33,118 bases of DNA from an uncultured Ruminococcus sp. (GTDB lineage Bacteria; Bacillota; Clostridia; Oscillospirales; Ruminococcaceae), in contig CAMWVV010000007.1 of NCBI GenBank assembly GCA_947177755.1, positions 1-33,118 of the forward strand, written 5' to 3'. Made by a program: the position numbers and the translations under genes. How positions within the stretch are numbered: position 1 is the stretch's first letter; each line of letters begins with the position of its first letter. The notes beneath the pieces were generated by a model. The model made no database searches and was not told the origin of the DNA. It saw only the letters and a list, made by a program, of their open reading frames with translations. Shown here in pieces: positions 1 through 33,118 of this stretch.

Positions 1-760
1 CGAGAATAGGGAAAAGCTTGCATATATCGTCACGCTGGATTTCGGTGTTTCTGTATATTTTACGCTGTTTTGTGCGGTTCGCAATCTGTGCGAACTCCGC
101 CTTTTTACCGCCCATTCTTGTAATCGTTTCAACATTTCCGATGAAACATATTCCGAGCGTCTGACCTTTATCGTTGAAGTAGTCGGAAAAACTTCTGAGT
201 ACTTCAATTGTCTTGACCGTCAGATGCTGTGCCTCGTCGAATATAAGGATTGCCCCGTCCGAAAGCTTGTTTGCAATTGAGAACCAGAGTTCGTTGACGG
301 ACTTTTCCTGACCTGCACCGATGCGGTCGGCAATTGTTTTTAAAAGACTTTTTACGTTGGTCAGGCACGGATTAATTGTTATTAAAAAGCTGTTTGAAGG
401 GTTGTCCGACACGAATTTCTGTGCGGCTTTTGTCTTGCCTATTCCTGCATCGCCGCACGCCACTGCAAGTCCTCCCTTGACCTGACACACGGAAATTATG
501 TCGTAAATCTGTTCTGAAATGGTTGTCGGAGCGTAGCCGACTTCTGAATATGTAAGCTTTGCCTTTTCCTTTACCCCGAAATACTGCTCCAGAACATCGA
601 ATATTTTCTGTGGATTGGCATTGTATTTGCCGTTTCTTATCTGTGACAGTGCTGTTCCAGACACGCCGATGAGCTGACCGACGGCGTTCTGACTGAGATT
701 TTTTTCTTTCTGAAGAGCCTCTACCTTGTTTAAAAGCTCCGTCTGTTGTTGTGTATACAT
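1..760 (-). CDS. MuB-like AAA ATPase, transposition target-selection protein (C-terminus outside the window)
   Basis: Partial at the window edge: 253 codons are open to base 2 with no stop. Residues about 22-48 form an HTH of the phage-repressor kind (SQNAVGQLIGVSGTALSQI), as expected at the N-terminus of MuB. Walker A is GDAGIGKT at 103-110 and Walker B is ILIFDEAQ at 171-178, followed by a sensor-1-like segment (ICFIGN). In Mu-like elements this ATPase coats target DNA and activates the transposase. Its ATG directly follows the transposase stop codon (TAA then ATG with no gap), so the two are translationally coupled. The AAA family also includes TniB and IstB relatives, but the HTH-AAA order after a MuA-type gene favours MuB. 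Confidence 0.85.
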   Translation of the reverse strand, partial: MYTQQQTELLNKVEALQKEKNLSQNAVGQLIGVSGTALSQIRNGKYNANPQKIFDVLEQYFGVKEKAKLTYSEVGYAPTTISEQIYDIISVCQVKGGLAVACGDAGIGKTKAAQKFVSDNPSNSFLITINPCLTNVKSLLKTIADRIGAGQEKSVNELWFSIANKLSDGAILIFDEAQHLTVKTIEVLRSFSDYFNDKGQTLGICFIGNVETITRMGGKKAEFAQIANRTKQRKIYRNTEIQRDDICKLFPIL

Positions 761-2752
761 TTATTTTTTCCTCATTTCCGAATTTTTTCTGATTTTTTTC
801 ATGTCAATAACGACACTTTCCGCACCGACCGCCATGCGTTCTTCCGCTTCTTCGTCCGCAGTTACTACGATTATATTTTTCGGCTGCTGTATATTGAATT
901 TGCCTGTATTTCGGCTTGCAATGTATCTCAGACCGTCTTTCTGCGTAAGACCGACACTGCCCCTGAGTTCCCTTGCACGTGCCTTGACCTGTTTTACAAC
1001 GTCCGCCTGTCCATGCCCGAGTTTCGCAAGTTTTTCCCTGCTTTCGCTGAAATAACGGGTAATAAGCCAGTCCGCACACTCCCAGCTGTACAGATACCTG
1101 TCTTCACGGTCATAAATACGGACGTTTGAAAGGTCGTTGCGGTCGTACCTCACACAGACCTCTTCACCGATGTGCTGCCACGTAATATTTTTATCATAGT
1201 ACCATATTTTTTCGCCGTGATACGTGATAAATACGCCGTCACGCTTGACTTTCTGGAATCCTGCATTTCTCAACATCAGCAGGTCGAGAACGTCCGCACT
1301 TGCTTTTCTGAACTCAGTTTCCCTGATTGAATCATTCCATACATCAATTAAAGTCATACCCTTGTACTTTGTCTCACTGCTTCCGTAAGGCTGAACATTG
1401 TAGACATTATCCGCAAAGTCCGCAAACGATTCACGCAGTTCCGATTCTGTTTCAATCGTACAGTTTTTTATATTCTGTTTCAGAATTTCAGGACGCTCCG
1501 TGATATTTCCTCCGCAGTAGCCGTACTGACCCATACAGAACTGTTCCTTTATTATGCGGTGAATCCGTTCGACGACTTTCGCCTGTGCGTTTGTGACTTT
1601 TGCGAAAATCAGCTTTATTCCAAGTTTTTCAATTATCGTAATCGGAATATTGCCCTGCTTGTTTCTGGAAACTTTTCGGTTACGCTGTTCACCTGCAATG
1701 TCAAGTGCCGTAAACTCACGACCGTTATCAAAATACAGATATTTCGGTATTCCGAATCTCATCATTGCAAACCTGAGTGCGTCAAGAGTTGACTGTGAAT
1801 CAGGACTTTCGGTTATATTCCAGCCCACAAGAACGTTTGATTTTACGTCAAGAACGGTGGTTATGTACATCCTCTTTGTCTTTTCAGAACCGTCATTCTG
1901 CCTGATGATAACGTCAAATGTGTAGTTGTCCATAACCCACACGTCGTTGGCATAAACGTTGCCTTTCTGACGGTTTGCATACGGAATGCAGTGGTCATGC
2001 AGTGCTTTTTCTCCTTTTCGTGAGTACTCAAGAACCGCAAAAGGAAGAGTTTTTATTTTTCTCCTGAAACACGCTTCTGACGGGATTTCTCCCATAAGTT
2101 CGGGATATTCTTCGACTATGTATGCGTTTACCATACGATAGCATTTACTCACTTTCGGCTCGCTCTGGTCAAGATACAGGCTAAGAAAACTCTGCCATAT
2201 TATATTGTTGTCATTGAGTTTGCTTTTACCCTTGTTCCAGCCGCCACGACCGTCAATAAGTTCTGCATAACATTCGTTTTTGTAAGCCGAATATTTACGG
2301 TACAGAATGTCCGTGCTTATTTCCAAATCCGGATTGAGATATTTCTGATGAGCAACAAACAGTTTGTCAAACTCGGTCTTGTCTTTGCGTTCAGAGCGTT
2401 CTGCCTGCCACTGTGTGAGCAGTTCAGTCCAGCGTTTTATTTCCGCACGCTCCGATTCGGAAAATTCTTCAAATGCTTTTTTAATACCTTTGGAACGATA
2501 TTTTAAAGCTGTTTTTTTGTTGCTTTGGTTGTCGGTCTTTTCGGGAAATATTCCCGTTTCAGTTTTTTTACTTCGGTAATATTTTTTCTGTAAATCATCT
2601 GATAAAACCGATACGGATATTATATATTTCATTCTGCCTTTGCAGTTCAGTTCCTGCTCCGCCCGAATTACGCCGTTCTTGCACAGTCTTTTTATATACC
2701 TTTCGGAACAGCCTTTTAATTCTGCTACTTCTTTTACTGTCAGATAATCCAC
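761..2752 (-). CDS. MuA-type DDE transposase
   Basis: 663 residues, the usual length for MuA. A MerR/excisionase-like HTH stands at the N-terminus (LTVKEVAELKGCSERYIKRL, about residues 4-23). The integrase (rve) core follows with the three catalytic acids visible: D275 in VWVMDN, D342 in LYFDNGREF and E395 in AKVVERIHR. The beta-barrel Mu-C region (about 460-590) is next, then a Lys/Arg-rich tail. It joins the element ends to target DNA by replicative or cut-and-paste transposition. The start is a GTG with a GAGGAG site six bases upstream. It is second in the early operon, 33 bases after the Ner-like gene and directly abutting the ATPase gene. All catalytic residues are present and no frameshift is seen, so the protein is probably active. 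Confidence 0.93.
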   Translation of the reverse strand: MDYLTVKEVAELKGCSERYIKRLCKNGVIRAEQELNCKGRMKYIISVSVLSDDLQKKYYRSKKTETGIFPEKTDNQSNKKTALKYRSKGIKKAFEEFSESERAEIKRWTELLTQWQAERSERKDKTEFDKLFVAHQKYLNPDLEISTDILYRKYSAYKNECYAELIDGRGGWNKGKSKLNDNNIIWQSFLSLYLDQSEPKVSKCYRMVNAYIVEEYPELMGEIPSEACFRRKIKTLPFAVLEYSRKGEKALHDHCIPYANRQKGNVYANDVWVMDNYTFDVIIRQNDGSEKTKRMYITTVLDVKSNVLVGWNITESPDSQSTLDALRFAMMRFGIPKYLYFDNGREFTALDIAGEQRNRKVSRNKQGNIPITIIEKLGIKLIFAKVTNAQAKVVERIHRIIKEQFCMGQYGYCGGNITERPEILKQNIKNCTIETESELRESFADFADNVYNVQPYGSSETKYKGMTLIDVWNDSIRETEFRKASADVLDLLMLRNAGFQKVKRDGVFITYHGEKIWYYDKNITWQHIGEEVCVRYDRNDLSNVRIYDREDRYLYSWECADWLITRYFSESREKLAKLGHGQADVVKQVKARARELRGSVGLTQKDGLRYIASRNTGKFNIQQPKNIIVVTADEEAEERMAVGAESVVIDMKKIRKNSEMRKK

Positions 2753-2785
2753 AATTTTCTCCTCTCTGTTTATTTTTATTAAAAA

Positions 2786-2995
2786 TCAGACTGCTTTTCT
2801 TTCGTCAAAAAGCAGATAGTCAATACTCACTCCCAGTGCGGAGGCAATATTAATAAGCATCTGCATTGACGGATTGAAACCGTTTCTTTCCAGCCGTGAA
2901 ATATAAGGCTGTGAAGTTTTAGTTTTTTCTGCAAGTTCAATTTGAGTGTATCCGAGTTCTTCACGACGTTGCTTAACTTTCTGTCCGAATGTCAT
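2786..2995 (-). CDS. Ner/Cro-like HTH (XRE) regulator, first gene of the early operon
   Basis: A 69-residue protein that is almost entirely one XRE helix-turn-helix domain (about residues 5-62), with TQIELAEKTKTSQPYISRLE as the HTH core and a short acidic/basic tail. The ATG is preceded by an AAAGGA site eight bases upstream. Its place between the early promoter and the transposase is that of ner in Mu, whose product turns down both early and repressor promoters. By position, that is the likely role here. The protein has no peptidase or oligomerisation domain, unlike the divergent repressor. Confidence 0.85.
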   Translation of the reverse strand: MTFGQKVKQRREELGYTQIELAEKTKTSQPYISRLERNGFNPSMQMLINIASALGVSIDYLLFDERKAV

Positions 2996-3084
2996 AAAAT
3001 CATTCCTTTCTGTTTACTTTTCCAAATACTTGTGATAAAATTATAATACGGGTTTTTATGCCCTTGAATATTACCGTAATTTAT

Positions 3085-3113
3085 ATTATAATTAGATTTT
3101 TTCTAAATGTCAA
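3085..3113 (-). promoter_or_regulatory. Early promoter of the transposition operon (perfect sigma-A consensus)
   Basis: Read on the minus strand, TTGACA (3108-3113) and TATAAT (3085-3090) are separated by exactly 17 bases. It fires toward the Ner-like, MuA and MuB genes and leaves a leader of about 80 bases. The whole spacer is occupied by the 15-bp palindrome at 3092-3106, so a bound repressor would exclude RNA polymerase. Confidence 0.85.
3092..3106. promoter_or_regulatory. Operator O1, palindrome TTAGA-N5-TCTAA in the early promoter spacer
   Basis: Perfect dyad TTAGA/TCTAA with a five-base T centre, lying between the -35 and -10 boxes of the early promoter. An identical-arm dyad lies at 3132-3146. 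The likely binder is the divergent repressor, the Ner-like protein, or both. Confidence 0.75.
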
Positions 3114-3131
3114 GAGCTTTTAAAAATAAAA

Positions 3132-3146
3132 TTAGAAAAAATCTAA
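3132..3146. promoter_or_regulatory. Operator O2, palindrome TTAGA-N5-TCTAA near the repressor start
   Basis: Same arms as O1 with a five-base A centre. Centre-to-centre distance to O1 is 40 bp, close to four helical turns, so dimers at both sites would lie on the same face of the DNA. It sits about 35 bases upstream of the repressor start codon, where the repressor's own promoter should be, which suggests autoregulation. No clear consensus promoter for the repressor is visible. Confidence 0.7.
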
Positions 3147-3180
3147 ATATGTTATTATTACTAAAAGGAGTGTGTTTGTT

Positions 3181-3756
3181 TTGGAGATTATAGACAGAAT
3201 TTCCTGTTTATTAGGTAACAGAGAACAAAAAGAACTGACTAATTACCTCGGACTGAATAGTGTCGCATTTTCAGAATGGAAATCAGGAAAAAGCAGGTCA
3301 TATAGAAAATATCTAATTGAAATAGCGGAATTTTTTCATGTTTCACTGGATTATTTGGTTTACGGAAATAAGAATAATTCAATAAAACTGAATCCCGATG
3401 AGCAGGAACTGCTTGAAAACTACAGCAGATTAAGTGAAGCAGACAAAAAAGAAGTATCGGAAAAAGTAAAAGAACTGTCTGTATATAATGATGTGTTCGG
3501 AAATAAAAGGGCAGGAAGTCAGAATGAAAATGAAATGCTTGAAATTTTTAAAAAATTCAATGACCGTGAACAGATAAAAATTATAGGCAGAATGGAAGAA
3601 TGGCTTGAAGTAAAATACAGAAGAAATGCAATAGACAAACAGCAGATAGTGGGCGTTCAGGTTGCCAGAAGAACAGATGGAAAATTCAGAAAAGAACCTG
3701 TTACCGCCGAAGAAATGGAAAAGATTAAAGCACTGCCCGAAGACACTGATTATTAA
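3181..3756 (+). CDS. Phage-type HTH repressor (ImmR-like), immunity regulator of the element
   Basis: 191 residues if started at the TTG at 3181, which has an AAGGAG site ten bases upstream. A GTG at 3172 is only one base from that site and is less likely. Residues 1-60 form an HTH domain with the usual repressor end (IAEFFHVSLDYLVYG). An acidic, helical middle follows (EQELLENYSRLSEADKKEV), and the C-terminal half is charged and unassigned. No LexA-type Ser/Lys peptidase is present, so self-cleavage is not expected. The next gene is an ImmA/IrrE-type protease, the pairing in which the protease cuts the repressor to induce the element. It diverges from the transposition operon and faces the two TTAGA-N5-TCTAA operators. 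Function is inferred from context. Confidence 0.82.
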   Translation: MEIIDRISCLLGNREQKELTNYLGLNSVAFSEWKSGKSRSYRKYLIEIAEFFHVSLDYLVYGNKNNSIKLNPDEQELLENYSRLSEADKKEVSEKVKELSVYNDVFGNKRAGSQNENEMLEIFKKFNDREQIKIIGRMEEWLEVKYRRNAIDKQQIVGVQVARRTDGKFRKEPVTAEEMEKIKALPEDTDY

Positions 3757-3767
3757 TATAGAAAAAA

Positions 3768-3801
3768 CACCTCCAAGACGTTAAAATATCTCTTGGAGGT
3801 G
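3768..3801. promoter_or_regulatory. Hairpin covering the ribosome site of the protease gene; terminator-like on the other strand
   Basis: CACCTCCAAGA (3768-3778) and TCTTGGAGGTG (3791-3801) are a perfect 11-bp inverted repeat around a 12-base loop. On the plus-strand transcript the right arm contains the GGAGG ribosome site (3795-3799) of the ImmA-like gene, so folding would hide it. On the minus strand the same stem is followed by TTTTTT, the form of a Rho-independent terminator, which could stop transcription entering the early region from outside. Confidence 0.75.
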
Positions 3802-3807
3802 ATTATT

Positions 3808-4377
3808 TTGAAATATAAAATTTATACAAACACAAGGGATTCAAGCTGGAAATTTCTTATTCAGCATAAAATTTCCTGTCTGCCGATTAATCTGAAACAG
3901 ATTACTTCAGAAATGGAAATAACCGTAAAAAAAGACACTTCAGGTATACTTCGTGAAAGTGAATCAGGCAGAGCAGTCAATGCAAACGGTGACTTACATA
4001 TTATAGTGCGTGAATCTCCCGTCCCTCAGAAACGTTATACTATCATGCACGAAATAGGTCATATTGTCCTCGGTCACACGGAAAAAGACATAGTATCAGA
4101 TATAAATGAATACGCTGCCGAACGGTTTGCAATTGATGTCTTGGCACCTGCCTGCGTTCTGTGGGGACTGAATATCCATTCCGCTGAAGAAATAGCCGAA
4201 ATATGCAATATTTCCCTTTCAGCTGCCCGAATCAGAGCAGAGAGAATGGAAATGCTATATAAGCGTGACAAATTCCTTACTTCTTCCCTTGAAAGACAGG
4301 TTTTTAACCAGTTTTACGACTTTATCAGTACAAGACGGATTTTTCTGTTTTCTGATAAAGAAAATTTCAGACGTTGA
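3808..4377 (+). CDS. ImmA/IrrE-type zinc metalloprotease, probable anti-repressor
   Basis: 189 residues from the TTG at 3808, with GGAGG eight bases upstream. An in-frame TTG at 3793 overlaps that site and is less likely. The zinc motif HEIGH is followed by a downstream acidic site (EYAAERFAIDVLAP), the typical ImmA/IrrE pattern of HExxH plus a glutamate about 25-30 residues on. Proteases of this family cut their neighbouring HTH repressor and release early gene expression. The gene lies 51 bases behind the repressor and is probably co-transcribed with it. Its ribosome site is buried in a perfect hairpin, which could keep protease levels low until needed. Confidence 0.88.
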   Translation: MKYKIYTNTRDSSWKFLIQHKISCLPINLKQITSEMEITVKKDTSGILRESESGRAVNANGDLHIIVRESPVPQKRYTIMHEIGHIVLGHTEKDIVSDINEYAAERFAIDVLAPACVLWGLNIHSAEEIAEICNISLSAARIRAERMEMLYKRDKFLTSSLERQVFNQFYDFISTRRIFLFSDKENFRR

Positions 4378-4463
4378 ATTACATAATAATATTGACAAAA
4401 CTAAAAAACATCTTGCAGACAACCAATATCTGCACATCAAAATTTTACTGTGAGTATAAAAAT

Positions 4464-4509
4464 GATATGGGAACAAGTTCCCGTATCAATCGGAATCAGT
4501 TCCCATATT
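4464..4509. repeat. GTTCCC-(A/G)-TAT repeat cluster (one inverted, two direct copies)
   Basis: GATATGGGAAC (4464-4474) and GTTCCCGTATC (4477-4487) form an 11-bp inverted repeat with one mismatch and a two-base centre. A third copy, GTTCCCATATT (4499-4509), follows in direct orientation exactly 22 bases after the second. The 22-bp period is that of Mu transposase subsites, but an operator is equally possible. Confidence 0.5.
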
Positions 4510-4644
4510 CCCATTTAATTTCTGCTTTTTCAAACTGAATTTCTGATTATACTTTCATAAGTCCTTAAAAAATTTTTAAAGACGATTCAGAGGATTCAAG
4601 CAGAAATTTCCATGCCGTATATAAGAATAACCACGCAAAAAAAC

Positions 4645-4682
4645 CTTGAAAACGGATTTTTTATTCCGTAATCAAGTTTTTT
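4645..4682 (+). terminator. Rho-independent terminator after the repressor/protease operon
   Basis: A two-part stem: CTTGA (4645-4649) pairs with TCAAG (4672-4676) and ACGGA (4652-4656) with TCCGT (4665-4669), with an AA/AA internal loop. Six T bases follow (4677-4682). It faces the plus-strand genes. Confidence 0.7.
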
Positions 4683-4752
4683 CATTTCCACAGGATTTTT
4701 TATTTCGTTTTTTTCACTTTATCTCATATAATATCCGGCTATACATCACGAA

Positions 4753-4795
4753 TTTCCGCAGTATTTACGGCTTTTTCCGCATTTGTACGGCTTTT
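4753..4795. repeat. Tandem 21-bp repeats, candidate transposase-binding end sites
   Basis: Two neighbouring units share TTTCCGCA, then a short AT-rich middle, then ACGGCTTTT. The first begins at 4753 and the second at about 4774. One base of length difference lies in the middle. The form (a C/G core flanked by T runs, about 21-22 bp period, close to the element's repressor end) resembles the paired subsites at Mu ends. This is inferred from form and place only. Confidence 0.5.
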
Positions 4796-4842
4796 TTCAT
4801 TTTTGTATTCTGCTTGTAAAATTACATTTATTTTAAAACATT

Positions 4843-4876
4843 ACCGCTGTGTTTTTAAATGCACAGCGGTTTTTTT
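4843..4876 (+). terminator. Hairpin terminator between element and host operon
   Basis: ACCGCTGTG (4843-4851) pairs with CACAGCGGT (4862-4870) and is followed by six T bases on the plus strand. It lies just beyond the 3' end of the minus-strand phosphatase gene, so it may work both ways, although the minus-strand T run is poor. Confidence 0.7.
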
Positions 4877-4911
4877 AATGAATAAGGCAGTACAGAAAAC
4901 GACCGCACTAA

Positions 4912-5856
4912 TCATGTATAATTATTTTTCTGAATGACAACGCAGGTAACATTATCTTTTCCGCCTTTTTCAAGAGCCTTTTTAACAAGCAGTTCCGCAT
5001 AATTTTCAGAATCAGACGAAAGCATTTCCACAATTTCCTCATCACTGCACATATCTGTAAGACCATCACTGCAAATCAGTATTTTTCCATTGCCCATTTC
5101 AAACGGTTCATATTTCAGAGAATGAAGACCTATTCTGCGGTCGTCCACGCCTAAAAATAAAGTGATTTTATGTGAATCGGGACTGTTTCTTGCTTCTTCT
5201 TCGGTATAGATGTTTGCTTTAAGTTTTCGCATTGCAAGCGTCTGGTCTTCGGTTATCTGTTTTATTTTACCGTCGGAAAAAAAGTAAACCCTGCTGTCAC
5301 CTATATTGAAAGCATGCACATATTCACCGACCATACATACCATTGCGAGAGTGCTTCCGCTTCTTTTACAGCGTTTTTCTTCAACCATTTCACATATACG
5401 CCTGTTTGCCTCGTTGACATAACTATTTACTGCATCATGAAGTTTTTCGGGCAAAACAGAATTTATTTCACCGCTTAACTGTTCAAGTGTTTCTACAGCT
5501 ATCCGTGAAGCCTCTTCACCGTATGCTTCACCGCCCATTCCGTCGCATACGGCAAAAATACCTCTGCTTATCCTGTTTAAACTTTTCATGAAAGTGAAAT
5601 TTTTTTCTTTTCTGTATCCTACATGGTCACAGTAAAAATTATCTTCATTGTTTTCACGGATTTTTCCCACATCAGAAGAAACATAAACTATAATATCGGA
5701 TTTGTATTCCCTTTCATAAATTATTGTCTTTCTTTCGTGCGGTACTTCATTTATCTCCGTATTTCCGGCGTTATCTTCCGTGATTTTAGTTTCTTCGTCT
5801 TCGTCCACAATTGATTGATAAGGAACTTCCTTTTTTCTTCTGAATATATTCCACAT
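4912..5856 (-). CDS. PP2C-family Ser/Thr protein phosphatase
   Basis: 314 residues, with an unusual acidic/basic N-terminal extension of about 55 residues ahead of the catalytic domain. PP2C motifs are in order: GKIRENNEDNF (about 64-74), the metal-binding CDGMGG (104-109), SGSTLAM and NIGDSR (about 166-188), ICSDGLTD (261-268, D264) and GGKDNVTCVV (298-307, D301). All metal-binding Asp residues are present. It removes phosphate from Ser/Thr of proteins, probably in the cytoplasm since no membrane segment is seen. It is the last gene of an operon with a double-FHA ABC ATPase and its permease, 12 bases behind the permease, with a GAGGAGAG ribosome site. FHA domains read phosphothreonine, so the phosphatase likely resets the state that the FHA protein reads. 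No kinase gene is in the window. Confidence 0.93.
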   Translation of the reverse strand: MWNIFRRKKEVPYQSIVDEDEETKITEDNAGNTEINEVPHERKTIIYEREYKSDIIVYVSSDVGKIRENNEDNFYCDHVGYRKEKNFTFMKSLNRISRGIFAVCDGMGGEAYGEEASRIAVETLEQLSGEINSVLPEKLHDAVNSYVNEANRRICEMVEEKRCKRSGSTLAMVCMVGEYVHAFNIGDSRVYFFSDGKIKQITEDQTLAMRKLKANIYTEEEARNSPDSHKITLFLGVDDRRIGLHSLKYEPFEMGNGKILICSDGLTDMCSDEEIVEMLSSDSENYAELLVKKALEKGGKDNVTCVVIQKNNYT

Positions 5857-5868
5857 ATTTCTCTCCTC

Positions 5869-6699
5869 TTAAGAACCTCTGTTACGTATTTTCAGGCTGA
5901 GAACCGATATTATCACGCACACAATATTTATAATCATGATAAATCCCCATGCTTTCAGAAGATTTTCTGAAGTACATTCATATGCCGGTTCGGTTTCAAG
6001 TCTCACCACTTCAGGAAATAAAAGGCTCATTTTAAGCGGTAAGTCCTCACTGTTCAAATCTCCTATACTTCCGAATGCGGACATTCCCCATTTGCTGAAA
6101 GTAATATCTGCAATTTTTTCCGCCCAGCCTTTCAGTTCAAAAAGTACACCGCTCATAACAAGCTGTAAAATAAGCACAAACGGCATTGCAGTCATTGCAA
6201 CGTTAGGAGTTGAAGCCACCGAAGAAATCATTATCCCCATTATATCCGAACCCCATACGACAAGAAAAACAGTAATGAAATATTCTATTATCGATTCCCC
6301 GAATATAATACCGTCAGACGGAAAATCAATGTAAACCATACATATTCCTATCAGAATAATACTCTGTATAAGGCATATAAGAAAATCAAAAATCACGTGT
6401 GACATTATGTATGCACTTATATGCAGACCCGAACGGTATTCGCTGGTAATAGTGTTATGTTCCTTACATATACGCTGAATTGAATTGAATACACCTATCC
6501 ATATTGCCGCAGAAGTAATCGCAAAAAATCCCGATTTTGTCGATTCATATGTTGAAAACATATCTTCACCGACAATCGAACATACAAGGAACGAAATAAC
6601 GCCTGCAATTATAATGAATTTCCAGTCTTTCTGATTCATAAAAAGTCTGCTGTTCTTTACCACATAAACGGGTATCTGTTTTACCATGGAAGTTTTCAT
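5869..6699 (-). CDS. ABC-2-type transporter permease
   Basis: 276 residues from the ATG at 6699, which has GGAGG eight bases upstream. A TTG two codons earlier overlaps the previous stop and is less well placed. Six hydrophobic segments are visible, including WKFIIIAGVISFLVCSIVG, HVIFDFLICLIQSIILIGI and, at the end, GFIMIINIVCVIISVLSL. The last ends in a short basic tail. It is the membrane half of the transporter whose ATPase is the preceding gene. The ABCG-like ATPase signature suggests export or a non-transport role at the membrane. The substrate is unknown. Confidence 0.88.
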   Translation of the reverse strand: MKTSMVKQIPVYVVKNSRLFMNQKDWKFIIIAGVISFLVCSIVGEDMFSTYESTKSGFFAITSAAIWIGVFNSIQRICKEHNTITSEYRSGLHISAYIMSHVIFDFLICLIQSIILIGICMVYIDFPSDGIIFGESIIEYFITVFLVVWGSDIMGIMISSVASTPNVAMTAMPFVLILQLVMSGVLFELKGWAEKIADITFSKWGMSAFGSIGDLNSEDLPLKMSLLFPEVVRLETEPAYECTSENLLKAWGFIMIINIVCVIISVLSLKIRNRGS

Positions 6700-6701
6700 T
6701 A

Positions 6702-8318
6702 TCAACCCCTCCTTGTCCTTTCAAATTTCTGAATAAATTCGTCACCTCTGCCTTTACCACCCTCATAGTTTATTTCAAGAACGATTTCACTGAGCTTCTT
6801 AACTCCGAAAAATGAAAGTGCATTGGGAATATCTCCGTAATATGCAAGATGACCTGCATCATCAACTTTACTTTTTGCAAGCACAATTACTTTTTTGTAC
6901 ATATTCGCCACATCGTCGGGATAATGCGAAATCATAAGACCTGCCTTTCCGGAATCGGTACAATGCATAAGCTCCAGCGAATTATCTTTTGACTCTTCAA
7001 GTGTTATAGGACGTGTAATCTGTTTCATCTGGTCAACACGCCCTGCAACGTCAAGACCTGCGTCGGGTTCATCAAAAGTAAAGAAGCTTATGTCCCCTAC
7101 AGCCTTTATCGCTACCTGCACTCTCTTTCTCTGTCCTCCGCTTATGATACCAAGCATACTGTTTTTTATTGAAGAAAGCATCATACTTTCTATTACGTCG
7201 TCAACTCTCTGCTTAATTTCCTGTCTGCTGTATTCGGAAGCAAGCTGTAACTTTGCAGAATCCATAATTGTATTGTAAACCGTATCATTTGCACGGTAAT
7301 CGGGATATTGCGGAACTACTCCGATTTTATGTTTCAGTACCCTGAGATTTTTATAAAGATTCATACCTTCAAGAAATATATTTCCTTTTATATCAAGAGT
7401 CTGCTCTATATCATGATTCTGCCCTGTTATTGCCTTTATAAAAGTAGACTTTCCTGCTCCTGCTCCGCCAAGTACAAGTATAAAGTCTCCTGCTTCAATA
7501 TCAAGATTTATATCTTTCAATAGAGTTTTCTTTTTACCAAAATTGCCTCTTTTAGCTTTTACTTCATTAATATTTACATTCATTATTACAGAACGGTTGC
7601 TGTAGTCAAAACTGTCTGCCCTTTTAACCGAAGAATTTACGGAATTATATATAATTTCACTTCCTGTAAAAATAAGGGTGGTATTTGCAATACGGATTAC
7701 GTCAAGCGGATTAAGAAACTGTTCATATTCCACCTGATTCTTGTTTACTGAAACACCGTTTTTGCTGTTGTTGTCGACTATTTTCCATCTGCCTGCATTC
7801 CACTGAAGCATGGCATGATTTCTTGATGACATAAAATCCGTCAGTGAAATACCATCATCTATATTTCTGCCGATTTTTACATTGTAACTTCCATTAAGTG
7901 AGTATCTTTGCCACTGCTCATCTGCTGAAAAAGTAGTGCTGAAAATCATTTCAACCGCCTCATCATGCGGTACATTAAGCTGACTGCGGTCGATTCTGAT
8001 AACATCACCATCAGTGAGCTTTACCGCCCTTGAACCTCTTTCATTGTACTTTTCAAGCTTTATCCCGTTTATGAAAGTACCGTTAAGACTGTTATTGTCC
8101 TTATAATAATATGAACCATCAATGAAAGAAAATTCGCCGTGATTACGTGATGCAATACAGGAATAAAGTGTGATGTCACTGTATGAATCGGACGATTTTC
8201 TTCCCAAACTCATATCACCGCTAAGTCTGACTATTGATAAATTTATACCTTTTTCCAGAATAAAAAGCGTTGCCGGTTTCGGCGGAAGCGGTGCATAATA
8301 CACCGTTCTGTTATCCAT
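6702..8318 (-). CDS. Double-FHA domain ABC transporter ATP-binding protein
   Basis: 538 residues. FHA 1 spans about 36-110 (GRKSS, then IASRNHGEF and SLNGTFING) and FHA 2 about 147-215 (IGRNIDDG, SSRNHAM, SKNGVSV). Both keep the Gly-Arg, Ser-x-x-His and Asn-Gly residues needed to bind phosphothreonine. The ABC domain follows with Walker A GGAGAGKS (284-291), Q337, signature ISGGQRKRV (392-400), Walker B FFTFDEP (412-418) and H465. About 46 residues separate Walker B from the H-loop, longer than usual. The SGGQRKRV signature is of the ABCG type. The gene is first in an operon with permease and PP2C phosphatase. The start ATG has GGGAGG upstream. Activity is probably switched by phosphorylated partners. 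Confidence 0.92.
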   Translation of the reverse strand: MDNRTVYYAPLPPKPATLFILEKGINLSIVRLSGDMSLGRKSSDSYSDITLYSCIASRNHGEFSFIDGSYYYKDNNSLNGTFINGIKLEKYNERGSRAVKLTDGDVIRIDRSQLNVPHDEAVEMIFSTTFSADEQWQRYSLNGSYNVKIGRNIDDGISLTDFMSSRNHAMLQWNAGRWKIVDNNSKNGVSVNKNQVEYEQFLNPLDVIRIANTTLIFTGSEIIYNSVNSSVKRADSFDYSNRSVIMNVNINEVKAKRGNFGKKKTLLKDINLDIEAGDFILVLGGAGAGKSTFIKAITGQNHDIEQTLDIKGNIFLEGMNLYKNLRVLKHKIGVVPQYPDYRANDTVYNTIMDSAKLQLASEYSRQEIKQRVDDVIESMMLSSIKNSMLGIISGGQRKRVQVAIKAVGDISFFTFDEPDAGLDVAGRVDQMKQITRPITLEESKDNSLELMHCTDSGKAGLMISHYPDDVANMYKKVIVLAKSKVDDAGHLAYYGDIPNALSFFGVKKLSEIVLEINYEGGKGRGDEFIQKFERTRRG

Positions 8319-8355
8319 AATTATACCTCCCTATTAATAACATGATACAGATTAG

Positions 8356-8384
8356 ATTTTATCATATTTTCCTTAAAATATCAA
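8356..8384 (-). promoter_or_regulatory. Promoter of the FHA-ABC / PP2C operon
   Basis: On the minus strand, TTGATA (8379-8384) and TAAAAT (8356-8361) are 17 bases apart, immediately after the stop of the methyltransferase gene. The distance to the FHA-ABC start codon is about 37 bases. Confidence 0.65.
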
Positions 8385-9215
8385 TTAAAATAATTTCTCA
8401 ACGTTTTTTCCAAGTTCCCAGAATGCAACAGCACTTGCGGCGGCTACATTCAGAGAGTCAACACCTTCCGCCATAGGAATTTTTACCGTATAGTCACAAC
8501 TTTCAATTGTCGACTGCTTAAGCCCCTCTCCCTCCGTACCAAGTATAACAGCCGTTTTTCCGATTGATTTAAGTGCAGGTGAATCAATATCAAGCGTATT
8601 GTCATGAAGTGCCATAGCAACGGTTGAAAAACCATATTTTTTAAGCAGTTCAATATAATTAATATTGTCGTCAAAATAAGCCCACGGCATTCTGAAAACC
8701 GTTCCCATACTCACACGCACCGAACGTCTGTAAAGAGGGTCACTGCACGCAGGTGTAAGCAGTACTGCATCAATGCCCATAGCAGCAGCCGACCTCATAA
8801 TTGCTCCCACATTTGTCTGATTCATAACGTCCTCAAGAACAGCTATTTTTGAAGAACATTTCAGAATTTCTTCAACGGACGGGTTTTCCCTGCGTTTCAT
8901 GGCACATAAAATGCCCTGAGTAAGTTTAAATCCAGTAATCTGAGTAAGTACACTGCTGTCGGCTGTATAAACAGGAATATTCCCACAGCGTTCAATTATA
9001 TCTTTTGCCTGACCATCTATATATTTTCTCTCCGCAAGAATCGAAAGCGGTTCATAGCCGTCATTTAACGCAAGACGTATTACTTTCGGACTTTCAGCTA
9101 TAAAAATACCGAGTTTGTCGGGTTCAAAATAACGTTTAAGCTGAATTTCCGAAGTAATGGTATATGGTTTTAAATCTTCCAATTCAAGATTATTTATTTC
9201 AATTATCCGTGACAT
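8385..9215 (-). CDS. SpoU/TrmH-family RNA 2'-O-methyltransferase
   Basis: 276 residues. The N-terminal third is an RNA-substrate-binding-like region. The C-terminal SPOUT fold carries the three SpoU motifs: NVGAIMRSAAAMGIDAVLL (motif 1), VILGTEGEGL (motif 2) and IPMAEGVDSLNVAAASAVA (motif 3, knotted SAM site). Such enzymes methylate ribose 2'-O of rRNA or tRNA using S-adenosylmethionine. The exact target nucleotide cannot be told. It lies downstream of metG behind a hairpin terminator, with an AGGAG site before its ATG, so it may depend partly on read-through. Confidence 0.92.
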   Translation of the reverse strand: MSRIIEINNLELEDLKPYTITSEIQLKRYFEPDKLGIFIAESPKVIRLALNDGYEPLSILAERKYIDGQAKDIIERCGNIPVYTADSSVLTQITGFKLTQGILCAMKRRENPSVEEILKCSSKIAVLEDVMNQTNVGAIMRSAAAMGIDAVLLTPACSDPLYRRSVRVSMGTVFRMPWAYFDDNINYIELLKKYGFSTVAMALHDNTLDIDSPALKSIGKTAVILGTEGEGLKQSTIESCDYTVKIPMAEGVDSLNVAAASAVAFWELGKNVEKLF

Positions 9216-9241
9216 AGTTTTCTCCTGTAAAATACTTTATC

Positions 9242-9271
9242 AAAAACAGGGACAGTCCCGAAACTGTCCCT
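9242..9271 (-). terminator. Terminator after metG
   Basis: Perfect 9-bp stem, AGGGACAGT/ACTGTCCCT (arms 9248-9256 and 9263-9271), with a six-base loop. On the minus strand it is followed by GTTTTT. A T-rich run on the other side would also allow plus-strand use. Confidence 0.8.
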
Positions 9272-9279
9272 TATATTTT

Positions 9280-11244
9280 TTATCTTATTTTAGCACCGAC
9301 GGGAATACTGTCATCAACAAAAATAACCTTACAACCGCCGTCGGCAAGGTCTGCCGCACAAATCATGCCGTTGCTTTCAATACCGCAAAGTTTTGCAGGC
9401 TTTAAGTTGGCAATAAGCTGTATTTTTCTTCCTGTCAAATCCTCAGGCTTATAATACTGTGCAATACCTGAAACAACCTGTCTGCCACCCATACCGTCGT
9501 CAAGCTGTAAACAGAGAAGTTTTTTTGATTTCTTGACTTTCTCACATGAGAGAACTTTTGCCACACGTATTTCAACCTTTGCGAAATCGTCAATTGTTAT
9601 TTCGGGGGCAAGTTCTATTTTTTCAGACGGCTTTTCAGATTCTGAAAGATTAGCCTGTGCCTTTTCCATATTTTCCCTGATAATATTATTGAGTGCCTCA
9701 ATTTCCTTTTCAACGTCAATTCTCGGGAAAAGTATTTCCCCCTTATGAACAGTTACATTTACGGGAAGTACACCGAACTCCGAAAGTTTTTCATACTTCA
9801 CATCGTCGGCAGACGCACCAATCTGCTCCCATACTTTCGGCATAGTCGAGGGCATGAACGGTGAAAGAAATGCTGAAATAATTCTGACAGTATCAAGCAG
9901 GTTATAAAGAACAGACGCAAGTCTTGCCCTGTTTTCCTCACTCTTGCCGAGTTTCCACGGTTCAGTTTCGTCAATGTACTTGTTTGCCCTGTCAACTGTC
10001 CTGAATATCGCTTCAAGTGCGTTCTTTATTTTTGTTTCCGACATAGCAGAATCAACATCGGAAACTGTTTTCAGAACAACGTTTTTAAATTCTGTGTCTA
10101 TTTCAGCTTCTTCACGTTCTTCGGGGAGAGTTCCGCCAAAATACTTTTCAGCCATTGCAACAGTACGTGAAACAAGATTTCCGAAACCGTTTGCAAGGTC
10201 GGAATTTATACGGTTAATCATGATTTCATTTGAAAAAGAACTGTCCGAACCAAGAGCCATTTCCCTTAAAATATGATACCTGATAGCGTCACAGCCGTAA
10301 CGTTCACCAAGTACAAACGGGTCAACGACATTGCCGAGAGATTTGGACATCTTTTCACCGTTGAAAGTAATCCAGCCATGCACAGCAAGATGTTTCGGTA
10401 ACGGCAGGTCAAGAGCCATAAGCATAGCAGGCCATATAATTGCGTGGAAACGCATAATATCCTTTGCAACCATATGGATATCGGCAGGCCAGTATTTTTC
10501 AAACTCATCGGGTCTTCTGTTCTGATAGCCGAGAGCGGAAATATAGTTTGAAAGTGCATCAATCCAGACATACACAACATGACCTTCATCAAATGTCACG
10601 GGAATACCCCATTTGAAAGTTGTACGTGAAACACATAAATCCTCAAGTCCTGGCTTGATAAAATTGTTTACAAGTTCAACTGCCCTTGTTTTCGGCTGAA
10701 GATAGTCTGTTTCGGTGAGAAGTTTTTCAATTCTGTCCGCAAAAGGCGACATCTTAAAGAAATAAGCTTCCTCCTTTGCAAAAGTCACTGCACGGTGACA
10801 CTCGGGACAACAACCGTTTTCATCAAGCTGTGAATCCGTCCAGAAACTTTCACACGGAGTGCAGTATTTACCGGAATATTCGCCCTTATAGATATAACCC
10901 TTGTCATAAAGGTCTTTGAAAATTTTCTGAACACTTTCAATGTGGTAATCGTCAGTAGTTCTTATAAACTGGTCATAATTTATGTTCATGTATTTCCAGA
11001 GATTCTTGAATGTACCCACGATTTCGTCAACATACTCTTTTGGTGTGACACCCTTTTCAGCGGCTTTCTGTTCAATTTTAAGACCGTGTTCGTCAGTTCC
11101 TGTGAGAAACTTTACGTCATAGCCCTGCATTCTTTTGTAACGTGCTACAGAATCACACGCAACGGTCGTATAACAATGACCAATATGCGGATTTCCTGAC
11201 GGATAATATATCGGTGTAGTAATGTAAAAAGTTTTTTCTGACAT
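9280..11244 (-). CDS. metG: Methionyl-tRNA synthetase with C-terminal tRNA-binding domain
   Basis: 654 residues from the ATG at 11244, chosen because GGAG lies nine bases upstream. An in-frame ATG at 11265 has no such site. HIGH is at residues 20-23 and KMSKS at 298-302. A zinc knuckle with C128, C131, C146 and C149 sits in the connecting domain (CTPCESF and CCPECHR). The anticodon-binding helical domain follows, and residues about 545-654 form the EMAP/Trbp-type OB domain (VEIRVAKVLSCEKVKKSKKL) that helps dimerise and hold tRNA. It charges tRNA-Met in the cytoplasm. The leader is short and holds no T-box. Confidence 0.97.
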   Translation of the reverse strand: MSEKTFYITTPIYYPSGNPHIGHCYTTVACDSVARYKRMQGYDVKFLTGTDEHGLKIEQKAAEKGVTPKEYVDEIVGTFKNLWKYMNINYDQFIRTTDDYHIESVQKIFKDLYDKGYIYKGEYSGKYCTPCESFWTDSQLDENGCCPECHRAVTFAKEEAYFFKMSPFADRIEKLLTETDYLQPKTRAVELVNNFIKPGLEDLCVSRTTFKWGIPVTFDEGHVVYVWIDALSNYISALGYQNRRPDEFEKYWPADIHMVAKDIMRFHAIIWPAMLMALDLPLPKHLAVHGWITFNGEKMSKSLGNVVDPFVLGERYGCDAIRYHILREMALGSDSSFSNEIMINRINSDLANGFGNLVSRTVAMAEKYFGGTLPEEREEAEIDTEFKNVVLKTVSDVDSAMSETKIKNALEAIFRTVDRANKYIDETEPWKLGKSEENRARLASVLYNLLDTVRIISAFLSPFMPSTMPKVWEQIGASADDVKYEKLSEFGVLPVNVTVHKGEILFPRIDVEKEIEALNNIIRENMEKAQANLSESEKPSEKIELAPEITIDDFAKVEIRVAKVLSCEKVKKSKKLLCLQLDDGMGGRQVVSGIAQYYKPEDLTGRKIQLIANLKPAKLCGIESNGMICAADLADGGCKVIFVDDSIPVGAKIR

Positions 11245-11288
11245 AGTAAATCGCTCCAATCGCATTATATTTGCAGTTATGCATTTTT

Positions 11289-11317
11289 ATTATACACTAT
11301 TTCTTTCCTTTTGTCAC
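11289..11317 (-). promoter_or_regulatory. Promoter of metG
   Basis: On the minus strand, GTGACA (11312-11317) and TATAAT (11289-11294) are separated by 17 bases. The leader to the start codon is about 37 bases, too short for a T-box or riboswitch. Confidence 0.75.
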
Positions 11318-11339
11318 GCTTTTTCAAAAATTAATATAT

Positions 11340-11792
11340 TCAAATAACAGGTACGTCTATATTCACACCCTCTGTACCTTCAATAAATATTTTATTTATA
11401 TTCGGACATCTTTTTTTCAGATGAAATATATCTGCTCTTGTCAGTTTTGGTATAAACTGAATATTTCCACATATAAACCTGTTGCCGTCTATTTCGGATT
11501 TTAAATAAGTCATAAAATCAAACCATTCTTTAAAAAAACAATCTTCCTTTTCATAATCAAAGAAAATGCTATACCCGTCGGCATCAATAAAAATCATCAA
11601 AGCTGTTCCGACATCACAGTACTTGTTGTCAATAATACTCCGAGGTACGTCAAAACCGTTGTCCCAGTTATAATTTACGGCTATTATATGTAAAATTTCT
11701 GAATCTTCTGTATGTTCAATATAACTCACAAACTCACTTTCTGATTTTTCATACAGCAGTTCATAAAATAATTCCGAATCATATTCAGTCAA
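11340..11792 (-). CDS. DUF4274-like hypothetical protein
   Basis: 150 residues. The centre (LHIIAVNYNWDNGFDVP, then CDVGTALMIFIDADG) matches what I remember of the DUF4274 pattern: an NYNWD-GF block, then C-D-x-GTAL and a D/A-D-G end. No catalytic motif, signal peptide or membrane segment is visible. It starts at a TTG whose last base overlaps the stop of the DUF434 gene (TTGA), with GGGGGAT upstream. The two are therefore translationally coupled. Some DUF4274 proteins lie near toxin loci, but no toxin is seen here. Function unknown. Confidence 0.7.
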   Translation of the reverse strand: MTEYDSELFYELLYEKSESEFVSYIEHTEDSEILHIIAVNYNWDNGFDVPRSIIDNKYCDVGTALMIFIDADGYSIFFDYEKEDCFFKEWFDFMTYLKSEIDGNRFICGNIQFIPKLTRADIFHLKKRCPNINKIFIEGTEGVNIDVPVI

Positions 11793-12529
11793 CGCAAATC
11801 CCCCATAATATCAATATATCTGTAATTTCCTATGTGATTTTTTATTACCGTATCAGTGAGGTTATACCAGCTTCCACACCTGTCAAGAATTAAAGCGTCT
11901 GCGGTAACAACACAACTTTTACTTTCAAGAATTGAATCGACACTGTTTTCCGTATAAACCTCAATTTCAAACGGTCTGTCCTGCATAATTTCAAGAATTT
12001 TCTGTTTAAGTCTGCCCGAATTTGAAACAGGTGCATCAAGATAAAATACAGCCTTTTCTATATTAAGGTATGTAAAAGTTTCGGCAACTGCACTGACCGC
12101 CATGTCCGTCTTGTCTATAAGACGGTATGTACCTCTAAGACCTGCAATATCACGGATTGTCCCGTCCATACACCTGAAAAGTATGGAATCGGAATATGCA
12201 ATCTCAAGTGTTATTATAGTGTTGAAACCGTCTATATACAGCGTTTTCCCTGCAACATCACTGTCTGAAAGTTCCTTGCTCTTTCTTATTTTTATATTTT
12301 CATCAGACGACACAGAACGTGCTATAGCTGTTCTTTGTCTTTCGGAAAGAAGATGATGATTTCCGACAAATGTCACGGCATTTTTCATTGCATATCCCCT
12401 GTTTATAAGAAAATATACCTCTTCCGCAGATTTGCGGAGTTTTTCAAGACTTTCCGCTGTTCCGAACTCTTTTGCATCGGTCGGCACAAACCCTCTCTTT
12501 ACCTGTTTTGGTGTATGTTCGATTTCCAT
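11789..12529 (-). CDS. DUF434 / DUF5616 domain protein
   Basis: 246 residues. The N-terminal part (EEVYFLINRGYAMKNAVTFV, then LLSERQRTAIAR) has the DUF434 form. The C-terminal part begins with TLYIDGFNTIITLEIAYS, typical of DUF5616, and has an Asp-rich Rossmann-like look (YLDAPVSNSGRLKQ). Proteins of this type are widespread in archaea and anaerobic bacteria. A nuclease-like fold has been suggested by appearance, but no role is established that I can name. It has its own strong promoter and an AGGAGATAG ribosome site and is coupled to the DUF4274-like gene. Confidence 0.82.
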   Translation of the reverse strand: MEIEHTPKQVKRGFVPTDAKEFGTAESLEKLRKSAEEVYFLINRGYAMKNAVTFVGNHHLLSERQRTAIARSVSSDENIKIRKSKELSDSDVAGKTLYIDGFNTIITLEIAYSDSILFRCMDGTIRDIAGLRGTYRLIDKTDMAVSAVAETFTYLNIEKAVFYLDAPVSNSGRLKQKILEIMQDRPFEIEVYTENSVDSILESKSCVVTADALILDRCGSWYNLTDTVIKNHIGNYRYIDIMGDLR

Positions 12530-12567
12530 ATCTATCTCCTCTCAATCCTGATTTCCAACATATTTTT

Positions 12568-12596
12568 ATTATACTATTTTATTTCCTGTTTGTCAA
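12568..12596 (-). promoter_or_regulatory. Promoter of the DUF434 / DUF4274 operon
   Basis: On the minus strand, TTGACA (12591-12596) and TATAAT (12568-12573) are separated by exactly 17 bases: a perfect sigma-A promoter about 38 bases ahead of the start codon. Confidence 0.85.
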
Positions 12597-12664
12597 TTAC
12601 TGTAAAAATAATTTTCAAAATATACTGCAATATGATATAATTCAATCTGTACATATCAGAAAAA

Positions 12665-12696
12665 CCACAGCAGATACATTAAAAAATCCGCTGTGG
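12665..12696 (-). terminator. Terminator after the dockerin fusion gene
   Basis: CCACAGC (12665-12671) pairs with GCTGTGG (12690-12696), extended by GAT/ATC after a one-base mismatch. On the minus strand it is followed by TTTTTC, and on the plus strand by CTTTTCTTT, so it may act in both directions. Confidence 0.75.
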
Positions 12697-12747
12697 CTTT
12701 TCTTTCAGTTATTCAGAAGGAAAAAACGTCTGAATCGGGAGAGTATG

Positions 12748-14862
12748 TCAGGACTGTGTTGTACTCATCATCTGTATTTGCAGTGCGTCGGACGCTGTTA
12801 TACCGTCGCCTGTATTGTATACATCTGCATTGAATTTTCCTTTTGTTGTAAGCTTGTAATTATCGGGATTTGCAATTGACTGCATAATAAGTACAGCGTC
12901 TGCAATATTGACATCATCGTCATTGTTTGCGTTTCCTGAACGTTCTATATCAAGACTTAAAAGAACCTTGATATTATCTTCATAGTTTGCAGTTGTGGAA
13001 ATGGGTTCCGGAGTTTCACAGAGACTCTGGACATACTCATAATAAGAACCGTCAACGTCATCTATTTCATCAGCGTACTTTATTACATATAACTGCACTG
13101 CCGTGAGGTCGTATATGCTGGCACTGGTTCCTTCTCCGTCCAAATCATAGTTTTCGTTGATGTTGTTCCATGTTTCTGCCGGAAGTATGCTTTTTTCAGC
13201 TTTACTGCCCTTCAATTTGTCACTCCAGTAAATGTTTATATCGAAGTAGTCCATGTAGTCAACAACTCCATCCATATTTACATCGGGAGCAGGTCGGATA
13301 CCGTTTTCAACATCGGAACAGTATGAATCAAAGAACGGAGTAAATTCATTCATATTAAGCATATAATGAAAATCATTGATGTCATATGTCGGTCCTATAT
13401 TATCACTTACTTCGATGCCCATTTTTGAAGCAGCATTTATTACCAGTGAGGGAATACTATATGAAGATACATAGCCTTCAATATTCTCTTTGTAGTATTC
13501 TATCGTGAAATATTCCTGTTTTACTTCTATGTGATTTAAAATATAAGCTGCTACCGCCACCGACATAATAGGACCATAATAATTATGCGGAACAAGATGC
13601 TCTGAATAATAGAAAGAGAAATCCCAGCATTTTTGATATTCTTCTTCAGTAAGAATCTGCTTTATTACTTCGGTTTTCTTCTCTGTAAAGAATACGTCCA
13701 TACAGTAAATATCATCAACATCAAGCTGACCGTTTCCGTTAATATCGAGGTCTGCTGTACCGCTCTGATACAGTTCATCAATCAGATAATATTGAGCTTC
13801 CAGATATTCCACATGATAGAACATACGCATAGGGAAAACGTATGCCTGAATTTCCTTGTATTTTCCGAAATCGTCCTCAGTAGTAAGCGGTTCAATATCA
13901 GGGTCATAATATGCAGGATTGAGATATTCATATTTAATGTTTCCATCGACTATAAAGTACCTCATCAGATGTAATGTATCATCAAAGTCAACTGTTCCGT
14001 TGCCGTCATAGTCGGCTATGCTTTCGATACGCTGTACTATTTCAGGGTCAATATCATTCTCATAAGAATAGTATTCTGAACGGTAAGCGTCAAGCAGATA
14101 GCAGTCCATGATGTCAAATTCACCGTTGCCGTTGATGTCAACGTCCAGTTCTCCGCTTTCCATTTTAGCGAAAATTTCTTTTTCACCCTGCCAGTATCTT
14201 GACGGATTAACCTTAAAAGGTACGCCTGAAGCATTGCTTGTTGTGGGCATAGCAGAACTCATTATTGTAAGTGCCGATATAAAAGACATAAATTTTTTCA
14301 TATAATAACTCCCTTCGTCATCAATATTCTGCGGCGGACTTATAATCTCCGTCTCCGTCACAGTTAAGTCTGTTTGTGGTTCATATCTGATGGTTGTCTG
14401 GATTACTTCTTGTAAAGGTTGGGTTTGATAATCTGTTTTATTAATCGGAGAAGTCTGTGATAACGTGGTTGTAGTATAAACTGTACTGTCTGTAATTTCG
14501 GAAAATTCTGTTGTATATGAAGTTATAATGTTACTTTCGGTAATATTCGGAACTGTAGTTGTCACGGAAGTTACAGATGTATATTTTTCTGATTCTGTAA
14601 CAGAAGTCTGCAACGGCTTTTCAGTGCTTGTCTGCGTAACAGATTCGTTTTCCGTAACCATTTGAAAGTCATCTGAATAATTTTTGAATGCATTTTTTAA
14701 GTCATTATTTTTCCACACTCCGAAGCCTACAATAACAACAGCACATATTCCCGAAATCATAAGTGAGGTTCTTTTTATTATTGCTGTTCTTCTCCGTCTT
14801 TTTTCAAGAATTTCATCGCCTTTTCTGAATACTCTTTCTGTAATATCCTCATAGCTCTTCAT
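12748..14862 (-). CDS. Membrane protein of anti-sigma form fused in frame to a multi-dockerin secreted protein
   Basis: 704 residues from the ATG at 14862, which overlaps the sigma factor stop by 14 bases and has AGAGGGG upstream. Residues 1-31 are basic and cytoplasmic, and 33-50 are a membrane helix (SLMISGICAVVIVGFGVW). Residues about 70-180 are a Thr/Ser/Glu-rich stalk. At 188 a complete second signal peptide begins (MKKFMSFISALTIMSS, cleavage near TSNAS). After it come dockerin-type EF-hand loops starting at about 242, 284, 373, 527, 573, 644 and 680, of which 242/284, 527/573 and 644/680 are paired like dockerins. No glycosidase motif is seen. The sigma/membrane-protein pairing recalls SigI/RsgI of cellulosome-forming clostridia, where the outer part senses polysaccharide. 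An anti-sigma role is inferred only from order and topology. The chain may be one protein or two (see the internal start at 14299). Confidence 0.78.
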   Translation of the reverse strand: MKSYEDITERVFRKGDEILEKRRRRTAIIKRTSLMISGICAVVIVGFGVWKNNDLKNAFKNYSDDFQMVTENESVTQTSTEKPLQTSVTESEKYTSVTSVTTTVPNITESNIITSYTTEFSEITDSTVYTTTTLSQTSPINKTDYQTQPLQEVIQTTIRYEPQTDLTVTETEIISPPQNIDDEGSYYMKKFMSFISALTIMSSAMPTTSNASGVPFKVNPSRYWQGEKEIFAKMESGELDVDINGNGEFDIMDCYLLDAYRSEYYSYENDIDPEIVQRIESIADYDGNGTVDFDDTLHLMRYFIVDGNIKYEYLNPAYYDPDIEPLTTEDDFGKYKEIQAYVFPMRMFYHVEYLEAQYYLIDELYQSGTADLDINGNGQLDVDDIYCMDVFFTEKKTEVIKQILTEEEYQKCWDFSFYYSEHLVPHNYYGPIMSVAVAAYILNHIEVKQEYFTIEYYKENIEGYVSSYSIPSLVINAASKMGIEVSDNIGPTYDINDFHYMLNMNEFTPFFDSYCSDVENGIRPAPDVNMDGVVDYMDYFDINIYWSDKLKGSKAEKSILPAETWNNINENYDLDGEGTSASIYDLTAVQLYVIKYADEIDDVDGSYYEYVQSLCETPEPISTTANYEDNIKVLLSLDIERSGNANNDDDVNIADAVLIMQSIANPDNYKLTTKGKFNADVYNTGDGITASDALQIQMMSTTQS
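14299..14315 (-). other. Internal ribosome site and start codon before the embedded signal peptide
   Basis: On the minus strand, AAGGGAG (14309-14315) stands seven bases before an ATG (14299-14301) that opens a textbook signal peptide, in the same frame as the upstream membrane protein. Stops just before or overlapping this ATG exist in both other frames (a TGATGA, and an ATGA overlap), so a single-base indel would separate two normal genes. A product starting here would have 517 residues. Confidence 0.7.
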
Positions 14863-15403
14863 AGGTAAACCCCTCTCTTTCAAGCTCTGATTTAAGAGAT
14901 TTTTTAGCCCTGTAAAGTAAATATGTAATCTGACGATTGGTTTTGTGCATGATTTTTGCGGTTTGTGAAGTGTTGAATTCTTCAAAATATGTTAAATAAA
15001 GTACCTGACGGTAGTCCTGATTCAGCTTCTGCATTACCCTGTGAATGAAAATTTTCTGTTCATCTTTTATATAGTTCTGTTCAAGTTCTGTTTTATCTTC
15101 AAGGCTGTAGAAATCATCAATCGGAACAGAAACAAATTTTGAAGTTTTCCTGATATGGTCAATCGCTGTAAATCTTCCTATGGAGTAAAGCCACGTTTTG
15201 AATGAACTTTTTCCCGAAAATCTTGGCTTTCTGACATAAAGCTTTATAAATACTTCCTCCGCAATTTCCTCCGCATTACATATATTGTCAGTATAACTAT
15301 ATACATACATCACAAGCCCGTCTCTGTATTCACGGATTATCTCAGCAAGAGCATTTTTGTCACCTTCAAGAAAACGGTGGTAGCTACTTGCACCGTTATC
15401 CAT
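14849..15403 (-). CDS. ECF-type sigma factor (sigma-70 family)
   Basis: 184 residues. Region 2 spans about 15-80 (GLVMYVYSYTDNICNAEEIA for the core-binding helix, then FKTWLYSIGRFTAIDHIRK for -10 recognition). Region 4 spans about 118-175 (LNQDYRQVLYLTYFEEFN and an HTH in TAKIMHKTNRQITYLLYRAK). No region 1 or 3 is present, as in ECF factors. The stop overlaps the start of the membrane/dockerin gene, the usual arrangement with an anti-sigma factor. An ECF-type promoter (TGCAAC-N16-CGAC) lies just upstream, so it likely drives its own operon. Its regulon is not visible, but the setting beside xylanase genes points to cell-wall-degrading or cell-surface genes. Confidence 0.9.
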   Translation of the reverse strand: MDNGASSYHRFLEGDKNALAEIIREYRDGLVMYVYSYTDNICNAEEIAEEVFIKLYVRKPRFSGKSSFKTWLYSIGRFTAIDHIRKTSKFVSVPIDDFYSLEDKTELEQNYIKDEQKIFIHRVMQKLNQDYRQVLYLTYFEEFNTSQTAKIMHKTNRQITYLLYRAKKSLKSELEREGFTYEEL

Positions 15404-15441
15404 ATATCTGCCCCTTTCTGAAAATATATCTTCACTACTTA

Positions 15442-15467
15442 GTCGTATGAATTTTGTGATTGTTGCA
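15442..15467 (-). promoter_or_regulatory. ECF-type autoregulatory promoter of the sigma factor operon
   Basis: On the minus strand, TGCAAC (15462-15467) and CGAC (15442-15445) are separated by exactly 16 bases. AAC in the -35 and CG in the -10, with 16-17 bases between, is the hallmark of ECF promoters such as those of Bacillus SigX, SigW and SigM. No good sigma-A promoter is seen in the same interval. The leader is about 30-38 bases. Confidence 0.65.
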
Positions 15468-15522
15468 GTCGAATCATGAATTTATAAAAAAAATTTTATA
15501 GCCAGATTTTCTGAAGAAAATA

Positions 15523-15569
15523 ATACACTCATTGTTGACGAATAGCAGGACAATCAACAATGAGTGTAT
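15523..15569 (-). terminator. Long hairpin terminator after the GH30-GH43 gene
   Basis: A perfect 16-bp inverted repeat (arms 15523-15538 and 15554-15569; the left arm begins ATACACTC and the right arm ends GAGTGTAT) around a 15-base loop. On the minus strand it is followed by TATTTTC. It separates the GH30-GH43 gene from the sigma factor operon. Confidence 0.75.
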
Positions 15570-15614
15570 ATTAGTTATGAAAAATAAATTTATGGATTAT
15601 TTCCGGCATTCAGT

Positions 15615-18600
15615 TCATGAAAAATACCAGTAATCAAAATCAACGTCTCCGCTGAACAAGAAACATAAATCAGTACTTCCGCTGAGCGAACTGCTGACAG
15701 GTACTTTTATTTCGGACATACCCGAAGGAATTTCCGCATATGCAACAGCCTCACCCTTTGCGTCACCTTTGCAGACCTTTATTACTGCACCATTTTTTGA
15801 TGATGCTTTTATTGTAAGAGTTTTTGCACCCTTTGAAAAGTCTGCACCGTTAACGGAAATCCAGCTTCCCTTTGTACCATGCACTGTAGTATCACCCAGA
15901 CCGTTTACAGAAATGTCTTTTGACTGATTTGACATGGTTTCAGCCTGTACTTTTGAATACGGATTGAGTTTCTTAAGCTGTGCGATTCCTGTCATAGTTC
16001 CTGTTACCTGATTCATTTTTTCACCGCTCATGGTGATTTTGTCAACCTGCGGACTTCTGTAATTGCCGTCGATTCCCATAGCCTTTTCAACGGGACGTGA
16101 GTGGTAGAACAGATAAAGCTGGTTATTGAGTTCAACAATTGAATGATGGTTATTGCCTGTCATTCCTGCAAAGAAATTTCCCTGATTCTTGAACAGTTCT
16201 CCGCCATATGTGTAAGGTCCGAGAGGATTATCCGCAACCATATATTCTATGCCTGCCGTAGAAAGTCCGTACTGATTTCCGCCTGTATTCCAGTTTGAAC
16301 AGTAAGTATAATAATATTTGTTGCCTATTTTGTTTATACCCGAATCTTCAAAGACATACGGAGCGTCAATTGTAGACGGTGTTCCGACAATACTTGTCAT
16401 ATCGTCACCGAGTTTTACAACTCTTGTTGTTGAAGGCATTGCTTGCTTACCCTCGGGAACTCCTCCGCCGAAACATAAATAACCTGTTCCGTCGTCGTCA
16501 ACAAAAACAGCAGGGTCAAAGAGCCACGGAATATTATTACAGTTCGGAACAGCTCTTGTTATAAGTTCATGACCGAGGGGGTCGCTCCACGGACCTGTAG
16601 GACTATCGGCAGTAAGCACGCAAACACCGTTTCCGCCGTTGCAGAAGTAAAGGAAGAATTTTTCCTTGCCGTTTATAGTTTTGTGTGCTGCACACGGAGC
16701 CCATGAAAGCGATGCCCATTTTGCCACGCCGTCTGAACCTGCTACATTTATAGCACCGTGGTCAGTCCAGTTAACCATATCGTCGGACGAAATACAGTTG
16801 ATTTTGTTTACTTTTCCGTAAGTGTTTTCGGTGACATTTCCGTTTGCATCATATTCAACAACATCATTTGTCATATACACATAAACCCTGCCATTGTACT
16901 CCATAACTCCAGGGTCTGCACCGAATCTCTGCGTATAAAGAGGATTGTTTTCACCTGATTTTTTGTAGCTTGCTGTCGGACTTACTAAAGAAAAGAGTTT
17001 TTCCATAGCGGCATTGTCAACAATTTTTTCAGCAACCGGAAATTCTTTTATCTGCCCGAGAATAAACTTCTGAATCAGAACAGCATCATTAACATTATAT
17101 TCACCGCTTTGGTCAACGTCTGCGGAAATCTTTTCTGACGATTCACTGAAACCGTTCACAAGTCCTTTTCTTGCCATTACCATATCAAATGAATTGATTA
17201 CGCCGTCTGAATTTATGTCACCGAGAATAATATTTTTTGATTCTCCTGCACCTAAAATTGAAGTTCTTGCAATTGCACCTATAACTTCGTCGATATAGAA
17301 ATTGCTTGTTGAATCGGCAGTTTCGATATAAATCTGCATATTTGTAGCACCATCGGGAATTTTATAGTTTTTGTTTGCAAGCTGTACCCATTCACCCTTT
17401 ATTGCTGTTGCCTCTGCAATGGTGCTGTAACGGGTATCGCCGTTTGAGTCGGTGTACTGTAGTTTGAGATAAAATTTATCTGTCGGTTCACCATCGTAGT
17501 ACATTACATTTGCACTGAAACTGTATTCACTGCCTGCCTCAAATGCTCTGCCGAGAGTTTTTGAAGCACCGTTCCATGCAGCAGTTCTGTCTTTTACGAG
17601 AAGTGATTCGTTGCCTACATATGCAGTACGTCCGCTTGTGAGAACTTCTCCCGAGCCTCTTATACCCCAGTCACAAGTACTTCCCTCAAAGCCGTCCGCA
17701 AAATACCAGCCGTAATCGTTGGGGGTTATTGGTGTTGATTCATCAGAAAGAGTAACAACAAACGTTGAAACGCTGTTTGCAGGAAGCTGAGCATAGAAAT
17801 TATCGCCGTCGAAATCCATATTAAGTGTAGGAGCAATATTTTCATTTGCGGAAGTTCTGTAACGGTCAACGTCCGAAATATTTTCATTGTCTATTCTGAA
17901 ATTCTGAGTATATTCTTTTTCACTCTTGTTTACCGCAACAATAGTGACCTGATTGTCATCGCCTTTATATGCAGAAACATAGACATCTTTTTCAGGCTGT
18001 TCTGTAGCGTCAACACGCACATCACCGGGACGTACATATTTTGAATACTGTGCCATGCAGTAGCCACGCTTGCTTATCTTGCCGTCCTCAGTCATAAGAC
18101 CATAACTTCTGCGGATATACCACCATGTATATGCACTCATATTGCCCACAACCATAGCATTGTGGATATTTTCCGCAACTTCTATAGCTTCGGGATATTT
18201 GTTAGCTGAATCGGCATCACTGTTAGGTACATAGACTTCTGTCATCCATATTTCCTTACCGCTGTTTTCGAGGTCAGGGAAGTCCATCCAATCTCTTGTA
18301 GTTCCGTACATATGAGTACCGAAAAGGTCACAGTTTGCCATAGCTTTTTCATTATTAAGTATTTTACGGTAGAATTTCTTTCCGCCGTCCTTGACCCATG
18401 AAGCATTTTCGGGAGCGTACTGGAAACTTTCAGGCGACATAAGTCTTGTGCTTGTTATCTTATCGCCATAGTTTGCGATAAAATCCGTTGTTTCGTCGGT
18501 TGACCAGTATGTCCACTCTTCAGCATAGTCAGGCTCATTCTGAACCGATATAGAGTAAAGGTCAACGCCGTTATCTTTCATATACTGTCCGAAATTGTTA

Positions 18601-19058
18601 AGATGTTCGGCATAAGCACCATAATTTGACTTTGGAATATGAAGTTTGCCATTGCTTCCGCCTGATTCTGCGAGATTTGCAGGTGGTTCCCACGGCGATG
18701 CAAAAACAGTAGCACCCATTTTTGTGGCAAACTGTGCTGTCGGGACAGCAAGTTTCCACTGCGAACTATCGGGATTTACAAACACACGGAGTATAGTAAG
18801 CCCGAGTTCATTGTCTCCGTTACCGAAAGCGGTCTGTCTTTGAGCATCAGACAAATCACCGCCCTTGTCTGCCGTCCATTCAGGGTGATTGATGCCTCCG
18901 AAACCACGTATTGTCTGATATTCCTTGTTAATGTCAACTACCACTTCACTGGCAGCTGCAACGTTTTTTTGTTCGGGCAGTGCCGATGTTAATGTAAACA
19001 TCATAGCAGACGATGTAAGCAAAGATAAAATTTTTTTTACTGATTTTTTGGTTTTCAT
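15615..19058 (-). CDS. Secreted GH30-CBM22-dockerin-GH43-CBM6 xylan-degrading enzyme
   Basis: 1147 residues with a signal peptide (about 1-36). GH30 spans about 38-437, with the acid/base E175 in SVQNEPDY and the nucleophile E274 in WMTEVYV. The sequence is like GH30_8 glucuronoxylanases, which cut beta-1,4-xylan next to glucuronic acid. CBM22 (about 447-600) binds xylan. A type-I dockerin (about 612-675; GDINSDGVINSFDM and ADVDQSGEYNVNDA loops) docks onto a scaffoldin cohesin. GH43 spans about 705-1030, with D715, D848 (WLFDPAV) and E904 (YVFEDSG) as the expected triad, and is probably an arabinofuranosidase or xylosidase. A CBM6-like module (about 1033-1147) ends the chain. The dockerin sits inside the protein, not at its end. 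The CBM22-dockerin block is 83% identical to that of the GH10 enzyme. A GGGAGG site precedes the ATG. Confidence 0.94.
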   Translation of the reverse strand: MKTKKSVKKILSLLTSSAMMFTLTSALPEQKNVAAASEVVVDINKEYQTIRGFGGINHPEWTADKGGDLSDAQRQTAFGNGDNELGLTILRVFVNPDSSQWKLAVPTAQFATKMGATVFASPWEPPANLAESGGSNGKLHIPKSNYGAYAEHLNNFGQYMKDNGVDLYSISVQNEPDYAEEWTYWSTDETTDFIANYGDKITSTRLMSPESFQYAPENASWVKDGGKKFYRKILNNEKAMANCDLFGTHMYGTTRDWMDFPDLENSGKEIWMTEVYVPNSDADSANKYPEAIEVAENIHNAMVVGNMSAYTWWYIRRSYGLMTEDGKISKRGYCMAQYSKYVRPGDVRVDATEQPEKDVYVSAYKGDDNQVTIVAVNKSEKEYTQNFRIDNENISDVDRYRTSANENIAPTLNMDFDGDNFYAQLPANSVSTFVVTLSDESTPITPNDYGWYFADGFEGSTCDWGIRGSGEVLTSGRTAYVGNESLLVKDRTAAWNGASKTLGRAFEAGSEYSFSANVMYYDGEPTDKFYLKLQYTDSNGDTRYSTIAEATAIKGEWVQLANKNYKIPDGATNMQIYIETADSTSNFYIDEVIGAIARTSILGAGESKNIILGDINSDGVINSFDMVMARKGLVNGFSESSEKISADVDQSGEYNVNDAVLIQKFILGQIKEFPVAEKIVDNAAMEKLFSLVSPTASYKKSGENNPLYTQRFGADPGVMEYNGRVYVYMTNDVVEYDANGNVTENTYGKVNKINCISSDDMVNWTDHGAINVAGSDGVAKWASLSWAPCAAHKTINGKEKFFLYFCNGGNGVCVLTADSPTGPWSDPLGHELITRAVPNCNNIPWLFDPAVFVDDDGTGYLCFGGGVPEGKQAMPSTTRVVKLGDDMTSIVGTPSTIDAPYVFEDSGINKIGNKYYYTYCSNWNTGGNQYGLSTAGIEYMVADNPLGPYTYGGELFKNQGNFFAGMTGNNHHSIVELNNQLYLFYHSRPVEKAMGIDGNYRSPQVDKITMSGEKMNQVTGTMTGIAQLKKLNPYSKVQAETMSNQSKDISVNGLGDTTVHGTKGSWISVNGADFSKGAKTLTIKASSKNGAVIKVCKGDAKGEAVAYAEIPSGMSEIKVPVSSSLSGSTDLCFLFSGDVDFDYWYFS
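17034..17723 (-). repeat. CBM22-dockerin block, copy 1 (in the GH30-GH43 gene)
   Basis: Encodes residues 446-675. It aligns without any gap with residues 566-795 of the GH10-CE1 enzyme (DNA 21457-22146). By hand count 190 of 230 residues are identical, and DNA identity is visibly high as well. Outside the block the two proteins are unrelated, so this is a duplicated module, moved or homogenised as a unit. Confidence 0.9.
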
Positions 19059-19101
19059 AATTACCTCCCATTATAAATATCGTTCATATAATATTAATAA
19101 T

Positions 19102-19163
19102 ATTCTAACATATATGACAATATTTGTATTGCACATTTGTCATTTAAATGGTATTTTTGTAAT
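19102..19163 (-). promoter_or_regulatory. Promoter and probable AraC-type activator sites of the GH30-GH43 gene
   Basis: Plus-strand half-sites TTTGTCAT (19136-19143) and TTTGTAAT (19156-19163) are 20 bases apart. The 21 bases at 19123-19143 differ by one base from 23912-23932 upstream of the GH10 gene. Reading on the minus strand, TAGAAT (19102-19107) stands 15 bases after this element as -10. The -35 position falls in the element and has no consensus, as in activator-dependent promoters. Confidence 0.72.
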
Positions 19164-19182
19164 GCAATATTTTAATATGAAG

Positions 19183-19211
19183 TTGAAATTTTTTCTGATG
19201 TGTAGTATAAT
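19183..19211 (+). promoter_or_regulatory. Promoter of the AraC-family regulator
   Basis: TTGAAA (19183-19188) and TATAAT (19206-19211) are 17 bases apart, 31 bases before the start codon. The paired half-sites for the divergent xylanase gene lie 20-60 bases upstream, so one bound regulator could affect both genes. Confidence 0.82.
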
Positions 19212-19242
19212 ATTAATGTATAATATTTTAAGGAGGTCAATT

Positions 19243-20466
19243 ATGGATTATGAAAAAATTTCTGATATAACACAGGAAGAACTTATTTACATAAGCAGAC
19301 AGTTTGCGAATATGTTCGGATTTCCCGTAAGACTTTACAACAAGAGTGAACTTATTTTCTTTCACTCTACCGCTAATCTGACAGCCGACCCCGTTTCACT
19401 TTGTCTTGACGAAATAATTCAAAAACAGGAACAAATCGACTATTATGTCTATGAAAGTACTTTTTATTATGGCATTGTCAACTGCGGACAGTATAAATTT
19501 GTAACTGGCCCTGTAAGCGAACTAAGACTATCAGACCATGAATTTAACAGGCTCGGATTTATTCTCGGAATAGAAAACAATGATATTCCGATTTTTACTG
19601 CGTCCATGAAAAGTCTTTCGGGAATACATCTTGACACGCTTATTCAGGCAATTATTCTCTATAATTTTTCCGTAAACAAAACAATGTATAACATATCGGA
19701 TATAAGAATAAAAAGTACAGAACAGAATAACATATCCACCGATATAAAGGAAAATGAGATTTCCGACATCGGCGAAAGGCTTTTTATGAATAACTCACGT
19801 TCATATGCTATTGAAAGAGATATGATTAAAAAGGTAATGAATGGTGACGTTGAAGGGCTGATTGACGGTGCAACCAAAATCCCGTCTGTAAGTTCGGGAA
19901 ATCTTGCACCGCACCTGCTCCGCCACAGCAAGAACTTTTTCATAAAACTTGAAACCATTATGGCACGTGCCGCAGTTGAAGCAGGTTTAGACGTTGATGA
20001 AATTTTTTCTATTGAAGAAATGTATATCAGGAAATGCGAGTCACTTGACAATATCGACCGCATTAAAAATCTCCAGTATCATATGATAGTTGACTATGCG
20101 GACAGAGTAAAAAAACTTAAACAATATAACGGACAAAATTCAAAAATGGTCACGGAGATTTCCGCATATATCCGCAGTCATATTTCCGAATCAATAAAAA
20201 CTTCCGATATTGCCGAACACTTCGGAAAGAGCAGGGGCGGAATAACAACGGAATTTAAAAAGCAGACTGGTATGAATCTTTCGGATTTTATCAAACTTAA
20301 AAAAATTCAGGAGGCTCAGGAACTCCTTTATGAAACAAATAAAAGTCTTGTACTGATAAGCGATTATCTCGGCTTTTCGTCGCAAAGCCATTTCACAAGG
20401 GTATTCAAGGAAATTACGGGAATTACTCCGAAAGAATACAGAGATAAAAATCATATCGGCAAATAA
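19243..20466 (+). CDS. AraC-family transcriptional regulator
   Basis: 407 residues from the ATG at 19243, preceded by AGGAGG (19231-19236). The reading frame extends further upstream but lacks a ribosome site there. The C-terminal AraC domain (about 299-407) has two HTH motifs, SIKTSDIAEHFGKSRGGITT and LISDYLGFSSQSHFTRVFKE, ending in GITPKEYR. The N-terminal 150 residues look like a soluble sensor (TGPVSELRLSDHEFNRLG), with no membrane segment and no recognised ligand site. It diverges from the GH30-GH43 gene and lies between the two xylanase genes. Both have matching paired half-sites near their promoters, so it probably activates them in response to a xylan breakdown product. The ligand is not known. 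Confidence 0.93.
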   Translation: MDYEKISDITQEELIYISRQFANMFGFPVRLYNKSELIFFHSTANLTADPVSLCLDEIIQKQEQIDYYVYESTFYYGIVNCGQYKFVTGPVSELRLSDHEFNRLGFILGIENNDIPIFTASMKSLSGIHLDTLIQAIILYNFSVNKTMYNISDIRIKSTEQNNISTDIKENEISDIGERLFMNNSRSYAIERDMIKKVMNGDVEGLIDGATKIPSVSSGNLAPHLLRHSKNFFIKLETIMARAAVEAGLDVDEIFSIEEMYIRKCESLDNIDRIKNLQYHMIVDYADRVKKLKQYNGQNSKMVTEISAYIRSHISESIKTSDIAEHFGKSRGGITTEFKKQTGMNLSDFIKLKKIQEAQELLYETNKSLVLISDYLGFSSQSHFTRVFKEITGITPKEYRDKNHIGK

Positions 20467-20469
20467 AAA

Positions 20470-20497
20470 AACCGTGGGTATTTCACCACAGTTTTAT
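20470..20497 (+). terminator. Terminator after the AraC-family gene
   Basis: AACCGTGG (20470-20477) pairs with CCACAGTT (20486-20493) through an 8-base loop with one G-U pair, followed by a T-rich tail. An A run precedes it. A weaker ACTGATT/AATCAGT hairpin between 20,549 and 20,585 may serve the convergent GH10-CE1 gene. Confidence 0.7.
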
Positions 20498-20601
20498 TAT
20501 GATTGTCACCATAAAAGGAACAATCCTCCATAAAATTATTTATTAAACGACTGATTTTCTTTTTGTGCAGATAAGTCAATCAGTAGATTTAATTTTTTAA
20601 C

Positions 20602-23600
20602 TTATGCTTTGAAAACGGCTCTTACAAAGTTGTAAATGTGAGCGTGAATGCTGTTATCGCCATGATAACCGCCGTTTACATAATGCCATATATGCGGAAC
20701 GTTGTTTTTAGCAAAATTATTATGATAATTTTCAGGATTTGAATAAACGATAGTGTCATTGCTTCCTGCTGTAATAAAGAGGAGAGAGGGAGCTTCCTTT
20801 TCAGAATCCCACTTGAAACTTCCCGTCACACCAGGAGCAGGGCATATTGCACCCACATAGCCGAAAAGGTCAGCACGCTGCATACCTATGAGGAGAGATT
20901 CTCTGCCACCCATTGAAAAACCCGTTATTGCGGTGTTTTCTCTTCCTGTTTTCACACTGTATGTGCTTTCAATATGAGGCATAAGGTCTTTTGTAAGGTC
21001 ATTTATAAAATTATCATATGCGGCATTGTTTTCGTCGTCCATAGCCGAACAGTTTTCCTGTGTTGCACTTGAATAAACATAAGGGAATACAACTATCATA
21101 TCTTCCGCTTCACCCTCGGCGATAGCGTTTCCGATAATCTGACGTGTATACATAGTATCGTTGCCTTTTATAATCATTCTGTCCTGATTTTCCCAGTAAC
21201 CGTGAAGAACGTAAAGAACAGGATATTTTTTGTTTTCGTTATAGTTGGCAGGCAGAAGAATATTATAAGGTTTATTGCGGTTGCAGGTTGTTGAATAGTA
21301 TGTGCCTGATTTTACCGTACCATACTGAACACCTGCTTTTTCCTGTTTTGAATCTGCTGTTTCAAATTCGGAAACTTTTGCCTGTACTGTCGGTGTATAT
21401 TCGGACATTGTAATCATATCTTTAGAAGAAGATGACGGAGGAGTTACAGACTGAGATACGGGAAATTCTTTTATCTGTCCGAGAATGAATTTCTGAATCA
21501 GAACAGCGTCATTTATATTATATTCACCGTTCTGGTCAACGTCTGCGGAAAGTTTTTCTGCCGAATCGCTGAAACCGTTTATAAGACCGTTTCTTGCAAG
21601 AACCATGTCAAAAGAATTGATTGCACCGTCCGAGTTTATGTCGCCGAGAGTAACATTTTTGGATTCACCAGCACCGAGAATTGTAGTTCCTGCAACTGCA
21701 CCTATAACTTCGTCGATATAGAAATTGTTTGTTGTTTCTGCTGTTTCAACGTATATCTGCATATTTGAAGCATCAGACGGAATTTTGTAATTCTTGTTTG
21801 CAAGCTGTACCCATTCGCCTTTTATTGCTGTGGCTTCTGCGATAGTGTCATACTGTGTTTCACCGCTTGCATCAGTATACTGAAGTTTGAGATAGAATTT
21901 ATCCGTTGCATCGCCGTCAAAGTACATTACATTTGCACTGAAACTATATTCATTTCCTGCAACAAACGCTCTGTTAAGAGCCTTTGAAGCACCGTTCCAT
22001 GCGTTTGTCCTGTCCTTGACAAGAAGTGATTCGTCACCTACGTATGCAGTTCTTCCACTTGTGAGAATTTCTCCTGCACCTCTTGAAGTCCAGTCACAAG
22101 TACTGCCCTCAAAGCCGTCCGCAAAGTACCAGCCGTATGCATTCGGTTCAATGGGCTTGACTTCTCCGCCGCCCTGATAATTACTTCCGTCGCCCCACTC
22201 GGACTGCGGAATCATTGAAGTAAGCGTTGTATATGCAGGCTTAGGCTGATTATTTTTATCGTAAAGAAGTGCATCACTGCCCGCTTTCAGCCATGAATTA
22301 GCGTCGTTAGGTCCCCATATTGCAACAAGCGTTACCTTGCCGTTGTATTTTCCGCTTGTGTTCACGTCCATAGCGTGCTTGAAAATTGCCTTGTACTTGT
22401 CTGCCTGGTCCTGAAGTGAATAGATAACATTACCATTACTGTCTGTAAGAGCTATATCAAGTTCTGTAACCTGAACGTCACAGCCGATTGAAAGATATTT
22501 GTCCATAGCCTCTAAATAAGAGTCAGTGCCTGCAAATCCAGTGGCATTTGCAGGAACGTGCGACTGCATTCCAACGCCGTCGAGCAATCCCTTTTCGTAA
22601 AGAGATTTACACATATTGTATATGGTATCTCTCTTATGGTCCCAGTATTCGTTGTAGTCGTTGTAATAGAGGTCACAGCCTTCGGGAGCGTACCTTCTTG
22701 CATAAGTGAAAGCCTTTTCAACAAAGCTGTTGTCTCCGTAAACCTGTACCCAGCCAGATTTACCACCCTGTCCCTGTACATTATTGTCACCGGGTTCTCT
22801 TGCTCCTCCAAAATTAGCTGTTCTGTTTGAGTCGTCACTTATACATTCGTTGGCAACGTCATAGGCATATAAATTAAGTTCAGGGTACTGAGTTTCAATC
22901 GCATTGAACATATTTTTAATATAGCTTTCCATACGCTTATCCATAGTAGCAGAATCAACCCAGTTGCCGTTAGCATCAAAATTTTCTTTGAAAAACCATA
23001 CAGGTGTCTGACTGTGCCACACAAAAGTATGACCTCTAATAGCTATATTGTTCTGCACACAGAAATCCATTATTGCTGCTGCACTATTGAGTGAAACACC
23101 AATATTTGTACCGCTGCACTGTGACTGTACAAGAGTAGCATCGGGCTTCATTTCGTTCTCGCACTCAATGCTGTTGAAATCCTTAATCACGTTTGCGGTA
23201 ATGGCAGAATTTTTTACAGTTCCGCCATTAAGGATATTACCTACTCTGAAATAGTCTGCAAATTCGTCCTTAAGACCCTTTTCTCCTGCCGCATATGCTG
23301 AAAGACCTTTTTTTGAAGTGATTTTAACGTTGTCAAAGCTGAAATCATTTGTACTTTCTGTTGTGAGAGTAAGCCGAAACTCATAGCTGTTTGCAGGTGC
23401 TTTATAATCTGCGGAAAGTTCAGTCCACTGTCCTGCTTTTACCTTTTTTTCGGCAAGTTCAACAACCGTTTCAACACCTGTTTCCTCATCTATACACAAT
23501 AAATTCAGACGGAATTTTTCATCTGATTCGCTGTAAACCTGAACACTGTAATTATATTCAACCGCACCCGAAAGATAAAATCCCTTTGAAGAACTTGCAC

Positions 23601-23841
23601 CGTCATTTACAGAAGTACGTCCTGAAACGTTCATACCTCTCGAACCGTTGTAACCTTTACCATTTTCGGCTGTAAGCCTGACTGTATCGCTGTTGCCGTA
23701 CCAGCCGTCATAATTCACTTCAAAATCATTGCTGACCTGTTCGCTTGCAAATGCTCTTTCTGCAACCGTCGGCATATATGAAGCTATTCCTGCACTGCAT
23801 ATCAATGCTGTAATACCAGACGTAATTTTTTTTAAACGCAT
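20602..23841 (-). CDS. Secreted CBM22-GH10-CBM22-dockerin-CE1 xylanase/feruloyl esterase
   Basis: 1079 residues with a signal peptide (about 1-33). An N-terminal CBM22 spans about 39-178. The GH10 endo-beta-1,4-xylanase follows (about 188-545), with acid/base E332 in DVANECISDD and nucleophile E460 in VTELDIAL. A second CBM22 (about 567-720) and a type-I dockerin (about 732-795; GDINSDGAINSFDM and ADVDQNGEYNINDA) come next. A Ser/Pro linker leads to a CE1 esterase (about 845-1079) with nucleophile S976 in GFSMGG, D1029 in GSNDT and H1060 in GGYHG, as in the feruloyl esterase of XynZ. It cuts the xylan backbone and releases ferulic acid bound to arabinose. The start has AGGAGGGG upstream. The promoter resembles that of the GH30-GH43 gene. 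Confidence 0.95.
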   Translation of the reverse strand: MRLKKITSGITALICSAGIASYMPTVAERAFASEQVSNDFEVNYDGWYGNSDTVRLTAENGKGYNGSRGMNVSGRTSVNDGASSSKGFYLSGAVEYNYSVQVYSESDEKFRLNLLCIDEETGVETVVELAEKKVKAGQWTELSADYKAPANSYEFRLTLTTESTNDFSFDNVKITSKKGLSAYAAGEKGLKDEFADYFRVGNILNGGTVKNSAITANVIKDFNSIECENEMKPDATLVQSQCSGTNIGVSLNSAAAIMDFCVQNNIAIRGHTFVWHSQTPVWFFKENFDANGNWVDSATMDKRMESYIKNMFNAIETQYPELNLYAYDVANECISDDSNRTANFGGAREPGDNNVQGQGGKSGWVQVYGDNSFVEKAFTYARRYAPEGCDLYYNDYNEYWDHKRDTIYNMCKSLYEKGLLDGVGMQSHVPANATGFAGTDSYLEAMDKYLSIGCDVQVTELDIALTDSNGNVIYSLQDQADKYKAIFKHAMDVNTSGKYNGKVTLVAIWGPNDANSWLKAGSDALLYDKNNQPKPAYTTLTSMIPQSEWGDGSNYQGGGEVKPIEPNAYGWYFADGFEGSTCDWTSRGAGEILTSGRTAYVGDESLLVKDRTNAWNGASKALNRAFVAGNEYSFSANVMYFDGDATDKFYLKLQYTDASGETQYDTIAEATAIKGEWVQLANKNYKIPSDASNMQIYVETAETTNNFYIDEVIGAVAGTTILGAGESKNVTLGDINSDGAINSFDMVLARNGLINGFSDSAEKLSADVDQNGEYNINDAVLIQKFILGQIKEFPVSQSVTPPSSSSKDMITMSEYTPTVQAKVSEFETADSKQEKAGVQYGTVKSGTYYSTTCNRNKPYNILLPANYNENKKYPVLYVLHGYWENQDRMIIKGNDTMYTRQIIGNAIAEGEAEDMIVVFPYVYSSATQENCSAMDDENNAAYDNFINDLTKDLMPHIESTYSVKTGRENTAITGFSMGGRESLLIGMQRADLFGYVGAICPAPGVTGSFKWDSEKEAPSLLFITAGSNDTIVYSNPENYHNNFAKNNVPHIWHYVNGGYHGDNSIHAHIYNFVRAVFKA
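21457..22146 (-). repeat. CBM22-dockerin block, copy 2 (in the GH10-CE1 gene)
   Basis: Encodes residues 566-795, the partner of the block at 17034-17723. Both begin just before the YGWYFADGFEGS segment and end at KEFPV after the dockerin. The abrupt loss of similarity at both edges marks them as one exchangeable cassette. Confidence 0.9.
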
Positions 23842-23890
23842 TTAAAAACCCCTCCTGTTAATATAAGAATTTCGTGTTTAACTATTGCTA

Positions 23891-23952
23891 ATTCTATCAT
23901 ATTCTTATAATTTTGTATTGCACTTTTGTCATGTAATTTACATATTTGTCAT
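23891..23952 (-). promoter_or_regulatory. Promoter and probable AraC-type activator sites of the GH10-CE1 gene
   Basis: Plus-strand half-sites TTTGTCAT at 23925-23932 and 23945-23952 are 20 bases apart. The adjoining TTTGTATTGCAC (23912-23923) is identical to that at 19123-19134. On the minus strand, TAGAAT (23891-23896) follows the element by exactly 15 bases, as at the GH30-GH43 promoter. The leader to the ATG is about 43 bases. Confidence 0.72.
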
Positions 23953-24033
23953 TCAAATTTAACAGATTCCTAACAATTATAAAAGAAATTTATATAGGAG
24001 AAGTTCATAAAAACTTACATATGACAAAAATTT

Positions 24034-26448
24034 TTATTGTTCAGTCAGCATATGCTTCATAAGACAAAGGTCAAATATATCAATTCTGTCATCTTCATAA
24101 ATATCCCCTGCTTTCCAGTTGGCAAGCGTTATATCGGGTACATCTAAAAGCCATTTCTGCATAGTCACTGCATCTGCAATATTAAATGCACCATCATCAT
24201 TGACATCTCCCGTAATTATTTCTGATGTACCTATTTTAAGCTGTCTGATAGCCGATGTCCCGTTATTTGTAAAATATGAACAATATAATTTTTGTCCACT
24301 GTATGCAAGTGACAAGAAATTGACTAAATCCATTGCCAGTATATTTCCCGTCATTTCCCAGTTTTCACCGTTCAGTGAATATAAAGCCAGTTCATAGGGA
24401 TTCTGCGTATTGACTGCCAAACAGCATTTACCGTCAGCTAAAATCGGTACTTGAGAAAAAGCATTTTCAGAAATGGTATCAGGCAACGGATAAGACGTTA
24501 TTTTTCCGTCAGAAAATTTATAAACTGCATTTCCGCTTCCTGACGGTGCAATCCATGCATTATTTCCGTCCGATATCATAGACACAGAACCACAGGCAGT
24601 TTCCGAAATTGTTTTTATATTCCATTCACCGTTATTGTTATTGTAAACAGCAATCTTTGATTTGTTTCCGTCGCTAATATCCCTGTAGGCAATCACAGTA
24701 TTACCGTTCAGAACGGCAACAGACATATTACATACATTTTTATCGATGTTTTCGCCGAGCGTTGTTAAAACTTCAGTTTCCGGGTTATAACAGGCGGAAT
24801 GCAGTGCATAGGGAAAAGTTCCTGTTGTATATGTAAAATATACTTTGTTTCGGTCGGCTGTCAGGTCGGCATATTGTGCAAGTTCTGTCCCCTTATAGAC
24901 CTCCGTCCAATTTCCCGAAGAATGTTCATAACGACATAAATGCAGTAAGAAATTTCTGTCCTGATACAATACATACGGAGTATTTCCACAAAACGCAAGT
25001 TTCGGCTGATTCATATCTGTATAACTGCCCGTTCCGAGAGACTGTCCCTGTTTTGTAAGTTCATTGCCATCAAATTTATAAAGCATGGCAGATGATTCAT
25101 CTGACGCAATCAGGTACACTGTGCCGTCTTCCGATGATGCAATCTGACAGGGTTTATAATTCTCTAAATTTTCACTGCTTATACTTTCCCATAATTTTTC
25201 TTCAGAAATATCTGCAAATTCAACGGAAAACGTCAAAGCTTCCTCATTCATTGTAATATTGCTTATCCTGATACCGCTGTTTGTTCCGTTGGAATAGACA
25301 AGCGCACCGTCGGTAATATCAGCATTCGGGTTCAAAGAACCGACTGAATCGGGGGCATTCTCACCACCGTAGTTAGAAGAAAAAAGATTGCCTTCTCCTG
25401 CATCAAGTGCGGTTTCTTCAGGACGAAAAACATATATTTCATCTTTATTTTCTTTGAAGTTTCCGTCAACTTCCGTATTCACACGATAAACAACCAGACC
25501 TGTTCCGTATATCTTCACGTCCATTTCATCTGAATAGCGTTCACCCTGCTGTCTGTATTCCACGGCAAAAAATTCCGTATCTGAAAGCGGTGTTTTCAGC
25601 AGATAAAGACGATTTCCGCTGTCGGAAGAAACAGGGGCAAGCGTATATGTTCCGCTTGTTGTAATATCCTCAGACTCCAGCCATTTTGAAATTTCTGCCC
25701 TGTGATAGGCAAGCGGATACTGCAAAAATACCGAATCAGATGCCATAATATCCCACAACCCGACAGGTGTTCCAGTACGATTGTTGCGATATAAATCGGG
25801 ATAACCCAAAGAATGAAGAAATTCATGGCACAATACGCCCTCCGCACCTGTAATCTGATTTTCAAAAAGCTGTGTGCTGTTCTGAATATTCACTCTGTTT
25901 ACTGAAAGTCCATTAATTTTTATTCCGCTCATAGAAAACGCCCTTGGCCATATGGGAGAACTCATATCAGCCGCCTTGCCGTCAACGACAAGAATAATAT
26001 TGTCAATAATTCCGTCAGCATTTCCGTCCATTTGTGTATCATTCGGAATATTGATATTCTGAAGTATTTCCACTGCAATCTGTGAACAGGTTGAATATGC
26101 TGTTTCGTCAGAGGAAAGTATATACGGAGTAATTACGCCGTTCTCCATCTGTGGAAAATAACTGGTTACGTGCATTTTTCCGTAAGAAATTTTATCAATA
26201 TATCCCGATAATGAATGACAAGTATCAGTACCGTTACACATAGAAATAATGTCTTCAGTCCGGTTTTCCATGAAATTTGATGATGAAAGGGAGTCGGACT
26301 GTGCAAAGAGTACAATATTGTTAAACTGCACTTCTGAAGTTTCTGCCGCCGCAGACTGTCCGACCGCAACAACAGGTATTGAAGATACCAGTAACATCTG
26401 TGCCATAACAGATGCTGTGATTTTTTTAAATAATCTTATTGTTTTCAT
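24034..26448 (-). CDS. Secreted M6-like metalloprotease with beta-propeller-like region and dockerin
   Basis: 804 residues with a signal peptide (about 1-35). The zinc site HEFLHSLGYPDL (208-219) has the M6/immune-inhibitor-A form HExxHxxGxPD, followed by GLWDIMASDS (230-239), the usual Met-turn segment. A large central part (about 420-735) carries repeated beta-strand units (e.g. GTVYLIASDESS) like a propeller. A C-terminal type-I dockerin (about 742-804; GDVNDDGAFNIADA and GDIYEDDRIDIFD loops) should attach it to a cellulosome or the cell surface. Its substrate is unknown: scaffoldin processing, plant protein or host protein are all possible. It lies downstream of the hybrid kinase gene and has no xylanase-type promoter element. 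Confidence 0.87.
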   Translation of the reverse strand: MKTIRLFKKITASVMAQMLLVSSIPVVAVGQSAAAETSEVQFNNIVLFAQSDSLSSSNFMENRTEDIISMCNGTDTCHSLSGYIDKISYGKMHVTSYFPQMENGVITPYILSSDETAYSTCSQIAVEILQNINIPNDTQMDGNADGIIDNIILVVDGKAADMSSPIWPRAFSMSGIKINGLSVNRVNIQNSTQLFENQITGAEGVLCHEFLHSLGYPDLYRNNRTGTPVGLWDIMASDSVFLQYPLAYHRAEISKWLESEDITTSGTYTLAPVSSDSGNRLYLLKTPLSDTEFFAVEYRQQGERYSDEMDVKIYGTGLVVYRVNTEVDGNFKENKDEIYVFRPEETALDAGEGNLFSSNYGGENAPDSVGSLNPNADITDGALVYSNGTNSGIRISNITMNEEALTFSVEFADISEEKLWESISSENLENYKPCQIASSEDGTVYLIASDESSAMLYKFDGNELTKQGQSLGTGSYTDMNQPKLAFCGNTPYVLYQDRNFLLHLCRYEHSSGNWTEVYKGTELAQYADLTADRNKVYFTYTTGTFPYALHSACYNPETEVLTTLGENIDKNVCNMSVAVLNGNTVIAYRDISDGNKSKIAVYNNNNGEWNIKTISETACGSVSMISDGNNAWIAPSGSGNAVYKFSDGKITSYPLPDTISENAFSQVPILADGKCCLAVNTQNPYELALYSLNGENWEMTGNILAMDLVNFLSLAYSGQKLYCSYFTNNGTSAIRQLKIGTSEIITGDVNDDGAFNIADAVTMQKWLLDVPDITLANWKAGDIYEDDRIDIFDLCLMKHMLTEQ

Positions 26449-26457
26449 AGTAAACCT

Positions 26458-26482
26458 GCATGATATAATAATAAAATCATGC
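26458..26482. repeat. Short inverted repeat next to the metalloprotease start
   Basis: GCATGAT (26458-26464) and ATCATGC (26476-26482) flank an 11-base AT-rich centre. It stands 9 bases from the start codon and touches the weak AGG ribosome site, so it could be an operator or affect translation. No clear promoter is seen in the 82-base gap. Confidence 0.4.
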
Positions 26483-26530
26483 GACCTTTCCGTTTAATAT
26501 TTTCAATAATAATATGAACAAAAGCATAAA

Positions 26531-29500
26531 TTATTTTAAAATATCTTTCAGCGTTTCCATAAGTTTGTCTATATTGATAGGCTTTGCTACATATCCGTTC
26601 ATTCCTGCCTCTATAGCTTCCTGCCTGTCTTCTTCAAAGGCATTGGCGGTCATTGCTATAATAGGAATCCCCGATTTTGCAGGGTCGTCCAATGCACGAA
26701 TAGCCCTTGTAGCCTGATAGCCGTTCATAATGGGCATCTGAACATCCATAAGAACAACATCATATGTACCTGCGGACTTATTCTTCATCATATCCACGGC
26801 TACTGTTCCGTCGTCGGCAGTATCAATGACGAATCCGACATTTTCAAGAATAGCCTGTGCAATCTCCTGATTCAGTTCATTATCCTCGACAAGCAGAATT
26901 TTTCTTCCATCGAAACGCAATTCATGCTCTTCTGTTTCCTCCGAATTTTCCTTATCCATATAAGGTGCAGCCAGAACGCCACGCAGTTCGGAGAAGAAAA
27001 TAGGTTTGGAACAGAATGCCGTCACGCCTGCTTCCCTAGCTTCATCTTCAATGTCTGCCCAGTCGTAAGCGGTAAGTATTATAATGGGTGTTTCATCTCC
27101 GATTACTTTACGGATTCGGCGGACAAGTTCAATTCCATTCATATCAGGCATAAGCCAGTCAATGATATATGCACTGTATGATTCGTTCTGTTCAAGTGCA
27201 AATTCCGTACGGATAATAGCTTCTTTTCCCAAAGTAGTCCAGTCGGGGTGCATACCTATGGCAGAAAGCATTTTGCTTACACTTACACAAGTGTTCACAT
27301 CATCGTCTACCACCAAAGCCCTGAGATTTGCAAGCTGTTCCAGTCGCTGTGTCTCTACATGACTTTCAGCAACTTTGAAACGGAATTTTACAATAAATTC
27401 CGAGCCTTTTCCCTCTTCGCTCTCAACTGTAATAGTACCGTTCATCATGTCCACTATGTTTTTAGTAATGGCAAGACCGAGACCCGTTCCCTGAATACCG
27501 CTTACAGTAGCAGTCTGTTCCCTCTCAAACGGCTCAAAGACGTGTTTCAGAAATTCGGGGCTCATGCCTATACCAGTGTCCTTGACCCTAAATTCATAAG
27601 AAGCATAATTTTCCTGTGATTCCGCAGTCTGAATTATACGCACGCTTACCATACCGCCCGGCTTTGTATATTTCATGGCATTGCTGAGAATATTAAGCAA
27701 CACCTGATTCAGACGAAGTTTGTCGCAGATAATCGTTTCGTTTGTTACATCTAATGTATCTATGTAAAATTCCAGCTGTTTTGCTTTCACGTCAGCCTGA
27801 ACAATTGTTTTAAGGTCATGCATTATGTCGGGCAGACTGACTTCCTTTTCTTCTATCTTGACTTTTCCGCTCTCGATTCGGCTCATATCCAGTACGTCGT
27901 TAATAAGACTTAAAAGATGATTGCTTGAAGTCATTATTTTACCCAGATAGTCCTGTACCTGTGCTTTGTTGTCAATATGAGTTACTGCCAGTGATGTGAA
28001 GCCAATAATAGCGTTCATAGGCGTGCGGATATCATGCGACATATTGTTAAGGAAAGTAGTCTTTGCATTATTGGCATACTGAGCTTGTGCCAGTGCCTCC
28101 GCCAGCATCTCTTTCTGCTCATGTTCCCTGCGTATCATCTCATCAATATTTCGGAATCCGACAAGTATAAAACCATCCTGCTCAGGTGTATCTTCTCCGA
28201 CCTTAACATAAGTATATTGAAAATGATGATTTTCCCCGTCCACCTGTATACGATAGCTTCCTGTATATTCCGTGTTTGTCTCTAACTGTTCTTTTACTTT
28301 ATCCAGTGCCAGTGCTTCGGTGAGATACTGCCTGTCTTCAGGGTGAACACGGTCATGGATATACTGTTCCAGAATGGGAGCGTAGGGGTGTTCTTCCACA
28401 GAATCCTTTTTCAGTCCTTTTGTCACATAACCTTCCAGTTTTACGATTTTTGCGGTGTCCTTTTCCTTATTGACGGCAAAAACATTTGTATAGTCATGGC
28501 TCAGTGCCTCCACAATGGCAAGCTGTTCACTCATCTCCCTGTTTGACTGCTCTGTAGCGTTTAAAAGCTTCTTGTTCCACCGACCTTTTAAAAAGAGTAT
28601 CAGGACAATGCAGATAATCAGGGCAGTAATAAAAGAAACTATAAGCATAATTTTCGGATTAGACTGAAGATATTGCATAAGATTCATATCCCCGACATTA
28701 TAAGTGGTATATTCCGAAACAAACTGATTCAGTTTATCGTCAGGTATCTGTTGCAGGCACTTGTTTAATATAGTTATAAGTTCATGGTCTGCACTGTCAC
28801 GAACATACATTCGGAAATCAATTTTTATATCATTTGTAATACTGTAATACAAAGAATTAGTAGTATCATTATTAACAAATAACTGTGCTGAATAGGTATA
28901 CACATATGCAACATCTGCTTCATGATTCAGGACAGCCTGCATGGCATCTTCCCGTGTGGGATAGTTCAGAATTTCAATATCTCCGTGAAGTGCCTGAAGA
29001 ATAAGCTCTTTGCTCTGAGAGTCTGTCACCGCAATTTTTTTAATCTCGCCTTCAAAATTCTGCCGTATAACCCTTGCTATTCCTGCTGTCATATATGCAT
29101 CTGTACTGAATCCACGATAAGCGGATTCCTCCGCCGTCGGAGGTGAATTTATTTTATCAATTACAACGTCCACGCCGTTAGTGCCTGCCATATTGTAATA
29201 GTCTTCCTTGTCCTTTGGGATAATGATTTCATAAGGCAGTCCTGCAAGTTCCATGACATAGGCGAAATAATCAGGAAGAATACCCTTTAATTCCCCGTTC
29301 TCCACATAGGAATACGGCTCCCTGTTGCCAAGGGCAGTAACAGTGATTGTTTTTTCTCCTGAAACGACTTTATTAATATATTCCTTTTCACGTTCTGTAA
29401 AAGCAAATGCAGACGGATAGACAGGTCCATAATACTGATAAAACAGCACATTCTGCCAGTCGCCTTCATTCATGTCCATCTGCTCGATAGCATAATTGAT

Positions 29501-30196
29501 TTCTTCAAGAAGTTCTGTATCATCTTTTCTGACAATCGCATAGAAATTATCTTCTTCAATGATTTCCAATGTCTTTTCGTTTTCTGTCTTTCTAAGGTCA
29601 CTGGAAAGTATCGCATCAACTTCACCATTCTGCAAAGCGGCAGTAAGTACATCTGAATTATCGTATTCCTTTACCTTGTAAGAAAATCCCTTTTTCTCGG
29701 CAAACTTCACAAGGCTTTGATTCTGACTGCTCCCCGTGAGTTCTCCAACAATCATTCCGTCATATGTCTTGTAATCACTGCTGTGCAGTTTTGCATTATC
29801 AATCCGAACTGAAAGAATAGTATTGTTTCTTCCGATTGGATAGGAAAAGGCAAATTTTTCTTCACGTTCCGAAGTTTTTCGGGCAGAAGTCACTACATCA
29901 ATTTCACCGTCCTCCAGCATTGTGAGCATTTCACCCCATGAATTGTCATAACCTGTGTACTGAAAATTCAAATGGGAATATTCCGAAACCAAATTGAGAA
30001 ATTCAATACCGTATCCTGTCAGTCTGCCGTCGTCGTCTTTCATATGGTAACCTTCAAAATAAAATATACCTGCTTTAACTGTCCTGTTATTAAGCAGTTC
30101 TTCGGCTGATACTGTTGTGAAATTTGATACCATAAATATTAAGACTGTCATAAATGCGACAAATATCTTTTTGTATATTTTGTTTTCAGTCTGCAT
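26531..30196 (-). CDS. BvgS-like hybrid sensor histidine kinase with two solute-binding domains and two receiver domains
   Basis: 1221 residues from the ATG at 30196 (CAGGAGG eight bases upstream; an in-frame ATG 12 codons earlier lacks one). A signal/membrane segment (about 8-27) is followed by two extracellular SBP_bac_3-type domains (about 38-258 and 283-503). A membrane helix (about 516-537) and a PAS-like domain (about 560-690) lead to HisKA with H721 in NMSHDIRTP, then HATPase (N-box LNILSNAMKYT, G-boxes DTGIGM and GTGLGL). The two receivers have phospho-acceptors D1013 (IIDWLMPD) and D1151 (LMDVQMP). No HPt or DNA-binding output domain is present. Solute-binding domains of this class bind amino acids or similar small polar molecules. 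The response partner is not in the window, and the next gene downstream is the dockerin metalloprotease. Confidence 0.93.
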   Translation of the reverse strand: MQTENKIYKKIFVAFMTVLIFMVSNFTTVSAEELLNNRTVKAGIFYFEGYHMKDDDGRLTGYGIEFLNLVSEYSHLNFQYTGYDNSWGEMLTMLEDGEIDVVTSARKTSEREEKFAFSYPIGRNNTILSVRIDNAKLHSSDYKTYDGMIVGELTGSSQNQSLVKFAEKKGFSYKVKEYDNSDVLTAALQNGEVDAILSSDLRKTENEKTLEIIEEDNFYAIVRKDDTELLEEINYAIEQMDMNEGDWQNVLFYQYYGPVYPSAFAFTEREKEYINKVVSGEKTITVTALGNREPYSYVENGELKGILPDYFAYVMELAGLPYEIIIPKDKEDYYNMAGTNGVDVVIDKINSPPTAEESAYRGFSTDAYMTAGIARVIRQNFEGEIKKIAVTDSQSKELILQALHGDIEILNYPTREDAMQAVLNHEADVAYVYTYSAQLFVNNDTTNSLYYSITNDIKIDFRMYVRDSADHELITILNKCLQQIPDDKLNQFVSEYTTYNVGDMNLMQYLQSNPKIMLIVSFITALIICIVLILFLKGRWNKKLLNATEQSNREMSEQLAIVEALSHDYTNVFAVNKEKDTAKIVKLEGYVTKGLKKDSVEEHPYAPILEQYIHDRVHPEDRQYLTEALALDKVKEQLETNTEYTGSYRIQVDGENHHFQYTYVKVGEDTPEQDGFILVGFRNIDEMIRREHEQKEMLAEALAQAQYANNAKTTFLNNMSHDIRTPMNAIIGFTSLAVTHIDNKAQVQDYLGKIMTSSNHLLSLINDVLDMSRIESGKVKIEEKEVSLPDIMHDLKTIVQADVKAKQLEFYIDTLDVTNETIICDKLRLNQVLLNILSNAMKYTKPGGMVSVRIIQTAESQENYASYEFRVKDTGIGMSPEFLKHVFEPFEREQTATVSGIQGTGLGLAITKNIVDMMNGTITVESEEGKGSEFIVKFRFKVAESHVETQRLEQLANLRALVVDDDVNTCVSVSKMLSAIGMHPDWTTLGKEAIIRTEFALEQNESYSAYIIDWLMPDMNGIELVRRIRKVIGDETPIIILTAYDWADIEDEAREAGVTAFCSKPIFFSELRGVLAAPYMDKENSEETEEHELRFDGRKILLVEDNELNQEIAQAILENVGFVIDTADDGTVAVDMMKNKSAGTYDVVLMDVQMPIMNGYQATRAIRALDDPAKSGIPIIAMTANAFEEDRQEAIEAGMNGYVAKPINIDKLMETLKDILK

Positions 30197-30246
30197 TGTT
30201 TTTACCTCCTGATTGCCATCAGTCATTGACAAGTTTTTATTTTTCT

Positions 30247-30275
30247 ATTATACCACTTCTCAGAAATATTTGCAA
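30247..30275 (-). promoter_or_regulatory. Promoter of the hybrid kinase gene
   Basis: On the minus strand, TTGCAA (30270-30275) and TATAAT (30247-30252) are 17 bases apart, about 50 bases before the start codon. Confidence 0.78.
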
Positions 30276-30513
30276 TAATAATTTTTATATTTTGTGTTCA
30301 CCTGCGAAAGATATAGTCAATCCATTTTATAAAAAAGTACAAAAGTGATATAATAAAAATATGAGGGGAGTGGGCTAAATGCGTCGTTTATAATTGAATA
30401 AAAAATTTTATATAATATTGTAATGTCACTATATCCTGATAACATCAAAGCTACATATTTCTGTGTCTGATTTTTTAACACTGCTATTAGCCACTTTTGC
30501 GGTAAATAACTGA
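30276..30513. other. Gene-free stretch between divergent kinase and chorismate synthase genes
   Basis: No coding region is supported. A TATAAT at about 30,345 on the plus strand is followed by GAGGGGAGTGG and only a four-codon reading frame. The rest is AT-rich. No riboswitch-like or tRNA fold was recognised, though an uncharacterised small RNA is possible. Confidence 0.45.
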
Positions 30514-30542
30514 TTGACATAATTTTCAATATATGTTATAAT
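30514..30542 (+). promoter_or_regulatory. Promoter of aroC (perfect sigma-A consensus)
   Basis: TTGACA (30514-30519) and TATAAT (30537-30542) are exactly 17 bases apart. The expected transcript start is about 30,549, inside or next to the GGGAG ribosome site (30548-30552), giving a very short leader. Confidence 0.85.
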
Positions 30543-30561
30543 TTCGTGGGAGATGATTTTT

Positions 30562-31653
30562 TTGAAAAATACATTTGGTTCAAGCGTTGCCGTCACGATT
30601 TTCGGAGAAAGTCACGGCAATATGATTGGTGCGGTTCTTGACGGTTTAGCGTCGGGTATTAACATTGACGAAAATTTTATAGCATCACAGATGGAACTAA
30701 GAAAATCTGTCGGTGCATTGTCTACCGCACGCCGTGAAGCCGACGAGGTTAAAATTGTAAGCGGTGTTTTCAACGGCAAGACTACAGGTACACCAATAAC
30801 ATTTATAATTGAAAACAAGGACACAAGAAGTAAAGACTATGGCGAACTTGCTTACAAAGCCCGTCCAGGTCATGCCGACTACACCGCACAGATGAAATAT
30901 CACGGTTTTCAGGATTTCAGAGGCGGAGGACATTTTTCAGGCAGAATCACAGCTGGACTTGTTGCCGCCGGTGCTGTCGCTATAAATGCACTCAGAAAAA
31001 AGGGTATCTATATTGGTACTCATATACTTTCATGTGCGGGAGTACGCGACCGTGATTTCAGCAATATTGCAGAAGATATAAACACACTCAATAATCTTGA
31101 CTTTGCCGTACTGGACGAAAGTGCAAAAAATGAAATGACAGGAAAAATTGAAGAGGCAAAAAGAAACGGTGACAGCGTGGGCGGTCGTCTTGAAACTGCT
31201 GTAATCGGTTTTCCATCAGGTGTTGGCGAACCGTGGTTCGACACCATCGAGGGCGTGCTTGCACACATTCTTTTCAGTGTTCCTGCGGTAAAAGGCGTTG
31301 AGTTCGGTGACGGCTTTGAACTTGCCGAAAAATACGGAAGCACGGCAAATGATGCTTACTATTCAGACAACGGAAACGTCTACACGAAAACAAACCACAA
31401 CGGCGGAATTTTAGGCGGTATAACAAACGGTATGCCGATTGTTTTCCGCACTGCCGTAAAACCCACGCCGTCCATTTACAAGGAACAAAACACTATTGAC
31501 CTCAACACCATGCAGGAAACAACATTGCAGATAAAAGGTCGTCACGACCCTGCAATCATACACCGTGCAAGAGTAGTTATCGACAGTGTGACCGCCCTCG
31601 TACTTTGTGACCAGCTCGCCCTCAGATATGGTACGAACTGGCTCGCCGAATAA
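30562..31653 (+). CDS. aroC: Chorismate synthase
   Basis: 363 residues if started at the TTG at 30562, which has GGGAG nine bases upstream. The ATG at 30553 touches that site and is less likely unless translation is leaderless. Family signatures are present: FGESHG near the N-terminus, ARREADEV, RPGHADYT, RGGGHFSGRITAG and the C-terminal GRHDPAIIHRA. It converts 5-enolpyruvylshikimate-3-phosphate to chorismate, the last common step of aromatic amino acid synthesis, and needs reduced FMN. The length is the usual one. The DAHP synthase gene follows by 23 bases, so first and last steps of the shikimate pathway are co-expressed here. Confidence 0.96.
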   Translation: MKNTFGSSVAVTIFGESHGNMIGAVLDGLASGINIDENFIASQMELRKSVGALSTARREADEVKIVSGVFNGKTTGTPITFIIENKDTRSKDYGELAYKARPGHADYTAQMKYHGFQDFRGGGHFSGRITAGLVAAGAVAINALRKKGIYIGTHILSCAGVRDRDFSNIAEDINTLNNLDFAVLDESAKNEMTGKIEEAKRNGDSVGGRLETAVIGFPSGVGEPWFDTIEGVLAHILFSVPAVKGVEFGDGFELAEKYGSTANDAYYSDNGNVYTKTNHNGGILGGITNGMPIVFRTAVKPTPSIYKEQNTIDLNTMQETTLQIKGRHDPAIIHRARVVIDSVTALVLCDQLALRYGTNWLAE

Positions 31654-31676
31654 TTTATAAAAGGAAGTTTTTAATT

Positions 31677-32705
31677 ATGGCTATGAATATTATAAGGGAA
31701 TTACCCCACCCGACAGAAATTAAATCCGCTCACCCTCTTTCACAGGAACTTATTGACGTGAAAGCAAAGAATGACGAGGAAATCAAAAAGATTTTCAGCG
31801 GAGAGTCCGACAAGTTTATTCTTATTATAGGACCTTGTTCCGCTGACAAGGAAGAAAGTGTTATTGACTATATAACACGCCTCAGAGAAGTTCAGGAAAA
31901 AGTAAAGGACAAGATTTTTATTATTCCGAGAATCTACACAGGTAAACCACGTACTACAGGCGACGGCTACAAGGGAATGTTACATCAGCCGAATCCCACG
32001 GGTATGCCCGACCTCAAAAGCGGTATCATTGCAGTAAGGCATCTCCACATGAAAGCTCTTGCCGAAACAGGTTTTTCCAGTGCCGACGAAATGCTTTACC
32101 CCGAAAACTACAGCTATCTTGATGACCTGCTTTCATATATCGCTATCGGCGCACGTTCCGTCGAAAATCAACAGCACAGACTTGTTTCAAGCGGTGTGAC
32201 TATTCCCGTCGGTATGAAAAACCCCACAGCAGGCGATATTTCCGTAATGATGAACTCTATCACCGCCGCACAGCATTCACACGCATTTATTTACAGGGGC
32301 TGTGAAGTAAAAAGCGACGGCAACCCCTATGCACACGCTATTCTCCGTGGATATGTTGACGACATGGGTAATTCTTTCCCGAATTATCACTATGAAGATT
32401 TAATCAGACTTTCTGACATCTATGCACAGAAAAATCTTCTCAATCCTGCACTTATCGTCGATACTAACCACTCAAACTCAGGCAAGCAGTATAATGAACA
32501 GATTCGCATTGCTAAGGAAGTACTCCACAGTATGCGTCACAGCGACGACATCAGAAAACTTGTAAAGGGTCTTATGATTGAAAGCTATATAGAAGACGGC
32601 TGTCAGAAAATCGGTGAGAACATCTATGGAAAGTCTATTACAGACCCATGTTTAGGCTGGGAAAAGTCTGAAAAGCTTATTTACGAAATTGCAGACCTGC
32701 TCTGA
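31677..32705 (+). CDS. aroF: 3-deoxy-7-phosphoheptulonate (DAHP) synthase, class I (AroF/AroG type)
   Basis: 342 residues with an AAGGAAG site ahead of the ATG. Class I signatures are clear: LIIGPCSADKEE, the PRIYTGKPRTTGDGYKG segment that binds phosphoenolpyruvate, GARSVENQQHR, GMKNPTAGD, VDTNHSNSGK and EDGCQKIGENIYGKSITDPC. It joins phosphoenolpyruvate and erythrose 4-phosphate in the first step of the shikimate pathway and is normally inhibited by aromatic amino acids through the class I N-terminal region, which is present. Which isozyme (AroF, AroG or AroH) it matches in feedback behaviour cannot be judged. It follows aroC closely. Confidence 0.95.
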   Translation: MAMNIIRELPHPTEIKSAHPLSQELIDVKAKNDEEIKKIFSGESDKFILIIGPCSADKEESVIDYITRLREVQEKVKDKIFIIPRIYTGKPRTTGDGYKGMLHQPNPTGMPDLKSGIIAVRHLHMKALAETGFSSADEMLYPENYSYLDDLLSYIAIGARSVENQQHRLVSSGVTIPVGMKNPTAGDISVMMNSITAAQHSHAFIYRGCEVKSDGNPYAHAILRGYVDDMGNSFPNYHYEDLIRLSDIYAQKNLLNPALIVDTNHSNSGKQYNEQIRIAKEVLHSMRHSDDIRKLVKGLMIESYIEDGCQKIGENIYGKSITDPCLGWEKSEKLIYEIADLL

Positions 32706-32738
32706 TATAACCAAAAACACACTCATAAAGATTGTAGT

Positions 32739-32987
32739 ATGAAAAAAAGCAGAAAAGTTATCTTTGCTATACTTGTTGTAATTCTTCTTATGATTCCTAT
32801 TCCGCTAAATGGTAATGGGAGATACGAAGCTATACTATGGGGACGACGAAGAGATACCGAGGTATTGGAATGGAATGTTGGTGGTATCGAAAATCATGTT
32901 AAATATTACAACATATATAAGTACAGAATTATTTTTATACCAATAACTATTGAAGATAAATCAAACATATACTACGCACAATGGTAA
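32739..32987 (+). CDS. Small membrane-anchored or exported hypothetical protein
   Basis: 82 residues. A basic start (MKKSRK) is followed by a hydrophobic segment (VIFAILVVILLMIPIPL, about 7-23), then about 55 residues rich in Tyr and Ile facing outside. No family is recognised. The ribosome site is weak, and the gene lies 33 bases after the DAHP synthase gene. It is probably real because of the signal-like start and a terminator downstream, but this is not certain. Confidence 0.6.
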   Translation: MKKSRKVIFAILVVILLMIPIPLNGNGRYEAILWGRRRDTEVLEWNVGGIENHVKYYNIYKYRIIFIPITIEDKSNIYYAQW

Positions 32988-33064
32988 AATTTAATTAAAG
33001 TAATAAGGAATATATTTATACAATTAAATTCTGATTTATGCGAACAAACAAATAATTAAAATTA

Positions 33065-33096
33065 GCCCGAAAGCAGTTGAAAAACTACTTTCGGGC
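33065..33096 (+). terminator. Hairpin terminator at the end of the aromatic operon
   Basis: GCCCGAAAG (33065-33073) pairs with CTTTCGGGC (33088-33096). After one mismatch the stem continues with AGTT/AACT. The T run after it is poor. Confidence 0.65.
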
Positions 33097-33118
33097 ATTA
33101 CTTCTATATGAGTATCGC

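Follow-up and report, generated by a model that had tools for sequence, protein, structure and literature searches.

A predicted local activator of the AraC family for two Ruminococcus xylanase promoters

The window, a stretch of 33,118 nucleotides from contig CAMWVV010000007.1 of an uncultured Ruminococcus sp. (assembly GCA_947177755.1), carries two dockerin-bearing xylanase genes with an AraC-family regulator gene between them (Table 1). Across species, the C-terminal catalytic parts GH43 and CE1 are swapped between the GH10 and GH30 genes, as seen in both window genes and in loci L135, L138, L139, L101 and L170, and this exchange apparently runs through a highly similar CBM-dockerin stretch. 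Elsewhere in the window, the minus strand carries genes for a probable transposase and AAA protein, putatively assigned from the translations only to a Mu-like mobile element, at the contig end (2-2752). It also encodes a sigma-70-type (ECF-like) factor whose gene overlaps that of a probable membrane protein with dockerin-type repeats (12748-15403). The latter two resemble a pair of sigma and anti-sigma factor with a cellulosomal sensor; they are also present in genome G118 (L136:11878-14656), adjoining a GH98 gene that bears a third copy of the promoter module described below.

Table 1. Features of the two xylanase promoters and of the regulator in the window, and positions of the alternative module B in related loci.
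Feature	Position	Strand	Basis
GH30-CBM-dockerin-GH43-CBM6 gene, 1147 aa (target 1)	15615..19058	-	Pfam scan
Extended -10 TGTTAGAAT, target 1; -35 box not recognisable	19102..19110	-	sequence, kept in relatives
Proximal half-site ATGACAAATGTGCAATACAAA, target 1, over -35 region	19123..19143	-	sequence comparison, profile
Distal half-site ATTACAAAAATACCAT, target 1, 20 bp farther upstream	19148..19163	-	sequence comparison
Sigma-A-type promoter of the regulator gene, TTGAAA-N17-TATAAT	19183..19211	+	conserved in relatives
AraC-family regulator, 407 aa, own N-terminal domain and C-terminal double HTH	19243..20466	+	Pfam, NCBIfam, AlphaFold
CBM-GH10-CBM-dockerin-CE1 (esterase) gene, 1079 aa (target 2)	20602..23841	-	Pfam scan
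Extended -10 TGATAGAAT, target 2	23891..23899	-	sequence
Proximal half-site ATGACAAAAGTGCAATACAAA, target 2, over -35 region	23912..23932	-	sequence comparison, profile
Distal half-site ATGACAAATATGTAAA, target 2, 20 bp farther upstream	23937..23952	-	sequence comparison
Module B upstream of GH10	L149, L150, L154, L156, L158, L160, L162, L167, L168		
Module B upstream of GH30	L170 about 6009-6072		
PBP1-AraC regulator neighbouring module B	L170:10241-12448, L171:2346-4553		

The regions upstream of the two xylanase genes share a module of 62 bp, and every element that a preliminary description had assigned to them was found in its place. The module consists of two bipartite half-sites TKACAAA-n-RTGCAAT with a 20-bp period, followed 15 bp on the gene side by an extended -10 element (TGnTAGAAT); in gene orientation, the promoters read ATTACAAAAATACCATTTAAATGACAAATGTGCAATACAAA-N15-TAGAAT (GH30) and ATGACAAATATGTAAATTACATGACAAAAGTGCAATACAAA-N15-TAGAAT (GH10). 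The second half-sites lie exactly 20 bp away, as had been described (TTTGTAAT at 19156-19163 and TTTGTCAT at 23945-23952), with the proximal TTTGTCAT at 19136-19143 and 23925-23932. TAGAAT, which appears as ATTCTA on the forward strand (19102-19107 and 23891-23896), is located 15 bp on the gene side of the module in both regions and on the strand opposite to TTTGTCAT. The sequence TTTGTATTGCAC is present as reported (19123-19134 and 23912-23923), but it is not a separate element: since the half-site is bipartite, it covers the inner half of the proximal site together with the -35 region. Within the respective window modules, the two half-site copies agree at 11 of 18 and 12 of 18 positions.

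The ungapped comparison of 49 bases does give the 38 identities counted previously, compared to a best score of 34 and a mean of 28.3 in 2000 shuffles of both intergenic regions with dinucleotides preserved. The DNA between module and start codon is dissimilar, again as described, with 16 of 40 identities in the in-register gene-side flank (including the six TAGAAT matches) and 12 of 40 in the flank beyond the module, both at background level. Aligning 19 sites, drawn from the window and 11 relatives, revealed a 20-bp repeat kept in nearly all of them, a distal copy that is looser than the proximal one, an extended -10 element (TGnTAgAAT) at nearly all sites, and no recognisable -35 box at these module promoters. 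The distance from the ACAAA end to the -10 hexamer is 15 bp at all sites except one (16 bp), and this spacing is kept although the spacer sequence differs among sites. In the relatives, intergenic conservation is 0.90 in the module columns versus 0.75 elsewhere. Transcription starts are predicted near 19094 and 23883, and past the start point there is a conserved leader, GAACGWTATTTTAACAGGAGG (window 19059-19095; L004, L006, L007, L010 and L011), and the leaders of several GH10 genes are similar to it (L004, L005, L010). A candidate catabolite-repression (cre) site in the shared leader, GAACGWTATTTTAA, was dropped, as it misses three consensus positions when judged by eye. L004 (JAMPEF010000003.1) is titled Alistipes senegalensis and appears to be a mislabelled MAG, with Ruminococcus-type sequence on a contig of G142 from the same genus.

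In the host assembly, the module was found at the two window promoters only. A search for ATGACAAANGTGCAATACAAA with up to three mismatches gave two matches, both of them the window modules, a count that refers to the 2.60 Mb assembled (approximately 93% complete). The sequence-only profile R1, built on the sites of 12 relatives with the window left out, detected the window sites with 56.9 bits (E=4.5e-15) and 52.7 bits (E=9.9e-14), and the third-best match reached 16.6 bits (E=0.018) within an open reading frame. Thus, neither search found the random genome-wide occurrence that had been named as evidence against a regulatory site. The further xylan-degrading or dockerin genes expected behind the module were found in two relatives, G142 and G118, and not in the host assembly.

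The regulator has the C-terminal double HTH of the AraC/XylS family (HTH_18, 67.6 bits, 1.2e-18, cut-off 33.6; HTH_AraC, 57.2 bits), and the Pfam scan of its 407 residues matched only the HTH, with no N-terminal domain and no REC domain. The best full-length NCBIfam family is TIGR04094 (residues 23-400, E=4.8e-40), although its 137.7 bits are below the curated cut-off of 200 bits. The AlphaFold model is of fair quality (pLDDT 72.5, pTM 0.45), its N-terminal alpha/beta domain being modelled with confidence, and Foldseek matches in the PDB were limited to the AraC-type HTH domain, with none for the N-terminal domain. Among regulators sharing 57-94% overall identity, the HTH recognition helices are 77-100% identical. 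The promoter of the regulator gene is consensus-like and conserved in relatives, and autoregulation is possible because the shared operator lies upstream of this gene.

A link between regulator and module is supported by 125 Ruminococcus genomes, in which R1 sites were accepted below 1e-6. The regulator is encoded in 12 of these genomes (A genomes), 11 of which also carry the module, compared to none of the other 113 (Fisher test, 6e-15 if the genomes were independent, though they share ancestry). In the exception, G051, no module was seen, but the regulator lies at a contig end. G052 has no regulator and shows a degraded module before a short GH10 remnant (L102). The module is kept in loci so rearranged that the regulator lies immediately upstream of GH10 (L012, L013, L101, L137) and even with regulators of 57% identity. 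At L009 and L003, the GH30-side module is retained and no GH30 gene was found, L003 stopping at a contig edge. In G039, the GH10 gene and its module are on a separate contig (L099/L172, G039:C53), and a relic of the module and of the gene start lies beside the regulator (L100 end, G039:C9). Third R1 sites unlinked to the regulator precede a GH10-GH43 xylanase gene in G142 and a GH98-CBM-dockerin gene in G118; each of these genomes has a single regulator copy, on a contig other than that of the third site. A GH98 enzyme of Bacteroides ovatus is an endo-xylanase acting on complex xylan (PMC4491172).

GH10 homologues are present in 115 of the 125 genomes, and upstream of the GH10 orthologues in 18 of the best regulator-less genomes R1 at full sensitivity gave no more than 11.7 bits. 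Weak R1 matches in regulator-less loci were rejected, as they fall on the reverse strand of what look like ordinary promoters, TATTGCATTTTTGT...TATAAT (L103, L105, L110, L111), on terminator-like DNA (L112) or within a coding frame (L107). The first four loci show a recurrent promoter form of the genus, TATTGCATnTTTGTnA...TGnTATAAT with a -35 like TTGCAT, which when reverse-complemented matches part of the half-site.

Co-occurrence, conservation, the unlinked sites and the absence of the module from regulator-less GH10 orthologues support the earlier assignment of the module to this regulator, and the neighbouring regulator almost certainly reads the common promoter element of both genes. The host genome has six AraC-type matches, and one of the five others might be the true reader of the module; this is very improbable, as AraC-type relatives occur in nearly all searched genomes and the module only alongside this regulator. 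The likeness could also reflect duplicated promoter DNA from recent common descent of related genes with no regulator binding, given that a highly identical CBM-dockerin stretch occurs in both target genes, which swap parts between species. This explanation has the least to recommend it, since the DNA between module and start codon is dissimilar, conservation is focused on the half-sites and the -10 element, the unrelated GH98 gene bears a site, and GH10 orthologues without the regulator have no module.

Direct-repeat sites overlapping the -35 region are typical of class II activators, and comparison of the sites confirmed the direct repeats two helical turns apart over a missing -35 box that the preliminary description had noted. 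We propose, with a probability of roughly 0.78 judged from sequence, a local two-promoter regulon in which the neighbouring regulator binds the tandem half-sites and activates the GH30-GH43 and GH10-CE1 genes on a xylan-derived ligand. The regulator would occupy both bipartite half-sites before each gene, with the proximal one in the place of the missing -35 box and adjoining the extended -10 element. With this half-site in place of the -35 box and an extended -10 beside it, sigma-A/RNA polymerase is the most likely contact of the bound regulator, and the geometry suggests activation of both xylanase genes. The trigger is presumably a xylan-derived ligand meeting the N-terminal domain. The same neighbour-bound module might instead act in repression, or switch transcription on and off in the manner of AraC itself, because the sites overlap the core promoter and extended -10 promoters can work without an activator. 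We consider this unlikely, as every promoter lacks a recognisable -35 box and has a half-site there, the usual layout of class II activation, and the regulator has its own consensus-like promoter. Overall, there is good support for reading the regulator as a local activator of the AraC family that acts on both xylanase promoters, and the circuit is small, local and of a familiar type.

Most relatives drive the equivalent genes by a different element and probably also by a different regulator. In many regulator-less genomes, GH10 is preceded by another module, TCTTCATTTTTTCCACCAAATCTGCAAATTGTGGGTTGT...TATAAT (module B), which is also a direct repeat with a 20-bp period (consensus TCTKCAwwTTkT). 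Its profile R2 matched 99 of the 125 genomes and only one of the 12 A genomes, weakly (G118, 3.2e-5), giving 4e-8 in a Fisher test on genomes that share ancestry. According to coordinate comparison, GH10 adjoins in about 20 of these genomes, mostly divergently, a gene whose 734-aa product combines a periplasmic-binding-like domain with an AraC HTH (PBP1-AraC), and we infer that this protein reads module B. Among the 12 A genomes, ten gave no match to it below 1e-60, and G100 and G151 have only distant homologues. In a tree of GH10 catalytic domains, A and non-A labels are intermixed, and well-supported branches force at least four changes; since GH10 genes are mosaic, the tree traces genes and does not count species-level switches. 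Regulator replacement between species is a known phenomenon. It is about as probable as not that orthologous xylanase promoters in this genus have swapped the whole control unit, probably repeatedly, with regulator A and module A in a minority of species and module B in most of the rest, there probably with the PBP1-AraC activator B; the two units would be mutually exclusive at the same place upstream of the -10. The complementary A/B pattern at these promoters is clean and worth follow-up, and it is more interesting than the local circuit: such an exchange would represent a natural experiment on the replacement of fibre-degradation control between species.

A full-text literature search revealed, for the cellulosomal xylanases of Ruminococcus, no regulator of AraC type whose operator is defined. 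The outcome here is one regulator, a predicted operator of 62 bp and two to three targets, a prediction amenable to testing in vitro. Class II regulators of the AraC/XylS family (AraC at I1-I2 of pBAD, XylS, MelR, RhaS) bind tandem two-box half-sites spaced by roughly two turns of the helix, with the proximal site covering the -35 region. The window system resembles them in its tandem two-box direct repeats, the position of the proximal site and the C-terminal double HTH, but it differs in the 20-bp period, the Firmicute sigma-A-type promoter with an extended -10, and an N-terminal domain that matched nothing in Pfam or the PDB.

Like members of TIGR04094 ('adjacent_YSIRK'), including EbrB from Enterococcus faecium, for which no obvious binding site was found (PMC3669262), the regulator adjoins genes for secreted or surface proteins that are probably under its control. 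In contrast to that family, its targets are dockerin enzymes whose N-termini (MKTKKSVKKILSLLTSSAMM, MRLKKITSGITALICSAGIA), read by eye, have no YSIRK-type signal, and its score is below the family cut-off. In Clostridium cellulolyticum, XydS/XydR controls dockerin-bearing hemicellulase genes through an AraC-type DNA-binding domain, with repeats shared by two targets (PMC3572039). The regulator described here is likewise AraC-type, is predicted to control dockerin hemicellulase genes and has repeats common to two targets, whereas XydR belongs to the two-component response regulators and has a REC domain, and the half-site defined here has no defined counterpart there. The XynR/XylR xylan regulons of Caldicellulosiruptor were predicted by the same comparative logic, but those regulons are larger and XynR is a LacI-type protein (PMC8579813).
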